Source of the DNA: an uncultured Litoreibacter sp. | Lineage (GTDB): Bacteria; Pseudomonadota; Alphaproteobacteria; Rhodobacterales; Rhodobacteraceae | Assembly (NCBI RefSeq): GCF_947501785.1 | Contig: NZ_CANMXB010000001.1 | Coordinates: forward strand, 2,484,501-2,548,500 | Direction: 5' to 3' | Length of the DNA stretch: 64,000 bases | In this document: one piece after another, positions 1 through 64,000 of the stretch | Numbering within the stretch: the stretch's first letter is position 1 | How the letters are laid out: each line of letters starts with the position of its first letter | Notes under the pieces: model-generated | Databases searched by the model: none | What the model was told of the DNA's origin: nothing | Seen by the model: only the letters and a program-made list of their open reading frames with translations | Position numbers and translations under genes: made by a program

Positions 1-30
1 TCCGGCCAGCATCATGGCGGCACAAACTGT

Positions 31-74
31 CGGTACAACCTGTGTACAGGGTGTGTACGCGTTGTGTACGCCGA
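31..74. repeat. Four tandem 11-bp units (GTGTAC core) between operon genes
   Basis: Four 11-bp units begin at 31, 42, 53 and 64. Three start with GTGTAC and the first with the degenerate CGGTAC. The 11-bp period is close to one helical turn. The array lies directly downstream of the ABC ATPase stop codon (minus strand) and ahead of a possible next gene that may begin at the ATG at 15-13. It could be a phased protein-binding array, an mRNA element or a simple tandem duplication; the sequence does not decide between these. Confidence 0.6.
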
Positions 75-76
75 TT

Positions 77-898
77 TTAGTCATGGCTGACCCCCAGATA
101 GGCGTCGATCACCTCTTGGTTGTTGCGCACCTCATCCGGGGTGCCGTCACCAATTTTCTTGCCGTAATCCATCACGACCACCCGGTCGCTGAGGTCCATC
201 ACCACGCCCATGTCATGTTCGATCAGCGCGATAGTGGTGCCGAATTCGTCATTCACATCAAGGATGAAGCGGGACATGTCCTCCTTCTCCTCGACGTTCA
301 TGCCGGCCATAGGTTCGTCTAATAACAACAACTTAGGCTCGGCCGCCAACGCGCGCGCCAGCTCCACCCGCTTCTTGAGACCATAAGGCAAACGCCCCAC
401 AGGCGTTTTGCGGATCGCCTGAATTTCGAGGAAGTCGATGATCTTTTCGACGACCTCCCGATTCTCAACTTCTTCCTGTTCGGCTTTGCCTTTCCAGAAA
501 GATTGGGCAAACAGCCCCGTCTTCATATGCGTCAGCCGCCCCGTCATCACGTTGTCAAGCACCGACATCCCGTTAAACAGCGCAATATTCTGAAACGTCC
601 GCGCAATCCCCTGCGCCGCAACCTGATAAGGCTTCATCGACGGCCGCCTCGACCCGCGAAACCAGACCTCACCCTCTTGCGGGTGATAGAAGCCAGAGAT
701 CACGTTCAGCATCGACGATTTACCGGCGCCATTTGGCCCGATAATGGCACGTATTTCGCCTTCATGGATATCGAAGGAGATATCCTTGATCGCGACCACG
801 CCTCCGAACCGAAGCGTGATATTCTTCATCTCCATCAAGGTATTACCGATCTGGCGACCATCCGCCGTCACGTAATTTCCACCACTCATATCATTCAT
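77..898 (-). CDS. ABC transporter ATP-binding protein, LivG type (branched-chain amino acid family)
   Basis: This is the cytoplasmic ATPase of a high-affinity importer of the branched-chain amino acid (HAAT) family, 273 aa. Walker A reads GPNGAGKSS (about residue 54), the signature region is the family-typical LPYGLKKR rather than LSGGQ, Walker B is LLLLDEPMAG, and the switch histidine lies in IEHD. The ATG is preceded by GAGG with 7-nt spacing. It follows the acyl-CoA ligase gene on the same strand after about 55 nt. Operons joining an AMP-forming ligase to Liv-type transporters are common in alphaproteobacteria and often take up aromatic, fatty or branched acids, so the substrate need not be an amino acid. 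The permease and binding-protein genes would lie off the left edge. Confidence 0.9.
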   Translation of the reverse strand: MNDMSGGNYVTADGRQIGNTLMEMKNITLRFGGVVAIKDISFDIHEGEIRAIIGPNGAGKSSMLNVISGFYHPQEGEVWFRGSRRPSMKPYQVAAQGIARTFQNIALFNGMSVLDNVMTGRLTHMKTGLFAQSFWKGKAEQEEVENREVVEKIIDFLEIQAIRKTPVGRLPYGLKKRVELARALAAEPKLLLLDEPMAGMNVEEKEDMSRFILDVNDEFGTTIALIEHDMGVVMDLSDRVVVMDYGKKIGDGTPDEVRNNQEVIDAYLGVSHD

Positions 899-953
899 AT
901 CCAGACCTCACGGGATGGTGGGCGGGGCGAAGGTGAAACCGAGCGTCGATCCA

Positions 954-2921
954 TCATTCTGCCGCCATCTTCACAGGCGAAAACACCTTGGCGTCCCGCA
1001 ACTCCAAAGTTGCTTTGATCGCCCCTTTGCGGCCGTCCTCATAGGTGACTTCTGTCTCGGTTGAGACAGTGTCGGACCCATCGTAAAGCGCAGCAATCAA
1101 GTCGGCGAATTTCTCTTCGATGATCCGTCGGCGCACTTTCAACGTCCGCGTCAACTCGCCGTCATCCGCATCCAGCTGCTTGTGCAGCACGAGGAACCGG
1201 TGAATTTGGCAGCCCGCCAACATCGGATCTTCCGCAACGGAGGCATTCACCTCTTCGACATGGCCCTGAATGGTCGCCAACACCTGCGGGTGACCTGCAA
1301 GTTCCTGATAGGAGGAATAGGCAATGTTGTTGCGCTCCGCCCAGTTCCCAACAGCCGTCAGGTCGATGTTGATGAAGGCTGCACATTTGTCCCGGCCATT
1401 CCCAAAGACCACGGTCTCCAGAATATTAGGGAAGAACTTCAGCTTGTTTTCGACATATTTCGGCGCAAACAATGCCCCGTCGGCCATTTTGCCAACGTCC
1501 TTTGCCCGGTCGATGATCCGCAGGTGGCCGCTCTTTTCTTCGATGAAGCCGGCATCCCCAGTCGCAACCCAGCCTTCGGCATCCTTGGTGTCGGCCGTAC
1601 TTTCCGCATTCTTGAAATACTTCACGAACACGCCAGGAGAGCGGTAAAACACTTCGCCACTCTCTGCGATTTTCAGCTCCACACCTGGCGACGCAACGCC
1701 CACCGTGTCGGAGCGCACCTCCCCGTCGGGCTGCTGCGTGATAAACACGCACGCCTCGGTCTGGCCGTAAAGCTGCTTCAGGTTGATCCCCAGAGACCGG
1801 TAGAAATCAAAGATCTCAGGGCCAATGGCCTCACCGGCGGTGTAGCCCACGCGGACGCGAGAGAAACCCAAAGTGTTCTTCAACGGCCCGTAGACCAAAA
1901 ATTCGCCCAGCTTGTATTTCAGCCGATCGGCGAACCCGACCGCCTTGCCATCCAGCATGTCCGGTCCGACCTTCTTGGCATGGGCCATAAAGTGGTGGAA
2001 CAGCCATTGCTTGAATTTTCCGGCGTCTTCCATGCGGATCATCACATTGGTCAGCTGCGTTTCGAACACACGCGGCGGAGCAAAATAGTATGTCGGCCCG
2101 ATCTCGCGCAGATCGCTATGCATCGTGTCAGGGCTTTCGGGACAGTTGACACAGAACCCTGTCCAATAAGCCTGCCCGATGGAGAAGATGAAATCACCGA
2201 CCCACGCCATTGGCAAATAAGCCAGAATTTCGTCGCCCGGACGCAGGTGATCAAATTCAGACGAGTTCTTCGACGTCTCAATCACATTCCGGTTTGACAG
2301 CACGACACCTTTCGGCCGGCCAGTCGTCCCGGAGGTGTAAAGCATCACACATGTCGTGTCGTAGTCCTGCCGCTTGGCCCTGGCAGCCAGCTCGGGCGCA
2401 TGGGTCTCTTTCGCGGCGAGGCCGTTTTCCTGCAATGTCTGGAAACGCGTCAGCTTTTCGTGATCGTATTTCCGCAAGCCCCGCGGGTCCAGGTAGACGG
2501 TATGATCCAAGCCCGGAAGCTGATCCTGAACATCGACCACCTTGTCGACCTGTTCCTGATCCTGCGCGATGACGAACCGCGCACCGCAATGGTCCAAAAC
2601 ATAGGCGATCTCGTCGGCAACGGCGTCTTGGTACAACGGCACCGGCACTGCGCCACACATTTGTGCGGCGACCATCGACCAGTAGAGGTACGGCCGGTTT
2701 CGACCGATGATAGCGACATGGTCGCCTTCATTGATACCCAGCGTCATCAACCCAAGCGCAAGCGCCTCGATTTCTTTCGCGGTTTCCGCCCAGGTCCAGC
2801 TTTGCCAGATCCCGAATTCTTTCTCACGGTATGCGGGTTGCCCGCCATGCTGTGCGACGTTCTTTGCAAGCAAGGCAGGGACTGTTTTCGTCCCCGATGT
2901 AGTGGCCATTTCGGCTGTCAC
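954..2921 (-). CDS. AMP-dependent synthetase / long-chain acyl-CoA ligase
   Basis: This enzyme adenylates a carboxylic acid and transfers it to CoA; 655 aa, the length of the bacterial long-chain acyl-CoA synthetase class. The AMP-binding P-loop LYTSGTTGRPKG is at about 194-205. Further motifs are GYTAGEAIGPE, YGQTEACVF and the ATGDAG hinge. A GTG start is chosen because GGGAGG lies 7 nt upstream. It is the first visible gene of the minus-strand operon with the Liv-type ATPase, which suggests the imported compound is activated immediately on entry. It diverges from the PAS/winged-helix regulator at 3068, a likely regulator of this operon. The true acyl substrate cannot be read from the sequence. 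Confidence 0.9.
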   Translation of the reverse strand: MTAEMATTSGTKTVPALLAKNVAQHGGQPAYREKEFGIWQSWTWAETAKEIEALALGLMTLGINEGDHVAIIGRNRPYLYWSMVAAQMCGAVPVPLYQDAVADEIAYVLDHCGARFVIAQDQEQVDKVVDVQDQLPGLDHTVYLDPRGLRKYDHEKLTRFQTLQENGLAAKETHAPELAARAKRQDYDTTCVMLYTSGTTGRPKGVVLSNRNVIETSKNSSEFDHLRPGDEILAYLPMAWVGDFIFSIGQAYWTGFCVNCPESPDTMHSDLREIGPTYYFAPPRVFETQLTNVMIRMEDAGKFKQWLFHHFMAHAKKVGPDMLDGKAVGFADRLKYKLGEFLVYGPLKNTLGFSRVRVGYTAGEAIGPEIFDFYRSLGINLKQLYGQTEACVFITQQPDGEVRSDTVGVASPGVELKIAESGEVFYRSPGVFVKYFKNAESTADTKDAEGWVATGDAGFIEEKSGHLRIIDRAKDVGKMADGALFAPKYVENKLKFFPNILETVVFGNGRDKCAAFINIDLTAVGNWAERNNIAYSSYQELAGHPQVLATIQGHVEEVNASVAEDPMLAGCQIHRFLVLHKQLDADDGELTRTLKVRRRIIEEKFADLIAALYDGSDTVSTETEVTYEDGRKGAIKATLELRDAKVFSPVKMAAE

Positions 2922-2957
2922 GTAATGTCCTCCCTGGTAGCCAATTCCGGCTGATTT

Positions 2958-2979
2958 TGCGGGATACGTGATTCCCGCA
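2958..2979. promoter_or_regulatory. Inverted repeat in the divergent promoter region
   Basis: TGCGGGA (2958-2964) and TCCCGCA (2973-2979) form a perfect 7-bp inverted repeat with an 8-bp spacer. It lies between the divergent acyl-CoA ligase and PAS-regulator genes, 37 bp upstream of the ligase start. It is a candidate operator; a hairpin in the ligase leader is the alternative. Confidence 0.4.
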
Positions 2980-3032
2980 CATCAAACTCGCGGCAACCTC
3001 TAGACCTGTCAAATCTTTCGTAATATTGTCAT

Positions 3033-3048
3033 AAATGTACCCAAATGT
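3033..3048. promoter_or_regulatory. 10-bp-spaced direct repeat AAATGT, candidate winged-helix binding site
   Basis: AAATGT occurs at 3033-3038 and again at 3043-3048, exactly 10 bp apart. OmpR/PhoB-type winged helices commonly bind tandem half-sites at 10-11 bp spacing. The repeat is 20 bp upstream of the chosen start of the adjacent winged-helix gene, where binding could repress its own transcription. This is weak evidence by itself because the half-sites are short. Confidence 0.3.
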
Positions 3049-3067
3049 TACAGCTCTGGAGTGTGTG

Positions 3068-4297
3068 ATGCAGCTGCCCGATATTCGCCACAGGTCACAG
3101 GACACGTCGGTTCTGCTGAGGTCCGGACTGAATCTCATTCAGCAGGCGCTTTCGATCTACAGCAATGATTTGAAACTGGTTTTTGCCAATCAGAGGTTCC
3201 GTGCGATGTTCGGATTGTCACCAAACCTCTGCGAACCTGGCGCGGCGTTTTCCGACACAATCACATATTTGGCGGAGACCGGCGAATACGGAAAAATTGA
3301 CGACATCCCATCTTTTGTCCAAGAGCTCGTCCAGAAAGCCCTCACCTTTGAGCAGCACTATATCGAGCGCAGACGGTCAAATGGCAGATGGATTTCCGTC
3401 GAAGGCGGCCCATTGCGCCAGGGTGGATGGGTCACGGTGTACACCGACATCACTGACATCAAGCGCCAGGAAGACATGATGCGCGCCAGATCGGACGAGC
3501 TGTCCGACAAGCTGCTCGACCGGTCTGAAGAGTTGGCCAAGACGAACCGGGCGCTGGAAGCAACGATCAGCAGGCTGCATGAAACTCAACAACATCTCGA
3601 GGCGACCGAGGCCCGGGTCCGGCTGGCGGCTGAAACCACGCCTGCCCACATCGCGCGCCTCGACAGAGAAGAGCGGTACACCTACACCAACCAGCGCCTG
3701 CCCCTGTCGGCCGCGAACGGAGCCGAAGATATTATTGGCCACAAGGCACAGGACATACTTGGACCCGAGATCTACCAGGAAATTGCGCCAGCGTTGCACG
3801 CCGCGCTCGGGGGAAATGCTAAGGTCGTCGAATTCACCTTGCCCGAAGACGGCCGTGTCATCCGCTCCGCTTTCACGCCTGATACAAGTTCGAACAACAC
3901 GGTCACCGGCGCCTACATCCTATCGACCGACATATCTGCGACGCGGCAGGACGCCCAGCTGGATCGCCCTTTGCAGACGCAATCCGCCCAATTCGGATCT
4001 TGGACTATTCGGTTTGATCTATTTGAGTTGCTCCCAAAAGCAGGTGGCAAGTCGGTCCCATTGTCACTTGCCGAGGCCTCGCTTCTGAAGCTGTTCCTCG
4101 CAATGCCGAACCGGCTGTTGTCGCGCGATGAAATTCTAAGATCACCTGACATCCAAATTGAGTCCGTTCGCGCGTTGGATGTCCGGGTGTCCCGCCTTCG
4201 CCAGAAGCTGAAAGACGACGCCAAATCGCCCAAGCTGATCCGCACCATTTACGGTGCAGGGTATATCTTTGTGGGTGAGGTGGATTGGCAAATCTAG
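3068..4297 (+). CDS. PAS-PAS sensor fused to an OmpR-type winged-helix DNA-binding domain
   Basis: The 409-aa protein starts at ATG 3068, with GGAG 6 nt upstream; an ATG 33 nt earlier lacks such a site. Residues about 20-130 form a PAS domain of the kind found in alphaproteobacterial hybrid kinases (IYSNDLKLVFANQRF, then VTVYTDITDIKRQE). About 135-185 is a heptad-rich helix and about 190-295 a second PAS-like domain. About 320-405 is a transcriptional regulatory C-terminal winged helix (ALDVRVSRLRQKL, LIRTIYGAGYIF). There is no receiver domain, no HisKA and no ATPase, so it looks like a one-component sensor-regulator instead of half of a two-component system. No membrane segment is seen. It diverges from the ligase/ABC operon and is its obvious candidate regulator. 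Confidence 0.8.
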   Translation: MQLPDIRHRSQDTSVLLRSGLNLIQQALSIYSNDLKLVFANQRFRAMFGLSPNLCEPGAAFSDTITYLAETGEYGKIDDIPSFVQELVQKALTFEQHYIERRRSNGRWISVEGGPLRQGGWVTVYTDITDIKRQEDMMRARSDELSDKLLDRSEELAKTNRALEATISRLHETQQHLEATEARVRLAAETTPAHIARLDREERYTYTNQRLPLSAANGAEDIIGHKAQDILGPEIYQEIAPALHAALGGNAKVVEFTLPEDGRVIRSAFTPDTSSNNTVTGAYILSTDISATRQDAQLDRPLQTQSAQFGSWTIRFDLFELLPKAGGKSVPLSLAEASLLKLFLAMPNRLLSRDEILRSPDIQIESVRALDVRVSRLRQKLKDDAKSPKLIRTIYGAGYIFVGEVDWQI

Positions 4298-4339
4298 CGG
4301 GCAGTAGGCGCGCCCCACCCTTTATGCTATCAAATCCAG

Positions 4340-4504
4340 ATGGATATCATTGCACTCGGGTTTTACGCGGTCGTTTGCGGCTGTCTTAGCATCTTCGCGC
4401 CGCAACTCGGCACGTTATATGTACGTCTGGGCGTCGGCGCCGCCGTTGGCGCCGTTTCAGCTATCGTATTGCCACTGATACGCGGCGCATTCGGCAGCTA
4501 CTAA
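4340..4504 (+). CDS. Small two-segment membrane protein, 54 aa, unknown function
   Basis: ATG at 4340 opens a 54-aa reading frame ending in TAA at 4502-4504. It encodes two hydrophobic stretches, residues about 3-20 (IIALGFYAVVCGCLSIFA) and about 30-47 (VGAAVGAVSAIVLPLI), joined by a short loop with an Arg. No clear ribosome-binding site is visible. The frame ends 4 nt from the stop codon of the convergent formate dehydrogenase gene. The balanced two-helix hydrophobic pattern is unlikely by chance in this length, but the function is unknown. Confidence 0.55.
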   Translation: MDIIALGFYAVVCGCLSIFAPQLGTLYVRLGVGAAVGAVSAIVLPLIRGAFGSY

Positions 4505-4508
4505 GCGA

Positions 4509-7271
4509 CTACTCCGCCGCAACTGCTTCCGCCGGTTTTTCAACCCGCACGGCCGAGAACTTGAACTCGGGAATTTTCCCGTAAGGGTCCAACGCGGAGT
4601 TTGTCAGGATGTTCGCCGCCGCTTCCACATAGGCAAATGGCAGGAACACGTTGTCTTCCGACACCGCGCGGTCAGCGCGGGCCATGACAGTGACCGAGCC
4701 GCGACGCGTGGTCAGCTGGATCATACCACCTGGCTCAACGCCCAGCTTGCGCAAGGTCTTAGGGTGCAGCGAACAGTTCGCCTCGGGCTCCAGCCCGTCC
4801 AGCACCGTCGCACGACGGGTCATGGAACCCGTATGCCAATGCTCCAGCTGCCGACCGGTGATCAAAATGAACGGGTAGTCCGCGTCAGGGCTTTCATCCG
4901 GCGCAATCACGTTAGCCGGGGTAAACCGCGCACGGCCTTCAGGGCGCGGGAAACCGTCGCCAAATACAATCGGCTGGCCGGGGTCTTCGGGGCTGAGCGA
5001 CGGATAGGTCACGGCCTCCCCTTCCAGACGTTCCCATGTGATGTTGTCCAGCGACCCCATGTTCATCTTCATCTCGGCGAAGACCTGTTTGGGGTGGGTG
5101 TAGTCCCAGCCCAGACCCAGCCGTTTCGCCAGTTCGGTCTCAATCCACCAGTCCTCCTTGGCCTCACCCGGAGGCTGCACCGCAGGGCGACCCATTTGCA
5201 CCTGACGGTTGGTATTCGTCACGGTGCCGGTCTTCTCCGCCCATGCCGATGCAGGCAGGATCACGTCCGCATAGTTCGCGGTTTCCGTCAGGAAGATGTC
5301 TTGCACCACCAAATGATCCAGCTTCGCCAAAGCGTCGCGGGCGTGGTCCACATCAGGGTCGGACATGGCAGGGTTTTCGCCCAGCACATACATGCCTTTG
5401 ATCTCGCCTGCATGGATCGCATCCATGATCTCAACCACCGTCAGGCCTTTTTCGTTGGAGAAGTCGTCAGACCCCCAAACCTCATTAAACGCCGTCCGCA
5501 CGCCGTCATCAGTCACACTCTGATAGTCCGGCAGGAACATGGGGATCAGCCCTGCATCAGACGCACCTTGCACGTTGTTCTGCCCACGCAGCGGATGCAG
5601 CCCCGCGCCCGGACGACCGACATGGCCACACATCAGCGCCAGCGAGATTAGGCAGCGGGAGTTATCCGTGCCGTGGATGTGTTGCGACACGCCCATACCC
5701 CAGAAAATCATGCCAGCCTTGGCACCGGCCCAAACCCGCGCCACGTCGCGCAGCACGTCAGGCTCAATGCCGCAAATCTTCGACATTTTGTCGGGCGAGA
5801 ACCCCTTGAGATGCGCTTTCATCTCGTCCCAGTTCTCGGTGAAGCCCGAGATATATTGTTGGTCGTACAGCTCTTCTTCCACGATCACATGCATGATCGC
5901 GTTCAGCATCGACACATCCGCGCCGGGCCGAAATTGCAGCATATGCGACGCGTGGCGCTTCAGCCCTTGGCCGCGCGGGTCCATAACAATCAGCTTGCCG
6001 CCACGCTTGGTGAATTGTTTGAAATACGTGGCCGCAACGGGGTGGTTTTCCGTCGGGTTCGCCCCGATCACAATTGCCACGTCCGCGTTTTCAATCTCGT
6101 TGAACGTCGCGGTCACAGCGCCGGAGCCCACGTTTTCCAACAACGCGGAAACCGAAGACGCGTGGCACAGCCGCGTGCAGTGATCGACGTTGTTGTGTTT
6201 GAATGCCTGCCGGATCAGCTTCTGGAACAGGTACGCTTCCTCGTTCGAACATTTCGCCGAACCAAAGCCCGCAATCTCGCGGCCTCGGCCCTTCATACCA
6301 TTCGCGGCGAAGTCCAGTGCCTCATCCCACGTCGCTTCCCGGAAGTGGGTGGACAGATCCGAGGGGTCCACATTCAGCCCCTTCGCCGGCGCGTCGTCGC
6401 GGCGGATCAGCGGTTTCGTCAGGCGGTGCTTGTGGTCGATATAGTCGAACCCAAAGCGGCCCTTCACGCACAAACGGTTCTCGTTCGCGGGGCCGTCAAT
6501 GCCATCCACCCAAGCGATCTTGTCGTCCTTGATCTTGAACGACAGCTGGCAGCCAACACCGCAATAGGGACAAACCGATTTCACTTCACGGTCGAAGTCT
6601 TTCAGGTCACCTTGCTGGTTCTCATCAACTGCAGTCGACGGCATCAAAGCACCCGTTGGGCAAGCCTGCACACATTCGCCGCAGGCCACACAGGATGACG
6701 CGCCCATCGGGTCGTCAATATCAAACACCGGATAGGCATCATGCCCACGACCGGCCATCCCGATCACATCGTTGACCTGAACCTCGCGGCACGCCCGCAC
6801 GCACAGCCCGCATTGAATACAAGCATCCAGGTTCACGCTCATTGCGACATGGGAATTGTCCAGAAGCGGCACACGCTCAACTTCAAGCTCCGGCAGGCGG
6901 CTGGAGGACACGCCTTGTTCATCCGCCATGTCCCAAAGGTGAGAGGACTTGTCATGCGCCACGTCACGCTCCGGCTGGTCGGTGACCAGCATCTCCATGA
7001 CCATGCGCCGCGCGTTGGTTTCCCGCTCACCTTGGGAGGAGACAACCATCCCCTCAGATGGCTCGCGGATGCAAGACGCGGCAAGCACGCGCTCGCCCTC
7101 AATGCCTACCATGCAAGCACGGCAGTTGCCGTCGCTGCGGTAGCCTTTCTCAGGCTTGTGACACAGATGCGGGATGGTGGTGCCGACCCGCTTGGCGACC
7201 TCCCAAATGGTCTCGCCCTTTTCGGCCTCAACCTCTTTACCGTCCAAAGTGAATTTGATGCTGTCAGACAT
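4509..7271 (-). CDS. fdhA: Formate dehydrogenase alpha subunit (Mo/W-bisPGD, cysteine type)
   Basis: The catalytic subunit oxidises formate to CO2; 920 aa. Order of domains: an N-terminal 2Fe-2S ferredoxin-like domain (Cys in IPHLCHKPEKGY, CRACMVG and LAASC), a ferredoxin pair (CIQCGLCVRACRE and CVACGECVQACPTGA, about 155-210), the molybdopterin 4Fe-4S motif CPYCGVGC (about 230), the catalytic Cys-His in RLCHASSV, and the C-terminal molybdopterin-dinucleotide binding domain. Between the 2Fe-2S and ferredoxin domains, where NuoG/FdsA-like proteins carry a His-Cys3 cluster, the sequence is ERDVAHDKSSHLWD and has no cysteines. No fdsB, fdsG, fdsD or fdhD homologue flanks it. Electron acceptor and partner subunits must be encoded elsewhere. 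Confidence 0.93.
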   Translation of the reverse strand: MSDSIKFTLDGKEVEAEKGETIWEVAKRVGTTIPHLCHKPEKGYRSDGNCRACMVGIEGERVLAASCIREPSEGMVVSSQGERETNARRMVMEMLVTDQPERDVAHDKSSHLWDMADEQGVSSSRLPELEVERVPLLDNSHVAMSVNLDACIQCGLCVRACREVQVNDVIGMAGRGHDAYPVFDIDDPMGASSCVACGECVQACPTGALMPSTAVDENQQGDLKDFDREVKSVCPYCGVGCQLSFKIKDDKIAWVDGIDGPANENRLCVKGRFGFDYIDHKHRLTKPLIRRDDAPAKGLNVDPSDLSTHFREATWDEALDFAANGMKGRGREIAGFGSAKCSNEEAYLFQKLIRQAFKHNNVDHCTRLCHASSVSALLENVGSGAVTATFNEIENADVAIVIGANPTENHPVAATYFKQFTKRGGKLIVMDPRGQGLKRHASHMLQFRPGADVSMLNAIMHVIVEEELYDQQYISGFTENWDEMKAHLKGFSPDKMSKICGIEPDVLRDVARVWAGAKAGMIFWGMGVSQHIHGTDNSRCLISLALMCGHVGRPGAGLHPLRGQNNVQGASDAGLIPMFLPDYQSVTDDGVRTAFNEVWGSDDFSNEKGLTVVEIMDAIHAGEIKGMYVLGENPAMSDPDVDHARDALAKLDHLVVQDIFLTETANYADVILPASAWAEKTGTVTNTNRQVQMGRPAVQPPGEAKEDWWIETELAKRLGLGWDYTHPKQVFAEMKMNMGSLDNITWERLEGEAVTYPSLSPEDPGQPIVFGDGFPRPEGRARFTPANVIAPDESPDADYPFILITGRQLEHWHTGSMTRRATVLDGLEPEANCSLHPKTLRKLGVEPGGMIQLTTRRGSVTVMARADRAVSEDNVFLPFAYVEAAANILTNSALDPYGKIPEFKFSAVRVEKPAEAVAAE

Positions 7272-7361
7272 AATGCGGGTCTCCCTTGCGCGGAGTATAG
7301 ACCCGAGGAGGCGCTCAATCAGCCCTCCACACGCGACTTGAACACGCCGATTTGCGGCGTG

Positions 7362-8096
7362 CTACTTGCCAAACACCCGAAAATAAAGCCAATCCGGCAG
7401 AAACTGGCTGCCCCTGAACAGCAAACTGAACAGAGTCGGGAAGCTGCGTTTGAAACCGCCCGATTGCATGTGCTGGAACATGATTTCCGCCGCCTCGTCA
7501 GGTTCCATAATGAACGGCATGTTGAATTCGTTCTTGTCGGTCAGCTGGGTTTTGATGAAGCCCGGGTTGGCCACCTGCATATCCACCCCCGTGCTGCGCA
7601 GGTCGCATTCCATACATTCCGCAAGGCTCATCGCGGCGGCTTTAGATGCAGTATAGCCAATCGACCCCGGCAGCCCCCGGAACCCTGTAAGCGACGAAGT
7701 GATAACGATATGCCCTTCGTCCCGCGCCACCATCGGGGCAACGACATGACCCAGAACGCGCACCATGCCGGTGAAGTTGATGTCCACCATAGCGGTCGCC
7801 TTTTCAACGTCCCACTCCTGCGCCGCCATCGGCCAGTAGACGCCTGCCAGATGCACGTAGCCGTCAATCTCGCCAACCTCGTCCACGGCCCGCGCCACGT
7901 CCTCCGCATCACTAACATCCATCGTTACGTAGGACGCGTTCGGGCCAATCTCGGCAACCGCGGCTTTCAGGTCATCTTCGCTGCGCGCAGAGATCACGAC
8001 CTTTGCGCCCACCCGCGCCAGCTTGTGCGCCAGAGCCTTGCCAAGGCCGGCAGAGCCGCCGACCAACCAGTACCGTTTGCCCGAAAACTCCCTCAC
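7362..8096 (-). CDS. Short-chain dehydrogenase/reductase (SDR)
   Basis: This is a classical SDR of 244 aa with a Rossmann glycine motif GGSAGLGKALA near the N-terminus. It has the catalytic Ser (ITSSLTGF) and YxxxK (YTASKAAA). The C-terminal tail has a hydrophobic aromatic patch (SLLFRGSQFLPDWLYFRV) that may touch the membrane. Its ATG overlaps the stop of the DUF3833 gene by 4 bp, so it is the last gene of the five-gene minus-strand operon diverging from rpoE. An SDR is also present in the matching sigma-E-linked cluster of Rhodobacter sphaeroides, as I recall it. The substrate is unknown; a lipid-like or membrane-associated compound is an inference from the neighbours. Confidence 0.85.
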   Translation of the reverse strand: MREFSGKRYWLVGGSAGLGKALAHKLARVGAKVVISARSEDDLKAAVAEIGPNASYVTMDVSDAEDVARAVDEVGEIDGYVHLAGVYWPMAAQEWDVEKATAMVDINFTGMVRVLGHVVAPMVARDEGHIVITSSLTGFRGLPGSIGYTASKAAAMSLAECMECDLRSTGVDMQVANPGFIKTQLTDKNEFNMPFIMEPDEAAEIMFQHMQSGGFKRSFPTLFSLLFRGSQFLPDWLYFRVFGK

Positions 8097-8671
8097 GCGG
8101 CCTTTTTCACCTCGACATCTACCTTGCGCATGGTCGCCACCAGCTCGGCAACTTTGATGCCGAACTTGCGGAACTGGCTGCGGTTCATGATGGACCCGTT
8201 CTCAACAACATACATCCAGTCAACCGCATCCAGCACGTGACCGCCGGCGCTGTCGGGCAACTTCAGTTTGTACAGCAGCTGCAACGCATGGCCTTTGGCC
8301 ATACCCTGCCCTTCACCGATGACATCTGGTGCCGTCGCCTTGACCGACCCGTCATTACCCAGCGCCAGCGTCCAACACCGGTCCTGCGTCGATCCGTCAT
8401 CATAACGAAAATGCTCCGTCATGGTGCCAACATTGCCTTCCCAGGTGACGTTCATGTCCGCCACAAAGCGCGAAGTCACCTTGCCCAGCGGCCCATATAG
8501 AACCCCTTCACAGATCAACGGCCCATTCAGATGCTCACGCACATTCAAGACATGGCCGTGTTCGACGTAATCGTCAGGGTGCTGCGAGATGAACGTCATC
8601 TTGCTTCGGCGCAGATAAGCCAGCGACAGCACAATTGCTGCGCCGACAAGGAGATAGGTGAGAGCTTCCAT
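8093..8671 (-). CDS. DUF3833 family protein, membrane-anchored
   Basis: The 192-aa protein has an N-terminal membrane segment (YLLVGAAIVLSLAYL) followed by a beta-rich domain. It carries the features I associate with DUF3833: GVLYGPLGKVTSRF, the WEGN/FRYDDG strands, ATAPDVIGEGQG, DWMYVVENGSIMNR and a KFG motif near the C-terminus. The fold is probably lipocalin-like. It begins 3 nt after the MFS gene stop and overlaps the SDR start, so translation is likely coupled. DUF3833 proteins recur with FAD oxidoreductase/DUF1365 clusters in proteobacteria. Biochemical function is not established to my knowledge. Confidence 0.8.
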   Translation of the reverse strand: MEALTYLLVGAAIVLSLAYLRRSKMTFISQHPDDYVEHGHVLNVREHLNGPLICEGVLYGPLGKVTSRFVADMNVTWEGNVGTMTEHFRYDDGSTQDRCWTLALGNDGSVKATAPDVIGEGQGMAKGHALQLLYKLKLPDSAGGHVLDAVDWMYVVENGSIMNRSQFRKFGIKVAELVATMRKVDVEVKKAA

Positions 8672-8674
8672 AAG

Positions 8675-9913
8675 TCAGTCCTCCAGTGGGGTGGCGGCCA
8701 GAAGGCCAATGGCTACGAGTTTCAGGATGCACGGCACCAACGCGTATAAGTACGTCAGCGTGCTCAGGGCTGTTTCAGGATTGTTCGTCGCACCAGAGGT
8801 GAAGCCCGCCAGCTGCAAGATTGGCAACAGCACGGCGGCGGCGAAGGCGAGGGTAAATTTCGACACAAGGGACCACAGCCCGAACCCTTGACCCCCGTTG
8901 GGAGAGACCTGCGCCATGCGTCTGGCGAACATCGCCGGAAGCAGGGTCAGATCAGCCCCAATAGTTGCGCCCGACAGGACGCAAATGATGGCAAACAGCC
9001 ATACGTCACCGGCCCCAAGGGCCAGCACACAGGCATAAAACAGAATGGCCAGAACCATGGCGCTCAGCAGTGCGCGCTTCGGCCCAACACGGTCCGACAG
9101 GCGCGCCCAAAATGGGCTCGACGCAGCGGCAGCGAAGAAAAAGAGCACCAGCAAAGGTCCCTCCCACCCCGGCGCATCAAGGCGGCTTTCGACGTAGAAC
9201 AGGAACAGGGTCGACGACACCGCCACAGGCGTCGCGTTGACCAACGCCAGGATCAGCAGCCGCTTGGCCACCGTGTCATTCAGAATCGCGCGGATCGGCG
9301 TCGGGTCCTGCGTCCCGCCGCCCGTCCATTCCGGCGTCATCCAAATCAGCGCAGCCAGCACGAACAGGCCGAAAGACACCGCAAAGATCGCAAATGGCGC
9401 GTCCACCACCGGCTCCAACACGCTGGGTGCAACTGCGGCCAAACAGACGCCCAGCAAGGCCCCCGTTTCCCGCCACGCCGCGAGCCGCGTATGCCCGTCA
9501 TTCATTGAGGACGCTTTCGTCACGCCCTCCGCATAGAAGTTGATCGACATGAAGCTAAACGCCGTGAACAGCCCGGTAATTGTTAGCCCGAACCACCACA
9601 CCGCGCCTATCGGCGGCTCTATCGCGAACAGCCCGTACATCGACGCGGCCAGCACCAGTCCTGCAAACCAAACCGCCAAGCGGCGCAGCTTGCCCAGCCT
9701 TTCGCTGACCCAGCCCAAAACGGGGTCTTGCACCACGTCAAACAGCCGCAACCCGAACAGCACGGCGCCCAGCAGGGTCAGGTTGATCCCAAAATTGTCG
9801 GCGTAGAATTTCGGCGCGTAAATATAGATCGGCAACCCAGCGCCAGACAGCACTGCGCCGAACAGCGACCACGCCGGCAAGCGGGCCGCTTGTGCTTGGA
9901 TCACGGCGCTCAT
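8675..9913 (-). CDS. MFS transporter, MelB/GPH-like
   Basis: The protein has 412 aa and about 12 hydrophobic segments. The N-terminal IYIYAPKFYADNFGI and DVVQDPVLGWVSERLG stretch resembles glycoside-pentoside-hexuronide (MelB-type) cation symporters, including the conserved aspartates of helix 2. The ATG at 9913 overlaps the stop of the DUF1365 gene (ATGA), so a longer upstream start is not needed. The placement in an operon of lipid-modifying candidates suggests a lipid or lipid-derived substrate instead of a sugar. That is inference. A similar transporter is annotated in the Rhodobacter sphaeroides cluster divergent from rpoE. Confidence 0.8.
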   Translation of the reverse strand: MSAVIQAQAARLPAWSLFGAVLSGAGLPIYIYAPKFYADNFGINLTLLGAVLFGLRLFDVVQDPVLGWVSERLGKLRRLAVWFAGLVLAASMYGLFAIEPPIGAVWWFGLTITGLFTAFSFMSINFYAEGVTKASSMNDGHTRLAAWRETGALLGVCLAAVAPSVLEPVVDAPFAIFAVSFGLFVLAALIWMTPEWTGGGTQDPTPIRAILNDTVAKRLLILALVNATPVAVSSTLFLFYVESRLDAPGWEGPLLVLFFFAAAASSPFWARLSDRVGPKRALLSAMVLAILFYACVLALGAGDVWLFAIICVLSGATIGADLTLLPAMFARRMAQVSPNGGQGFGLWSLVSKFTLAFAAAVLLPILQLAGFTSGATNNPETALSTLTYLYALVPCILKLVAIGLLAATPLED

Positions 9914-10668
9914 CTTGAAACGTCTTCGGTCGGAGGCACCGGACGGGTGCGGAACATCGCGCCCTTCCACCACAGTTTGAAGGCCTGCCAATGGATCAAT
10001 CCAAGCACTCGCCGGGACCCCAAAGGCCGCCGCAGGCAGGCGCGTAGGATTGATGTGTTAGACAGCGGCGCCCGCTTGCCCGTAAGTGTCGCCAACAGCC
10101 CGTTCTCACCCGCGTTGTAATCGATCCAAATACCGATCTTGTCGTCGCGAATGTCGAAGCGGAACTTGTAGCCGCCTTCGACCGGCTGAAACGGCGAGAC
10201 GTAGAAAATCTTGGTCGCAGTCAGTGTGTCCGTGGCCGCGATGATCCGTTGGTCCTCATGGGCGCAGAGGTATGAATGCCGGTCGCCATAGGTGTTGCTG
10301 ACCTCTGGCACCACGACCCGCAAGCCGCCATTCGCATCAAAGCCCAACCAGAAGGACACCGGGTTAAACACATGGCCCAACACGCGCGGCTGCGCCAACA
10401 GCGCGACGCGCTCAACAACGTCAGCCAGCCCATGCGCCGCCAGCACCTCACGGAACCAAGCGGCGCCGCTGCCGTCTTTGGGCGCGCCACCGTGGTCACG
10501 GTCCCACAGCGACACCAAATTCCCACCATTGCGCGAGAACAGCGCAGGCCCGAGGGCCGAAGCCTCAGGGTCCAGCATGACGTAATCCACGCCGTAAGAG
10601 AACGCGTTCTCAACGCTGCCCTTCCGCCCGTGGAACGTGGTTCCCGCGATATGGTGGATCTGGCTCAA
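9910..10668 (-). CDS. DUF1365 domain protein (COG3496 type)
   Basis: The 252-aa protein has hallmark stretches of DUF1365: IAGTTFHGRKGSVENAF at the N-terminus, the FNPVSFWLGFDANG and EVSNTYGDRHSYL motifs, and the FYVSPFQPVEGGYKF core. DUF1365 genes almost always follow a COG2907 FAD oxidoreductase and are often followed by a cyclopropane-fatty-acid-synthase-like gene. Here the first partner is present and the third is absent. Stop and start codons overlap by 4 bp on both sides. A role in unusual fatty-acid or membrane-lipid modification during singlet-oxygen stress is inferred. In R. sphaeroides, products of the equivalent cluster were linked to ChrR turnover (from memory of published work). 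Confidence 0.88.
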   Translation of the reverse strand: MSQIHHIAGTTFHGRKGSVENAFSYGVDYVMLDPEASALGPALFSRNGGNLVSLWDRDHGGAPKDGSGAAWFREVLAAHGLADVVERVALLAQPRVLGHVFNPVSFWLGFDANGGLRVVVPEVSNTYGDRHSYLCAHEDQRIIAATDTLTATKIFYVSPFQPVEGGYKFRFDIRDDKIGIWIDYNAGENGLLATLTGKRAPLSNTSILRACLRRPLGSRRVLGLIHWQAFKLWWKGAMFRTRPVPPTEDVSR

Positions 10669-11960
10669 GCCGCAACCGCGCCCGTGTTGAACGCGGTCAT
10701 CGCGTCAGCCACGTCTACCGCGCTTGCCAGCCCGTCCTCGTGGAAGCCATTCTTCATCCATGCGCCGCAGAACCACGTGCCGTTGGTACCGTTCATCGCC
10801 GCAATTTTCTGCTGCGCGTCCAAAGCGGCAATATCGAACACCGGATGCATGAACATCTTGGTGTCATAGATCAGCTCTTCCTTGATCGGGCGGTTGGAAT
10901 TCAACGTGATGAACATCTCATCATCCGCCGGAATGTCCTGTAGCGAGTTCATCCAATATGTCAGGTCAATCTGGTCCTGCGCACCGGTCGCCGCCTCGCA
11001 ATAGCTCCAGCTCGACCACACTTTGCGCCGCTTCGGCATCATCGACGCGTCCGCATGCAGCACAGCCAGATTTGGCTGGTAACGCACCGCACCCAGCGTC
11101 GCTTTTTCATGCTCAGACGCATCCGCCAGCATATTCAGCGCCTGATCGGAATGGCAGGCAAACACAACCTCATCGAACTGCTCAGCCACACCACCCTCTG
11201 GCGTCACCTGTACGCCCAGCACATCGCGCGAGACTGATGCCATCGGCGCGCCCAGACGGATATCAACCCCAGCTGAGGCCATCTGCGCCTTTAGCCGGTC
11301 AACATACTGCACCGAGCCACCCTGAACCGTTCGCCACTGATGCTGGTCGTTATACCCCATCAGCCCGTGGTTCTTCATGAAGCGCACAAGCGCCTGCGCG
11401 GGGAACTCCAACATCCGCTCCAGCGGAGTGGACCAGATCGCGCCGGTAAACGGCAGCAAATAATGCTCCCGAAACCAACGCCCGGTGCCCAGAATACTCA
11501 GAAACTCACCGACGCTGACGTCGGACGTCTCCGACAGCGCACCAGCTTTGGTGTTGAACCGGTTAATATCGCTCAGCATGCGCAGGAATCGGGGGTCCAC
11601 CACGTTTTTGCGCTGCGCAAAAATCGCGTCCACGCTGGCCAGCCCGTATTCCAAACGGCCCCCGGCAATCGACGCGCCAAAGCTCATGTTGCTGTTAACC
11701 GTCGGCACATCCAGATCGGCAAACAGCCGGGTCAGATGTGGGTAGTTCACCTCGTTGTACACGATGAACCCGGTATCCACCGGCTGGTCGCCCCGCTTGC
11801 CCGCCAACACTGTGCGCGCGTGCCCGCCCAAACGCTTCTCGGCCTCGAACAGGGTGACCTGGTGATCGCGCGACAACAGGTCCGCCGCGCCCATCCCAGA
11901 TATCCCGCCACCTATCACTGCAATTCGCTTCGGCATTACGGGGGCATTTTCAAAGGGCAT
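10665..11960 (-). CDS. FAD-dependent oxidoreductase (COG2907, amine-oxidase-like)
   Basis: This 431-aa flavoprotein has an N-terminal dinucleotide fold (RIAVIGGGISGMGAADLL, then VTLFEAEKRLGGHARTV) typical of the NAD/FAD amine oxidase superfamily. The mid-region HSDQALNMLADASE and a C-terminal WFCGAWMKNGFHEDGLASA flavin-contact motif are characteristic of the COG2907 group. The ATG at 11960 has GGAG 6 nt upstream and is preferred over the internal ATG at 11936. It is the first gene of the operon, about 107 bp from the end of the rpoE promoter region. A sigma-E-like promoter is proposed at 11993-12022. Substrate is unknown; acyl-chain oxidation is plausible by association. Confidence 0.88.
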   Translation of the reverse strand: MPFENAPVMPKRIAVIGGGISGMGAADLLSRDHQVTLFEAEKRLGGHARTVLAGKRGDQPVDTGFIVYNEVNYPHLTRLFADLDVPTVNSNMSFGASIAGGRLEYGLASVDAIFAQRKNVVDPRFLRMLSDINRFNTKAGALSETSDVSVGEFLSILGTGRWFREHYLLPFTGAIWSTPLERMLEFPAQALVRFMKNHGLMGYNDQHQWRTVQGGSVQYVDRLKAQMASAGVDIRLGAPMASVSRDVLGVQVTPEGGVAEQFDEVVFACHSDQALNMLADASEHEKATLGAVRYQPNLAVLHADASMMPKRRKVWSSWSYCEAATGAQDQIDLTYWMNSLQDIPADDEMFITLNSNRPIKEELIYDTKMFMHPVFDIAALDAQQKIAAMNGTNGTWFCGAWMKNGFHEDGLASAVDVADAMTAFNTGAVAA

Positions 11961-11992
11961 TCAGGTCTCCAGCACGGATTATTTTGTTATAA

Positions 11993-12022
11993 GTCATACG
12001 GTCATAGCCCTCAGGTGGATTA
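11993..12022 (-). promoter_or_regulatory. Possible sigma-E promoter for the FAD oxidoreductase operon
   Basis: Read on the minus strand, TAATCC (12022-12017) is followed after exactly 18 nt by TATGAC (11998-11993). This resembles the Rhodobacter sigma-E promoter (TGATCC, 18-nt spacer, TA-rich -10) with one mismatch in the -35 element and a degenerate -10. Transcription would start about 25 nt before the operon's first ATG. Confidence 0.45.
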
Positions 12023-12033
12023 AAAGGAAATTG

Positions 12034-12063
12034 TGATCCAGACACGTGTTCGGCCCGTAATAG
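12034..12063 (+). promoter_or_regulatory. Sigma-E promoter for rpoE-chrR autoregulation
   Basis: TGATCC at 12034-12039, an 18-nt spacer, then TAATAG at 12058-12063. This matches the sigma-E promoter pattern known for Rhodobacter sphaeroides rpoE (TGATCC -35). Because transcription should begin near 12069-12071, an ATG at 12068 could only be used as a leaderless start. This supports the downstream start at 12182 for rpoE, with a leader of roughly 110 nt. Confidence 0.75.
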
Positions 12064-12181
12064 TTTCATGTTGAGCGAAGTTGACACGATAGAGCGCCCC
12101 GACACCTTGCCCCCGGCGGCAGGATATGCTGCGTCGGTGGAGAAGAAGACGAAGGCGAAACGTAGATATGTATCGGCCAAC

Positions 12182-12718
12182 ATGACCGAAGAGACACGAT
12201 GGATCGACTGCATGGCCCGTATCCGCGCCTCCCAGGACCGGGAGGCGTTTGGCGAGCTGTTCAGTCATTTTGGACCTAGGGTGAAGGCGTTTTTGATGAA
12301 ATCCGGTTCGAACATGACAATGGCGGAAGAATGCACGCAGGACGTGATGGTCACGCTGTGGCGCAAGGCGCATATGTTCGACCCCTCCCGGGCCTCGGTG
12401 TCCACTTGGATTTTCACCATCGCACGGAACCGCCGGATCGACCTGATCCGCAAAGAACGCCGGCCGGAGCCGGACGAATTGACATGGGGGCCTGAACCCG
12501 AGCCCGAACAGGCCGACGCTTTGGGACTGCAACAAGAAAGCGCGCAACTTCGCGACGCGCTCGCAACCCTGCCGGAGAAGCAACGCACGCTGATCCAGCA
12601 AGCCTATTTTGGCGATCTCACCCACAGCGAGATTGCCGCGAACACTGGTCTGCCGCTCGGCACGATCAAATCCCGAATTAGACTGGCGCTGGAACGCTTG
12701 CGCCACGCAATGAAGTGA
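12182..12718 (+). CDS. rpoE: RNA polymerase sigma-E factor, singlet-oxygen type
   Basis: This ECF sigma factor is 178 aa from ATG 12182, matching the length of Rhodobacter RpoE. Region 2 (FGELFSHFGPRVKAFLMKSG, EECTQDVMVTLWRKA, STWIFTIARNRRIDLIRKE) and region 4 (LPEKQRTLIQQAYFGDLTHS, GTIKSRIRLALERLR) are both complete. The frame stays open upstream to ATG 12068, but that codon sits at the predicted transcription start. Neither start has a strong ribosome-binding site, so the start is uncertain. chrR follows after 7 nt. In the well-studied R. sphaeroides system, RpoE is held by ChrR and released by singlet oxygen, the by-product of (bacterio)chlorophyll excitation. Confidence 0.9.
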   Translation: MTEETRWIDCMARIRASQDREAFGELFSHFGPRVKAFLMKSGSNMTMAEECTQDVMVTLWRKAHMFDPSRASVSTWIFTIARNRRIDLIRKERRPEPDELTWGPEPEPEQADALGLQQESAQLRDALATLPEKQRTLIQQAYFGDLTHSEIAANTGLPLGTIKSRIRLALERLRHAMK

Positions 12719-12725
12719 ACATGTT

Positions 12726-13367
12726 ATGACAGATGTAAAACACCACCTGACTGACGAGCTGTTGATGGCCTATGCCGCCGGTACTTTGGCCGAGGCGTTC
12801 AATCTGGTTGTCGCCACCCACATCACGCTGTGCGACGAATGCCGCGCGCGCCTCGGCGCGTTCGAGGCCGTCGGCGGCGCGCTCCTTGAAGATGCCGACG
12901 AGGTTGAAGTGAGCGCCGATATGGAAGCGATCTTTGCCAAAATCGCGGCAACAAACAGCGAAATCCAAGTCACCCCGGCGTCGACTGGCGTATTTCCCTC
13001 AGCCCTGCAGGATTACGTCGGAGGCGACCTGGATGCCGTCAAATGGCGCCCCGTGGGCATGGGTGTGAAGCAGGCCATTCTGAAAACCTCCAAGACCGCC
13101 TCTGTCCGGCTGTTGCGGATCCCCGCGGGGGCCGCGATGCCGGATCACGGTCACAACGGCACCGAACTCACACTGGTGCTGAAAGGTGCCTTCAAGGATG
13201 AACACGACCGCTTTGCCCGGGGCGACATCGAAATCGCGACCGAGGCAGATCACCACACGCCCATCGCCGAGGCCGGAGAGGACTGCATCTGCCTCTCCGC
13301 CACTGACGCGCCGCTGAAGTTCCGTGGTCTGCTCCCCCGCATCGCGCAACGCTTCGCCCGGATTTAG
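12726..13367 (+). CDS. chrR: Anti-sigma-E factor ChrR (zinc anti-sigma domain plus cupin)
   Basis: This 213-aa protein binds and inactivates RpoE. The N-terminal zinc anti-sigma domain has His6/7, His32, Cys36 and Cys39 (HITLCDEC). The C-terminal cupin-like domain has His141, His143, Glu147 and His176/177. Cys187 and Cys189 are also present. These positions coincide with the metal-binding and cysteine residues reported for R. sphaeroides ChrR, so the protein appears fully functional. It is co-transcribed with rpoE. The cupin domain is needed for the response to singlet oxygen in Rhodobacter, while the N-terminal domain alone holds the sigma factor. Confidence 0.95.
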   Translation: MTDVKHHLTDELLMAYAAGTLAEAFNLVVATHITLCDECRARLGAFEAVGGALLEDADEVEVSADMEAIFAKIAATNSEIQVTPASTGVFPSALQDYVGGDLDAVKWRPVGMGVKQAILKTSKTASVRLLRIPAGAAMPDHGHNGTELTLVLKGAFKDEHDRFARGDIEIATEADHHTPIAEAGEDCICLSATDAPLKFRGLLPRIAQRFARI

Positions 13368-13404
13368 GGCAGCTATACCTAGTTTGACGTCCCCCTCCCC
13401 GCCT

Positions 13405-13419
13405 GCCCGCTAAGCGGGC
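13405..13419. terminator. Short GC hairpin after chrR, weak terminator candidate
   Basis: GCCCGC (13405-13410), loop TAA, GCGGGC (13414-13419) form a perfect hairpin between chrR and the sulfotransferase gene. Only two T residues follow, so termination would be inefficient. Confidence 0.3.
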
Positions 13420-13472
13420 TTGCCAATGCGGGGCCGCTGCGTTGAGATATGCGCAGCAACAGGGGGATTTGC

Positions 13473-14111
13473 ATGACACTTGAGGTTATCGGCGCGGGCA
13501 TGGGCCGCACGGGCACAGAATCGCTGCGCCTCGCGCTGCAAATCCTCGACTTGGGCCCGTGCCACCACATGGTTGAACTGCGCGCCGACGCGGCGCTGGT
13601 CCCACCCTGGCTCACCGCCATACAATCCGGCGCCACCCCCGACTTCGACACCGCGCTCGAAGGCTTCACATCCCAGCTTGACTGGCCGGGGGCCTATTAC
13701 TGGCGCGAACTTGCAGACTGGGCGCCAAACGCCAAAGTCATCCTGACCACGCGTGGCTTTGACGGCTGGTACGCCTCCATGCAGCAAACCATCCTGCCAT
13801 TCGTGGCCCTCAAGGGCCGCCACCATCCGCCGCATCGCAATGATATCGCGGAATTTGTCGATCTCATGCTCACCAAGCAATTCGGTGGCAAGCTGGACGA
13901 CCCTGCCCATGCCAAGGCGGTGTTCGAAGCCCATATCGAAACCGTCAAAGCCACCATCCCCAACGACCACCTGCTGGTGCTGCCGGTTGGCGCAGGCTGG
14001 CGGCCGCTCTGCGATTTCTTCGGCCTGCCTGTCCCCGACGCGGACTACCCGTCCGGCAACACCACCAAGGATTTTCAGGACCGCATCGCCGCCAATCTGA
14101 GGGAGGACTGA
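13473..14111 (+). CDS. Sulfotransferase family protein
   Basis: The protein is 212 aa from ATG 13473, which has a GGGGG-containing site upstream. It contains the sulfotransferase 5'-phosphosulfate loop variant GAGMGRTGTESLRLAL at the N-terminus and a 3'-phosphate-binding-like segment VILTTRGFDGWYASM at about 90-104. These place it in the Sulfotransfer_4 group common in marine bacteria and eukaryotes. It would transfer sulfate from PAPS to an unknown acceptor. A 1-nt gap separates it from the HD-domain gene, so the pair is probably co-transcribed, and possibly reads through from rpoE-chrR. Whether it belongs to the sigma-E response is not shown by the sequence. Confidence 0.8.
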   Translation: MTLEVIGAGMGRTGTESLRLALQILDLGPCHHMVELRADAALVPPWLTAIQSGATPDFDTALEGFTSQLDWPGAYYWRELADWAPNAKVILTTRGFDGWYASMQQTILPFVALKGRHHPPHRNDIAEFVDLMLTKQFGGKLDDPAHAKAVFEAHIETVKATIPNDHLLVLPVGAGWRPLCDFFGLPVPDADYPSGNTTKDFQDRIAANLRED

Positions 14112-14112
14112 C

Positions 14113-14913
14113 ATGCACCGCGATGACCTGCTGCAAAAGGCCCGCGACCTCGCGCGGTCCCGTGTCACCGACAAGATGGATCTCGACGAAAAGGTGGACA
14201 TTCTCGAACACACCATGGCGGAACTGCTCGACATCCAGGTGATGAAACCCTTCGTGGGTCGGGTCGGTACCACCGTCGCAGGTGGCATGGAACGCGCGTC
14301 CGGCCGCTGGCTGATGGGCGACGATCCACGGCTGGAACCGATGCCCGAAAGGCCGACCCTTGCCGACTTTTTCCGCCACCGGTTCCTCAAAGACAAGGTC
14401 GGCGGCAACCACCTGTTGCAAAGTGCGCATCTGGCCCGCACCAAAGGCTGCTCTGACAACGTCGTGCTGGCCTGCCTGTTGCATGACATCTCGGTCGTGG
14501 GGTTGATCCGTAACGACCACGGCCATTGGGCCGCGCAAATGGTCGAACCCTACGTGGAGCCAGAGGTCGCATGGGCCATCAAGCACCACCAATCCCTGCG
14601 CTTCCGTGCTGACCCCGATTATGACTACGACTACCCCGCCTTCTACACCGAGGTTTTCGGCGAGGAATACGACCCGCCTGCCTACGTCAAAGAAGAATGG
14701 GCGTATTGCCAGTCCCACAAATGGTTCGACACCGCCATGCAGGTCGTCGTCAACGATCTCTACGCGTTCGACCCCAACGTGACGCTCGACATTGACGATT
14801 TTGCAGATGTCATCGCCCGCGCATTTGACCAACCTTCCGAAGGGTTGGGCTTTGACAAAAGCCCTGTCGCCCATATGTGGCGCACGCTGATCTGGCCAAA
14901 CAACTTTCTTTAG
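14113..14913 (+). CDS. HD-domain metal-dependent protein, unknown substrate
   Basis: This is a 266-aa protein with an HD-type helical metal site. An upstream His is in GNHLLQSAHLA, the paired His-Asp is in LACLLHDIS (about 125), followed by NDHGHWAAQM and AIKHHQSLRF. A final Asp is in VVNDLYAFD. Such spacing occurs in HD phosphohydrolases and in mixed-valent di-iron oxygenases of the PhnZ/MIOX class, and sequence inspection alone does not separate the two. It is immediately downstream of the sulfotransferase. The pair may act on one metabolite, for example a sulfated or phosphonate-like compound, but that is only an inference from adjacency. Confidence 0.7.
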   Translation: MHRDDLLQKARDLARSRVTDKMDLDEKVDILEHTMAELLDIQVMKPFVGRVGTTVAGGMERASGRWLMGDDPRLEPMPERPTLADFFRHRFLKDKVGGNHLLQSAHLARTKGCSDNVVLACLLHDISVVGLIRNDHGHWAAQMVEPYVEPEVAWAIKHHQSLRFRADPDYDYDYPAFYTEVFGEEYDPPAYVKEEWAYCQSHKWFDTAMQVVVNDLYAFDPNVTLDIDDFADVIARAFDQPSEGLGFDKSPVAHMWRTLIWPNNFL

Positions 14914-15068
14914 GGTGGCGGTCTTCCCTGTGGTGGTCCAATCGGAGCACCTGCCCCATTTCCGCCATAATTTGGGTAAGGAATCAGATACTTGCCGGAA
15001 ACAGGGGATGCATTAACTTTGGGTTAACAGATCAGGGTGGGGGCCTCATCGATTGCAAGGTTACTGCC

Positions 15069-15248
15069 ATGACCCTGAAACAAAAAGCCCGCTACAACCG
15101 CCTCCAAGCACTTAGCTCCACTCACAAGCCCCGCTCCTCTGCTGTCAAAGGGCGTGTCACCAGATTGGCGACGCGTCTGGATCAAACCGCTGATCAGATT
15201 AGTCTGCAAAACAGCGTGTCCATGCACACCATGTTCATGGCCGCGTGA
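15069..15248 (+). CDS. Small basic protein, 59 aa, unknown
   Basis: An ATG at 15069 opens a 59-aa frame (MTLKQKARYNRLQALS..., ending MHTMFMAA). The product is rich in Lys/Arg, Ser and Thr in its first half and helical in its second half (RLDQTADQISLQNSVSMH). Its TGA overlaps the ATG of the next tiny frame (TGATG), suggesting coupled translation. No known domain is recognised and no strong ribosome-binding site is seen. The preceding stretch 14914-15068 has no evident gene. Confidence 0.4.
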   Translation: MTLKQKARYNRLQALSSTHKPRSSAVKGRVTRLATRLDQTADQISLQNSVSMHTMFMAA

Positions 15249-15361
15249 TGCCGTTGATCATTTGGGATATGCAACGCGGTCTTCAGGACATGTGGGCAAA
15301 GGCCCGCGCTCCCAAGACCTGGGAATCGACAATCGGCACGACGCCTCGCCGCCAAGACTGA
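15248..15361 (+). CDS. Tiny coupled reading frame, 37 aa, unknown
   Basis: The ATG at 15248 overlaps the stop of the 59-aa frame by one base (TGATG). The peptide is Trp- and Met-rich at its N-terminus (MPLIIWDMQRGLQDMW) and basic at its end. No family is recognised. The stop-start overlap is the only support for translation, so it could be chance. The remaining 86 bp to the rmuC stop show nothing. Confidence 0.25.
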   Translation: MPLIIWDMQRGLQDMWAKARAPKTWESTIGTTPRRQD

Positions 15362-15447
15362 TGTTGGCTCAAAATCGACAATGTGGGAAACAGCGATTTA
15401 GCTGATCCTCTGCGCACGAGGCGACACCTGAATTTGGGCAATCCGGC

Positions 15448-16674
15448 CTAGTCGCCCGCTTTGCCCAGTGGCACCACATTGGTGTCCGCATCCGGGGCCA
15501 GCTCTTCGAAATCGAAGTTATCCAACCGATCCGCTCGTTTTCCGGCCCGCGTGGCCGCCGTGATGACCCCCGCCACATCATCGCCTGCCTGCCTCAGATG
15601 GGTCTCCAGTTTTCCGGCCTTCTCGCCGATAATTTCCACATCCCGGTGCAGGTGCTTCAATGCCTTCCGGATCTCCCCCGCCTGCTCCCGCATCCGGGCG
15701 TCCTTCAGGATCGCCCGCATCGTGTTCAGTGTGGCCATGCAGGTCGTCGGTGACACGATCCAGACCCGCGCCGCAAACCCTTCTCGGATGATGTTGGGCA
15801 ACTTGGCGTGAAGCTCCGCATAAACCGCTTCTGACGGCAAAAACATGAGCGCCCCGTCGGCCGTCTCGCCTTCAATAAGGTAGCTCTCCGAAATCTTCTT
15901 GATGTGCACCCGCACTGCCTGCCCCAAAGCCGTCAGTGCCCGCGCCTGATCCTCTTTCGTCTCCGCAGCGACAAGCGCCTCGTAGGCCTCAAGCGGAAAC
16001 TTCGCGTCGATCACGATTGGGCCCGGCGGGTTTGGCAGGTGGATCAGACAATCCGCCCGCTTCCCGTTCGACAGTGTCGCTTGAAACGCGTAGCTGTCCG
16101 CCGGCAATGCCTTGGACACGATGTCGTTCAGCTGGATTTCTCCAAACGCCCCACGTGTCTGTTTGTTGGACAGAATATCCTGCAACGACAACACGTCGCC
16201 TGACAGCTTCTCGATATTGGTCTGAGCCTTATCAATTGTCGCAAGGCGTTCTTGCAGCTGGGTCAGCGATTTCGTGGTTTTCTCGGACGAGCCATGTAGC
16301 GTGTCGTTCATCCGTTCCTGCAGGTCAGACATTGAACGCGCGGTTTTGATGGCGTTGTCATGCAATCGCTCCGCCATTTTCTGCTGAACATCCGCCAGGC
16401 GAACTTCCATCGTTTGCATCGTCATGGTTTGCGACTTCGCAACGGAATCGAGCCCACCCGAAAGCTGAGCCTGGCCTTGGCTGAGGCCCTGAACAACTTG
16501 GGTCAACTGGTTGACCTGCCCCATAAGTGGTTCTGCCGCCCGGGCAGAGCGCCCAGATGCACGCAGCGCCAAGATGAGCAACACAACGATCAGAAGAACG
16601 ATTGCAGCTCCGGTAAGGGTCGCAATGACCAGCGGATCGCTCAGCGAATAGCTATTTTCACCGATCTGGATCAT
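15448..16674 (-). CDS. rmuC: DNA recombination protein RmuC
   Basis: The 408-aa protein has an N-terminal membrane helix (VIATLTGAAIVLLIVVLLI) and a long coiled-coil region (about 50-150). The RmuC nuclease-like domain follows, with NKQTRGAFGEIQL, ALPADSYAFQATLSNGKRAD, IVIDAKFPLEAYE and MFLPSEAVYAEL. RmuC limits inversion and other rearrangements at short repeats. Its ATG overlaps the mutL stop by 4 bp, linking two genome-stability genes in one transcript. The length is within the usual range. Confidence 0.95.
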   Translation of the reverse strand: MIQIGENSYSLSDPLVIATLTGAAIVLLIVVLLILALRASGRSARAAEPLMGQVNQLTQVVQGLSQGQAQLSGGLDSVAKSQTMTMQTMEVRLADVQQKMAERLHDNAIKTARSMSDLQERMNDTLHGSSEKTTKSLTQLQERLATIDKAQTNIEKLSGDVLSLQDILSNKQTRGAFGEIQLNDIVSKALPADSYAFQATLSNGKRADCLIHLPNPPGPIVIDAKFPLEAYEALVAAETKEDQARALTALGQAVRVHIKKISESYLIEGETADGALMFLPSEAVYAELHAKLPNIIREGFAARVWIVSPTTCMATLNTMRAILKDARMREQAGEIRKALKHLHRDVEIIGEKAGKLETHLRQAGDDVAGVITAATRAGKRADRLDNFDFEELAPDADTNVVPLGKAGD

Positions 16675-18506
16675 GTGCGCCCAAACAACTTCTCGATGTC
16701 GGCCAGCTTCAATTCAACGTAAGTAGGTCGCCCGTGATTGCATTGGCCGCTATGAGGGGTCGCCTCCATCTCTCTCAGCAAGGCGTTCATTTCGTCGGCC
16801 CGCATGATGCGGCCTGTGCGGATTGATCCATGGCAGGCAACCCGGCTCAAGACGGCCTCGATCTTATCGGCCAGTTTCTGGGTCTGCCCGAGATCATCGA
16901 TCTCATCCAGAATGTCGCGCAATAACGCTTCAGCGTTAATGACACCCAATATCGCCGGGGTTTCGCGCACCGCGACGGCACCTTGGCCGAAGGGCTCGAT
17001 CACCAGCCCAAAGGAGGCCAGTGCGTCTACATGTCCCAGCAGCCTTGCAGCATCCCCTTCGGACAGCTCCACGATCTCGGGGATCAGCAAAGCCTGCTTC
17101 GCGACGCCGTTTTCCGACATCTGGCGTTTCAGCTTTTCATACACCAACCGCTCGTGGGCGGCGTGCCCGTCCACGATGACCATCCCATCCGTGGTTTGCG
17201 CAATGATGTAGTTTTCGTGAACCTGCGCACGCGCAGCGCCCAACGGAGTATCTTGCGGGTTCTCCTCCAAAACCTCTTCGACGCGTCCGCTTGCGGGGGC
17301 GAACTCCGGGGCGGCTTCCGCGAACCCCGGCGATTGTGCTTGGTAAGAGGCCCTCAGCGCCTGCTGTGAAGGGCGGTCCATTTGGTAGATGCGCCCTTGA
17401 GGTTCAGGTCGAAATGCGCCGAGTGTCGCATCCGCTACCGTCGTGGAGGCGCGATGCCCTGCCTCGGCAAGTGCGTGCTTTAAGGCTGATACGATCAGGC
17501 CGCGTGCGACCCCCGGGTCCCTAAACCTGACCTCTGACTTGGCTGGATGGACATTCACATCGACTTTTTGCGGGTCGCATTCGAGAAATAGTGCGACCGC
17601 GGGATGACGGTCCCGCGACAGGAAGTCCGAATAGGCCCCGCGCAACGCGCCAACAAGCAGCTTGTCACGAACCGGCCTGCCGTTCACGAACAGATACTGG
17701 GCAATTGCTGATCCGCGCGAGTAGGTGGGCAATGCCGCAAAACCGGTCAGGGTGATGCCTTCCCGTTCCGCATCAATCTGCAAGGCATTTTCGGCGAACT
17801 CACTTCCCAAGATTTGGCGTAACCGGCCGCCGAGCGCATCGAACATGTCGCCGGTTTGCGGGTCCGCCCTGAAAGTGACGCGCCCTTGGTCGCCACCGGA
17901 CAGGTCGCGAATGGTAAAGCCAACGTAAGGCTCCGCCATGGCGAGCCTTTTGACGACATCGCTGATCGCCTGCATCTCAGACCGGTCGGTGCGCAGGAAC
18001 TTCAGCCGCGCCGGTGTCGCATAAAACAAGTCGCGCAATTCGACGACGGTGCCGGCATTAAGCGCCGCAGGACGCGCAGCGTCATGTGCACCCCCGCTCA
18101 CTGAAATTTGGAATGCTGTGTCGGCTCCTCGCGCGCGGGAGGTGATGGTCAACCGCCCGACCGCCCCCAAAGACGGCAACGCCTCCCCTCGGAAGCCGAA
18201 TGTATGGATATTCAGAAGGTCCGATCCATCAATTTTCGAGGTGGCGTGGCGCGACAGCGCCAACGGAAGATCCGCTTCCGAAATCCCGTGGCCATCATCG
18301 GTGACACGCACCAGCGTCTTGCCGCCGTCCTGCACCGCCAGCTCGATGCGGGATGCCCCGGCATCTAGCGCGTTCTCGATCAACTCCTTCACGGCAGAGG
18401 CCGGGCGCTCCACAACCTCGCCAGCCGCGATGCGGTTTACGGCGACATCGTCTAACTGCCTGATTTTAGGCGGTCCTGGGCTTATGTTGCGGTCAGGGGC
18501 GTTCAT
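16671..18506 (-). CDS. mutL: DNA mismatch repair protein MutL
   Basis: This is a 611-aa GHKL ATPase with VNRIAAGEVVERPASAVKEL, ENALDAGA, VTDDGHGI and the FRGEALPSLGAV ATP-lid motif in the first 110 residues. The transducer domain follows and the C-terminal dimerisation domain ends with ACHGSIRTGRIM and TPHSGQCNHGRPT. The CHGS...C..GRP pattern resembles the zinc/endonuclease-associated C-terminal motifs of MutL endonucleases; a DQHA(X)2E(X)4E-type element appears degenerate as VDGHAAHERLVYE. It couples MutS recognition to downstream strand removal. It is followed by rmuC and preceded by the M16 protease pair on the same strand. Confidence 0.97.
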   Translation of the reverse strand: MNAPDRNISPGPPKIRQLDDVAVNRIAAGEVVERPASAVKELIENALDAGASRIELAVQDGGKTLVRVTDDGHGISEADLPLALSRHATSKIDGSDLLNIHTFGFRGEALPSLGAVGRLTITSRARGADTAFQISVSGGAHDAARPAALNAGTVVELRDLFYATPARLKFLRTDRSEMQAISDVVKRLAMAEPYVGFTIRDLSGGDQGRVTFRADPQTGDMFDALGGRLRQILGSEFAENALQIDAEREGITLTGFAALPTYSRGSAIAQYLFVNGRPVRDKLLVGALRGAYSDFLSRDRHPAVALFLECDPQKVDVNVHPAKSEVRFRDPGVARGLIVSALKHALAEAGHRASTTVADATLGAFRPEPQGRIYQMDRPSQQALRASYQAQSPGFAEAAPEFAPASGRVEEVLEENPQDTPLGAARAQVHENYIIAQTTDGMVIVDGHAAHERLVYEKLKRQMSENGVAKQALLIPEIVELSEGDAARLLGHVDALASFGLVIEPFGQGAVAVRETPAILGVINAEALLRDILDEIDDLGQTQKLADKIEAVLSRVACHGSIRTGRIMRADEMNALLREMEATPHSGQCNHGRPTYVELKLADIEKLFGRT

Positions 18507-18551
18507 ACCCCTAGGTGTAGCATGTCCATCGCCGATTCGGCTATGCAGGAC

Positions 18552-19862
18552 CTAGTTGGTGCTTTCGAAACCTTCCGGCTGGCCAACAACCACAAATTGC
18601 AACGCATCCGGCTTCAGCAACCGCGCTGCGACCCGCTTGATGTCGTCCAATGTAACCGCGTTGACCTTGTCATTGCGCGTGTTGACATAATCGATGGGCA
18701 AGTCGTCCATTTGCATTCCGACAAGGATGCCGGCGATAGTCGAATTGCCGTCAAACCGCAGAGGATAAGCACCAGTCAGGTATTTCTTGGCGTCGGCCAA
18801 TTCTTCTTCTGTCACACCGTCAGCGGCCATTTTGGCCCATTCGTCCCGAATGACGTCGATTGCCTCGGCGATCCGATCGTTTGACGAGGCGACCTGCCCC
18901 ATTATCAGATAGCCGTGATCCTTTGGAACGAGGAAGCTGGAAACGCCATATGTCAGGCCACGTTTCTCGCGCACTTCTTCCATTAGACGGGAGCCGAAAC
19001 CACCTGCGCCAAGCACCTGATTCATGACATAAGCGGGAAAAAAGTCCGGGTCGTGGCGGTCTATGCCCTCATGCCCAAAAATTGCGGTCGATTGCGGAAC
19101 GTCAAAGGGCACCACAGTCTGCGCGCCCGTCAGACCAATCTCCGCCTTCTGCGGCAATGGCGCACCCGTCGCCGGCAGGTCGCCTAGCAGGTCATCAAGC
19201 ACAACACCAAGCTGTTCCGCGGTGATGTCGCCAACCGCTCCGACGAACAGCCGGTCGCGGGCAAACACGTCCTGATGTGCGGCGACAATGTCGTCGCGTG
19301 TCAGGGCGTTCAGGCTCTCGATCGTCCCTTCCTTGGGCGAGCCATAGGGGTGGTCCCCGAATGCCTGTTTGGTGAAAGCGCGCCGCGCAATGGCTGACGG
19401 GTCTTTTTCGTCCGACTTGATGATCGACACCACCTGACCACGCACCCTGTCGATGGAGGGCTGGTCAAAGCGGGGCTCAACGACCGCACTACGCAACAAT
19501 GCAAGCGCTTCAGGCTGGTTCTCGGTGAGGAATTGCGCAGAAATGGTAAAGGAATCGTCATAGACATCGAAATCGTAACTTGCCGCAAGCGCTTCTCGGG
19601 CCGCTGCGAAAGTCGTCGAATCCAGCTCCCCGGTCCCTTCTTCGATCAGTCCGGCCATAAGGTGTATCGCCCCGCGCTTGCCGTCGCGATCCAGCGATGC
19701 GCCCCCTTTGAATCGAATTTCAAGAGCTGTGAACGGGATCGAATGTTCTTCAACCAACCACGCCTTGATGCCACCGGGCGAGGTCACTTCCTGAATTTCA
19801 ATCGCCCGAGCGGGAAGTGATATGGTAAGAACAGCCAGTGCGGCCAGCAGAAAACGGATCAT
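18552..19862 (-). CDS. M16-family peptidase subunit lacking the zinc motif
   Basis: This 436-aa protein has a signal peptide (MIRFLLAALAVLTISLPARA) and so acts outside the cytoplasm. It has the M16 fold, but the position of the HxxEH zinc site reads IHLMAGLIEEG, so it cannot bind zinc in the normal way. The C-terminal half keeps the substrate-binding signature (GSRLMEEVREKRGLTYGVSS). It overlaps the active-type M16 gene upstream by 4 bp. An active plus an inactive subunit fits the known heterodimeric M16B arrangement. It probably degrades periplasmic peptides. Confidence 0.9.
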   Translation of the reverse strand: MIRFLLAALAVLTISLPARAIEIQEVTSPGGIKAWLVEEHSIPFTALEIRFKGGASLDRDGKRGAIHLMAGLIEEGTGELDSTTFAAAREALAASYDFDVYDDSFTISAQFLTENQPEALALLRSAVVEPRFDQPSIDRVRGQVVSIIKSDEKDPSAIARRAFTKQAFGDHPYGSPKEGTIESLNALTRDDIVAAHQDVFARDRLFVGAVGDITAEQLGVVLDDLLGDLPATGAPLPQKAEIGLTGAQTVVPFDVPQSTAIFGHEGIDRHDPDFFPAYVMNQVLGAGGFGSRLMEEVREKRGLTYGVSSFLVPKDHGYLIMGQVASSNDRIAEAIDVIRDEWAKMAADGVTEEELADAKKYLTGAYPLRFDGNSTIAGILVGMQMDDLPIDYVNTRNDKVNAVTLDDIKRVAARLLKPDALQFVVVGQPEGFESTN

Positions 19863-21196
19863 TGGGTCACCTCAGCAGATGGTTTTTGGTACCAGCCCGT
19901 GACCGCATTCTTACGGCTAAAGACCGATTTCGCGGCGGCAATAATGTCTTCTTCGGTCACAGCTTCTAGAATGCTTGGCCAGGCTTGCACGTCCTCAACT
20001 GTGAGGCCGGAGGTCAAAGCGGCACCGTACCGCCGCGCCAGACCGCCAACATTGTCATTCTCATAAATCGCGGATGCGCGGATTTGGGTTTTCACCCGCT
20101 CCAATTGAGCCGCGTCAACGCCGTCCTCGATAAACTGTGCGATGACGGCGTCTAGTTCGGCCTCTGCCTGCTCAAGGCTAAGCTCTGGTGTCGGGACGAT
20201 CAGAACACCGAAGTTGGTATCGTCGTAATTCATGCCAGAATAGAAGGCGGAGGTGTAAACGGCCTTTCGTTCTCCCAGCTCCAAGGCCCGCCCGAAGACG
20301 GAGGTTGCGGAACTGCCACCCAGGATGTCAGCCAATATGGTCAGCGCCGCCGCTTCCTTTTGATCACCGGCGTCGCGTTCTGGCGCAAGGTAGGTGCGGA
20401 TCACATAGGGCTGCGCGACACGCGCATCTTCGAACATAACGCGGCGCTCAGCCAATTGGGGCGGCTCCTGCGGTCGCTCACGGTCGGGCAAGCCAACGGT
20501 TGGTTCAAGCGGGCCGTAATGTTTCTTTGCAAGCGCTTCGACTTCGGCGGGGTCGACGTCCCCGGCAACCACCAAAACAGCGGCGTTCGGGGCGTAGAAT
20601 GTCCGATAGAATTCAAGCGCGTCTTCGCGGTCCAGCTGTTCCATTTCATGACGCCACCCAATGATTGGAATGCCGTAAGGATGATTCATGTATTGGGCGG
20701 ACCGTCTTTGCTCGCTGAAAAGCGAACCTGGTTCGCTGTCGGTGCGTTGGTTGCGTTCTTCCAATATGACGTCGCGTTCGGTCAGGATGTCTTCCTCGGT
20801 CAAACGGATATTGCGCATCCGATTCGATTCCATCTCCATCATCAGACCCAGACGGTCTGCCGCCACCCGCTGAAAGTAGGCGGTATAGTCCCAGGACGTG
20901 AAGGCATTGTCGGAACCGCCATTTGCCTCAACAATTGCGGAGAATTCTCCGGCCTCCAACTTGTCGGTGGCCTTGAACAGCAGGTGTTCTAGGAAATGCG
21001 CAATGCCAGAGACCCCCGGCTTTTCGTCGGCGGCACCGGCCTTGTACCAAAGCATATGAACAACGACAGGCGCGCGGTGATCTTCGATCACGACCGCTTC
21101 CATACCGTTATCCAGCGTGAATGTGGTGACATTCTCAGCCGCCGCAGCGGGGAGTGTGACAAGGGAAGCCAAGGCAAACAGGGTCAGGCGCAGCAT
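19859..21196 (-). CDS. M16-family zinc metallopeptidase, catalytic subunit
   Basis: This protein is 445 aa from ATG 21196, which has GAAGGA upstream; a longer frame to 21259 would bury the signal peptide (MLRLTLFALASLVTLPAAAA). The inverted zinc motif HFLEH is at residues 67-71, with a distal Glu in the ERDVILEERN region (about 140-150). It pairs with the downstream zinc-less homologue, as in two-gene M16B systems where one subunit supplies the metal site and the other shapes the chamber. Periplasmic location is predicted. The peptide substrate is unknown. Confidence 0.92.
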   Translation of the reverse strand: MLRLTLFALASLVTLPAAAAENVTTFTLDNGMEAVVIEDHRAPVVVHMLWYKAGAADEKPGVSGIAHFLEHLLFKATDKLEAGEFSAIVEANGGSDNAFTSWDYTAYFQRVAADRLGLMMEMESNRMRNIRLTEEDILTERDVILEERNQRTDSEPGSLFSEQRRSAQYMNHPYGIPIIGWRHEMEQLDREDALEFYRTFYAPNAAVLVVAGDVDPAEVEALAKKHYGPLEPTVGLPDRERPQEPPQLAERRVMFEDARVAQPYVIRTYLAPERDAGDQKEAAALTILADILGGSSATSVFGRALELGERKAVYTSAFYSGMNYDDTNFGVLIVPTPELSLEQAEAELDAVIAQFIEDGVDAAQLERVKTQIRASAIYENDNVGGLARRYGAALTSGLTVEDVQAWPSILEAVTEEDIIAAAKSVFSRKNAVTGWYQKPSAEVTQ

Positions 21197-21295
21197 GATC
21201 GTCCTTCTCAAATGAAATCTAAAAATAAGTATGGAGCAGTCGGCAAATCTTTCAACCACACCAACGCCGTTGTGACCGGGACGTCAACGCGTCGC

Positions 21296-21820
21296 CTATT
21301 CAGGTTCTTCATACCCTTCCGGAGGCGCAGACACCGTGCGAACACCCAGACGACGCAAGCGTTCCAGTTCGCCATATTGGTCCAGAGACTGCTTGCGATA
21401 GGCCTTGAAGTAGACATTTACGTTGAAAACCCGCTCCAAAAGTCGCCCGTCATTCTTTTTGCGGAACTCAAGGTCTTCTTTTGCAAGTTGTCCGCGAATG
21501 GATGGCGCCACGCCGTAGCGAGAGGCGTAGTTCACCAGGCCGCCATCTCTGATCCCGCCATTCGGGTTTCCGCCCAGCGCAACGATGGCATCAGCTTCAG
21601 GCGTCGCGTCTGTACGGTTTGAACCGCCAGGGGTCGGAGGTGGCAAGGTTGTGTAGTCTTCTGGCTGGACCAAGGGTTTGTTCGGCAAAATCGCGAACTC
21701 GTCAGGTCCGTCGCCATTGGCTTTAACGTTGAGAAGTTGCGGGTCTTTGTTCCGGTCACAGGCCGACAACGTCAGGGCTGCTGCCGCTGCGCCAATCAGG
21801 ATCATCGCCTTGCGTCCCAT
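21296..21820 (-). CDS. DUF3035 lipoprotein
   Basis: This 174-aa protein has a lipoprotein signal ending in LSAC (lipobox Cys at about 21). The mature part has the alphaproteobacterial DUF3035 pattern: PDEFAILPNKPLVQP, a Pro-rich PPPTPGG stretch, ADAIVALGGNP, and a C-terminal basic/aromatic segment (RRLGVRTVSAPPEG). It is probably anchored in the outer or inner membrane facing the periplasm. The neighbouring lspA gene, 67 bp upstream on the same strand, encodes the signal peptidase that would process it. No function is established for this family as far as I know. Confidence 0.85.
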   Translation of the reverse strand: MGRKAMILIGAAAAALTLSACDRNKDPQLLNVKANGDGPDEFAILPNKPLVQPEDYTTLPPPTPGGSNRTDATPEADAIVALGGNPNGGIRDGGLVNYASRYGVAPSIRGQLAKEDLEFRKKNDGRLLERVFNVNVYFKAYRKQSLDQYGELERLRRLGVRTVSAPPEGYEEPE

Positions 21821-21887
21821 GCCTCATGCTCCTTTGCCCGTTTACTGGCCTGCTTTTGGCCCTGTTTAGCCCATTCCGACCCGGTCG

Positions 21888-22367
21888 TCACGTGGTGTTG
21901 TTATCACTCTTGTCGTCATTGAAAATGATCAGCGCAAAGGCGCCCGCAAATATCCAGATATCGGCAATGTTGAAGATATAAGGATTGCTGATCCCGCAGC
22001 ACGACATATTCAAGAAATCAGCCACAGCGCCATACAGCACCCTGTCCAACGCATTGGCAATCGCGCCACCAATGATCAAACCAGCGCCGGCGAAGGTGAT
22101 GGTTCTTGTCAGGGATCGGTTGGCCCACCATACCAAAAAAGCGGAAATTCCCAATGCAAGCGCGATCAAGATCCATCGCGCAAACTCGGGACTGTTTCCG
22201 AAAAGGCCAAAGTTGATCCCGGGGTTCCAACCGAACTTGAAGACCACCAACGGAGGCAACACCTCCAACTCGTCACCAACCTGCATCTGCAGTCCAAACA
22301 TGACGTAGAGCTTGGACAGCTGATCCGTAACGAAGGCAAACAGGGCCGAGAGCGCTAAAACCCGCAT
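21888..22367 (-). CDS. lspA: Lipoprotein signal peptidase (signal peptidase II)
   Basis: This is a 159-aa inner-membrane aspartyl protease with four hydrophobic segments. The two catalytic aspartates lie in [11 protein letters not shown] and [11 protein letters not shown], the conserved LspA motifs. It cleaves prolipoproteins before the lipidated Cys. Its ATG overlaps the purH stop (TGATG on the minus strand), and a lipoprotein gene follows, a layout widely shared in Rhodobacterales. Confidence 0.96.
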
Positions 22368-23953
22368 CAGTGCCTAAAGTGCCGCATGCCAGTGAAGACC
22401 ATGGCGAGACCCAACTCATCGGCTGCCGCAATCACCTCGTCATCACGCATCGAGCCGCCTGGTTGGATCAACGCCGTGGCACCGGCCTCCGCCGCTGTGA
22501 TCAACCCATCCGCGAAGGGGAAAAACGCATCCGAGGAGACGACAGACCCGATGGTCGGGCTTTCGCTCAATCCCATAACGTCAGCCATATCTTGCGCCTT
22601 GCGCGCCGCGATACGGGTTGAATCAACCCGGCTCATCTGACCCGCCCCCACACCAACAGTCGCCCCGTTCTTGGCGTAGACAATGGCGTTGGATTTCACG
22701 TGTTTGGCAACAGTCCAGGCAAACAGCATATCCGCGACTTCCTGATCAGTTGGCGCCCGCTTGGTCACCACTTTCAGGTCGGATGCGCCGATATGGCCGA
22801 CATCCTTGTCCTGCACCAACATGCCGCCCGACACCTGCCGATAGGTCAGGCCGCCAACTGACACGTTCGGCAAGCCATCCGTGGTCAGCAATCGCAGGTT
22901 CTTCTTCTTGGCGAATATGCTCAACGCATCCGCATCTGCACCGGGCGCAATCACAACCTCGGTGAATATCCCGCTGATAGCCTCTGCAGTTTGCCCATCC
23001 AACGGCTGGTTCACTGCGATGATGCCGCCAAAGGCGGAAGTCTGGTCGCACTGAAACGCCTTCTCATAGGCCTCCGCCACCGTCGCGCCTCGCGCCACGC
23101 CGCAGGGGTTGGCATGTTTGATGATCGCGACTGCCGGACCGTCCTTGGGATCAAATTCCGAGACCAATTCAAACGCAGCATCGGTGTCATTAATGTTGTT
23201 GTAAGACAACTCTTTGCCCTGATGCTGCGTCGCGGTCGCAACACCGGGACGGGAGGTCCCATCAACGTAGAATGCCGCGCTCTGATGCGGGTTCTCGCCA
23301 TAGCGCAATGTTTGTGCCAGCGTTCCAGAAACGGCGCGGCGGCGCGGCGTTTCGTCCAACGCATCCGCCATCCAAGCAGAGACAGCGGCGTCATAAGCGG
23401 CGGTGCGCGAGTAGGCGGTCAACGCCAGTCGCTGCCGAAATGCGTATGTGGTTTGCCCATCATGCGCGTCCAGCTCGGCCAGCAATGCCGCGTAGTCTTC
23501 CACATCGGTCACAACGCTCACGAATTTATGGTTCTTGGACGCCGCCCGGATCATCGCGGGGCCACCAATGTCGATGTTCTCAATGCAAGTATCGTAATCC
23601 GCGCCTTTGGCCACGGTTTCCTCAAACGGGTAGAGGTTGACCACCAGCAGATCGATTGGCCCGATACCGTGTTCTTCCATTGCGGCGACATGGCCCTCGT
23701 CATCGCGCAATGCCAGCAGGCCGCCATGCACTGCGGGGTGCAGCGTCTTTACGCGACCATCCATCATCTCGGGGAAGCCAGTCACGTCGGCCACATCCGT
23801 CACCGCAAGCCCCGCATCGCGCAACGCGCCCGCCGACCCTCCGGTCGAGAGCAACTCAACTCCGCGCTCGGACAGTGCACGGGCAAGGTCCAGAAGGCCG
23901 GTTTTGTCAGATACGGAAAGCAGGGCGCGGCGGAGGGGCGCGAGATCGGTCAT
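22367..23953 (-). CDS. purH: Bifunctional AICAR transformylase / IMP cyclohydrolase
   Basis: This 528-aa enzyme catalyses the last two steps of IMP synthesis. The N-terminal MGS-like cyclohydrolase domain (about 1-150) has [28 protein letters not shown] and [10 protein letters not shown]. The C-terminal transformylase domain has [36 protein letters not shown] and [10 protein letters not shown]. The length and motif order are standard. It is the first gene of the purH-lspA-DUF3035 group and lies just downstream of the heparinase-like gene on the same strand (24-bp gap). Confidence 0.97.
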
Positions 23954-23977
23954 GGAAATCCTTTGTCAGGTCAGCAG

Positions 23978-25729
23978 CTATTGATCCAATGCCAGCTGCA
24001 GGTCCTGCTCGAAGTCGCGCAGATAGGACGGGGTGTCCTGCGCCTTGGCCAAAACCCAGCTGACCTGCGCCGCATACTCCATCACGCGGGAAGATAAAAC
24101 GATCTGTTGGCTTGCGCGGGGCTTTAATCGCCCTTTTTCGAGATAAACACTGGGCTCAAGCGCCATATCGGCCGTTCCGCTGGGCCTGAACACCCATATT
24201 TCGCCGCTTTTGAGTGCAAGGGATATGGCGCTGCCGCCCATGTCAACGGAGGCGTCAACATCCGGATGCAAATGAAACCGGAGGGAAAATCTCACACCAT
24301 TCAGAGCAATGCGGTCCATATGATGCTCAAACGTAACGCGGTCGGCGTCCGATAACGCGCCAAGCGTGTCCTGACCCGTCACGACCCTGCCATCCGCACT
24401 CAGTTCCAATTTGCGCACATGGGTTAGCCCAAAGTCCTTGAGGTACCCGTCATGGCTGGCCATGATTCGCATTCCAGTAGCATCGGACCCGTGCTGCACG
24501 GGTACTTTTGCGGGCACATTGGTTAGCGTTTCACCGTCTGGGCCAGCCGCGAGCTTTGCCGAGGAAACCCCGTCAATCGACACAGTCGAGTGGGACGGCG
24601 TTGCGCGACCGGCGCGCCGCCAATCAGGGCCAAATGACTCGCCTGACCCGCAATTGACGATGACCGGCCGCCTTGCCGAGGTCAGCTCAAACGCCAAAGT
24701 GCTGGCATGTGCATTCAGCGAAGATTTGCGCTTCGGCGGGGCCGACACATCAGCAACAACGCTTGTCCGGCCGCAACTCAGCCGCGCATAGCCCATCGCC
24801 AGCTTGTCCGACGGTCTAGTGACGGCATCCACATTTGCCAGCGCTTGATCCAATCTCCCGTCATCCCCGCGCCCTCCGCCGTGGAATCTAGCCAATCCGC
24901 CATCGGTATGGCGCAGAGCCCTCAATGTCGGTGCAATCCGCTCCAACGCGGCCTTGTGACCAGCTTCCGGTGCGTGTCCTGCGTCTTTCAGGGCAAGCTC
25001 CGCCCAACAAAGCAATGTGAACACTTCCATCAGCTCTTCAGGGTTACGCGTTGTCAAACCGCCTTCAGCGTCGATTTCAACGTTGCACTCTTGTTCGAGG
25101 GCTTTCGCCGTCGGCTCTACGAAATGCTCCACCCCGTTGAGCGAAATACCCGCATAGAGCAATCCAGTCAGCGCCTCGAAGCGCGGCAAGCCCGGGGACG
25201 CCATGGACCAACGCCTGCTCAAGAATGCCGTCTGCTGCGCCAGTGACCGGAAGTACTTGTCGTTGTTTTCAACGGATTGGCCATTCATCAGGAAGATAGC
25301 GTGGTTGATCCACCTCACGAGCCTGCGGCCCGTCAAGTCTGGCGACCACCCGCCGCCTTTGCCTCGGCCATGCTGCGCAATCCAACGCATCGTCCAGTCC
25401 TGCGCCAGCTTGCGCGCCGCGCCGTCCCCGACTGCCGCCAAATCATCGAGCCAGCCAAAGCCCATCAGCTCGTTGGCGAATGTTGCGTCGGGTGCGGGCA
25501 GGTCCCAAAGCGCGACGCCGGGTTGCTGGATCAAATGCCCGCCGAACTGAAAATTGCCCGCTATTAACTGTTTGCCTTTGGCAAACGAGCCCATCGAGCG
25601 CGGCTCTGGTTGATACACGAAGCCGGTCACTTGGCTGCGCATCCCGCTCAATCGCGCATGCACGCGATCCATGAAGGAGACCCGCTGCCCCATATCCTGA
25701 GACAGGGTCTTTTGTGCCCCAATGCCCAT
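23978..25729 (-). CDS. Heparinase II/III family protein
   Basis: The protein has about 583 aa. The N-terminal alpha-helical toroid has features typical of the family (GNFQFGGHLIQQPG, WLDDLAAVGDGAARKLAQDW), and the C-terminal beta-sandwich carries SCGRTSVVADVSAPP, VNCGSGESFGPDW and HMDRIALNGVRFSLRFHLHPD. Polysaccharide lyases of this fold cleave uronic-acid polymers, but alphaproteobacterial members near purH or rsmB are often of unknown substrate and have no signal peptide, as here. The start is unclear; ATG 25729 is used and in-frame alternatives lie within about 60 nt. Confidence 0.85.
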   Translation of the reverse strand: MGIGAQKTLSQDMGQRVSFMDRVHARLSGMRSQVTGFVYQPEPRSMGSFAKGKQLIAGNFQFGGHLIQQPGVALWDLPAPDATFANELMGFGWLDDLAAVGDGAARKLAQDWTMRWIAQHGRGKGGGWSPDLTGRRLVRWINHAIFLMNGQSVENNDKYFRSLAQQTAFLSRRWSMASPGLPRFEALTGLLYAGISLNGVEHFVEPTAKALEQECNVEIDAEGGLTTRNPEELMEVFTLLCWAELALKDAGHAPEAGHKAALERIAPTLRALRHTDGGLARFHGGGRGDDGRLDQALANVDAVTRPSDKLAMGYARLSCGRTSVVADVSAPPKRKSSLNAHASTLAFELTSARRPVIVNCGSGESFGPDWRRAGRATPSHSTVSIDGVSSAKLAAGPDGETLTNVPAKVPVQHGSDATGMRIMASHDGYLKDFGLTHVRKLELSADGRVVTGQDTLGALSDADRVTFEHHMDRIALNGVRFSLRFHLHPDVDASVDMGGSAISLALKSGEIWVFRPSGTADMALEPSVYLEKGRLKPRASQQIVLSSRVMEYAAQVSWVLAKAQDTPSYLRDFEQDLQLALDQ

Positions 25730-25796
25730 ATCCAGCAACTTCTTGCTTGTTGTTATTGGCCCCAGTTTAGCCAGCGGGGCGGCTGTTTGTCACCGC

Positions 25797-27107
25797 TCAG
25801 CCGGGTTTGCGCAGCGAAATCATGAAAAAGCCGTCCATTCCGCCACACTCCCCCAAATAGTCGGGTCGCAGCCGGATGCCGCCATTCGGATGCAGCCAGT
25901 CCGGGGAAATGCCAAGCGCCTTTGGGTCGGGCGCAATCTCGGTCAGATCGTGCCGTGCCATGGCGGTTTTGGCTTGCCGTTCGCCCTCTTCCGTCAGCAA
26001 TGAGCAGGTACAATAGACCAACCGGCCACCCGGCTTCAGGGCGATCAAGGCGCGATCAATCATTGCCTCCTGCAAGGCAAACATCTCGTCCAGGTCCTTG
26101 CCCCGTTTGGCGAAAGGCAAATCAGGGTGGCGCCGGATGGTGCCGGTCGCCGAACACGGAGCGTCCAACAAGATCGCGTCGTAATACTGCGGCGCCTCCC
26201 ATTCCATGGCATCCGCCACGACCAATTCGGCCTGCAACCCGGTGCGCATTAGATTCTCTTGCACCGTCGCCATCCGCGCCTTGCTGATATCCAGCGCGGT
26301 GACCTGTGCACCTGCCGCGGCCAATTGCATCGTCTTGCCGCCGGGTGCGGCGCAGAAGTCCAACACGGTTTCGTCTACTTGGGGTGCCAACAGCTTCACT
26401 GCCAGGGCAGCGCCGGTGTCTTGCACCCACCAGTGCCCTTCCTCATATCCCGGCAAACCTGATACCTGCCCCGCGCGCTCCAACCGAACTGAGCCCGTTG
26501 GCAAAACCTTGCCCCCAACCTCGGCGGCTATCGCTTCCGCATGACTGGCGTCTTTCGGCGTGAGGTCCACCGGCGCGCCAGCCAGATGGGCGGCCTCGAT
26601 CGACTGGACGATCTCTTCGTTGAAGATGTGGACCACGCGGCGGCGCAACCATTTTGGCAATGACGGAACGGGCAGCGTCTCCCAAATCTCAGACCCTTCG
26701 GTCGCCACTTTGCGCAACACAGCATTTGCCAACCCCGACATCTTGCGAGACTGACGGCTGCGGCGCATCAATGACACGCTGCTGTCGACCACGCCATGCG
26801 GGGCCTCGCCCTCGACAATAAGTTCCACTACTGCAAGACGCAGAACGTTTAACGCGGCAACGGGTGGCAGCCTATCGACATACTGGGAAATCAGCGCGTC
26901 CGCCCGCCCGACATTGCGCAGGGTCGTTAATGCCAGACGCTGCGCGCGCGCCTTGTCAGCCGGTGCCAGCCCAGAGAGCGGGCCAATACCGCGCAGCAGA
27001 TCGGATAGCTGTTCCTGATCCTCGATCACACCGCTCAGCAGCCCCAGCGCACCTTCGCGCGCAGCAAAGCCGCCTTTGTCAGATTTTGAACGCGGTTGAT
27101 CCGTCAT
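25797..27107 (-). CDS. rsmB: 16S rRNA m5C967 methyltransferase RsmB type
   Basis: This 436-aa enzyme has an N-terminal NusB-like RNA-binding domain (about 15-150) and a C-terminal SAM methyltransferase domain. Motifs are LDFCAAPGGKTMQLA for SAM binding, the motif IV cysteine in LLDAPCSATGTIRRHPD, and the motif VI catalytic cysteine in VYCTCSLLTEEGE. A ribosome-binding site AAGGAG lies 7 nt before the ATG. It methylates a cytosine in 16S rRNA. It diverges from the SDHAF4-like gene across a 38-bp gap. Confidence 0.93.
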   Translation of the reverse strand: MTDQPRSKSDKGGFAAREGALGLLSGVIEDQEQLSDLLRGIGPLSGLAPADKARAQRLALTTLRNVGRADALISQYVDRLPPVAALNVLRLAVVELIVEGEAPHGVVDSSVSLMRRSRQSRKMSGLANAVLRKVATEGSEIWETLPVPSLPKWLRRRVVHIFNEEIVQSIEAAHLAGAPVDLTPKDASHAEAIAAEVGGKVLPTGSVRLERAGQVSGLPGYEEGHWWVQDTGAALAVKLLAPQVDETVLDFCAAPGGKTMQLAAAGAQVTALDISKARMATVQENLMRTGLQAELVVADAMEWEAPQYYDAILLDAPCSATGTIRRHPDLPFAKRGKDLDEMFALQEAMIDRALIALKPGGRLVYCTCSLLTEEGERQAKTAMARHDLTEIAPDPKALGISPDWLHPNGGIRLRPDYLGECGGMDGFFMISLRKPG

Positions 27108-27145
27108 GCCTTGTCTCCTTCAGCTTGCGCCGTATATCAGGAGCT

Positions 27146-27325
27146 ATGAGCAAAGAGCCAGATAAAGACTTGCCTCCCGCCGCGAAACGCGCCCTTGCCG
27201 AGGCAGAAGCCCGACGCAAAGCTGCGAAGGCGCTGGACCTGCCCACCGAGCTAGGCGGCAGGGACGGTCCGGAACCCGTGCGCTACGGGGATTGGGAAAA
27301 GAAGGGGATAGCGGTCGACTTTTGA
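27146..27325 (+). CDS. DUF1674 protein, succinate dehydrogenase assembly factor 4-like
   Basis: The 59-aa protein starts at ATG 27146 with AGGAG directly upstream. The first half is a charged helix (AAKRALAEAEARRKAAKAL) and the C-terminus carries the family signature GPEPVRYGDWEKKGIAVDF. This resembles SdhAF4, which assists flavinated SdhA in mitochondria and alphaproteobacteria. No sdh genes are in the window. Confidence 0.88.
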   Translation: MSKEPDKDLPPAAKRALAEAEARRKAAKALDLPTELGGRDGPEPVRYGDWEKKGIAVDF

Positions 27326-27329
27326 CCGG

Positions 27330-27695
27330 TTACCGCAGTGTCAGGTCGGCATATTGCCCGGTGCCTTTGTCAGACGTAAATCTGATCTTGTTGCCATGAA
27401 CCTTCACCTCTTGGCAGTTCGGCCCAAGGTCTTTTTTCCCCCAGAATAACGAGCGGCAAAAGTAGCCGTTTTGCCATTTCCACTCGCCCTTCACACCAAA
27501 TCCGTAGGCCCTGCCCTTGATTTGACCGCCAGGTGTCACGTTCACCGTGATGCCCGTCAGCTTCAGATCCTTGCCGCTGACAATTTCCACAAACTGGTTG
27601 CGGGTGGTCACTTTCTCGAATGCGAACGCACCAAAGGGCGCAGAGACAGCGACAACAAATGCGGCAAGCGCATTCAATGAATTGTTGGTTGGCAT
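27330..27695 (-). CDS. Small secreted protein of unknown function
   Basis: This 121-aa protein has a signal peptide (LNALAAFVVAVSAPFGAFAF) and a small beta-rich mature domain with VKGEWKWQNGYFCRSLFWGK and two cysteines (YFCRS, PNCQE) that could form a disulfide. Similar Rhodobacterales proteins are sometimes labelled dihydrodipicolinate reductase only because they sit next to dapB; nothing here supports that activity. It lies 75 bp downstream of dapB on the same strand. Confidence 0.65.
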   Translation of the reverse strand: MPTNNSLNALAAFVVAVSAPFGAFAFEKVTTRNQFVEIVSGKDLKLTGITVNVTPGGQIKGRAYGFGVKGEWKWQNGYFCRSLFWGKKDLGPNCQEVKVHGNKIRFTSDKGTGQYADLTLR

Positions 27696-27734
27696 GACAG
27701 ATTCTCCAGTGGCGTATCTGGTATACGTGGCGAA

Positions 27735-27776
27735 ATCTGATTCAGTTTCAAATTTCTCTGAAGAAATTTCTCAGAT
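27735..27776. repeat. Nested inverted repeats overlapping the dapB stop
   Basis: An inner 8-bp perfect inverted repeat (AAATTTCT at 27750-27757, AGAAATTT at 27762-27769) is enclosed by an outer one (ATCTGA at 27735-27740, TCAGAT at 27771-27776). The outer arm covers the dapB stop codon. The arms are AT-rich, unlike the surroundings. No T-tract follows on the minus strand, so a classical terminator is unlikely; an mRNA 3' structure or protein site is possible. Confidence 0.45.
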
Positions 27777-28580
27777 CGCGAGAACGTCCATCATATCGTA
27801 GGACCCGGGCCCCTTGTCCTGCCCCCAAAGAGCCGCCCTCAGAGCACCCCGCGCAAAGATTGAACGATCCGTCGCAATATGGCGCAGCACGATACGTTCT
27901 CCGGCGGCAGCAAACATGACGTCATGCTCTCCGACAATGTCACCGCCACGGATTGCGGTGAAACCGATATCGCCGCGCTTGCGCGCGCCGGTGATGCCGT
28001 CGCGCCCGCTATCACGCACATCTTCCAGCGCCACACCGCGCCCCTCAGCTGCAGCTTCGCCGAACATCAGAGCGGTCCCCGAGGGGGCGTCAACTTTGTG
28101 GTGATGGTGCCCTTCAATAATCTCGATGTCGAAATCCTCGTCCAGCGCCTGGGCAACCATCTTTGTCAGTTTCGACAGCAAGTTCACCCCGAGGCTCATG
28201 TTGCCGGCACGGATGATCGGCGCATGGCGCGCGGCGGCATCAATCTTGGCAATATGTGATGCGTCGAAACCCGTCGTACCGATGACATGGACCGCGCGCG
28301 CTTGGGCCGCCAGCTCGGCATGGGCCACCGAGGAGTCAGGCGAAGTGAAATCAATGATAGCCTGCGCATCTTTCACCACGTCAATGGCATCCGATACGAC
28401 TGGCACGCCCAAATCGCTACCGCCCATGCAGGCGCCAAGATCGCGGCCGACCCAGTCATGGCCGTCCCGCTCCGTCACGCCAATCAACCGGCACTTGTCG
28501 GAGGCCTGCACGGTTTTGATCAGCATCTGCCCCATGCGGCCCGATGCGCCTGTGATGACAATACCTGGCAAATTGGTCAT
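27771..28580 (-). CDS. dapB: 4-hydroxy-tetrahydrodipicolinate reductase
   Basis: The enzyme is 269 aa from ATG 28580 with GGAG 6 nt upstream. It performs the NAD(P)H-dependent second step of the diaminopimelate/lysine branch. The Rossmann motif is [12 protein letters not shown], substrate and cofactor loops include DFTSPDSS and GTTGFD, and the catalytic signature is [15 protein letters not shown] at about 155-169. The C-terminal region has [15 protein letters not shown]. It diverges from rbfA. Confidence 0.97.
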
Positions 28581-28657
28581 TGCGTGCTCCCGAATAAAAG
28601 TTGGACAGGATGTAGGACCCATTGCAAGGCGCAGGCAAGGGGCTTAAGTGGCGACAC

Positions 28658-29068
28658 ATGGCAAAGAACAAGAAATTCTCGGGCGGCGGTGCGTCGCAAA
28701 GGCAGCTGCGGGTCGGTGAATTGATCCGCCGGACCCTGTCAGAGGTCCTGATCCGCGGTGACGTGCATGACCCCGACCTGAACCGCATGTCGATCACCGT
28801 ATCGGAGGTGCGTGTGACCCCCGATTTGTCGATCGCGACCGCCTACGTGCTGCCCTTGGGCGGCAAAGGCAAGGACGAGGCGATCGCGTCGCTAGCCGCC
28901 AACAAGGGCGAGCTGCGCAGGCTACTGTCCAAGGAGATGACCACCAAGCATACGCCGGATTTGCGGTTTGTTTTGGATGAGACGTTTGATCGGATGGACG
29001 AGACCAACCGCCTGCTGAGCGACGAGACGGTGCGCAAGGACGTCTCGGCACCGAGCGATGAAGCCTAG
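28658..29068 (+). CDS. rbfA: 30S ribosome-binding factor A
   Basis: The protein is 136 aa from ATG 28658. It is a small KH-like protein for 16S rRNA 5'-end maturation and cold adaptation. Motifs are [36 protein letters not shown] and [17 protein letters not shown]. It overlaps the next gene by 11 bp and is followed by truB, a common ribosome-maturation grouping in which truB usually follows directly; here a NAGPA-like gene is inserted between them. Confidence 0.94.
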
Positions 29069-29789
29069 CCTGTTAACTTTTCTTCTGGCCTGGGCGTTCA
29101 GCACCGCGCTGCATGCGGACACCTGCCGGCAAGTGGACCACCTGGGCGACCAGTACACCATTTGCACGACCACCGACCCCACCCGCATCGTCCTGGAACT
29201 GCTGGACGAGGACGGCACGGTCATTGGCGACTTCGAGGCGCTGGACAGACTGCTTGCGGCCAAGGGGGAAACGCTGTCCTTCGCGATGAATGGCGGCATG
29301 TACCATGACGACCGCCGCGCCGTCGGCCTGTTCATCAACGAGCAAGGCCAGCAACAGTCGCTGATGACGCGCGAAGGTCCCGGAAATTTCGGGCTGCTGC
29401 CAAACGGGCTGTTCTGTGTGACCGGCAACACGGCCTATATCTTCGAAAGCCGCGCGTTTGAGCGCGACCCAACGGACTGCCGCATCGCGACACAGTCGGG
29501 GCCCATGCTGGTTATTGACGGGCAGCTGCACCCAAAGTTCTTGCCCGACAGCCCGTCGAAGAAATGGCGCAATGGTGTGGGCGTCGATGCGGCAGGCGCG
29601 GTGCATTTCGCGATCTCGGACAACGCCGTCAGGTTTCACGACTTCGCCACGCTGTTTCGCGATGTGCTGAACGCGCCCAATGCCCTCTTTCTGGATGGCA
29701 CCATTTCGCGAATGCATGCGCCAAGCCTGGGCCGCTCGGACCGCGGCGCGCGAATGGGACCGATCCTTGGCGTTGTCACAAGGGATTGA
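29058..29789 (+). CDS. Secreted phosphodiester glycosidase (NAGPA/DUF2233) family protein
   Basis: The 243-aa protein has a signal peptide ([17 protein letters not shown]) and then a single NAGPA-like domain. Hallmarks are [70 protein letters not shown] and the C-terminal GPILGVV. Relatives remove GlcNAc-phosphodiester caps or act on exopolysaccharide linkages; this one's substrate is unknown. It starts inside the last codons of rbfA, so translation is probably coupled although the two functions appear unrelated. Confidence 0.88.
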
Positions 29790-29847
29790 CCTGACAGGGC
29801 ACCGCAGATAGCACGCCCGCCTTACCTGCTGAAAAGGATCATCAACC

Positions 29848-30753
29848 GTGGCACGCCGCAAAAAAGGACGCGATATTTCTGGCTGGCTGGTGGTCGACAA
29901 ACCGGCGGGCATCAGCTCCAACAATGTGGTGGGCAAGGTTCGGTGGGCATTCAACGCCAACAAGGCGGGCCACGCGGGCACCTTGGACCCGGACGCGACC
30001 GGCATTCTGGCCGTGGCGCTGGGAGAGGCCACAAAGACCGTCCCCTACATCACCGAAGCGCTGAAGGCTTACGACTTCACCATCCGTCTGGGAGAGGCCA
30101 CAAACACCGATGATCAGGAAGGGGAGGTCGTTGCGACCTCGGAACTCCGGCCGTCAGATGACGACATCAAAGTGGCACTGGCGCCATTTCAAGGCGACAT
30201 CTTTCAAGTGCCGCCAAAATTCTCCGCCGTTAAGGTGGATGGCAAACGCGCCTATGCGCTGTCTCGTGGCGGTGAAGATGTGTCGCTGGAACCACGCCCG
30301 CTTTATGTCGACGAACTATCCTTCGTGAACCGGCCGGATGCGGATCATGTGACCTTGCATATGGTGTGCGGCAAGGGGGGCTACGTCCGGTCCATCGCGC
30401 GCGATCTGGGGGAGGCCTTGGGATGTCTCGGCCACGTCCGCGAATTGCGCCGCGTCTGGTCCGGCCCGTTCGAGCTGGAAGATGCCGTCACACTGGACAA
30501 AATCGACGAGCTGGCCAAAACGCCAGAGCTGGATGCGCTGTTATTGCCCCTGGAAACCGGGTTGGCGGATTTGCCGGAGCTTCCAACCACGCAGGATGCC
30601 GCTGCGAAACTGCGCAATGGCAATCCCGGCATGGTGCTGGCTTCTGATGTTGAATACGGAGACGAGGCATGGGCGTCGCTAAGCGGCACCGCCGTTGCCG
30701 TAGGCCGCTACAAAGCCGGTGAATTGCACCCTAGCCGCGTTTTCAAGGCATAA
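29848..30753 (+). CDS. truB: tRNA pseudouridine(55) synthase
   Basis: The 301-aa enzyme makes the T-loop pseudouridine of tRNAs. Motifs are [18 protein letters not shown], the catalytic [13 protein letters not shown] (Asp at about 46), [17 protein letters not shown] and [19 protein letters not shown] start is used, preceded by AAAAGGA. The C-terminal domain (about 245-300) is PUA-like in position. Confidence 0.96.
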
Positions 30754-30841
30754 ATCGCGTACAAGGCCCTCGATTATTACATATTGGTGCATGGACGCAC
30801 GAATTATAGTGCATCATGTTAGAGAAATTGCCACCAAAAGC

Positions 30842-30872
30842 GCCAATTGTTACAAAATCGCACATAATTGGC
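30842..30872. promoter_or_regulatory. Inverted repeat upstream of a membrane-protein gene
   Basis: GCCAATT (30842-30848) and AATTGGC (30866-30872) are perfect inverted repeats with a 17-bp spacer, in the 216-bp AT-richer gap between truB and the gene at 30970. They lie about 100 bp upstream of that start. They could be half-sites of a dimeric regulator. Confidence 0.35.
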
Positions 30873-30969
30873 AGCGGCTGATAAGCTCCTCGTGAGGTGG
30901 GTATCCCCGCCGCGCACCGCCTGTGTAGAACTGCGTCCAACAAACATATTCATCCAAGGACGCAGACAC

Positions 30970-31449
30970 ATGACACGCACCAACATCTGGACCATTCTCA
31001 CCGCAGGCGCACTTGCGACGCTTGCCTTCGATCTCTTCGGGCAGGGGCTGGCCCCGCTGGCGGGCTTTGCCAAGCTGGCGCCGGTCGGCCTTGCGCAGGC
31101 CACCATCAAGACGGTGTTTGGCGCGGCGCCGAAAGGCATTGGCGACATCGTTCATATCGTCAACGGGCTGCTGATCTATTCGTTGGGCTACGTGTTGGTC
31201 GCCCGCCCCATTCAACAGAAAATCCTTCCATCGCTGCCGTGGCTCGTCACGGCCGTGGTCTACGGCATCGGCCTGTGGATCTTCGCGCTTTACGGCGTTG
31301 CGCATCTGATCGCCGGCAACAAGCCGTTCCTTGGCTGGACCGGCATCACCTGGGTCGCCCTGTGGGGTCATATCCTCTACGCGGTTGTCTTGGCGGCGGT
31401 GATTGAACTGAAGCCCCGCACCCAATCGATGGGCACCGCTGCTGCCTGA
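30970..31449 (+). CDS. Membrane protein of unknown function, about four TM segments
   Basis: The 159-aa protein starts at ATG 30970 with AAGGA 9 nt upstream; the in-frame extension upstream reads as non-coding. Hydrophobic stretches occur at about 5-25, 50-75, 82-110 and 125-147, with conserved-looking features HIVNGLLIYSLGYVLVARP, WLVTAVVYGIGLWIFALYG and GITWVALWGHILYAV. The family resembles small integral membrane proteins sometimes annotated DUF6789, which I cannot confirm. It stands alone with a promoter-sized gap upstream. Confidence 0.7.
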   Translation: MTRTNIWTILTAGALATLAFDLFGQGLAPLAGFAKLAPVGLAQATIKTVFGAAPKGIGDIVHIVNGLLIYSLGYVLVARPIQQKILPSLPWLVTAVVYGIGLWIFALYGVAHLIAGNKPFLGWTGITWVALWGHILYAVVLAAVIELKPRTQSMGTAAA

Positions 31450-31488
31450 CACTTGCCCCCCGGATCATGGCCTGCCACAACGCGGGCC

Positions 31489-32001
31489 ATGATCACGCGC
31501 ACCCACCTCAAAGACGATGCGGCCAGCACCGCAAACTATTCCGATTGTGAGCGTTATCGCTACGATCTGACCCGCATCTGGGACGCGTCACAGCGCAAGA
31601 TTGCCTTCGTCATGCTGAACCCTTCAACGGCGACCGAGGTCCAAAACGACCCAACGGTAGAGCGCTGCGAACGCCGCGCCCGCGCGCTTGGCTACGGGTC
31701 TTTCAGGGTCTGCAACATTTTCGCCTGGCGCGACACTGACCCGCGAAAAATGCGCAAAGCGGCGGACCCTGTCGGGCCTTTGAACGACGCCGCAATTGTA
31801 GAGGCCTGCGCGTGGGCGGACACCATCGTCTGCGCCTGGGGCACCCATGGGGAGCATCTGGAACGCGGGCCCGCTGTCGGCGCATTGATGCGCGAAACGG
31901 GCAAGCCGCTTTATCACCTTGGTCTCAGCAAGGCCGGGCACCCCAAACACCCGCTCTATATCAGCTATTCCCAGCAGCCCGTTCCGTGGACCGAGAGCTG
32001 A
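31489..32001 (+). CDS. DUF1643 domain protein
   Basis: The protein is 170 aa from ATG 31489. It carries the DUF1643 hallmarks: YRYDLTRIWD, IAFVMLNPSTATEVQNDPTV, FRVCNIFAWRDTDPRKM, ADTIVCAWGTHG and LSKAGHPKHPLYI. The family has no settled function, though its members look like small nucleotide or nucleic-acid enzymes. It is convergent with the RTX-repeat gene; the intervening hairpin serves mainly the minus strand. Confidence 0.88.
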   Translation: MITRTHLKDDAASTANYSDCERYRYDLTRIWDASQRKIAFVMLNPSTATEVQNDPTVERCERRARALGYGSFRVCNIFAWRDTDPRKMRKAADPVGPLNDAAIVEACAWADTIVCAWGTHGEHLERGPAVGALMRETGKPLYHLGLSKAGHPKHPLYISYSQQPVPWTES

Positions 32002-32002
32002 C

Positions 32003-32029
32003 AAAAAAGGCCCGCTGAACCAGCGGGCC
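32003..32029 (-). terminator. Rho-independent terminator of the RTX-repeat gene
   Basis: On the minus strand a perfect 9-bp stem (arms at 32029-32021 and 32017-32009, GGCCCGCTG type) with a 3-nt loop is followed by six T (32008-32003). The DUF1643 stop codon is directly adjacent. Confidence 0.8.
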
Positions 32030-32051
32030 ATTCTGTGCGTATGACGGAAGC

Positions 32052-33224
32052 CTAAGCGACCGGGGGAAGCGGATCCGCCATTGATGGCCCCGGCACTGCC
32101 GCCACCAACATAACGTCCACCGCGGTCAATCCGGACGCCCCTGTGATGGAGGTCACGATCTCCCCATCCAGCAGCATATCCTGCCCGGTGGCCGTTGTCG
32201 CAAAGGTCACAGCCGGCGGCGTCGTACCGTCCTCATACACAACCTGCAACACGTCCTCAGCCGCGTTATAATCATCAACAACCGAGGTGTTATCCGCAGT
32301 CAGCCAGGTCCCCAACGTGAACGTATCCGCACCAGCCCCGCCGGTCGCAACATCCGCATTGCCGATCCAGAGCGTGTCGTCGCCTTCCCCGCCTGACAAG
32401 GTATCAGCCTCGTCGAAATCAAACGCGCCGACCAGACCATCCGCGACCCCGTCATCCAGGCCGTGGATGACGTCATCGCCAGCACCGCCGCGCAGGTCAT
32501 CAGAGCCGCGATCGCCGTTGATGATATCGTTGCCGGCACCGCCTGTGAGCGTATCGTCACCCGTACCGCCGTTCAGAATATCGGCACCGGGCCCGCCCAG
32601 AAGCGTGTCATTACCGGCGTCTCCGTTAACCACGTCGTCGTCGTCGCCGCCGTCGACCGTGTCGTTGCCCTCGCCGCCGTTGACGACGTCATTGCCGAAG
32701 TTGCCGAAGACCATGTCGTCGCCATTATCCCCGTTAACGATGTCGTCGCCGAGGCCACCCGACACCTGGTCGTTGCTGGTGTCGCCATTCACAATGTCAT
32801 TGCCCGCGCCGCCGCGCACGATATCCGCCCCGGCACCGCCGGAGACCTCGTCGTCGCCCGCACCGCCATTCACGATGTCGATGTCATTGCCGCCGTTCAA
32901 AATGTCGTTGCCGGTACCGCCGTTGATGCGGTCCTCGCCCTGCGCGCCGTTGACGGTGTCGTCGCCCTGACCTCCGTTCAGCACGTCGTTGCCGAGGCCG
33001 CCGCGAACGGTGTCGTTGCCTTCGGCGGCGTTCACCGTGTCATTGCCGTCCAGCCCGTTGATCATGTCGCCGACCGTGGTGCCCGTCAGCACGTCGTCGC
33101 CGGGGGTGCCGTTGATCTCGTTGCCCTCTACGGGCCCGGATGAGGTGTTGTCGTCGTCATCGTTAAAGGCGTCAATTATGAGCCCGACACCCAGTATGGT
33201 AAGTAGCGTATAAAGACCGATCAT
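32052..33224 (-). CDS. Membrane-anchored RTX (calcium-binding nonapeptide) repeat protein
   Basis: This 390-aa protein starts at ATG 33224, giving an N-terminal hydrophobic helix (MIGLYTLLTILGVGLIIDAF) followed by an Asp-rich linker (NDDDDN). Residues about 35-285 are an array of roughly 25 nonapeptide-like units of the GGxGxDxxx type, many written GNDxVNGG, which form a calcium-bound parallel beta-roll. The last about 100 residues are not repetitive. RTX proteins are usually exported by type I systems through a C-terminal signal; here the N-terminal helix argues for a membrane-tethered protein. The underlying DNA is a GAC/GGC-rich imperfect repeat. No type I exporter gene is nearby. Confidence 0.85.
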   Translation of the reverse strand: MIGLYTLLTILGVGLIIDAFNDDDDNTSSGPVEGNEINGTPGDDVLTGTTVGDMINGLDGNDTVNAAEGNDTVRGGLGNDVLNGGQGDDTVNGAQGEDRINGGTGNDILNGGNDIDIVNGGAGDDEVSGGAGADIVRGGAGNDIVNGDTSNDQVSGGLGDDIVNGDNGDDMVFGNFGNDVVNGGEGNDTVDGGDDDDVVNGDAGNDTLLGGPGADILNGGTGDDTLTGGAGNDIINGDRGSDDLRGGAGDDVIHGLDDGVADGLVGAFDFDEADTLSGGEGDDTLWIGNADVATGGAGADTFTLGTWLTADNTSVVDDYNAAEDVLQVVYEDGTTPPAVTFATTATGQDMLLDGEIVTSITGASGLTAVDVMLVAAVPGPSMADPLPPVA

Positions 33225-33573
33225 GGCTGCACATCCCCTAATGCAAAACTCGTTTCGCCTTAATGCTATGTTAACTTTTGCCCCGAGCGCCACAAAAAAA
33301 CCCGATTTCGCCTCGTTTCCGCCGCATTCCATTTTCGTTGTTTCCCCATTGGAAACAATCGCTTCGCATTGGGGTTGCTGTAGGGCCAGGGGTGACCTCA
33401 AAGCGGCAAAGACGGCGCAAGGCTCGCCTAATAGGGGGGAGAAGATTCTTCTTTTCATTTAGGGGTATTCACCCTATACGCCCCCATCCGCACCTCATGT
33501 GACGGAGCTCCACGGGCCTTGCTGGACGACATCCCGGCCTGCGCCATAACCCTTAACCTTAAAGGAGACCCCG

Positions 33574-33843
33574 ATGTCGATTACTGCTGAAGAAAAAGCA
33601 CGCCTGATGAAAGAGTTCGGCACCAAGGAAGGCGATACCGGTTCGCCAGAAGTCCAGGTTGCCATCCTGACATCGCGCATCACCACCCTGACAGAGCACT
33701 TCAAAACCCACAAAAAAGACAACCACGGTCGTCGCGGGTTGCTGAAGATGGTGGCACTTCGTCGTAAGCTTCTGGACTACACCAAAGCCAAAGACGAAGA
33801 GCGTTATCAGACCCTGATCAAGAAGCTCGGTATTCGTCGTTAA
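33574..33843 (+). CDS. rpsO: 30S ribosomal protein S15
   Basis: The 89-aa protein is the classic length for S15, with [28 protein letters not shown] and [14 protein letters not shown] strong AAAGGAGA site precedes the ATG. S15 nucleates assembly of the central domain of the 30S subunit and commonly regulates its own mRNA. In many bacteria pnp follows directly; here it is 1.8 kb downstream. Confidence 0.98.
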
Positions 33844-33845
33844 GA

Positions 33846-33901
33846 CGGTCAAAACCCTGTTTTGACCGAGTGCGGTGTAGCGGAAAATTCGCAGAATTTT
33901 C
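33846..33901 (+). other. Two perfect hairpins in the rpsO 3' untranslated region
   Basis: Directly after the rpsO stop, CGGTCAAAAC (33846-33855) pairs perfectly with GTTTTGACCG (33859-33868) around a 3-nt loop. A second hairpin, GAAAATTC (33883-33890) with GAATTTTC (33894-33901), follows. Neither has a T-tract; the terminator comes after them. They may stabilise the mRNA 3' end or be cleavage sites. Confidence 0.6.
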
Positions 33902-33933
33902 GGCGGGCCGGCACTCCCTATCAGTTTAGAGAA

Positions 33934-33966
33934 GGCCGCATCTCATATCGGGGTGCGGCCTTTTTC
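33934..33966 (+). terminator. Rho-independent terminator of rpsO
   Basis: GGCCGCA (33934-33940) pairs with TGCGGCC (33954-33960), extended by four G-C/G-T pairs inside, followed by TTTTTCTT. Confidence 0.85.
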
Positions 33967-33967
33967 T

Positions 33968-34279
33968 TCACCGGGACGGCGGGGTGAACCCCGCCCTACA
34001 GTTAACCTTTGTGCTTGGGGTTTTACCTGACCTCAACATATGTGGCGATTGACACGGCCTTCGCCATTTCTGCCTCAATGCGCGTCTTGCACGGAGTTTT
34101 GTACAAAATGGGGCAGTTTTCGAAGCGGCAAAACCCAAATTGTCCCAAAATTATTCGGTTTCATTTCGGTTAATATCGGCCCTTCCGGGGTAATTTTTTG
34201 GGGGCGGTTTTGGGGTTAACCTTTTCGACATGGTTCGGGCTTGGCCGAACTATGGGGTGCAAGGTATGAGGTAGGTGTA
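33968..34279. other. Non-coding stretch downstream of rpsO
   Basis: No convincing gene is visible between the rpsO terminator and the first palindromic repeat. The sequence is AT-richer than the window average, with runs such as GGGGTAATTTTTTGGGGG. The short hairpin-like GGCGGGGTGAACCCCGCC near 33978-33995 resembles a degenerate relative of the two repeats below. Confidence 0.4.
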
Positions 34280-34322
34280 CCATGCGCTTGCAGCGCAGAA
34301 ACTCCCACCCTACGGTTGCTGA
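34280..34322. repeat. Palindromic intergenic repeat, copy 1
   Basis: The core stem TGCGCT-TGC-AGCGCA (34284-34298) is preceded by ACC and followed by GAAACTCCCACCCTACG and GTTGCTGA. The copy at 34929-34971 has the same layout (same stem, CCCACCCTACG, TTGCTGA). This is a REP-like element of the sort scattered through Rhodobacteraceae intergenic regions. Confidence 0.65.
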
Positions 34323-34394
34323 ACCGCTTTCGAATACCGTGGAATTGATTGAGGGGATTGGCATTGTGAAGGTACTGGATCGGGTTGTTTAGGC

Positions 34395-34745
34395 ATGAGT
34401 CGAAAGGTGCTCTTTCTATCGGCAACGATATATGGCCTGATCGTGCTGGTCATTGCCAATTGGTTCCAGAACGGCATTAGCGGCGTGCCCAAACACTATC
34501 ATCTAGAATACGTAGCAGAACACTGCAGCCGCATCCCCGCAAAACACGCGGCAAATATCGCCGACCATATAATCTATGATGGCTCCATAGGCGGGGCCGT
34601 CATGATTTATGATGTCGTACCCGGCAAAGCCGGACCGGGTGCATTCGTGGTTGGCTATACCAGCCCGATTGATGACTTCTTCTGCTTATGGGGCGTGGGG
34701 TGCCCGATTGGGCCGCTATTGGAGAATGGGCGCTGCAACGCGTAG
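34395..34745 (+). CDS. Hypothetical protein with N-terminal membrane segment
   Basis: The 116-aa frame encodes an N-terminal hydrophobic helix (VLFLSATIYGLIVLVIANWF) and a short extracytoplasmic domain with four cysteines (EHCSRI, FFCLWG, VGCPIG, GRCNA) that could form two disulfides. The C-terminal Gly/Phe-rich part has GAFVVGYTSPIDDFFC. No family is recognised and the ribosome-binding site is weak. It sits alone between the two palindromic repeats, in the rpsO-pnp interval, and its base composition is lower in GC than neighbouring genes, consistent with recent acquisition. Confidence 0.5.
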   Translation: MSRKVLFLSATIYGLIVLVIANWFQNGISGVPKHYHLEYVAEHCSRIPAKHAANIADHIIYDGSIGGAVMIYDVVPGKAGPGAFVVGYTSPIDDFFCLWGVGCPIGPLLENGRCNA

Positions 34746-34928
34746 CCGGGCCGATGGCAGACCGTGGGGTGCCGCTGCTTCGGTATTTCTGTGGCGCTTT
34801 ATAGTGGCCAAGTACATCTTCCAAATATGCGGCGCGCGTCAGTGGCAGAAGCGGCAGCCCGCCGGACGGTCTGCCACTGGCCCGGCGCCTACGGCTTGAT
34901 TCCGGGCTGGGTGGTGTCAGGCGGGTGA

Positions 34929-34971
34929 ACCATGCGCTTTCAGCGCAGAACCACCCACCCTACGTTTGCTG
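34929..34971. repeat. Palindromic intergenic repeat, copy 2
   Basis: The core stem TGCGCT-TTC-AGCGCA (34933-34947) is followed by GAACCACCCACCCTACG and TTTGCTGA. An outer pair, GGGTGGT (near 34910) with ACCACCC (34950-34956), extends the structure. It matches copy 1 at 34280-34322 apart from a few substitutions. Confidence 0.65.
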
Positions 34972-34981
34972 AGCTATGCGG

Positions 34982-35239
34982 TCAGAGGCACAGGTAAAGG
35001 TTGTAGTTTTGGTAGGTGTTTGGGTCGGACCTAGTTGACGCATATTCCGCCTTCTTGCCCACCTTACCGCATATCCGGCTGGCTTCTTTTGCTGCGGTCT
35101 CCCGCTGGTACTCTTTTGAGTCCAGTCCGCCAGTCACAACAGTCACGCTATCTCCATTAAAGTCGGACACAATCGGTTCGGTTACGTCGCAGGCCGAAAT
35201 TGCTAGTACCGAAATCAAACCGACAAAACACTTCTTCAT
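34982..35239 (-). CDS. Small lipoprotein, unknown function
   Basis: This 85-aa protein has a lipoprotein signal MKKCFVGLISVLAISAC (lipobox ISAC). The mature part is about 69 residues with two cysteines near the end (RICGKV, LYLCL). AAGGGG lies upstream of the ATG. No domain is recognised. It lies on the opposite strand to rpsO and pnp, inside the interval between them. Confidence 0.6.
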   Translation of the reverse strand: MKKCFVGLISVLAISACDVTEPIVSDFNGDSVTVVTGGLDSKEYQRETAAKEASRICGKVGKKAEYASTRSDPNTYQNYNLYLCL

Positions 35240-35253
35240 TGTTAGTATTCCCC

Positions 35254-35493
35254 TTAAAATGAGGGATCATCGTGCAATGGACGCACAACGCACACAAGCT
35301 GAAACGATAAATCACTACGTACGCTTAACAATACATCATATTTGGTGAGCTTGCTCCATAATGCCGGTTTTTTCATATTGGACTTCACAGTTCCCGCCTC
35401 GGGCAAATTCCGGAGCCACCCAAAGAAAAAGGGAAATGCAAGCACACGGACGACTCCGCCAATGGCAAAATAGGCAGTGAGACCCCAAGGCAT
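35254..35493 (-). CDS. Doubtful small hydrophobic protein
   Basis: The frame from ATG 35493 begins with a hydrophobic aromatic segment (MPWGLTAYFAIGGVVRVLAF, then PFFFGWLRNL) and ends in an ordinary soluble-looking tail. GGGAAG lies upstream. Nothing else supports it, and the 240-bp region could be non-coding. Apart from this, 35240-35587 shows no gene. Confidence 0.25.
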   Translation of the reverse strand: MPWGLTAYFAIGGVVRVLAFPFFFGWLRNLPEAGTVKSNMKKPALWSKLTKYDVLLSVRSDLSFQLVCVVRPLHDDPSF

Positions 35494-35587
35494 TCCCCCA
35501 CTTCCCAAACGCACAAAACCCCTCTATAGACCCCACATCTGAGACGTGGTGCCTCGACCCCGGCACCATACAAAGGACCAAGGGGTC

Positions 35588-35645
35588 GGCGGCAATGGGG
35601 CCGCCATTCAAAATGGGAGACGCGGGAAGGCCCGCGAGTGCTCCC
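35588..35645 (+). promoter_or_regulatory. pnp leader hairpins
   Basis: Two stem-loops precede the pnp ribosome-binding site. One is GGCGGC (35588-35593) with GCCGCC (35600-35605). The other is a longer one with outer arms GGGAG (35615-35619)/CTCCC (35641-35645) and inner arms CGCGGG (35621-35626)/CCCGCG (35631-35636). In Escherichia coli, RNase III cuts a pnp leader hairpin and PNPase then represses its own synthesis; this structure is a candidate for similar control. Confidence 0.55.
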
Positions 35646-35661
35646 TGATAGGAAACGATAC

Positions 35662-37794
35662 ATGTTCAACGTAACGAAAAAATCCATCGAGTGGGGTGAG
35701 GAAACTCTGACGCTCGAATCCGGCAAAGTTGCCCGTCAAGCGGACGGCTGCGTGATTGCCACCTACGGCGAGACCTCCGTTATGGCCGCCGTCACTTTTG
35801 CCAAGAAGCAAAAGCCCGGTCAGGACTTCTTCCCGCTGACCGTCCACTACAACGAGAAATACTACGCCGCCGGTAAAATCCCGGGTGGCTTCTTCAAGCG
35901 CGAGGCGCGCCCGACCGAGAAAGAGACGCTGACATCGCGTCTGATCGACCGTCCGATCCGCCCGCTGTTTGTGCCGGGCTTCAAGAACGAGGTTCTGGTG
36001 ATCTGTACCGTGCTGTCGCACGATCTGGTTAACGACCCTGACATGGTTGCGATGGTTGCGGCCTCCGCCGCGCTGACCATTTCCGGTGCGCCGTTCATGG
36101 GCCCGATTGCGGCTTGCCGCGTGGGCTTTGAGGATGGCGAATACATCCTGAACCCTGAGATGGACGACATGCACAACCTGCGCATGAACCCTGAGCAGCG
36201 TTTGGACCTTGTTGTTGCAGGCACCAAAGACGCCGTGATGATGGTTGAATCGGAAGCCTACGAGCTGACCGAAGACGAGATGCTGGGCGCTGTTGAATTT
36301 GCGCATGAGCAAATTCAGCCTGCGATTGACCTGATTTTGGACTTCGCCGAAGAGTGCGCGAAGGAGCCGTTTGACTTTACGCCTCCGGACTACAGCGACC
36401 TGTATAAGGCCGTTGCGAAAGCGGGCGAGAAAGCCATGCGGGCCGCTTACGCGATCACCGACAAGCAGGAGCGCACCGCTGCTGTGGCTGCCGCGAAAGA
36501 GACCGCGATTGCGAAGCTGACGGAAGAGCAGCTGGAGGACGAGAACCTTGGGTCCGCACTGAAGAAGCTGGAAAGCACCGTTCTGCGCGGCGACGTGGTG
36601 AAGAACAAGAAGCGCATTGACGGGCGTAACCTGGACGAGATCCGCGACATTGTGTCTGAGGTTGGCTTGCTGCCACGGACGCACGGCTCCGCTTTGTTCA
36701 CACGTGGCGAGACGCAGGGTCTGGTTGTGACCACCTTGGGCACCGGCGATGACGAGCAGATGATCGACAGCCTGCAGGGCATGTATAAGTCGAACTTCCT
36801 GCTGCATTACAACTTCCCGCCCTATTCGGTTGGTGAAGTGGGTCGCTTCGGCCCTCCGGGTCGTCGTGAGATTGGCCACGGGAAACTGGCGTGGCGTGCG
36901 TTGCAGGCGGTTCTGCCGGCGTCGACCGACTTCCCCTATACCATCCGTCTGGTGTCCGAGATCACAGAATCGAACGGCTCCTCCTCCATGGCTTCGGTCT
37001 GTGGCGGGTCCTTGTCGATGATGGACGCAGGCGTGCCCCTGAAAGCGCCGGTTGCAGGTGTGGCCATGGGTCTGATCCTGGAAGACGACGGCAGCTACGC
37101 TGTTCTGTCGGACATCTTGGGTGACGAAGACCACCTGGGCGACATGGACTTCAAAGTGGCTGGTACCGAAAACGGCATCACCTCGCTGCAGATGGACATC
37201 AAGGTTGCGGGCATCACGCCTGAGATCATGAAAACCGCTTTGGCGCAGGCCAAAGAGGGCCGGATGCACATTCTGGGTGAGATGAACAAGGCGCTGTCCT
37301 CGGCTGGCGACTTCTCCATCCACGCGCCACGGATCGAGACCATGCAGGTGCCAACGGATAAAATCCGCGAAGTCATCGGCACGGGCGGCAAAGTCATCCG
37401 CGAGATCGTGGAAGTGTCCGGCGCCAAGGTCGACATCAACGACGACGGCATCATCAAGATCGCTAGCCCGAATGGCGAGGCCATCAAGAAGGCCTATGAC
37501 ATGATCCACTCGATCGTGGCTGAGCCGGAAGAGGGTATGGTTTATACCGGTACCGTCGTGAAGATCGTCGATTTCGGCGCCTTCGTGAACTTCTTCGGCA
37601 AGCGCGACGGGCTGGTGCACGTCTCGCAAATCGAGAACCGCCGTTTGAACCATCCTTCCGACGTCCTGAAAGAGGGCCAAGAGGTGAAGGTCAAGCTGCT
37701 GGGCTTCGATGATCGCGGCAAGGTGCGCCTGTCGATGAAAGTCGTCGATCAGGAAACCGGCGAAGAGATCAAGAAGGAAGAAGCGGCTGACTAA
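35662..37794 (+). CDS. pnp: Polyribonucleotide nucleotidyltransferase (PNPase)
   Basis: The protein is 710 aa from ATG 35662 with AGGAAA upstream. Two RNase PH-like domains are present (first: [31 protein letters not shown]; second: [37 protein letters not shown]). A KH domain (about 555-615, [14 protein letters not shown]) and an S1 domain (about 620-690, [16 protein letters not shown]) follow. It degrades RNA 3' to 5' by phosphorolysis within the degradosome. The length and order are canonical. Confidence 0.98.
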
Positions 37795-37816
37795 GCCCTC
37801 GGACTTTTGAGAACAG

Positions 37817-37850
37817 AAAGCCCCGGTGGAAACGCCGGGGCTTTTTCTTT
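37817..37850 (+). terminator. Rho-independent terminator of pnp
   Basis: AAAGCCCCGG (37817-37826) pairs with CCGGGGCTTT (37835-37844) around an 8-nt loop, followed by TTCTTT. The next 180 bp to the outer-membrane protein gene hold no gene. Confidence 0.9.
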
Positions 37851-38030
37851 TCGGCAGCGGCCAACACTCCGCGACCCACAAATATTCGGTTTTTTTATGT
37901 TCACGGGACCACACGAAATGGACCCCGTTTTGTGAAAATCTGTTTAATGACCAAGGCCGCGGGACGAGCGCATAAGGTTGGTGTGGCGGCATAAATCGTC
38001 ACCGTGCCACCTGACCCGAAAGAGACCAAA

Positions 38031-38711
38031 ATGCGCCTAATCCTCACCGCGGCCGCCGCAGCCGTCACCCTTTCCTCCCCCGCTTTTTCGCAAGACCTGT
38101 ATGGCCATGTCTTTGGCGGCTACTCCGCCATTCAAGACCCCAACTTCACCGGCGTCGTCACCCCGCCCGGCGGCCAGCAGTCGGTCGATACCCGGTTTGG
38201 CGGCGGCTACAACATTGGGGCCGCATTCGGGAAATCGCTGCCCTCGCTTGATTTCGGTAGCTTCCGAGTTCGCGGCGAGGTTGAACTGTCATACAATACC
38301 GATGACGTTGACCAGATCTTCTTCTCCGGCAACGGGCCAGCGGCGGAGGTCAATGTTGCGGGCGACATCTCGACGACGCGCGTCTTCGGCAACCTGATCG
38401 CGGACCTGCCGACCGGCGGCAGCTTCACACCATATGCGGGCTTCGGGCTTGGCGTGGCGTCCACCAGCACCAACCTGATCTACGGCCCCGGCGTCCGGCT
38501 GGATGACCGCAGCGAAGGCGTGACCGCGCAGCTCATTCTGGGGACGTCTTACGCACTGAGCGACAACCTGAGCCTGACCGGCGACGTGCGCTATATCCGC
38601 GACTTCAGCGTTGATGTGCCGCGCTTCAACCCGGCGGGCGGACTGACCGGGACGGTCAGCGACGACATTGGCAGCGTGAACGTCAATGTTGGCCTGCGCT
38701 TCGGCTTTTAG
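38031..38711 (+). CDS. Outer-membrane beta-barrel protein (OmpA/OprF-like porin family)
   Basis: The protein is 226 aa from ATG 38031. The signal peptide is LILTAAAAAVTLSSPAFSQ. The mature part consists of alternating aromatic/glycine strands (YGHVFGGYSAIQDP, RVRGEVELSYNTDD, FTPYAGFGLGVAST, LSLTGDVRYIRDF) and ends in the outer-membrane insertion signal VNVGLRFGF with terminal Phe. It is an eight-stranded small barrel by size. The ligand is unknown; such proteins often help membrane integrity or adhesion. Confidence 0.85.
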   Translation: MRLILTAAAAAVTLSSPAFSQDLYGHVFGGYSAIQDPNFTGVVTPPGGQQSVDTRFGGGYNIGAAFGKSLPSLDFGSFRVRGEVELSYNTDDVDQIFFSGNGPAAEVNVAGDISTTRVFGNLIADLPTGGSFTPYAGFGLGVASTSTNLIYGPGVRLDDRSEGVTAQLILGTSYALSDNLSLTGDVRYIRDFSVDVPRFNPAGGLTGTVSDDIGSVNVNVGLRFGF

Positions 38712-38765
38712 CCCCCACTCCAGTCAAGAGCAGTGCCGACAGAGCTGCGGGGGCCAACCCCGCAG

Positions 38766-38797
38766 GAGAGGCTCCAACGCAAGTTGGTGCCTCTTTT
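38766..38797 (+). terminator. Terminator after the outer-membrane protein gene
   Basis: GAGGC-T-CCAAC (38768-38778), loop GCAA, GTTGG-T-GCCTC (38783-38793), then TTTT: an 10-pair stem with one central mismatch. A second GC hairpin (CTGCGGGG/CCCCGCAG) lies just upstream near 38746-38765. Confidence 0.7.
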
Positions 38798-38872
38798 GGT
38801 GCCAGTTTCCCCGTTTCTTTGGCGGCCTGATCTCTGACAGTCGCCTCACACGCGTAAATGAGGGACAAAACC

Positions 38873-39568
38873 ATGAAAAAACCACTCGCTGAATTTATCG
38901 GAACCTTCACACTGGTTCTGCTTGGATGCGGATCTGCCGTCTTCGCCGGAGCCGATATCGGCCTGACCGGCATCAGCTTCGCCTTCGGGCTGGCGTTGAT
39001 CGGGATGGCCTACGGCATCGGCGCCGTGTCGGGCTGCCATATCAACCCTGCCGTGTCCCTCGGGGCGGTCGCCGCGGGCCGCATGACCATCGCCGAAGCG
39101 GTGCCTTACATGATCGCCCAAGTTGCGGGCGCCATCGTCGCAGCGTTGGTGCTGATGACAATCGCATCGGGCCAGGCCGACTATTCGGTGGCGGAAAACG
39201 GGCTGGGCCAGAACGGCTGGGGCGCGGGCTACCTTGGTGAATACACTATGGCCTCCGCCTTCATCTTTGAAGTCGTCGCGACCTTCCTGTTCATGGTGGT
39301 GATCCTGGGTGCCACAGGCAAAGGCGCCCCCGCCGCCATGGCCGGGCTGGCCATTGGTCTGGCACTGGTCGTCATCCATCTAGTCGGCATCAACATCACC
39401 GGCGTGTCGGTGAACCCCGCGCGGTCGATCGGGCCCGCATTGTTTGCCGGCGGCACAGCGATTGTCCAGCTGTGGCTGTTCATCGTGGCCCCCATCATCG
39501 GCGCGGTTGCCGCGGGCCTGCTGTTCAAATCGGGCCTGCTTGACGCCGAAGCCGACGCCGAGGCCTAA
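38873..39568 (+). CDS. aqpZ: Aquaporin Z
   Basis: The 231-aa water channel has six TM segments and two NPA boxes (SGCHINPAVSLG, about 60; VSVNPARSIGPALF, about 185). The selectivity filter has the water-specific pattern (His in helix 5, LVVIHLVGINITG, and Arg after the second NPA). The ATG follows GAGGG with 7-nt spacing. The gene stands alone between two terminators. It carries a short acidic C-terminal tail (DAEADAEA). Confidence 0.96.
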   Translation: MKKPLAEFIGTFTLVLLGCGSAVFAGADIGLTGISFAFGLALIGMAYGIGAVSGCHINPAVSLGAVAAGRMTIAEAVPYMIAQVAGAIVAALVLMTIASGQADYSVAENGLGQNGWGAGYLGEYTMASAFIFEVVATFLFMVVILGATGKGAPAAMAGLAIGLALVVIHLVGINITGVSVNPARSIGPALFAGGTAIVQLWLFIVAPIIGAVAAGLLFKSGLLDAEADAEA

Positions 39569-39588
39569 GACCGCTGATACAACGCCAG

Positions 39589-39620
39589 AAAGGCCCCTTC
39601 GGCGACGACGGGGCCTTTTT
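39589..39620 (+). terminator. Rho-independent terminator of aqpZ
   Basis: AAAGGCCCC (39589-39597) pairs with GGGGCCTTT (39610-39618) and continues into a T-tract. Confidence 0.88.
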
Positions 39621-39753
39621 CATGCATCCCCCGCATAAACCTTGGTCCAATGCCGCCCGAGATGCGCCGAAAGGCCAATGGGACATAGGCGATTTCTCCT
39701 CACATGCTGATCATCGCAACACCGCGATAACCAACCTGAAACGGAGACTGACT

Positions 39754-40032
39754 ATGACATCCAAGATCCTTACCCTGACCACCGCAATCGTCGCCTTGCC
39801 TGCCGCGGCCTTTGCCCAGTTCAACCTTGGCGACACATTGCCCACGGCCGAAGCCGACATCCGCACCATGCTGGAAACCCAGGGCTACCAGATCGAGGAA
39901 ATCGAGCTGGAGACGGACGAAATCGAAGTCGAAGCCACCCTGGACGGGGTCGCATACGAACTGACCCTGGCAGCGGCCACCGGCGAAATCATCGAGATCG
40001 AGCTGGATGACGAAGACGGCGACGACGACTGA
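39754..40032 (+). CDS. Secreted PepSY-like small acidic protein
   Basis: The protein is 92 aa from ATG 39754 with GGAG 8 nt upstream. The signal peptide is KILTLTTAIVALPAAAFAQ. The mature 73-residue part is one PepSY-like alpha/beta unit (EADIRTMLETQGYQIEEIEL, ELTLAAATGEIIEIELDDED) that ends in a run of Asp. The strongly acidic tail could bind cations. It precedes, by 73 bp, a gene for a membrane-bound HTH protein, which suggests a periplasmic sensor or partner role (inference). Confidence 0.8.
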   Translation: MTSKILTLTTAIVALPAAAFAQFNLGDTLPTAEADIRTMLETQGYQIEEIELETDEIEVEATLDGVAYELTLAAATGEIIEIELDDEDGDDD

Positions 40033-40105
40033 GAACGGATGGGCGGGCCGGACCGGCTTGCCCTCCCCCACGCTTCCCTGCCAAAACAGCGGCAGGGAGG
40101 CGATC

Positions 40106-40612
40106 ATGCACCAATCCACAAAGAGCCTTTGGGGGCTGTTCATCCTGCAAGCGGCCTGCGCCGCCTTCTTTGCGTTTGACGCCGTGTCGGACTTCCTTGG
40201 CTGGGAGGCCAAGTCCCCCCTGCGCGACATGGATGTGTACGAATATGTGTTCGCCGCCGTGCTGGTGGTCAGCCTCGCCATCACGGCGCGGGAAATCGTG
40301 AAGATGCAAGGCCGCCAGAAACGGCTGAAGCAGCAGGTTGACGTGGCCTCGGGCGCGTTTGCCGAATTGCTGGAACGCCAGTTCGAGGAATGGCAACTGA
40401 CAAGTTCGGAGGCGGAGGTTGCGATGCTGGCCATCAAGGGGCTGTCGATTGCCGACATGGCGCGACTGCGCGACACCAAGGAAGGCACCATCAAGGCCCA
40501 ATGCGCCGCCGTCTACCGCAAGGCGGGCGTCACCGGGCGGCTGCAGCTGCTGAGCCTGTTCATCGAGGAGCTGATGGCGGAGACCCTGATACCCGCCCCC
40601 CGGGACGTTTGA
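40106..40612 (+). CDS. Membrane-anchored LuxR-type HTH protein
   Basis: The protein is 168 aa from ATG 40106 (GGGAGG upstream). Two TM segments come first (LWGLFILQAACAAFFAFDAV, YEYVFAAVLVVSLAI), then a cytoplasmic heptad-rich helix (KMQGRQKRLKQQVDVASG). A LuxR/GerE-like helix-turn-helix follows at about 100-155 (LTSSEAEVAMLAIKGLSIAD, EGTIKAQCAAVYRKAGV). Membrane-tethered one-component regulators of this order read an envelope signal and bind DNA at the membrane. It is co-directional with the PepSY-like gene just upstream. Confidence 0.82.
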   Translation: MHQSTKSLWGLFILQAACAAFFAFDAVSDFLGWEAKSPLRDMDVYEYVFAAVLVVSLAITAREIVKMQGRQKRLKQQVDVASGAFAELLERQFEEWQLTSSEAEVAMLAIKGLSIADMARLRDTKEGTIKAQCAAVYRKAGVTGRLQLLSLFIEELMAETLIPAPRDV

Positions 40613-40741
40613 CCCAAAACCGTGCCATTGTGGTCACAGCTTGCGGCCTCACGATCCTGTTATTCCAACTTCCCCGAAAAGCCGGTAAAATCCGCAAACT
40701 GCTAGTCTGGGCCAAGGTTTTTTGGCAATAAGGGGACCCTA

Positions 40742-41302
40742 ATGATTAACCGTCGTACACTACTGGCCTCCGGCCTTGCCTCCGCCGCCCTCTGCGCGAC
40801 GCCCGCTTTGGCGCAACGCAAGGCCTGGGTGATGCCGGAGCAATTCAAACCACGCGTCATCAACCTGGCGGGCGATCTGCCTGCGGGCGAAATCCATGTC
40901 GACCCGCGCGCCTTCGCGCTGTACTGGACCCTGGCCGAGGGCAAGGCGCTCCGCTACACCTGCGGCATCGGCCGCGCCGGCCTTTATGAAAGCGGCACCT
41001 TCACCGTGGGCGCCAAGAAAGAGTGGCCCTCCTGGACGCCGACGCAGGACATGATCAAGCGCGACCCGAAATACAAGCAATGGGAGGACGGCCAACCAGG
41101 CGGCCCCGACAACCCGCTTGGATCGCGCGCGTTGTACCTGTTTGCGCCCCGCATCGGCGACACGTTCCTGCGCATCCACGGCACCTCCGCGCCATGGACC
41201 ATCAACTCCGCCGTCTCAAACGGCTGCGTGCGGCTGACCAACGCCCATATCGCGCATCTCTACCAGCAAGTGCCCAAGGGCACGAAAGTTGTGCTGCACT
41301 AG
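40742..41302 (+). CDS. L,D-transpeptidase (YkuD domain)
   Basis: The 186-aa protein has a probable Tat signal (MINRRTLLASGLASAALCAT, twin Arg at 4-5). The YkuD domain has the conserved HGTSAPWTINSAVSNGCVRL, with catalytic Cys in SNGCVR and His in HGT. It forms 3-3 peptidoglycan cross-links or attaches proteins to peptidoglycan in the periplasm. GGGGA lies upstream of the ATG. It is a single-gene unit ending in a good terminator. Confidence 0.92.
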   Translation: MINRRTLLASGLASAALCATPALAQRKAWVMPEQFKPRVINLAGDLPAGEIHVDPRAFALYWTLAEGKALRYTCGIGRAGLYESGTFTVGAKKEWPSWTPTQDMIKRDPKYKQWEDGQPGGPDNPLGSRALYLFAPRIGDTFLRIHGTSAPWTINSAVSNGCVRLTNAHIAHLYQQVPKGTKVVLH

Positions 41303-41327
41303 GCGCGGCACCTCTTTCGAAAATAGG

Positions 41328-41360
41328 AAAGGCCGGTCACTGGGACCGGCCTTTTTCTTT
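41328..41360 (+). terminator. Rho-independent terminator of the L,D-transpeptidase gene
   Basis: AAAGGCCGGTC (41328-41338) pairs with GACCGGCCTTT (41344-41354) around a 5-nt loop, followed by a T-rich tract. Further downstream a perfect 8-bp hairpin (TGAAGGAC/GTCCTTCA, 41432-41450) may serve the convergent peroxiredoxin gene. Confidence 0.88.
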
Positions 41361-41498
41361 TTGGGGTCAAAGCTCACATTCTGGCGGGCTTCTTTCTGCC
41401 AAAAATATGCTAGGTAGTTTGCCCGTGCGGCTGAAGGACAAAGTCCTTCAAAGAGCACAGAAAAACATGCGCGGCGCAGCCGCTCCTTTGGGTTGCGG

Positions 41499-42149
41499 TC
41501 AGCCCGGCGCTTTGACGGTGCGCAGGTAGGGCAGCACGGTGGTGACGTCGCCGAACTTGGCCTGCGCGTCCTCGGTGGACACGGCGGGCGGCACGATCAC
41601 GTCCTGGCCGACTTCCCAGTTGGCGGGCGTGGCCACGCCTTTGGCCGACATTTGCAGCCCGTCCAACGCGCGGATGATTTCCGCGAAATTGCGGCCCACG
41701 GTCATCGGGTAGGTCATCATCAGTTTAACCTGCTTGTCCGGCCCGATGATGAACACTGACCGCACCGTGGCGCTGTCGGCAGGGGTGCGCCCGTCTGGCA
41801 GCACGTATTCGGCGGGCAGCATATCGAAGGCTTTGGCAACCTCCAGACCTTCATCCGCGACGATGGCGAACTCGGCCTTGGCGTCGGCCACTTTTTCAAT
41901 GTCGGCCTTCCATTTGACGTGATCCTCGACCCCGTCGACGGAGACGCCCAACACCTTGGTGTTGCGCTTGGCCCATTCATCGGCCAGCTGCGCGACCGCG
42001 CCGAATTCCGTGGTGCAGACCGGAGTAAAATCCTTGGGGTGGCTGAAGATAACCGCCCAGCTGTCCCCCACCCAGTCATGCAGCGAGATATCGCCCTTGT
42101 CAGTGGTCACGGTCAAATCGGGAATTGTGTCGTTTATGCGAAGCCCCAT
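41499..42149 (-). CDS. 1-Cys peroxiredoxin (Prx6 type)
   Basis: This 216-aa thiol peroxidase has the peroxidatic Cys45 in DFTPVCTTEFG. No other cysteine occurs, so there is no resolving cysteine in the chain. The length and the C-terminal extension (MSAKGVATPANWEVGQDVIV) fit the Prx6 subgroup, which reduces H2O2 and lipid hydroperoxides with an external reductant. It diverges from the aldehyde dehydrogenase gene across 93 bp that contain no obvious operator. Confidence 0.94.
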   Translation of the reverse strand: MGLRINDTIPDLTVTTDKGDISLHDWVGDSWAVIFSHPKDFTPVCTTEFGAVAQLADEWAKRNTKVLGVSVDGVEDHVKWKADIEKVADAKAEFAIVADEGLEVAKAFDMLPAEYVLPDGRTPADSATVRSVFIIGPDKQVKLMMTYPMTVGRNFAEIIRALDGLQMSAKGVATPANWEVGQDVIVPPAVSTEDAQAKFGDVTTVLPYLRTVKAPG

Positions 42150-42242
42150 GGCGTTCCCTTTCTATTGAAACTAGCTTGCCCTCAATATAGTCGCCATTGG
42201 CGGCGATTGAACACCCCGCCGCACACCCATACTGGAGGCCCC

Positions 42243-43670
42243 ATGAAAAACGCGAAGAATTTTTACATAAACGGCGCATGGGTCTCCCCTGCCAAGGCCA
42301 ATGATCTGGACGTCATCAACCCCTCGACCGAGGAGGTGTGCGAGACAATTTCCTTAGGTGGACAAGCCGACACTGACGCCGCCGTTTCCGCGGCCCGCGC
42401 CGCGTTTGACGACTGGTCCCAGACCGACAAGGGCGAGCGCATCGCGCTGCTGAAAACCCTGTCCGAAGTCTATAACGACCGCGCCGAAGAAATGGCGCAG
42501 GCGATCAGCTTGGAGATGGGCGCGCCGCAGGATCTGGCGCGCGCGCAGCAAGTGGGCGCAGGATCGTGGCATCTGGGCGGCTTCCTGAAGGCCATGGAGA
42601 CATTCGAATTCGAACGCGACTTCACCGCGACCGAAAAGACCCTGTACGAACCCATCGGGGTCTGCGCCCTGATCACCCCGTGGAACTGGCCGATGAACCA
42701 GATCGTGCTGAAAGCGGTGCCCGCCATGGCCGTGGGTTGCACCATGGTGCTGAAACCATCCGAAATCTCGCCACTGTCGGGCATCCTGTTCGCCGACTTC
42801 GTGCACGAGGCGGGCTTCCCCGCTGGCGTGTTCAACATGGTCAATGGCGACGGGCCGGGCGTGGGTTCCCAGCTAAGCGCGCACCCCGAGGTCGACATGG
42901 TGTCCTTCACCGGCTCGTCGCGCGCGGGCAAGCTGATCTCTGTCGCCGCCGCCGAAACGCTGAAACGCGTGTCGCTGGAATTGGGCGGCAAGGGCGCGAA
43001 CATCATCTTTGCCGACGCGGATGAGAAGGCCGTGAAATCCGGCGTCATCCGCTGCTTCCGCAACACCGGGCAATCCTGCAACGCGCCGACCCGCATGCTG
43101 GTCGAACGCTCCCGCTATGACGAGGCGGTGGAACAGGCCACCGAAATGGCGAACGCCACCGTGGTTGGCCCGGCCTCCGAGGAAGGCAAACATATCGGGC
43201 CTTTGGTCAGCGAAATGCAGTTCGACAAGGTCCAAGGCCTGATCGAGCAGGGCATCAAAGAAGGCGCCAAGCTAATGGCCGGCGGCGTCGGACGCCCCGA
43301 GAACCTGAACCGCGGCTATTACTGCCGCCCGACAGTGTTTGCGGATGTGACCCCCGACATGGAAATCTACAAACAGGAGATTTTCGGCCCCGTTTTGTCG
43401 ATCATGCCGTTTGACGACGAGGCGCATGCGATTGAGCTGGCCAATGACACGCCCTACGGGCTGACCAACTACATCCAGACCGCCGATGACGAAAAGCGCC
43501 GCCGCGTGGCGCGCCGCGTCCGGTCGGGCATGGTGGAGACCAACGGGTCGGGCTTTGCACAAGGCTCGCCTTTTGGCGGTTACAAGCAATCGGGCAACGG
43601 CCGCGAAGGCGGCATGTTCGGATTGGAAGAGTTCTGCGAAGTGAAGGCCGTATCAGGCTGGACAAGCTGA
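42243..43670 (+). CDS. Aldehyde dehydrogenase family protein
   Basis: The enzyme is 475 aa from ATG 42243 with GGAGG just upstream. It is NAD(P)-dependent and oxidises an aldehyde to its acid. Motifs are PWNWPMNQIVLKAVPAMAVG, SFTGSSRAGKLIS, the general base in LELGGKGANIIF, and the nucleophilic Cys in NTGQSCNAPTRML. EIFGPVLSIMPFDDE closes the set. The substrate is unknown. It is followed on the same strand by the DM13 and VOC genes. Confidence 0.93.
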   Translation: MKNAKNFYINGAWVSPAKANDLDVINPSTEEVCETISLGGQADTDAAVSAARAAFDDWSQTDKGERIALLKTLSEVYNDRAEEMAQAISLEMGAPQDLARAQQVGAGSWHLGGFLKAMETFEFERDFTATEKTLYEPIGVCALITPWNWPMNQIVLKAVPAMAVGCTMVLKPSEISPLSGILFADFVHEAGFPAGVFNMVNGDGPGVGSQLSAHPEVDMVSFTGSSRAGKLISVAAAETLKRVSLELGGKGANIIFADADEKAVKSGVIRCFRNTGQSCNAPTRMLVERSRYDEAVEQATEMANATVVGPASEEGKHIGPLVSEMQFDKVQGLIEQGIKEGAKLMAGGVGRPENLNRGYYCRPTVFADVTPDMEIYKQEIFGPVLSIMPFDDEAHAIELANDTPYGLTNYIQTADDEKRRRVARRVRSGMVETNGSGFAQGSPFGGYKQSGNGREGGMFGLEEFCEVKAVSGWTS

Positions 43671-43732
43671 CCTAGACCAAAGGCGGCGCATAGGGCAGAC
43701 TTCAGCGGTCACATCCTGACCGGAGGATTACC

Positions 43733-44203
43733 ATGCGCCGCTTCATCATTGGACTGTTCACCCACGGGGTCGCATTGGCCATCGGCTTTGCGCTTGGCAT
43801 CTACCTGCTGCCGATCCTGACCGCCCCGCCCTCCCCCGACAGCGCGATGCTGGAGGAGAAAGCGCAAGGCGCGCTATTCACCGCTGAACTGACACGCGAC
43901 CTGCCCGGCAGCGATTTCCTGCATTGGGGCGAAGGCACCATCAGCCTGTCCGCGACCGAGATCGTGCATACCGGCGCGCTGTCCCCGGGGCCGGATTACA
44001 AGCTGTATCTGACCAAGGAATTTGCCGATGACGAGGACGGCTTCAACGCCATCAAAGCCGACGCGCTGCAATTGGGCGACGTTAAAACCTTTGGCGGTTT
44101 CATTTTGGCCGTCCCCGAGGGCACCGATCTGGAAAGCTACAATACCGTCGTGATCTGGTGCGAAAGTTTCGGGGAGTTTATCACCGCAGCAAAATACAGG
44201 TAG
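43733..44203 (+). CDS. DM13-domain membrane-anchored protein
   Basis: This 156-aa protein has an N-terminal TM helix (GVALAIGFALGIYLLPILTA) and then one DM13 (electron-transfer-like) domain with a single conserved Cys near the end (VVIWCESFGEFITAA). DM13 domains are proposed to act in redox or adhesion at the cell surface, and the Cys is its key residue. A 4-nt gap separates it from the VOC gene, so the two are probably co-transcribed. Confidence 0.85.
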   Translation: MRRFIIGLFTHGVALAIGFALGIYLLPILTAPPSPDSAMLEEKAQGALFTAELTRDLPGSDFLHWGEGTISLSATEIVHTGALSPGPDYKLYLTKEFADDEDGFNAIKADALQLGDVKTFGGFILAVPEGTDLESYNTVVIWCESFGEFITAAKYR

Positions 44204-44207
44204 GCCC

Positions 44208-44789
44208 ATGCGCAAAATTCAATCCCAAGGCATCCACCATATCACCCTCATGGGGGCGGATCGGCAGACGTCGATTGATTTTTGGGAAGGCGTGATGGGC
44301 ATGCCTTTCATCTTCGACCAGCCCAATCTGGACGACCCCGACGAGGGGCATCTGTATTTCGACCCCGGCGACGGGCGGCTGATCACCATCTTTACCAACG
44401 AGACCCGAAAACCGGTGCACACCCGCACGCCGACGGATGCGGGGTGCGTGCATCATCTGGCGATCAACGTTTCGCTGGCCAGCTTCCGCCAGATCGAGGC
44501 GCGGCTGAACGACCGGGGCATCCGCCATAGCGGGCCCAAGGACCGGGGCTTTATGGATTCGATCTATTTCAAGGACCCGCTGGGCTTCCTGATCGAATGC
44601 GCCTGCTACAAGTTTGAGCCGCCCGCAGGCTGCACCCATGCCGACGTGATGATCGAGGCGCATAAGGCGCGGGTCAAAGCGGGCGATTACAACATTCAGG
44701 AAATCCACCTTGCCGACGCGATTGAAACACTGGTGGAACGCACCCAAGGCACCCTGTCGGACGACCGCAGCCCGAAAAACCCGTATTAG
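44208..44789 (+). CDS. VOC-family (glyoxalase/extradiol-dioxygenase-like) protein
   Basis: The 193-aa protein has two beta-alpha-beta-beta-beta modules. Candidate metal ligands are His in IHHITLMGADRQTS, His in CVHHLAINV and Glu in FLIECACYKF. Loop motifs such as GDGRLITIFTNE and DSIYFKDPLG are typical of the ring-cleavage or lactoylglutathione-lyase branches. The reaction is not defined by the sequence. A long tail (about 145-193) lies beyond the core. The DM13 gene lies directly upstream. Confidence 0.85.
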   Translation: MRKIQSQGIHHITLMGADRQTSIDFWEGVMGMPFIFDQPNLDDPDEGHLYFDPGDGRLITIFTNETRKPVHTRTPTDAGCVHHLAINVSLASFRQIEARLNDRGIRHSGPKDRGFMDSIYFKDPLGFLIECACYKFEPPAGCTHADVMIEAHKARVKAGDYNIQEIHLADAIETLVERTQGTLSDDRSPKNPY

Positions 44790-44860
44790 AACTTTTACTT
44801 GGCACCGGACGACCGACAGGTCAGATTGACCGGGATATTTTCAGCACGAGGTTTTCCGGA

Positions 44861-45439
44861 ATGAATTACGAAGCCCAGCTCATAACGCTCCGCCGCATCT
44901 CGGCGGGGATCAAGACAGAGACCATTGCGCTCGACACCAAGGCGCTGCCGCAGCCGGGCACCCATAGCCACCAGAGCCTGAGCCAGAAAATCGATATGTG
45001 GCATAGCTCGTTGATCGCCATTGCGCGGGGGCTTGAGGCGCAGCAGGGGCTGCTGAACAAGATGGCACCCGCCACCCGCGGCGATTATTCGGCCCAGCAA
45101 AGCCACCGGGACAAATCGGCCAACATTGCCGGGCTGCGCGACCAATGCCTGACTTTGCTGGAAGAGCTGGCCCAGCTGCTCAGCAAATTGAACGGCCCTG
45201 AGCGCGACGGCATCGCCATGGCAAACGCGCTGAAACACGCCTTAAAAAACATCACCAAAGAGGGCGAGGCGCTGGAAATCGGCACCGGCGAGGCGGAGCA
45301 ATTCCAGCAGGTCGTCGTCAAGGCCGCAGGCCCGGTCGAAGCACCAGTGACCTATCGCCCCAACCTCGGGACAGGGCTGATCACGCTGGCCGTGTTCCTG
45401 CTGGTTGCCGCCAAGAAGATGCTCGACAAGGACCGCTAA
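44861..45439 (+). CDS. Tail-anchored helical protein of unknown function
   Basis: The 192-aa protein is largely helical (IDMWHSSLIAIARGLEAQQG, LRDQCLTLLEELAQLLSKLN), with a single hydrophobic segment near the C-terminus (LITLAVFLLVAAKKM). That segment makes it a candidate tail-anchored inner-membrane protein with a cytoplasmic bundle. No family is recognised. It has GAGG 9 nt before the ATG. Its stop overlaps the stop of the convergent LysR gene by a few bases. Confidence 0.65.
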   Translation: MNYEAQLITLRRISAGIKTETIALDTKALPQPGTHSHQSLSQKIDMWHSSLIAIARGLEAQQGLLNKMAPATRGDYSAQQSHRDKSANIAGLRDQCLTLLEELAQLLSKLNGPERDGIAMANALKHALKNITKEGEALEIGTGEAEQFQQVVVKAAGPVEAPVTYRPNLGTGLITLAVFLLVAAKKMLDKDR

Positions 45440-46317
45440 GCAAAGCTGTCCGCCAGCAGATCGAACACCAGCCGGATGCGTTTTGATGTGTGCAATTCGC
45501 GGTGCACCACCAGCCAGACGGGGAACGGGATGCTAAGTTCGGGGAAGACCATCTCTACTTCCGGGGCGAATTCCGCGGCGGACTGGCTCATAGGGCCTAC
45601 GCCAAGGCCTGCGCGGATCATCGACCAAGCCGCCACCCCATCGGCGGAAGCATAGCGGATATTTTTCCGCGTCACCGGCAGCCCGTTGGCATTGAGCAGC
45701 GCGACCATCCGGTCGTGATCGTCGAACCCAACGAAATCGCATCGCGCGACCTCCTCGGCCGATTTGGGCCAGCCCGCACGCTCCAGATAGTCCCGTGTGG
45801 CGTAAAGATGGCCGGTCATTTCCCCCACCAGCTTGGCGATCAGATCGGGCTCGGTCGGGCGGCCGTGGCGAATGGCGATATCGGCCTCCCGCCGCATCAG
45901 GTTTTGGATCGAATTGCTCGACACCACAGTTACATCAATACCCGGCGCCACCTCGCGCAACCGCTTGAGGATCGGCGGCAGATGGTAGCACGACATGATG
46001 TCGGTGGCCGTGATGGCGACATGGCCGTCCACCTGTTCCGATTGCCCTGACACCGCCAGCGAAAACCTGGACGCCGCGTCGCCCATGGCCTGCACATGCC
46101 CCAGCACATCGCGGCCCGCATCGGTCAGAACCAGCGACCTGCCGACCCGTTCAAACAGCACCACACCAAGGCTGTCTTCCAACGCCGAGACCTGCCGCCC
46201 CAACGTGGGCTGGGTCAGCCCCAACGCGCGGGAGGCGGCGGACAAAGACCCCTCCTGCGCGGTCGCCAGAAAGGCCCGCGCCTGATTCCAGTCAAAGTTG
46301 ATCGCCTTCCAATTCAT
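45436..46317 (-). CDS. LysR-family transcriptional regulator
   Basis: The 293-aa protein has the N-terminal winged HTH (QEGSLSAASRALGLTQPTLG, QVSALEDSLGVVLFERVGR) and the C-terminal effector-binding domain of LysR proteins (about 90-290). It diverges from a SAM methyltransferase gene across 86 bp. This gap contains two TTTGTAT direct repeats and is the natural place for its operator, so the methyltransferase gene is a plausible target. The inducer is unknown. Confidence 0.92.
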   Translation of the reverse strand: MNWKAINFDWNQARAFLATAQEGSLSAASRALGLTQPTLGRQVSALEDSLGVVLFERVGRSLVLTDAGRDVLGHVQAMGDAASRFSLAVSGQSEQVDGHVAITATDIMSCYHLPPILKRLREVAPGIDVTVVSSNSIQNLMRREADIAIRHGRPTEPDLIAKLVGEMTGHLYATRDYLERAGWPKSAEEVARCDFVGFDDHDRMVALLNANGLPVTRKNIRYASADGVAAWSMIRAGLGVGPMSQSAAEFAPEVEMVFPELSIPFPVWLVVHRELHTSKRIRLVFDLLADSFA

Positions 46318-46403
46318 ACAATTTTGTATATCAGATGGACAGATTTCGGCAATTTATAGTTTGTATTTGCATGGGTATCTTGGCCTGAGAAAGGATGAGA
46401 CCC

Positions 46404-47018
46404 ATGACCCAAGCGACTTTCTGGGACGGCATTGCCCCCAAATACGCCAAACAACCGATCAAAGACTTAGACGCCTATGAGCAGACGATGGAGCGGGTGC
46501 GCGACTACCTTTCCCCCAACGACCGCGTGGTTGAACTGGGCTGCGGCACCGGCGCAACGGCGCTGAAACTGGCGCCGCACGCGGCCCATATCACCGGCAC
46601 CGACATTTCCCCTGGCATGATCGCGCAGGCGAACGCGCGGCTGAAGGGCGGCGAAAACGTCAGCTTCCGCATCGCCACACCGGACGCCCTGACCGACCTG
46701 GCGGGCAAGATGGACGTGGTCACCGCCTTCAACCTGATCCACCTGATCCCGGACACCGAAGCGCTGGTGGCGCAGGCCGCAACGCTGCTGAAACCGGGCG
46801 GGCTGTTCATCACCAAAACACCTTGCCTTGCCCACTTCAACCGGCTGCTTATGCTGGCCATCCCGGTGATGCAGCTGCTTGGGAAAGCGCCCTACATCAA
46901 GCGCCTGTCCATCACTGAGCTGGAAGGCGCAATCACCTTCGAGAGCTTCGACATCATTGAAACCGGGTCCTACCCCGCCAAGCCACCCAGCCGCTTCATC
47001 GTCGCCCGCAAGCGCTAG
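46404..47018 (+). CDS. Class I SAM-dependent methyltransferase
   Basis: The protein is 204 aa from ATG 46404. It carries motif I VVELGCGTGATALKLAP, the acidic residue in ITGTDISPGM, MDVVTAFNLIHLI and LKPGGLFITKTP, the order of small-molecule or ubiquinone/menaquinone-type methyltransferases. The C-terminal part contains a hydrophobic stretch. It is divergent from the LysR gene and convergent with the pseudouridine synthase gene; the stops overlap. The substrate is unknown. Confidence 0.88.
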   Translation: MTQATFWDGIAPKYAKQPIKDLDAYEQTMERVRDYLSPNDRVVELGCGTGATALKLAPHAAHITGTDISPGMIAQANARLKGGENVSFRIATPDALTDLAGKMDVVTAFNLIHLIPDTEALVAQAATLLKPGGLFITKTPCLAHFNRLLMLAIPVMQLLGKAPYIKRLSITELEGAITFESFDIIETGSYPAKPPSRFIVARKR

Positions 47019-47659
47019 AACGGGGCCTTGGCCTTGAACTCCAGCGCGCGCCCGCCTTCGGGGTGGCGCAGCTTCAGGCTTTCTGCGTGGAGCATCATGC
47101 GCGGGTGGTTTTCCCAATCGTCGGAATAGAACGGGTCGCCCACAATCGGGTGGCCCAGCTCCTTCATATGCACCCGCAGCTGATGCGACCGGCCGGTTTT
47201 GGGGAACAGCCGCATCCGCGTCACCCCGTCCTTGACCGCCCCGCGTCGCCATTCGGTCAGCGCCGGTTTGCCGGTCTCGAAATTCACGTGCTGCAGCGGG
47301 CGGTTGGGCCAGTCCACGATCAGCGGCAGGTCGATGCTGCCGGACTTTTCCGCCACGGCGCCATGGACCAGCGCGATATAGGTTTTCTTGGTGTGCCGCT
47401 TCTCAAACTGCAGCCCCAGATGGCGCTGCGCCGCCTTGGTCAGCGCGAAGACCATCACGCCGGATGTGTCGCGGTCCAGCCGGTGCACCAGCAACGCTGT
47501 GGGGAAGGCGGCCTGCACGCGGGAGATCAGGCAGTCCGCCAAATGCTCCCCCTTGCCCGGCACCGACAGCAGCCCGTGCGGTTTGTTGACGATCAGCAGC
47601 TCCGCATCCTCGTGGATCACCTCCAGCGGGTCATTGGGCGGGGTGTAGTCGCTGCTCAT
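47015..47659 (-). CDS. RluA-family RNA pseudouridine synthase
   Basis: The enzyme is 214 aa from ATG 47659, overlapping the rarD stop (ATGA). The catalytic motif HRLDRDTSGVMVFAL is at about 70. IVNKPHGLLSVPG begins the fold and GRSHQLRVHMKELGHPIVGD is the typical RluA C-terminal motif. There is no S4 domain. The size matches E. coli RluA (23S rRNA 746 and tRNA 32), but the target cannot be assigned firmly. A much longer upstream frame is mostly antisense of rarD. Confidence 0.9.
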   Translation of the reverse strand: MSSDYTPPNDPLEVIHEDAELLIVNKPHGLLSVPGKGEHLADCLISRVQAAFPTALLVHRLDRDTSGVMVFALTKAAQRHLGLQFEKRHTKKTYIALVHGAVAEKSGSIDLPLIVDWPNRPLQHVNFETGKPALTEWRRGAVKDGVTRMRLFPKTGRSHQLRVHMKELGHPIVGDPFYSDDWENHPRMMLHAESLKLRHPEGGRALEFKAKAPF

Positions 47660-48555
47660 GCCCTGCCCCGCCACATCGAGATGGAATACAGGATCAGCGC
47701 CCCCCAGATCATCGGGAACGCTATGGCGCGGGCCTGCCCGAAGGGCTCGCCAAAGATGAAGACGGCGACCAGCATGATCATCGTTGGCGCGATATATTGC
47801 ATGATGCCGATGGTGCTCAGCCGCAGCCGCTTGGCCCCGTTGGCGTACAGCATCAGCGGGATCGCGGTGACCACCCCGCAGCCCAGCAGCAGCCACATGT
47901 CGGACCCGAAATGGCTGGCCCCGGTGCCGCCCAGATAGACCCAGTAGCCCAAAGCCGGGATGGCGAGGATCAGCACCTCCAGCAGGAAACCCTGATTCGG
48001 CCCGATGGCGAGCCACTTTTTGAAGAACGCATAAAACCCCCAAGACAGGGTCAGCCCCAACGCCGCCCACGGCAGCCGGCCCGCGTCAAAGGTCAGCACC
48101 AATACGGCGGCGAAGGCCAACCCGATTGCCACCCATTGCAACGGCCTGAGCCGCTCGCCCAACAGCACAAAGCCCAGAAACACCGAAAATAGCGGGTTGA
48201 TGTAATACCCCAGCGCCGCCTCCAACGCGTTGCCCGATGCGATGGACCACACGTAGATCCCCCAATTGACCGAGATCAACGCCGCCGTCACGCAGCCCAT
48301 CGCCAGCATCCTGGGTGTCGTCAACGCGGTTCGGATGTCGCCGGTGCGCCGCATCACGATCAGCACCAGCCCGGCAACCGGGATCGACCAGATAACCCGA
48401 TGCGCGACCACCTCCGCCGCGGGCACGTGGCTGAGCAACTTCATGTAGAGCGGCAGAAACCCCCACAGCAGATAGGACCCCAGCGCAAAGCCGAAGCCCG
48501 CCATTGTGTCGCCGCCATCTGTTGCGCGCGGTTGCGCGGTCGGTGCCTGTGCCAT
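47656..48555 (-). CDS. rarD: EamA-family transporter RarD
   Basis: The 299-aa protein has ten hydrophobic segments. The N-terminal FALGSYLLWGFLPLYMKLLS and VAHRVIWSIPVAGLVLI, and SGNALEAALGYYINPLFSVF in the middle, are diagnostic of RarD. It is a probable drug/metabolite exporter of unknown substrate. Two start codons are possible (48555, or 48504 where MAGFGFALG begins); neither has a strong ribosome-binding site. Confidence 0.88.
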   Translation of the reverse strand: MAQAPTAQPRATDGGDTMAGFGFALGSYLLWGFLPLYMKLLSHVPAAEVVAHRVIWSIPVAGLVLIVMRRTGDIRTALTTPRMLAMGCVTAALISVNWGIYVWSIASGNALEAALGYYINPLFSVFLGFVLLGERLRPLQWVAIGLAFAAVLVLTFDAGRLPWAALGLTLSWGFYAFFKKWLAIGPNQGFLLEVLILAIPALGYWVYLGGTGASHFGSDMWLLLGCGVVTAIPLMLYANGAKRLRLSTIGIMQYIAPTMIMLVAVFIFGEPFGQARAIAFPMIWGALILYSISMWRGRA

Positions 48556-48680
48556 GGCAGCGTTTGATCATTGCGCGCACCGCGGCGCAAGGGCCGGTTT
48601 TGGCGTGCAGCAAATGCCGCTGGCTGATATTTCCGTACCGCCGGTCCCTCCCGGTCATGCTTCTTTTTGCCGAAAATATG

Positions 48681-48709
48681 CCGGGGGGTCCGGGGGGCTG
48701 GCCCCCCGG
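48681..48709. repeat. Extreme G/C hairpin with duplicated arm
   Basis: CCGGGGGG (48690-48697) pairs with CCCCCCGG (48702-48709) around CTGG. An identical CCGGGGGG at 48681-48688 is a competing left arm. It is preceded by a CTTTTTGCCGAAAATATG motif that also occurs, as CTTTCTGCCAAAAATATG, near 41390. On the minus strand the hairpin follows the FAD-GcvT gene and is succeeded by TATTTT, so it may terminate the long operon. Such GGGG-CCCC units are a common Rhodobacteraceae intergenic repeat. Confidence 0.6.
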
Positions 48710-48752
48710 CGGATCGACGCGCCAAAGGCGCGGCGAAACCACGCTTTGCGCG

Positions 48753-51200
48753 TTAGACCTTCACCCGCTCTGAGGTCGGATCGTAGAACGGCTTGGAGGA
48801 CACCTCTGCCTTGACCATCTTGCCGGCCACATCAATTTCAAAGTCGTCCTCCAGCACATCCGCCAGCTTTTCGCCCGGGCACTGGATGTAGCCCATGCCC
48901 ATGGCGGCACCCAGCTGGTGGCCGTATGACCCCGACGTCAGATAGCCCGCCAATTCGCCGTTCCGGAACACGGGTTCCGCGTGGTACAGCAACGGCTCAG
49001 GGTCGGTCAGCTTGAATTGCAGCAGCCGCATTTGCAGCCCCTCATCCTGCTTTTTCAGGATCGCGTCGCGGCCCATGTAATCAGGCTTGTCCTTCTTGAC
49101 CGCAAAGCCCAGCCCCGCCTCCATCACATGATCTTCTGATGTGATGTCATGGCCAAAGTGGCGAAAGCCCTTCTCGATCCGACAGGTGTCCATCATGTGC
49201 ATCCCGCACAGACGCATCCCGAAATCGAAGCCCGCCTCAGCCAGCGTTTCAAATACGTGGCCCGCCATGTCGGAGGACACGTAGACCTCCCAGCCCAGCT
49301 CGCCCACATAGGTCACGCGGTGCACGCGGGCCAGCCCCATGCCGATCTCGATCTCCTGCGCGGTGCCAAACGGGTTCACGTCATTGCCGAAGTCATTCGG
49401 GCTGACCGCCTGCAGAAGCTCCCGCGACCGAGGCCCCATCACCGCCAACACGCCTTCAGCGGCGGTGGTGTCGGTGATGACCACGTCGAAATCCTTCGCC
49501 CGCGCCGCGCGTTCCATCCATGTCTGATCCGCCAGCCGAGACGCTGCCGGGGTCACGACCAGATACTCGAACTCGCCCATCCGCGTGACGGTCACATCCG
49601 CCTCGATCCCCGCTTTGGAGTTGAGGAACTGCGTGTAGACAATCTTGCCGTTGTCGACCGAATAATTGCCGCCGCCGACGTAGTTCATGAACGCTTCCGC
49701 GTCACGCCCCGCGACCCGGATTTTGCCGAATGAGGACATGTCATACATGCCCACATTCTGGCGCACCGCCATATGCTCCTCGCGCACGTTGTCGAAGAAG
49801 TTCTGCCGTTGCCAGCTGTACTGGTATTCCGCCTCCTGGTTCTCCCGCGCGAACCAGTTGGCGCGTTCCCAACCGGCCAATTCGCCCATCACGGCGCCGC
49901 GCTCCATCAGATGATGGTGGAACGGCGTGCGCCGCACCCCGCGCGCAGTCTTCTTTTGCAGATACGGGAAGTGGTCTGCATAAAGCAGGCCCAGCGTCTC
50001 CTTGGAGCGCTCAAACAGATAGGTCTTGTTGCCCTGAAACGGCTGCATCCGGCTGATATCCACGTCGCCCAGATCAAACGGCTTCTCGCCCGCATCCATC
50101 CACTGCGCCAGCGCCTGACCGGCGCCGCCCGCCGACTGGATACCGATGGAGTTGAAGCCCGCCGCGACCCAGAAATTGTCCAGCTCGGGCGCAAGGCCAA
50201 GGTGATAGGCGTCATCGGGCGTGAAGCTTTCCGGCCCGTTGAAGAAGGTGTGAATCCCCGCCTCCGCCAGCATCGGCATCCGTTCAACGGCGGCCTCCAG
50301 GATCGGCTCGAAATGGTCGAAATCTTCGGGCAGCTGGTCGAATTCAAAATCCTTCGGGATGTCCAAGGTCCACGGTTTGGACACCGGCTCGAACGCGCCG
50401 AGCAGCATTTTGCCCGCATCTTCCTTGTAATAGGCGCATTCATCGGGCACCCGCAGCACCGGCAGCTGGGTCAGGCCGGGCACATTTTCGGTGACGATGT
50501 AGAAGTGTTCGCAGGCATGAAGCGGCACGTTCACGCCCGCCATCTTGCCAACCGAATGGCCCCACATCCCGCCGCAGTTGACCACGTGATCCGCCTCAAT
50601 CGAACCGGTCTCGCCGTCCTTGTCTTCCCACGTCACGCCGGTGACGCGGCGGCCTTCCTTCTGGACCCCAGTGACCAGATAGCCTTCCTTCACGAGCGCC
50701 CCGTTCTGGCGCGCGCCCTTGGCCAGGGCCTGCGCGATGTTGGCCGGGTCGCCTTGGCCGTCCAGCGGCAGGTACACCCCGCCCACCACGCCGTCGATAT
50801 TGATATGCTCGTAGCGCTTCTTCACTTCCTCGGGGGAAATCGGTTCGGCCTCAACGCCAAAGGACCGCGCCATTGCAGCCTGGCGCATGATCTCTTCCTG
50901 ACGCTCCTCGGTCAGCGCCACGGTGATCGACCCGCAGCGTTTGAACCCGGTCTCAACCCCGGTCTCGGCGGCCAGGTCGCCGTAAAGCTCCTGGCTGTAC
51001 TTCGCCAGCTTCGTCATGTTCTTGGTGGCCCGCAGCTGCGCGATCAGCCCGGCGGCGTGCCACGTGGTACCCGATGTCAGCTGCTTGCGCTCCAGCAACA
51101 CGATGTCGGTCCAGCCCTGCTTGGCCAGATGGTAGGCAACGGAACAGCCAATAACGCCGCCGCCAATGATGACGACGCGCGCGGATGTGGGAAGGCTCAT
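48753..51200 (-). CDS. FAD-dependent oxidoreductase/GcvT fusion (dimethylglycine/sarcosine dehydrogenase type)
   Basis: The 815-aa protein has an N-terminal DAO-type FAD domain (RVVIIGGGVIGCSVAYHLAK, and TSGTTWHAAGL with the His that carries covalent FAD in dimethylglycine dehydrogenase). The C-terminal half has GcvT-like folate-binding modules (about 430-810; SFGKIRVAGRDAEAFMNYVG, YVGELGWEVYVSSDMAG, RIEKGFRHFGHDIT). It would oxidise an N-methyl group and pass the one-carbon unit to tetrahydrofolate. It is the last gene of a seven-gene operon containing a second paralogue (52625-55078). The exact amine is unknown. Confidence 0.9.
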   Translation of the reverse strand: MSLPTSARVVIIGGGVIGCSVAYHLAKQGWTDIVLLERKQLTSGTTWHAAGLIAQLRATKNMTKLAKYSQELYGDLAAETGVETGFKRCGSITVALTEERQEEIMRQAAMARSFGVEAEPISPEEVKKRYEHINIDGVVGGVYLPLDGQGDPANIAQALAKGARQNGALVKEGYLVTGVQKEGRRVTGVTWEDKDGETGSIEADHVVNCGGMWGHSVGKMAGVNVPLHACEHFYIVTENVPGLTQLPVLRVPDECAYYKEDAGKMLLGAFEPVSKPWTLDIPKDFEFDQLPEDFDHFEPILEAAVERMPMLAEAGIHTFFNGPESFTPDDAYHLGLAPELDNFWVAAGFNSIGIQSAGGAGQALAQWMDAGEKPFDLGDVDISRMQPFQGNKTYLFERSKETLGLLYADHFPYLQKKTARGVRRTPFHHHLMERGAVMGELAGWERANWFARENQEAEYQYSWQRQNFFDNVREEHMAVRQNVGMYDMSSFGKIRVAGRDAEAFMNYVGGGNYSVDNGKIVYTQFLNSKAGIEADVTVTRMGEFEYLVVTPAASRLADQTWMERAARAKDFDVVITDTTAAEGVLAVMGPRSRELLQAVSPNDFGNDVNPFGTAQEIEIGMGLARVHRVTYVGELGWEVYVSSDMAGHVFETLAEAGFDFGMRLCGMHMMDTCRIEKGFRHFGHDITSEDHVMEAGLGFAVKKDKPDYMGRDAILKKQDEGLQMRLLQFKLTDPEPLLYHAEPVFRNGELAGYLTSGSYGHQLGAAMGMGYIQCPGEKLADVLEDDFEIDVAGKMVKAEVSSKPFYDPTSERVKV

Positions 51201-51652
51201 GGGTACATCTCCGAGAATTTGGCTTTGTAGAGGGCGATCATTTCGTCCTCGGTGGCACCAGTGTCATAAGGGGGGGTCGTCAGAGGTTTCACCTCGGTGA
51301 CGTCAATTTTCACAATCAGGTTCATGCGGTCGCACAGATCGCCCCAGACCTCCTGGAAGCGAGGGTAGAGCGCGTCGAATTCCTTGGTGTCACGGCGCAC
51401 CATGGCGGCCTGCCCGCGCAGCCGCGCGCCCTTGCGGGTGAAGGCATCCACGAAATTGACCTCGCATTCGGGGTTGTGGGTCAGGTTGGTGACCGTCTGC
51501 GGCGACCGGATTTCGCCAAAGGCGATGGTCTGCTCATCGACCACCAGAAACGTGCCCTTTGGGCTGACCGAGGGCCGCCCGCCCGGTGTCACCGTGGCGA
51601 TGTTGCCCAGCCGCCAGCGGGTGATCAGCTCTTGCACCGAGGATGGGATCAC
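51197..51652 (-). CDS. Pyridoxamine 5'-phosphate oxidase-fold (flavin-binding) protein
   Basis: The protein is 151 aa from GTG 51652, which overlaps the stop of the upstream gene (GTGA) and has GGAGG just upstream. Split-barrel flavin-reductase/PNPOx features are IATVTPGGRPSVSPKGTFLV, FGEIRSPQTVTNLTHNPECE, FVDAFTRKGARLRGQA and a C-terminal TPPYDTGATEDE. Members bind FMN or F420 and catalyse diverse redox reactions. Its place between the methyltransferase-like and FAD-GcvT genes suggests a redox helper in the same pathway (inference). Confidence 0.85.
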   Translation of the reverse strand: MIPSSVQELITRWRLGNIATVTPGGRPSVSPKGTFLVVDEQTIAFGEIRSPQTVTNLTHNPECEVNFVDAFTRKGARLRGQAAMVRRDTKEFDALYPRFQEVWGDLCDRMNLIVKIDVTEVKPLTTPPYDTGATEDEMIALYKAKFSEMYP

Positions 51653-52521
51653 GCCGCAAACCTCCGCGCCAGCTCGGCAATATGGGCAGGCCCCACCTCG
51701 CAGCATCCGCCAACGATTTGCGCGCCTGCGTCGACCCAGTTTTGCGCGTGGTCGGCATAGGCATCAGGCCCCAGATCAGTGCGTGCGGTCAGCACATCCA
51801 CGGTCGCGCCGATATGGTCAAAGCTGTCGGCAATGGAGGTGAAGCCGTTGGCATAGGCCCCGATCAGCGGCCCGCATCCGGCGATGATTGGGATGGCTTT
51901 GGTCACCGCCTCTGGCTTGGAGCAGTTGACCAACAAGGCCTCGGGCTGGAATTCCGCGATCAGCGGCAGGATGTCGGACACCGGCTCGCCCGAGCGCAGC
52001 TTGGTGCCGTCATTATCGTCGACGGACACCGCGACCCAGACCGGCTTGCCGGTGGTCGACGCCCCCATCAACCCGCCGCGCGCCTGATCGACCGATGACA
52101 TGGTTTCCAGCAGGTGCATGTCCACATAGGGCAGCTGGTAGCCGCAAAGCTGGGCGTAAATCTCCGCCGCCACGTCGGACGGCGGGGCCTTGTCCGGCTG
52201 GTAGGAAAACCCAAGCGGCCCCAAGCCGCCCGCGACCAGACCTGCGCCATGCGCGTCGCGTGCGTCGCAGGCCAGTTGGCAGGACAGTTCGGTCAGATCC
52301 TGCAGCTTCTCGGGGATGCCGTGATTGTCCAGCCGGTCGGGCAGCACATTGTATCCGTTGGTCGTGGCAATGGCGGCCCCGGCGGCGAAGAAGTCGTCAT
52401 GCACCGCGCGCACCAGATCGGGCCGGTCCATCATGACCTGCGCCGACCACAGCCCGGTGGCCTCGCCCACACGGGCAATCAGCTCCTGCCCCATGCCCCC
52501 ATCAAGAATGGTCACGCTCAT
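51649..52521 (-). CDS. Homocysteine S-methyltransferase family protein
   Basis: The protein is 290 aa from ATG 52521. It has the zinc-dependent TIM-barrel features ILDGGMGQELIAR, EALLVNCSKPEAV and the C-terminal GGCCEVGPAHI, giving three Cys ligands (VNCS, GGCC). Relatives transfer a methyl group from S-methylmethionine or glycine betaine to homocysteine. Lying between two FAD-GcvT enzymes, a betaine:homocysteine methyl transfer yielding dimethylglycine would fit, but the donor is not proved. The size is that of MmuM/YitJ-like single-domain enzymes. Confidence 0.88.
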   Translation of the reverse strand: MSVTILDGGMGQELIARVGEATGLWSAQVMMDRPDLVRAVHDDFFAAGAAIATTNGYNVLPDRLDNHGIPEKLQDLTELSCQLACDARDAHGAGLVAGGLGPLGFSYQPDKAPPSDVAAEIYAQLCGYQLPYVDMHLLETMSSVDQARGGLMGASTTGKPVWVAVSVDDNDGTKLRSGEPVSDILPLIAEFQPEALLVNCSKPEAVTKAIPIIAGCGPLIGAYANGFTSIADSFDHIGATVDVLTARTDLGPDAYADHAQNWVDAGAQIVGGCCEVGPAHIAELARRFAA

Positions 52522-52624
52522 GGCGCAACCCAAGCGCCGCGCAGCGGCGCCCCCGCAGGTGACATGCGGTCACGCATGGAGGGGAGGCGGGAGGGCCCGC
52601 CACAGGCAAAGGGCGAGACACCGG

Positions 52625-55078
52625 TCATGCGCGGATACGCTCGTTTTCGGGGTCCCACAAAGGCGCGTCTTCCTGCACAACCGCTTTGCAGCGCTTGCCG
52701 AAGATTTCGACCTCCAGCTCGGTGCCGGGTTTGGACAGCTCCGCCTTCACGACGCCCAGGGCCACGGATTTGTTGATCCGGTACCCCCAGTCGCCCGACG
52801 TGGTCTCCCCCACAACCTCGTCGCCGTTCCACACGGTCGACATGTAGGGGGCGTCGGCGTCGGGCGCGTCCACGATCATGGTGACGAAGCCCTTCTTGGG
52901 GCCTTGCTGCAGTTCGTTGGCGAGGGCGACCTTGCCGGGGAAGTCCTGCTCCTTGTTCAGGCGCAGGAACCGCTCCATGCCGCCTTCCAGCAAGGTGTAG
53001 TCGGTCGACAAATCGCCCTTCCAGGTGCGGTAGCCTTTCTCGATCCGCATCGAATTCAGCGCGTACATGCCAAACGGTTTGGCCCCGGCCGCGCGCACCG
53101 CATCATACACCGCCGCGCTGTCGTCAAAGGCGGAGTGGATTTCCCAGCCCAGCTCTCCCGCGAAGGAAATGCGCATCAGCTTGACAGGCTTGCCGGCAAT
53201 CTCGCTGTCTTGGTGGGTCAGCCAACCGGTGGTCAGATCGGCGTCGGGGGCCAACCCCTGCACCAGCGCGCGGGACTGCGCGCCTGTAACCAGCGCAACC
53301 GACCACTCCCGGGTAATATCCGTCATGGTGATCGAGCCGTCTTCAGGCAACCGACCCTTCAGGAACTCGAAATCATGCCATTGCGCCACGGCGGCGGTCA
53401 TCAACCAGAAATCGTCCTCGCCGAAGCGGATGATGGTCACCTCGGTGACAATGCGACCCCGCGTATCGGTGAAATAGCCAAGGTTCATCCGGCCGGCTTT
53501 CGGCAGCGCGCCCGCAACCTGGCCGCGCAGCCATTCGGCAGCGCCTTCGCCGCTCAGCGTGTAGCGTGAGAAGCCCGGCATATCCAAAACCCCAACGCCG
53601 TTGGTGCAGGCCTCGACCTCCTCCTTGATGCGCACGGCCCATGGGCCCTGACGGTCCCAGGTATGGGTCGCCTCCTCGGAGGTATCGTCGCCGTCCTGCG
53701 CAAACCAGTTGGCGCGTTCCCAGCCGTTATAGGCCCCCATCTGCGCCCCGGAGGCCAGCAAAGTAGCGTGGTTCGGCGACAGCTTCTTGTCGCGCCCGGC
53801 CGGCCATTCGTGATGCGGGAAATGCATCGCGTATTCGTGGCCATAGGTTTCCAGTGCCTTGGACAGGCAATAGTCGTGGTCGGCGAAATCGGTGTAGCGG
53901 CGCGGGTCGACGGCCCACATGTCGTCCTCGGTCTCGCCGTGCATGATCCATTCCGACAACACCTTGCCGGCCCCGCCGCCCTGCGCGATCCCGAAGGTGA
54001 AGGAATGACCCTCAAACGCGTTCTTCACACCCGGCATCGGGCCGATCATCGGCAAGCCGTCAGGCGCATAAGGAATGGGCCCGTTGATGTTGCGGCCGAC
54101 GCCGGCGGTGCCAAGGATCGGCAGCCGCTCCATCGCGTCTTCAATGTAATATTCCAGCCGGTCCAGATCGTCGGGGTACAGCTGGAAGGAGAAATCTTCC
54201 GGCATCGGGTCATCGGGCGTCACCCAGGCGGCCTTGCAATTGCGCTCATACGGCCCGAGGTTCAGGCCGTTTTTGTCCTGGCGCAGGTAATAGGACACAT
54301 CCACGTCGCGGATCATCGGCATCTTGTGGCCCTTTTCCTTGGTCCACGCCTCCAGCTCCGCAATTGGTTCGGTCAGGAAATACTGGTGCGACATGACCAC
54401 CATCGGCACGGTGCGCCCGCCGAACGGTTTGAACATCTCTCCCACGCGCTGCGCATAATAGCCCGCGCAGTTGACCACGTATTGCGCGCGGATCTCGCCC
54501 TTGTCGGTCTTCACGATCCACTCGTCGCCGTCGCGGTCCATGCCGGTAACAGGGCAGAACCGTTCAATCCGCCCGCCATTGTCGCGCGCGCCCTTGGCCA
54601 AGGCCTGCGTCAGCTGCGCGGGGTCGATGTCGCCGTCCAGCGGGTCCCAAAGGCCGCCTGCAAGGTCGTGGGTTTCCATGAACGGGTTGAATTCCTTCAG
54701 CTCGTCCGGCGTGCAGATATCCATCTGCAGCCCCTGGTAGCGGCCCATGCCCGCCACCTTCTCAAATTCCTGCATCCGCTCCTTGGTGTGCGCCAGCCGG
54801 ATCGCCCCGGTGACGTGGTAGTTCATCGGGTAGTCCACATCGTCAGCGAGGGTGCGGTACATCGCGGCGCCGTAGCGCTGGATGTTCATGACCGCCCAGG
54901 AGCCTGCAAAGTTCGGAACGTTGCCCGCCGCGTGCCAGGTCGATCCGGCGGTCAGCTCGTTCTTCTCCAACAGCACGCAGTCTTTCCAGCCCGCCTTGGC
55001 CAGATGGTACAGCGTCGAGGTACCGACGACGCCGCCGCCGATGATGACCACGCGGGCCGTTGTTGGAAAATCAGACAT
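52625..55078 (-). CDS. FAD-dependent oxidoreductase/GcvT fusion, second paralogue
   Basis: The 817-aa protein has the same architecture as the gene at 48753: RVVIIGGGVVGTSTLYHLAK, then LTAGSTWHAAGNVPNFAG with the presumed covalent-FAD His, and a GcvT-like half (LDMPGFSRYTLSGEGAAEWL, FAGELGWEIHSAFDDS, SMRIEKGYRTWKGDLSTDY). It is diverged enough from the other copy that the two probably oxidise different methylated amines, for example dimethylglycine and sarcosine in turn. It is preceded by the GFA gene and followed by the homocysteine methyltransferase gene after 103 bp. Confidence 0.9.
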   Translation of the reverse strand: MSDFPTTARVVIIGGGVVGTSTLYHLAKAGWKDCVLLEKNELTAGSTWHAAGNVPNFAGSWAVMNIQRYGAAMYRTLADDVDYPMNYHVTGAIRLAHTKERMQEFEKVAGMGRYQGLQMDICTPDELKEFNPFMETHDLAGGLWDPLDGDIDPAQLTQALAKGARDNGGRIERFCPVTGMDRDGDEWIVKTDKGEIRAQYVVNCAGYYAQRVGEMFKPFGGRTVPMVVMSHQYFLTEPIAELEAWTKEKGHKMPMIRDVDVSYYLRQDKNGLNLGPYERNCKAAWVTPDDPMPEDFSFQLYPDDLDRLEYYIEDAMERLPILGTAGVGRNINGPIPYAPDGLPMIGPMPGVKNAFEGHSFTFGIAQGGGAGKVLSEWIMHGETEDDMWAVDPRRYTDFADHDYCLSKALETYGHEYAMHFPHHEWPAGRDKKLSPNHATLLASGAQMGAYNGWERANWFAQDGDDTSEEATHTWDRQGPWAVRIKEEVEACTNGVGVLDMPGFSRYTLSGEGAAEWLRGQVAGALPKAGRMNLGYFTDTRGRIVTEVTIIRFGEDDFWLMTAAVAQWHDFEFLKGRLPEDGSITMTDITREWSVALVTGAQSRALVQGLAPDADLTTGWLTHQDSEIAGKPVKLMRISFAGELGWEIHSAFDDSAAVYDAVRAAGAKPFGMYALNSMRIEKGYRTWKGDLSTDYTLLEGGMERFLRLNKEQDFPGKVALANELQQGPKKGFVTMIVDAPDADAPYMSTVWNGDEVVGETTSGDWGYRINKSVALGVVKAELSKPGTELEVEIFGKRCKAVVQEDAPLWDPENERIRA

Positions 55079-55089
55079 GAACGTCTCCC

Positions 55090-55461
55090 TTATTGTTCGT
55101 GCTGCGGTATTCCGTCCGCAATGTCGTAATAGTCGCCCTTGTCGGCGACAAAGATGTGTTTCTCGATGCGCAGGCCGGTGGGTCCGTCGATGGCCCCCAG
55201 CGAAAAGCTCATGGATGTTTCGTCATTGTGCTTCCAGAACAGGTTGCAGCCACAATTGGCGCAGAAGCCGCGTTTGGCGCTGTCGGATGAGGCGTACCAT
55301 TTGACGTCGCCTTGAATCTCAATATCGGCCTGTTCCACCACGGCAGACGCCCAGACATTGCCCGACTGCTTGCGGCACTGGCCGCAATGGCAGTTTGACA
55401 CGCTCCATGTCTTGCCTTTGACCTCGAAGCTGCAGGCGCCGCAGTTGCACGACCCTTTCAT
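55090..55461 (-). CDS. GFA/CENP-V family zinc protein
   Basis: The protein is 123 aa from ATG 55461, overlapping the LysE stop (ATGA). The zinc ligands are in SCNCGACSFEVKGK, SNCHCGQCRKQSG and FCANCGCNLFW, the hallmark of glutathione-dependent formaldehyde-activating (GFA)-like proteins. The family is named for formaldehyde activation but many members have other functions. Here it sits with enzymes that release one-carbon units by N-demethylation, so a formaldehyde-related role is plausible. Confidence 0.92.
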   Translation of the reverse strand: MKGSCNCGACSFEVKGKTWSVSNCHCGQCRKQSGNVWASAVVEQADIEIQGDVKWYASSDSAKRGFCANCGCNLFWKHNDETSMSFSLGAIDGPTGLRIEKHIFVADKGDYYDIADGIPQHEQ

Positions 55462-56081
55462 CACGTTCTCTCCGGCGTGGAGGCGCTGCCCAACGCAACG
55501 CCATAGATCACGAAGCACACCGCCATCACGCGGCGGACCCAGACGTTCAGGATCGCGCTCATGGCCGACCGGCCGATGCCCGCCCCAATCGCTGTGTAGA
55601 TCAGGTAGCTCGCCGCCGTGATGATCAGCGCCGTTGGCATGATCACCCACATCTGCGTCCAGACCGGCACGTCGGGCTGCACAAACTGGGTGAAGGCCGC
55701 GAAATAGCCGGCTATGGATTTGACGTTGATGGTCGCGATCAAGAAGGCCTTGCCGTAAATCGACGTGGCCGACACCGCCCGCGGGGCCACGGGTTTGGTG
55801 GCGTTCAGCCAGCCGCGCACGCCCAGATAGATCAGGAAGGCCGCGCCAATCAGCTTGCCGTAAAAGAACGCCTCCGGGAAGGAGGCCAGCAGCGCGGTGA
55901 CCCCGGCTGCCGACAACACCAAGAACAGCGCGGCCTGCGTCAGGATCGCCAACACGCCCCAAAGCGAGCGCTTGAACCCGTACACCATCCCGTTTGTCAC
56001 GCAGTTCACGGCATTGGGCCCCGGCGTGATGACAAAGACCACCCAGAACAACGCAAATACGATCCAACCTTCAACGCTCAT
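55461..56081 (-). CDS. LysE-family translocator
   Basis: The protein is 206 aa from ATG 56081 (GGAG about 10 nt upstream). It has six hydrophobic segments and LysE/RhtB family features: FVITPGPNAVNCVTNGMVYG near the N-terminus and GAAFLIYLGVRGWLNA after the second helix pair. It exports amino acids or related compounds. In this operon, export of excess glycine-, homocysteine- or methylated-amine-related products would be reasonable, though the substrate is not visible. Confidence 0.88.
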   Translation of the reverse strand: MSVEGWIVFALFWVVFVITPGPNAVNCVTNGMVYGFKRSLWGVLAILTQAALFLVLSAAGVTALLASFPEAFFYGKLIGAAFLIYLGVRGWLNATKPVAPRAVSATSIYGKAFLIATINVKSIAGYFAAFTQFVQPDVPVWTQMWVIMPTALIITAASYLIYTAIGAGIGRSAMSAILNVWVRRVMAVCFVIYGVALGSASTPERT

Positions 56082-56095
56082 CCAATGCCGCTCCT

Positions 56096-56680
56096 CTAAT
56101 ACACCGGTGGGGAGATGACCCAGATCAGAACCGCCGGTTCCGAGTAGGGGTTGCTCCATTTGTAGGGTTCACCGCGCAGCCTGAAACTGTCGCCTGCGCC
56201 CACGGTATGCTCTACACCGTCGATTGAAAGATTCAATCGACCCGAGACGACATAGGCCACTTCTTGCGTCGCACGGGTCACCGCTTTGCTGATCTTGGAT
56301 CCGGCGTCAAAAGTGGAATGCACCACCTCGAAATCGTCGGTGAGGTCGGGCGACAACAGCTCTTCAATCAGCCCCTCTTCGCGGGACCCGATGGGGCGGC
56401 GCACGTTAGCGCGCACGATGTAGCCCTGTTCTTTGGCCGAAATCGCCTCCTGCCGGAACAGGCTGGAAACAGACACGTCCAGCGCCCGCGCGATCATCCG
56501 CAGGTCGGTGACGCTGGGGTCGGACATGCCGCGTTCCACCTGGCTCAACCACCCCACAGACCGGCCCAGAATGTCGGACAAATCCGCCAGCGTCAGCCCC
56601 CGCGCTTTGCGCAGCGCACGAAGATCGGCACCAAGCGATTGAGGCTGAGACGGGTCGGAATGCAACATAGCACCAAACAT
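56096..56680 (-). CDS. XRE-cupin transcriptional regulator
   Basis: This 194-aa protein has an N-terminal XRE helix-turn-helix (LRKARGLTLADLSDILGRS, GWLSQVERGMSDPSVTDL) and a C-terminal cupin (about 120-190: ATQEVAYVVSGRLNLSIDGV, GDSFRLRGEPYKW, NPYSEPAVLIWV). The architecture is that of SutR/PuuR-like small-molecule-responsive regulators. It heads the operon with LysE, GFA and FAD-GcvT genes and has a perfect 18-bp palindrome 10 bp upstream of its start, probably its own operator. Confidence 0.93.
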   Translation of the reverse strand: MFGAMLHSDPSQPQSLGADLRALRKARGLTLADLSDILGRSVGWLSQVERGMSDPSVTDLRMIARALDVSVSSLFRQEAISAKEQGYIVRANVRRPIGSREEGLIEELLSPDLTDDFEVVHSTFDAGSKISKAVTRATQEVAYVVSGRLNLSIDGVEHTVGAGDSFRLRGEPYKWSNPYSEPAVLIWVISPPVY

Positions 56681-56690
56681 GAAATGATTG

Positions 56691-56708
56691 GCCGTGAAAT
56701 TTCACGGC
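56691..56708. promoter_or_regulatory. Perfect 18-bp palindrome, candidate XRE-cupin operator
   Basis: GCCGTGAAATTTCACGGC reads identically on both strands, 10 bp before the ATG of the XRE-cupin gene. Further half-sites TGAAAT (56680-56685) and TTTCACG (56713-56719) flank it. A plus-strand T-run follows, so it also resembles a terminator, but no plus-strand gene ends there. Confidence 0.6.
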
Positions 56709-56873
56709 TTTTTTTCACGAAACAGGAATCGGGCGAGTCGTGCAAGAAAATTCGTCGCCGCAGAGCGGCGTAAAATCACCTTTCCCTGATGCAATCGTGA
56801 TTTGAGGCAAATCCGGTTTCGGCTGACTGTGCTCGCGTTGCGTTTCAGACCCGCCTTGTAAAGGACCGTGCCC

Positions 56874-58259
56874 ATGACATCCCGCCCCGCCTCTCGCCTT
56901 CGCGCTCTCATCATGATGACATTGGTCTCTGCCCTGATGATACCCGCCACATCCCTTCAGGCGCAGCAGGCGGACCCGCTGCCCGATTATGTCATTGAAG
57001 CCTATGGCGAGCCGCCCGCAGTTCCCCAAGGCCCGCTGTCCAGTGACCTACGCGCCGCCGTGAAGGCCGTTTTCGAAGACAGCATCGTGCAATCCAGCTG
57101 GGCTCGGGATCAGGACGCGGGCCTCTTCCAGATCGTCGAGGCGGGCGACCCGCGTATCGCATGGGTCATCTCCGACATGATGCGCTTCACGTGGCGGCAG
57201 GAATTTGACGACGCATTGGCCGACGCCGCCGCCAAGCTGTTGGGCATCGAATACAAGACCATCCGCCGCTGGCACGAGATCACCGACCACCTGATCGCAT
57301 GGGACATCCCCGAATACCCGGGCTACCTGGACACCAAGAAGGTGATTTTCACCCGCTTCCTGCCGGACGTTGACCGGCTGTTCGTCGAGGGCGACATTGA
57401 CTGGCGCCACGTGTCCTGGGGCGGCGTCCTGATCGACGACCGGCCCTATGACACCACCGACAGCCCCTGCAACTGCATACCCGCCGCCGACAACCCCGAG
57501 GTCAGCACCGCAGCTGAAGCGACGTGGCTTGACGATGACGACGTGGTCTTCGGCATCACGTTGAACGGCGAATCCCGCGCCTATCCCCGCCAGATCATGG
57601 AAGTCCGCGAGATGGTCAACGACACGCTGGGCGGCCGCGATCTGGGCATTCCCTATTGCACGCTCTGCGGCTCTGCGCAGGCCTATTTCACGGACGGGCT
57701 GCCTGAAGGGGTGGAGCGCCCGATCCTGCGGACCTCGGGCATGCTGATCCGGTCCAACAAGGTGATGTATGACCTGACCACCTATTCCGTCTTCGACACC
57801 TTTTTGGGCAACGCGGTCACTGGGCCCTTGGCCGACAAGGGCATTCAGCTGGAACAGGCCACCGTGGTGACCACCGATTGGAAGACATGGAAAGAGCAGC
57901 ATCCCGAAACCACCGTCCTGCTGGAACGCCACGCCCTTGGCCGCGACCCCGATTTCCGCAATGGCCGCGACGCGGATGGCCCGATCTTCCCGGTTGGCAA
58001 TGTCGACCCCCGCCTTGATGTGCACGAGGACATCATCGGCGTGGTCACCGCCTCCGGCACCCCCGTCGCGTTCCGGCGCAGCGCTGCGCTGGTCGCTTTG
58101 CGCGAAGGCGCAGAGATCACATTTGAAAACGTGAAGCTGGAACTCGACGCCGGCGGCATCCGGGCGCTCGACAAAGACGGCACGGACCTGGGCAGCCACG
58201 AGGCGTTCTGGTTCGCATGGTCGCAATTCCACCCCGAAACCGCGCTGTGGGAAGGGTAA
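56874..58259 (+). CDS. DUF3179 secreted protein
   Basis: The protein is 461 aa from ATG 56874, which has AAGGA 8 nt upstream, with a signal peptide (LRALIMMTLVSALMIPATSL then QAQ). The DUF3179 core has REMVNDTLGGRDLGIPYCTL, CGSAQAYFTDGL, ILRTSGMLIRSNKVMYDLTT, and a C-terminal EAFWFAWSQFHPETALWEG. The CxxC (YCTLC) and conserved Tyr/His residues are typical. Extracytoplasmic location; no function is settled for this family. It is divergent from the XRE-cupin operon and convergent with the DUF2975/XRE pair. Confidence 0.9.
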   Translation: MTSRPASRLRALIMMTLVSALMIPATSLQAQQADPLPDYVIEAYGEPPAVPQGPLSSDLRAAVKAVFEDSIVQSSWARDQDAGLFQIVEAGDPRIAWVISDMMRFTWRQEFDDALADAAAKLLGIEYKTIRRWHEITDHLIAWDIPEYPGYLDTKKVIFTRFLPDVDRLFVEGDIDWRHVSWGGVLIDDRPYDTTDSPCNCIPAADNPEVSTAAEATWLDDDDVVFGITLNGESRAYPRQIMEVREMVNDTLGGRDLGIPYCTLCGSAQAYFTDGLPEGVERPILRTSGMLIRSNKVMYDLTTYSVFDTFLGNAVTGPLADKGIQLEQATVVTTDWKTWKEQHPETTVLLERHALGRDPDFRNGRDADGPIFPVGNVDPRLDVHEDIIGVVTASGTPVAFRRSAALVALREGAEITFENVKLELDAGGIRALDKDGTDLGSHEAFWFAWSQFHPETALWEG

Positions 58260-58263
58260 GGCT

Positions 58264-58473
58264 CTAACCCGCCTCGGACGCCTCCAGCAGATCGCCGGGC
58301 TGGCAGTCCAGTTCCCGGCAGATCTTGGCCAGTGTCTCGAACCGGATGCCCTTCACCTTGCCAGACTTCAGCAAGGACAGGTTCTGTTCGGTGATACCAA
58401 TCCGCTCCGCCAGCTCCCGCGACTTCATCTTGCGGGTGGCCAGCATCACGTCGAGCCGCACAATGATCTCCAT
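58264..58473 (-). CDS. Small XRE-family HTH protein paired with DUF2975
   Basis: The protein is 69 aa from ATG 58473, overlapping the DUF2975 stop. It is a minimal helix-turn-helix (KSRELAERIGITEQNLSLLK, then SGKVKGIRFETLAKICRELD) with the C-terminal QPGDLLE typical of YozG-type regulators. DUF2975 membrane proteins are almost always accompanied by such a regulator. Confidence 0.92.
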   Translation of the reverse strand: MEIIVRLDVMLATRKMKSRELAERIGITEQNLSLLKSGKVKGIRFETLAKICRELDCQPGDLLEASEAG

Positions 58474-59015
58474 CACACGAAGCTCCGGTTTTCTTCGGCC
58501 TGTCTGGACGCTTCCAGCATCGCGGCGCCCACCAGCAGCAGCATGCCGCCGCCCACTATCAGCCCGACGCTGGACCCGGAGATACCAAGGGTAACTTGCC
58601 CTTCGCCAGCCGGGTTGTTGCGGGTCAGCAGGTAGGACGACACCACGTCGTAAAACATCCACGCAAACGGCATCGCGATGACCCCGGCCCCAATGCGGGC
58701 AATATGCGTGCCGCACTTGGCGCTCAACGCGTAGCCGCGCGCATACATCCTGAACAGCGCGCGCATGTTCCACAGCACAAACAGCTGCAGCCCCAACGCG
58801 ATACTTCCCGCCGCAAGCAGGGCATAAACCGTGCCGGTGCTGGGCACCGTCTGCACATTCAACCCGGCGGGGGCGTTGTCGACAAAGGCCGTCTTCGCCA
58901 AGTCAGGCATGACGGCGACACCCACTACCAGCAGCACCATCCCGGCCATGGCCACAGTTGAAATCCAGAACAGACCCTGCGCAAGGGCGCGGAAGCGGTT
59001 TGACAGTTCCATCAT
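58473..59015 (-). CDS. DUF2975 membrane protein
   Basis: This 180-aa protein has four hydrophobic segments (about 12-40, 62-85, 105-130, 150-172), the standard DUF2975 arrangement. The central VLWNMRALFRMYARG contact motif and GAGVIAMPFAWMFYDVVSSY are present. It overlaps the small XRE gene, which presumably regulates it. Family function unknown. An FNR-like box centred at 59065-59066 lies about 50 bp upstream of its start. Confidence 0.88.
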   Translation of the reverse strand: MMELSNRFRALAQGLFWISTVAMAGMVLLVVGVAVMPDLAKTAFVDNAPAGLNVQTVPSTGTVYALLAAGSIALGLQLFVLWNMRALFRMYARGYALSAKCGTHIARIGAGVIAMPFAWMFYDVVSSYLLTRNNPAGEGQVTLGISGSSVGLIVGGGMLLLVGAAMLEASRQAEENRSFV

Positions 59016-59058
59016 TTTCTACCTTTTCGAATCATTTTTTATTGTTTTACGATAAGTA

Positions 59059-59072
59059 ATGATCGCAATCAA
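59059..59072. promoter_or_regulatory. FNR/FnrL-like box
   Basis: ATGAT-CGCA-ATCAA at 59059-59072 matches the FNR/FnrL consensus TTGAT-N4-ATCAA at nine of ten positions. It is between the divergent DUF2975 gene (start 59015) and the lipoprotein gene (start 59084). For the DUF2975 promoter the distance would suit activation; for the lipoprotein gene it would overlap the ribosome-binding region. Confidence 0.45.
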
Positions 59073-59083
59073 TGGAGCATCTG

Positions 59084-59614
59084 ATGAAATACCCTCTCAT
59101 AGCGTTATTGTTCGCCGCAGGTTGCAGCAACGTGGTTCCCTCCGCCGTCGCGCGGCTCTACGCCCTCTCGCCGATGGAGGCGGACCCAAGCGACATCGCG
59201 GTCGCGCTGGATCTGCCAGACGGCATCGGCGTGCGGCCGCAATCCGCCAAACTCACCCTGACCGCAACCCGAACAGACACGGATCAGACCTCCGCCGGGA
59301 CGTATATCTTGTCCGCCAGCCCCGGCAGCGACGGCTCCACCGTCTATGCGGTCGCAGACAGCGATTTTGAGCGACTTAGGGCGCAACAGAGCCTGATCAG
59401 AGGCTGGAAAGAGGTCGCAGACGACGCCACCAGTGGCTCTCTTTCGGTGGGACTGGAAGGTTGCGCCATAGGGGCAGGCCCCACGCCGGATGCGGTCATA
59501 TCGATCAACATGCGCACGGCGCAGGACGGGGCCTTCTTCCCCCTGATCCGCAACGCTCCAATCACAGAGGTTTTGGACCTTGCCGACGCGGACGCTCTCA
59601 AACAATGCGACTGA
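59084..59614 (+). CDS. Lipoprotein of unknown function
   Basis: The protein is 176 aa from ATG 59084 with GGAG 6 nt upstream. The lipoprotein signal is MKYPLIALLFAAGCSN (Cys at 14). The mature domain is a soluble alpha/beta-like stretch with two Cys near the C-terminal half (LEGCAIGAG, LKQCD) that may form a disulfide, and motifs such as SINMRTAQDGAFFPLIRNAP. I do not recognise a family. It is the gene directly upstream of bchG but separated from it by the two PpsR-like sites. Confidence 0.75.
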   Translation: MKYPLIALLFAAGCSNVVPSAVARLYALSPMEADPSDIAVALDLPDGIGVRPQSAKLTLTATRTDTDQTSAGTYILSASPGSDGSTVYAVADSDFERLRAQQSLIRGWKEVADDATSGSLSVGLEGCAIGAGPTPDAVISINMRTAQDGAFFPLIRNAPITEVLDLADADALKQCD

Positions 59615-59630
59615 CCCCGGAAACGCCATA

Positions 59631-59648
59631 TGTCCAAACAACATTACA
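59631..59648 (+). promoter_or_regulatory. PpsR/CrtJ-like site 1 (TGT-N12-ACA)
   Basis: TGTCCAAACAACATTACA has TGT and ACA separated by exactly 12 nt, the core spacing of PpsR/CrtJ operators. The inner bases match the extended consensus (TGTCA-N8-TGACA) only partly. It starts 18 bp downstream of the lipoprotein stop. Confidence 0.5.
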
Positions 59649-59665
59649 CTTGCACCGACTCAGAG

Positions 59666-59683
59666 TGTAACGCTAACTTGACA
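59666..59683 (+). promoter_or_regulatory. PpsR/CrtJ-like site 2 (TGT-N12-ACA)
   Basis: TGTAACGCTAACTTGACA has TGT-N12-ACA with a full TGACA right half. It ends 2 bp before the bchG start codon and begins 35 bp after the first site begins. Paired sites are the usual arrangement for cooperative PpsR/CrtJ repression of bch genes under oxygen. Confidence 0.6.
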
Positions 59684-59685
59684 GT

Positions 59686-60585
59686 ATGAGTGTTTCCACG
59701 ACTCTCCCCACACGCAAATTGCCGGAACCGGCGGCGATGCTGCGCCTGATCAAGCCCATCACCTGGTTCCCGCCAATGTGGGCCTATTTGTGCGGCGTCA
59801 TCTCTGCGGGCGTTGCCGTTTCAGGCAACTGGGGGCTGGTCATTCTGGGCGTCATCCTGGCCGGTCCCGTGGTCTGCGGCATGAGCCAGGCCGCCAACGA
59901 TTGGTGCGACCGCCATGTCGACGCGATCAACGAACCCGACCGCCCCATACCATCGGGCCGCATCCCCGGTCGCTGGGGGCTTTGGATTGCGCTGGCCATG
60001 TCCGCGCTGTCGCTTCTGGTGGGGTACCAGCTTGGCCCATGGGGCTTTGGCGCGACTATCATTGGCGTCGCCGCCGCATGGGCCTATTCCGCCGAACCCG
60101 TCCGCCTGAAACGGTCGGGCTGGTGGGGGCCGGGGCTTGTCGGCCTCAGCTATGAAAGCCTGCCATGGTTCACCGGCGCCGCCGTCCTGTCCGCAGGCGC
60201 GCCCGGTTGGCCGATTGTGATCACAGCGCTGATCTACGGTATCGGCGCGCATGGCATCATGACGCTGAACGACTTTAAAGCGCTGGAGGGCGACACCAAG
60301 ACGGGCGTCAATTCCCTGCCCGTCACGCTGGGCCCCGAAAAAGCCGCCAAGGCCGCCTGCTGGATCATGGCGCTGCCGCAGGTTGCCATCGTGGCGCTGC
60401 TGCTGTCGTGGGGCAAACCGCTGCACGCGCTGGGCGTCGCCGCCGTTCTGATCGCCCAACTTTTCGCGATGCGCGTCCTGCTGCGTGACCCCAAGGGCAG
60501 GGCCCCTTGGTATAACGGCACCGGCGTCACGCTTTACGTCTCTGGCATGATGATTGCCGCCTTCGCGCTGCGGGGGGTAGCATGA
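59686..60585 (+). CDS. bchG: Bacteriochlorophyll synthase
   Basis: The 299-aa protein is a UbiA-family prenyltransferase with eight to nine TM segments. The first Asp-rich motif is NDWCDRHVDAINEPDRPIPS (about 73-92) and a second is NDFKALEGDTKTG (about 200). It esterifies bacteriochlorophyllide with a geranylgeranyl or phytyl group in the membrane. It is the first gene of a co-directional set with overlapping or nearly overlapping neighbours, and has two PpsR-like sites immediately upstream. No ppsR or ppaA lies upstream, where many Rhodobacterales have them. Confidence 0.96.
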   Translation: MSVSTTLPTRKLPEPAAMLRLIKPITWFPPMWAYLCGVISAGVAVSGNWGLVILGVILAGPVVCGMSQAANDWCDRHVDAINEPDRPIPSGRIPGRWGLWIALAMSALSLLVGYQLGPWGFGATIIGVAAAWAYSAEPVRLKRSGWWGPGLVGLSYESLPWFTGAAVLSAGAPGWPIVITALIYGIGAHGIMTLNDFKALEGDTKTGVNSLPVTLGPEKAAKAACWIMALPQVAIVALLLSWGKPLHALGVAAVLIAQLFAMRVLLRDPKGRAPWYNGTGVTLYVSGMMIAAFALRGVA

Positions 60586-61865
60586 CGCTGACATGGGCTC
60601 AGATCGTCCGACTTGGCTTGGTGCAGATGTGCCTGGGCGCGGTCGTGATGCTGACAACATCGACCCTAAACCGCCTGATGGTGGTAGAATTCACGCTGCC
60701 TGCCGTCCTGCCCGGTGCATTGGTGGGCTTGCATTACGGCATCCAACTGTCGCGCCCGCGTTGGGGCTTCACCTCTGATACTGGCGGCAATCGTACCGTG
60801 TGGATCATCGGCGGCATGCTGGCGCTCGCATTGGGCGGTTTCATCGCCGCCTTCGCTGTTACCCTGTTTGCGACCAGCTACTGGATCGCCCTGTTCGTCT
60901 CTATTCTGGCCTATGCGCTGATCGGCCTTGGCGTCGGCGCGTCCGGCACCTCACTTCTGGCTTTGCTGGCCACAGCAACGGCACCCGACCGCCGCGCCGC
61001 GGCGGCGACTATCACATGGCTGATGATGATCTTCGGCATCGCCATGACCGCTGGGGTGGCCGGCATCTTCCTCGATCCATATTCCCCAGCGCGGCTGCTT
61101 GCGGTCGTTGCCGTGGTCGTCACTGCGGCCTCTGTGATCACAATTCTCGCCGTTGGCCGATTGGAACGCAGCGTGGTCGCCATCAAGGCAGAACCCGGCG
61201 CCCCTTTCATAGAAGGCCTCAAAGAGGTCTGGGCGGAAACCAAGGCCCGCAATTTCACGCTCTTTGTCTTCCTCGCCATGAACGCCTATTTCATGCAGGA
61301 GCTCATATTAGAGCCTTATGCAGGCCTCGTTTTCAATTTTACCCCCGGCCAATCCACATCGCTGTCAGGCGCGCAGAATGGCGGCGTCTTCATCGGCATG
61401 CTGACTGTCGGCATCGCCGCCACCGGGCTCCGTTTGGGCGCGCTGCGCACATGGGTCATCGCAGGCTGCCTGGGATCAGGCGCGGCGCTGGTGGCAATCG
61501 CCGCCAATGGCGTCGGCGCGCTTTCCCTACCGCTTACACCGCTGGTCGTGGTGCTGGGCTTTTTCAACGGCATGTTCGCCGTCGCGGCCATCGGGTCGAT
61601 GATGGCGCTGGCGTCCGAGGGGCGCGGCCAACGTGAAGGCACCCGCATTGGGCTTTGGGGGGCGGCGCAGGCAATCGCGGCAGGCTTCGGCGGGCTGACC
61701 GGCGCGGCGGCAGTCGACGCCATGCGCCACCTGCTGGCCGATGGCCCAGCCTTCGGCATCGTCTTCACCGGCGAGGCATTTCTATTTTTGGCGGCGGCCC
61801 TGATGGCCGCGCGCATCATGGACGATAACCGCGCCCCGGCGGGCGCAATGGTTCCGGGGGAGTAA
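60582..61865 (+). CDS. PucC-family (BCH2) MFS protein
   Basis: The 427-aa protein has about 12 TM segments. It belongs to the PucC/LhaA/Bch2 group of MFS proteins, which are encoded next to bchG and bchP and help deliver pigment or assemble light-harvesting complexes. Visible features: IVRLGLVQMCLGAVVMLTTS at the start, VGLHYGIQLSRPRWGFTSDT, and LEPYAGLVFNFTPGQSTSLS. It overlaps the bchG stop by 4 bp. The R. capsulatus equivalent is often written ORF428. Confidence 0.9.
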   Translation: MTLTWAQIVRLGLVQMCLGAVVMLTTSTLNRLMVVEFTLPAVLPGALVGLHYGIQLSRPRWGFTSDTGGNRTVWIIGGMLALALGGFIAAFAVTLFATSYWIALFVSILAYALIGLGVGASGTSLLALLATATAPDRRAAAATITWLMMIFGIAMTAGVAGIFLDPYSPARLLAVVAVVVTAASVITILAVGRLERSVVAIKAEPGAPFIEGLKEVWAETKARNFTLFVFLAMNAYFMQELILEPYAGLVFNFTPGQSTSLSGAQNGGVFIGMLTVGIAATGLRLGALRTWVIAGCLGSGAALVAIAANGVGALSLPLTPLVVVLGFFNGMFAVAAIGSMMALASEGRGQREGTRIGLWGAAQAIAAGFGGLTGAAAVDAMRHLLADGPAFGIVFTGEAFLFLAAALMAARIMDDNRAPAGAMVPGE

Positions 61866-61868
61866 GAT

Positions 61869-63047
61869 ATGTATGATGTCGTCGTTGTAGGAGGAGGCCC
61901 CTCAGGGGCCACAGCAGCCGAAGATCTGGCGCGCTCCGGCCACAAGGTGGCGATGATCGACCGCGACGGGCGCATCAAGCCCTGCGGCGGCGCAATCCCG
62001 CCCCGGCTCATTGCCGATTTCGACATTCCCGACAGCCAGATCATCGCCAAGATCAACACCGCGCGCATGATTTCCCCCACCGGGCGGGAGGTGGACATCC
62101 CGATTGAGAACGGCTTCGTCGGCATGGTGGACCGCAAGGATTTCGACCCGTTTCTGCGCAACCGCGCGATCAGCGCCGGAGCCATCGGGCTAACCGGCAC
62201 CTACCGCCGCATAACGCGCGACGGCGACAAAACCTTCGTCACATATCGCGACAAGGCCAGCGGCGAGGAAGTCACCATCGAGACCCGGCTGGTCATCGGG
62301 GCGGACGGCGCGCGGTCAAACGTGGCCCGCGACGAGGTACCCGGCGGCGAAAAGATCAACTACGTCATCGCCTATCACGAAATCATCGAGGCACCTGAAG
62401 CCACCGACCAATACGACCCGCTGCGCTGCGACGTGGTTTATGACGGGGCGATCTCGCCCGATTTCTACGGCTGGGTGTTCCCGCATGGCAAATCCTGTTC
62501 CGTTGGCATGGGCACCGGCATCGACGGGGTGGACCTGAAACAGGCGACCGCCGACCTGCGCGCGGCTTCCGGCCTGACCGATTGCAAAACCCTGCGCAAG
62601 GAAGGCGCGCCAATCCCGCTGCGCCCGATGGACCGGTGGGACAACGGCAAAGATGTGGTGCTGGCAGGCGATGCCGCCGGTGTAGTGGCCCCCTCATCCG
62701 GTGAAGGTATCTACTATGCCATGCTCGGCGGGCGGGTGGCCGCAACCGCCGCCGCCGCCTGTCTGAAGACCGGCCGCGTGAAGGACCTGAAACTCGCCCG
62801 CAAGCTCTTCATGTCCGAGCATAAAAGCGTCTTCAAGGTGCTGGGCGCCATGCAAAACGCCTATTACCGCAGCGACGAACGCCGTGAACGGTTCGTGTCG
62901 CTATGCCACGACGTCGACGTGCAGCGCCTGACATTCGAGGCCTATATGAACAAGAAACTGGTCGCCGCCCGCCCGCTGGCGCACCTGAAAATCGGCATAA
63001 AAAACCTGGCCCACCTGACCGGCCTCGTCAGCGAGACACGCGTATGA
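61869..63047 (+). CDS. bchP: Geranylgeranyl (bacterio)chlorophyllide reductase
   Basis: This is a 392-aa flavoprotein of the GG-reductase family. The N-terminal dinucleotide motif is YDVVVVGGGPSGATAAEDLA, followed by KPCGGAIPPRLIADF. The mid-region has VIGADGARSNVARDEVP and VLAGDAAGVVAPSSGEGIYY, all standard. It reduces the geranylgeranyl tail to phytyl. It begins 3 nt after the PucC-family gene, and its stop overlaps the idi start (ATGA). Confidence 0.96.
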   Translation: MYDVVVVGGGPSGATAAEDLARSGHKVAMIDRDGRIKPCGGAIPPRLIADFDIPDSQIIAKINTARMISPTGREVDIPIENGFVGMVDRKDFDPFLRNRAISAGAIGLTGTYRRITRDGDKTFVTYRDKASGEEVTIETRLVIGADGARSNVARDEVPGGEKINYVIAYHEIIEAPEATDQYDPLRCDVVYDGAISPDFYGWVFPHGKSCSVGMGTGIDGVDLKQATADLRAASGLTDCKTLRKEGAPIPLRPMDRWDNGKDVVLAGDAAGVVAPSSGEGIYYAMLGGRVAATAAAACLKTGRVKDLKLARKLFMSEHKSVFKVLGAMQNAYYRSDERRERFVSLCHDVDVQRLTFEAYMNKKLVAARPLAHLKIGIKNLAHLTGLVSETRV

Positions 63048-63574
63048 CCATCCTGATCCCCACCTGGGTCGAGGGCCAATTGACCCCTGTCGAAAAGCTG
63101 GATGCGCATATGCGCGGGCTGCGCCACAAGGCGGTGTCGGTCTTCGTGATGGCCAAATCCAAGGTGCTGATCCAACGCCGCGCGCTCAGCAAATATCACA
63201 CGCCGGGGCTGTGGGCGAACACCTGCTGCACCCACCCCGAATGGGATGAGGACCCCGCCGAATGCGCCCTGCGCCGGCTGAACGAGGAACTCGGCATCAC
63301 CGGCCTGATCCCCGTGCATATGGGCCAGGTCGAATACCGCGCCGATGTCGGCGACGGGTTGATCGAGCATGAGGTGGTGGAGCTGTTCATCGCCCAAAGC
63401 ATCGAAACCCTGCCGATGAACCTGAACCCCGACGAGGTGATGGAGACCCGTTGGGTCGACTTCTTCGAGCTGAAGCAAGAGGTAGCAGACTACCCCGACC
63501 GCTTCACCCCGTGGATGCGCATCTATCTTGAGAAACACGCCGACATATTGTTCGGCAATCTCGCCGCCGCTTAG
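63044..63574 (+). CDS. idi: Isopentenyl-diphosphate delta-isomerase (type I)
   Basis: The protein is 176 aa from ATG 63044, overlapping bchP. It has Nudix-fold IDI motifs: the catalytic Cys in WANTCCTHP, metal-binding His residues in [10 protein letters not shown], and the Nudix-like [12 protein letters not shown]. It interconverts IPP and DMAPP, feeding carotenoid and phytyl-tail synthesis. It is in the bchG-bchP group, as in R. capsulatus, and convergent with dxs; the two stop codons overlap. Confidence 0.95.
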
Positions 63575-64000
63575 ACGCTTTCCGCCACCTTCACGCCCGC
63601 CGCCTGCATCGCAGTCGCTGCAATGTCGGTCGCGGTCAGCCCTGCGTCGGCATACATGGCATCCGGCGCGGCCTGGTCAATGAACCGATCCGGCAAGGTC
63701 ATCGTGCGCACCGCAAGCGCGCCGTCCAGCAGCCCTTCATTGGCAAGCGCGTGTAGCACCATCGCGCCAAATCCGCCCTCGGCCCCTTGTTCCACCGTGA
63801 CCAAAACGCGGTGCGATTTGGCCAGCTTGCGGATCAGCGCTTTATCCAATGGTTTGGCAAACCGCGCGTCGGCCACGGTCACGGACAGCCCTTGCGCTTC
63901 CATCAAATCCGCCGCCTTCAGGCTCTCGCCCAGATGCGCGCCAAAGGACAGGATCGCGATGTCTGAGCCGTCGCGGATCACCCGGCCTTTGCCGATCTCC
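63571..64000 (-). CDS. dxs: 1-deoxy-D-xylulose-5-phosphate synthase, C-terminal part (runs off the edge)
   Basis: The frame is open to the right edge; 142 residues and the stop are visible. It corresponds to the C-terminal transketolase domain: [71 protein letters not shown] and the final [12 protein letters not shown] makes the first committed intermediate of the MEP isoprenoid pathway. Together with idi on the other strand, it supplies prenyl tails for the pigment genes. The stop codon overlaps the idi stop. Confidence 0.94.

Follow-up and report, generated by a model that had tools for sequence, protein, structure and literature searches.

Can an operon for fatty-acid modification that lies beside a sigma-E/ChrR pair work when no gene for the methyl-transfer step accompanies it? 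We addressed this question in a 64,000-base stretch of DNA (the window) from an uncultured Litoreibacter sp., in which a run of five minus-strand genes (7362-11960) diverges from rpoE-chrR (12068-13367) and in which a profile search found no CFA-synthase gene at the locus. The operon is the already described bacterial furan-fatty-acid (ufa) gene cluster, whose membrane lipids are tied to the singlet-oxygen response. In order of transcription, it comprises ufaD (10665..11960), for an FAD-dependent fatty-acyl desaturase of the RSP1091 type (Amino_oxidase / NAD_binding_8); ufaO (9910..10668), a DUF1365 gene of the RSP1090 type (PF07103, E 3.4e-67) whose product would put O2-derived oxygen into the furan ring; a GPH-type MFS transporter gene of the RSP1089 type (MFS_2, E 8.8e-56), which spans 8675..9913 if it starts at the ATG at 9913 rather than at 9991, as in the list of open reading frames; a DUF3833 gene of the RSP1088 type (8093..8671; PF12915, E 3.4e-50); and an SDR-family oxidoreductase gene of the RSP1087 type (7362..8096; adh_short, E 1.2e-42). 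A Pfam search of the genome returned one DUF1365 match, ufaO. Read from the DNA, the junctions are three 4-base overlaps and one 3-base gap—TTGA between ufaD and DUF1365, where the TTG start of ufaO overlaps the ufaD stop, ATGA between DUF1365 and MFS, the gap between MFS and DUF3833, and GTGA between DUF3833 and SDR—which makes a single operon likely and confirms the preliminary description of five closely joined genes diverging from rpoE-chrR.

How closely does this gene set match known systems? Querying with the solved ChrR chain yielded 136 relatives, of which the best 80 were kept. The top one was Cereibacter johrii, which we take to be closely related to R. sphaeroides; its ChrR shares 96% identity with the solved chain. 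C. johrii served as the proxy, in place of the R. sphaeroides 2.4.1 genome itself. Its locus has the seven genes in the same order as the window, with identities of 61% for UfaD, 67% for UfaO, 54% for the MFS protein, 56% for DUF3833, and 53% for SDR. Excerpts of the published work describe the system in R. sphaeroides, where the RSP1091-1087 operon adjoins rpoE-chrR, each operon has an RpoE-dependent promoter, and full RpoE activation depends on RSP1091 and RSP1090 (PMC3818230). According to a further excerpt, the RpoE regulon includes the five operon genes (a GPH-family symporter, a hypothetical protein, and a short-chain dehydrogenase are among the products) as well as RSP_2143 phrA and RSP_2144 cfaS (PMC7074977). 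RSP1091 has been named UfaD and the DUF1365 protein RSP1090 UfaO; as far as the excerpted text goes, both are required to turn the product of UfaM into a furan fatty acid, the ring oxygen comes from O2, and UfaM, UfaD, and UfaO are backed by mutant and enzyme data (PMC7380195). The role of UfaO has thus been in print since 2020, superseding the statement in the preliminary description that DUF1365 lacks a settled biochemistry. In the excerpts, R. sphaeroides UfaM is RSP2144, encoded beside phrA and outside the ufaD-ufaO operon, and its gene is distant from ufaD and ufaO (PMC12089945).

The regulatory pair aligns with the solved RpoE and ChrR chains. The rpoE gene (12068..12718, plus strand) encodes an ECF sigma factor (sigma-E, ECF11; E 5.9e-77 to RpoE chain 2q1z_A), and chrR (12726..13367, plus strand) a zinc anti-sigma factor with a cupin-like domain (E 5.4e-68 to ChrR chain 2z2s_B). 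ChrR scores 201.3 bits against TIGR02451 (cut-off 124.5), and Cupin_7 is also over its cut-off. Aligned by eye to 2z2s_B, it conserves all eight zinc ligands, which an excerpt of PMC6852236 gives for R. sphaeroides ChrR as His6, His31, Cys35, Cys38, His141, His143, Glu147, and His177. Because alignment to the solved RpoE chain begins only at residue 39 of the RpoE encoded in the window, the rpoE call from 12068 is probably too long, and the ATG at 12182 is the more likely start.

Are both operons preceded by sigma-E promoters? A stricter pattern (TGATC, gap 17-20, TA[AG][GT]), in part our own assumption, missed most sites, and we then scanned for TGATCC-N16/17-CGTA, allowing mismatches. The TGATCC-N16-CGTA consensus is that of the Pseudomonas homologue (PMC5507510) and of the Shewanella homologue, which the authors of that study liken to R. 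sphaeroides (PMC4336711). An exact site precedes rpoE-chrR (12034..12059, plus strand), and a site with one mismatch, TAATCC-N16-CGTA, precedes the ufaD operon (11997..12022, minus strand). A start of rpoE at 12182 would give space for a leader downstream of its promoter. The comparison covered 88 loci from relatives whose ufaD and rpoE genes are divergent and no more than 600 bases apart, a set that excludes other arrangements and includes at least one species twice. The rpoE-side site was exact in 86, carried one mismatch in one, and was lacking in one; about 0.1 exact sites were expected from simple shuffles of the same regions. On the ufaD side the site was exact in 72, with one mismatch in 15 and two in one, so that 87/88 had at most one mismatch; simple shuffles gave about 0.4 such sites. 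The TAATCC variant also occurs in a congener (L039). Genome-wide, there were 11 exact sites (9 forward and 2 reverse) against 1 in the control; one is the rpoE site, and another lies ahead of an RpoH gene near C1:1731 kb (NF005693, 443.7 bits; cut-off 315). With both ligand sets and domains in place and an exact site before rpoE, rpoE-chrR is by its sequence an ECF11 sigma-E/ChrR pair.

Where, then, is the methyltransferase? A CMAS score above the cut-off was obtained for four of the genome's proteins, all encoded outside the locus; the earlier report of no CFA-synthase gene therefore holds for the locus and fails for the genome. One is a UfaM orthologue (C1:532154-533374; a 414-aa open frame without stops), 73% identical to its C. 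johrii counterpart. Two are tandem CFA-type synthases (C1:1713840-1715075 and 1715168-1716478), and the protein at C1:2752 kb is really UbiG (TIGR01983, 287 bits; cut-off 103). A DNA photolyase gene (Pfam E 9.5e-69) lies upstream of the ufaM orthologue, at a gap of 112 bases from its last sense codon. The photolyase gene is 42 bases upstream in C. johrii and 42-132 bases upstream in 17 of 20 further loci; the distance is 636 and 926 bases in two others, and one locus had no match. The genome thus carries what we read as the ufa pathway: ufaD and ufaO side by side with a 4-base overlap and a UfaM-type SAM methyltransferase. With this orthologue encoded elsewhere in the genome, the pathway does not lack its methyl step, nor does the MFS transporter replace it. 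The preliminary description had proposed a sigma-E-linked fatty-acid-modifying operon whose methyl step is either done elsewhere, which stands, or missing, which does not.

How regular is the association between UfaO and UfaM-like proteins? We counted by hand across 61 genomes from the order, this one included and all from one family. UfaO was found in 51, a UfaM of the unlinked type (at least 62% identity) in 46, and a UfaM-like match within 1.5 kb of ufaO (32-45%) in 15; by identity and position, seven genomes have both kinds. A UfaM-like gene is present in each of the 51 UfaO-bearing genomes, compared with 3 of the 10 without UfaO (all three of the unlinked type), a co-occurrence with a hypergeometric probability of 2.8e-7, uncorrected for kinship. 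Four of the 15 linked genes (L054, L056, L057, and L058) were included in the tree and residue check described below; assignment of the other 11 is by identity and position, with G001 at only 32%. Linked-type loci (e.g., L054, L144, L146, and L150) share rpoE-chrR, ufaD, ufaO, MFS, DUF3833, and SDR with the window and differ in having, directly after ufaO, a UfaM-like gene of a separate clade that is 38-43% identical to the UfaM of the window genome (22 loci). A linked methyltransferase also distinguishes two systems compared by published description, as excerpted, from the window: R. palustris RPA2571-2569 (ufaD-ufaO-ufaM), in which the UfaD and UfaO genes are adjacent as here, and Halomonas sp. 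YLGW01, in which the ufa genes are consecutive.

Is the unlinked gene under the same control as the operon? No sigma-E consensus was found before phrA in the 235-250 bases scanned (allowing at most 2 mismatches and a spacing of 16 or 17), and the best match before ufaM has 2 mismatches at spacing 17. C. johrii differs in having an exact site before phrA; in all, exact sites precede the photolyase gene in 5 of the 19 relatives that have it there. These results count against the idea of an unlinked sigma-E-controlled synthase in this genome: the suggested search recovered the gene but at best a poor site. An indirect route from sigma-E through RpoH to ufaM is possible, because an exact sigma-E site precedes the RpoH gene of this genome. 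In 14 of 21 loci, among them that of this genome, a CTTG stands some 50-63 bases upstream of where ufaM is estimated to start, a count made without a control. Matched against the full RpoH-like consensus pattern, these regions do slightly better than chance, with a mean of 2.86 mismatches, compared with 3.27 in 100 shuffles (lowest 2.95).

Such a promoter picture, together with an operon that has no methyltransferase gene, would fit a truncated pathway in which no UfaM partners UfaD and UfaO and these two work on chains that are unmethylated or modified in some other way. We consider this very improbable, given that the genome has an intact UfaM orthologue with UfaM-type residues, that no UfaO-bearing genome of the sample is without a UfaM-like gene, and that the published type case, as excerpted, is equally split (PMC12089945). 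Instead, the evidence continues to favor a split pathway that relies on the unlinked UfaM.

Could one of the tandem CFA-type synthases be the partner instead of the photolyase-linked gene? Both are over the CMAS cut-off, and one outscores the UfaM orthologue. E. coli cyclopropane fatty acid synthase (6bqc) belongs to the same methyltransferase family as the UfaM orthologue (E 5.3e-61), and in an excerpt of PMC11387697 its bicarbonate ligands are Glu239, His266, and Tyr317. The corresponding residues are Glu, Gln, and Tyr in the UfaM orthologue, compared with Glu, His, and Tyr in the tandem pair, and the position of Cys139 holds Ser in the former and Cys in the latter. The orthologue thus departs from the CFA-synthase ligand set by Gln in place of His266, and its score against the NCBIfam model for E. 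coli-type Cfa is 292.6 bits, under the cut-off of 400. Glu, Gln, and Tyr occur in 52/52 unlinked and 22/22 linked rows (some genomes are present twice), and position 139 is Ser in 51/52 and 21/22, respectively, with Ala in the other two. We built a tree from the 57 of 78 rows left after removal of near-copies. In it, the 21 linked rows group as a single clade (99/96), the UfaM of the window genome falls within an unlinked clade of 33 rows (98/98), and a 100/100 branch parts the tandem pair and E. coli Cfa from both UfaM clades; E. coli Cfa and one tandem protein are long branches whose placement the program flagged as unsure. The tandem synthases therefore match E. coli Cfa at the Cys and His positions and fall on its side of the tree, whereas the photolyase-linked gene groups with C. 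johrii UfaM. The pair also lies between genes for an aspartyl-type class II tRNA synthetase and the carbamoyl-phosphate synthase large chain. A tandem synthase as partner is accordingly even harder to credit than a truncated pathway.

The weakest proposal, that the MFS gene filled the methyltransferase's place in the operon and performs a step of furan-fatty-acid synthesis, draws on the ATGA overlap by which MFS follows ufaO and on the 12 loci without a nearby MFS gene among the 22 that have a methyltransferase gene next to ufaD-ufaO, but we give it next to no weight, since the other 10 such loci have both genes, some loci have neither (e.g., L093, L096, and L110 lack MFS and a linked methyltransferase), so that the two are not alternatives, and, in the excerpted results of PMC7380195, deletion of RSP1087, 1088, or 1089 left fatty acids without detectable change.

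What might the three accessory genes do? Over the collected loci, counted gene by gene with cut contigs included and some species present twice, there are 93 full-length UfaO, 92 UfaD, 81 SDR, 62 DUF3833, and 53 MFS. Of three papers found to mention DUF3833, none is titled as a study of its function. Its AlphaFold2 model (window sequence and 42 of 47 picked relatives; pLDDT 93.4) has an N-terminal helix (residues 2-25) followed by a ten-strand nitrobindin/calycin-like barrel. Foldseek gave 19 matches with E no higher than 0.001 (best 2.7e-5), and the model resembles BFA1, nitrobindins, and a CpeS-type lyase; DUF3833 is thus predicted to be a membrane-anchored calycin-like barrel. For the UfaO model (window sequence and 47 of 66 picked relatives; pLDDT 94.6), no PDB structure matched at E 0.001 or better. 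In the 50 matches listed, the highest TM-score is 0.30 when normalized by query length and 0.43 when normalized by target length, and these weak matches are mostly lipocalin- and nitrobindin-like barrels. An alignment of 48 UfaO sequences has 29 invariant columns, including His13 and His131. Speculatively, and with the odds well against it, the trio could form a module for handling furan fatty acids, in which DUF3833 would carry (oxidized) fatty acid as a membrane-anchored calycin-like protein, SDR would reduce the ring-opened dioxo products made by singlet oxygen, and the transporter would move them; in the same conjecture, the two UfaM-like clades, one of each in 7/61 genomes, may mark a second methylation there, giving a dimethyl-furan fatty acid.

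How would the whole system work? We put a probability of roughly 0.93 on the window carrying a ufa locus of the Rhodobacter-type split form, with sigma-E acting on both divergent operons and the unlinked UfaM supplying the methyl step. Gene order, orthology, promoter sites, and the presence and residue type of UfaM carry this reading directly, and from them we infer its chemistry, induction, and physiology. The likeness to R. sphaeroides extends to gene content, order, divergence, sigma-E promoters on both operons, and an unlinked UfaM beside a photolyase; the differences are the one mismatch in the ufaD site of the window, identities of 53-67% to the C. johrii proxy, and the missing sigma-E consensus before phrA, where C. 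johrii has an exact one. By orthology, UfaM would methylate phospholipid cis-vaccenoyl chains with SAM as the donor, UfaD would turn the product into a methylated 10t,12t-diene, and UfaO would add O2-derived oxygen, upon which the furan ring would close. Singlet oxygen would lead to the loss of ChrR, and the freed sigma-E would transcribe both divergent operons from their TGATCC-N16-CGTA sites. UfaD and UfaO may also feed back, being needed for full sigma-E activation in R. sphaeroides, and MFS, DUF3833, and SDR would be co-transcribed accessories, dispensable for synthesis as in that species.

The split ufa arrangement has already been published for R. sphaeroides, and the window adds another instance of it. 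In every row checked, Gln at position 266 and Ser at position 139 separate this type of UfaM from CFA synthase, except that two rows have Ala instead of Ser. The two UfaM-like clades and the predicted membrane-anchored calycin-like barrel of DUF3833 offer testable leads. The finding removes an apparent gap: a ufaM gene located apart from ufaD-ufaO reflects a normal arrangement of a known pathway, not a missing step.

What surrounds the unlinked ufaM gene, the methyltransferase gene of the furan-fatty-acid pathway that lies away from ufaD-ufaO? A photolyase gene is located shortly upstream of it in the window's own genome (ufaM at 532154-533374 of contig C1) and in 17 of the 20 loci from relatives (L171-L190). 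Cereibacter johrii has an exact sigma-E site (TGATCC-N16-CGTA) upstream of the photolyase gene, whereas the window's genome has none there. A CTTG motif is found ~50-63 bases upstream of ufaM in 14 of the 21 loci and may be part of a separate ufaM promoter. Elsewhere on C1, at about 1731 kb (L195), an RpoH gene is preceded by an exact sigma-E consensus site; a study of R. sphaeroides describes rpoHII as activated by sigma-E (PMC7074977).

The operon and its divergent rpoE-chrR pair are flanked by further genes in the window. Downstream of chrR, on the plus strand, a gene for a Sulfotransfer_4 protein is separated by 1 base from one whose HD-domain product weakly resembles phosphonate HD oxygenases (13449-14913). 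Downstream of the SDR gene and on the same, minus strand, a molybdopterin oxidoreductase of 920 aa is encoded (4509-7271); it carries iron-sulphur domains at its N-terminus, and we read it as formate-dehydrogenase-like. Within the operon, the confident predicted model of UfaO (DUF1365; 9910-10668, minus strand) had no confident match among PDB structures; this enzyme, which would insert oxygen, possibly has a fold that has yet to be described.

In seven of the 61 sampled genomes (G001, G004, G008, G012, G017, G041, and G051), an unlinked-type UfaM occurs together with another UfaM-like gene close to ufaO; in G001 this ufaO-linked copy has an identity of only 32%. The pairing perhaps reflects a second methylation, or perhaps redundancy. 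Three others (G011, G045, and G049) encode the unlinked type (64-67%) without a UfaO match and may go no further than the methylated intermediate.
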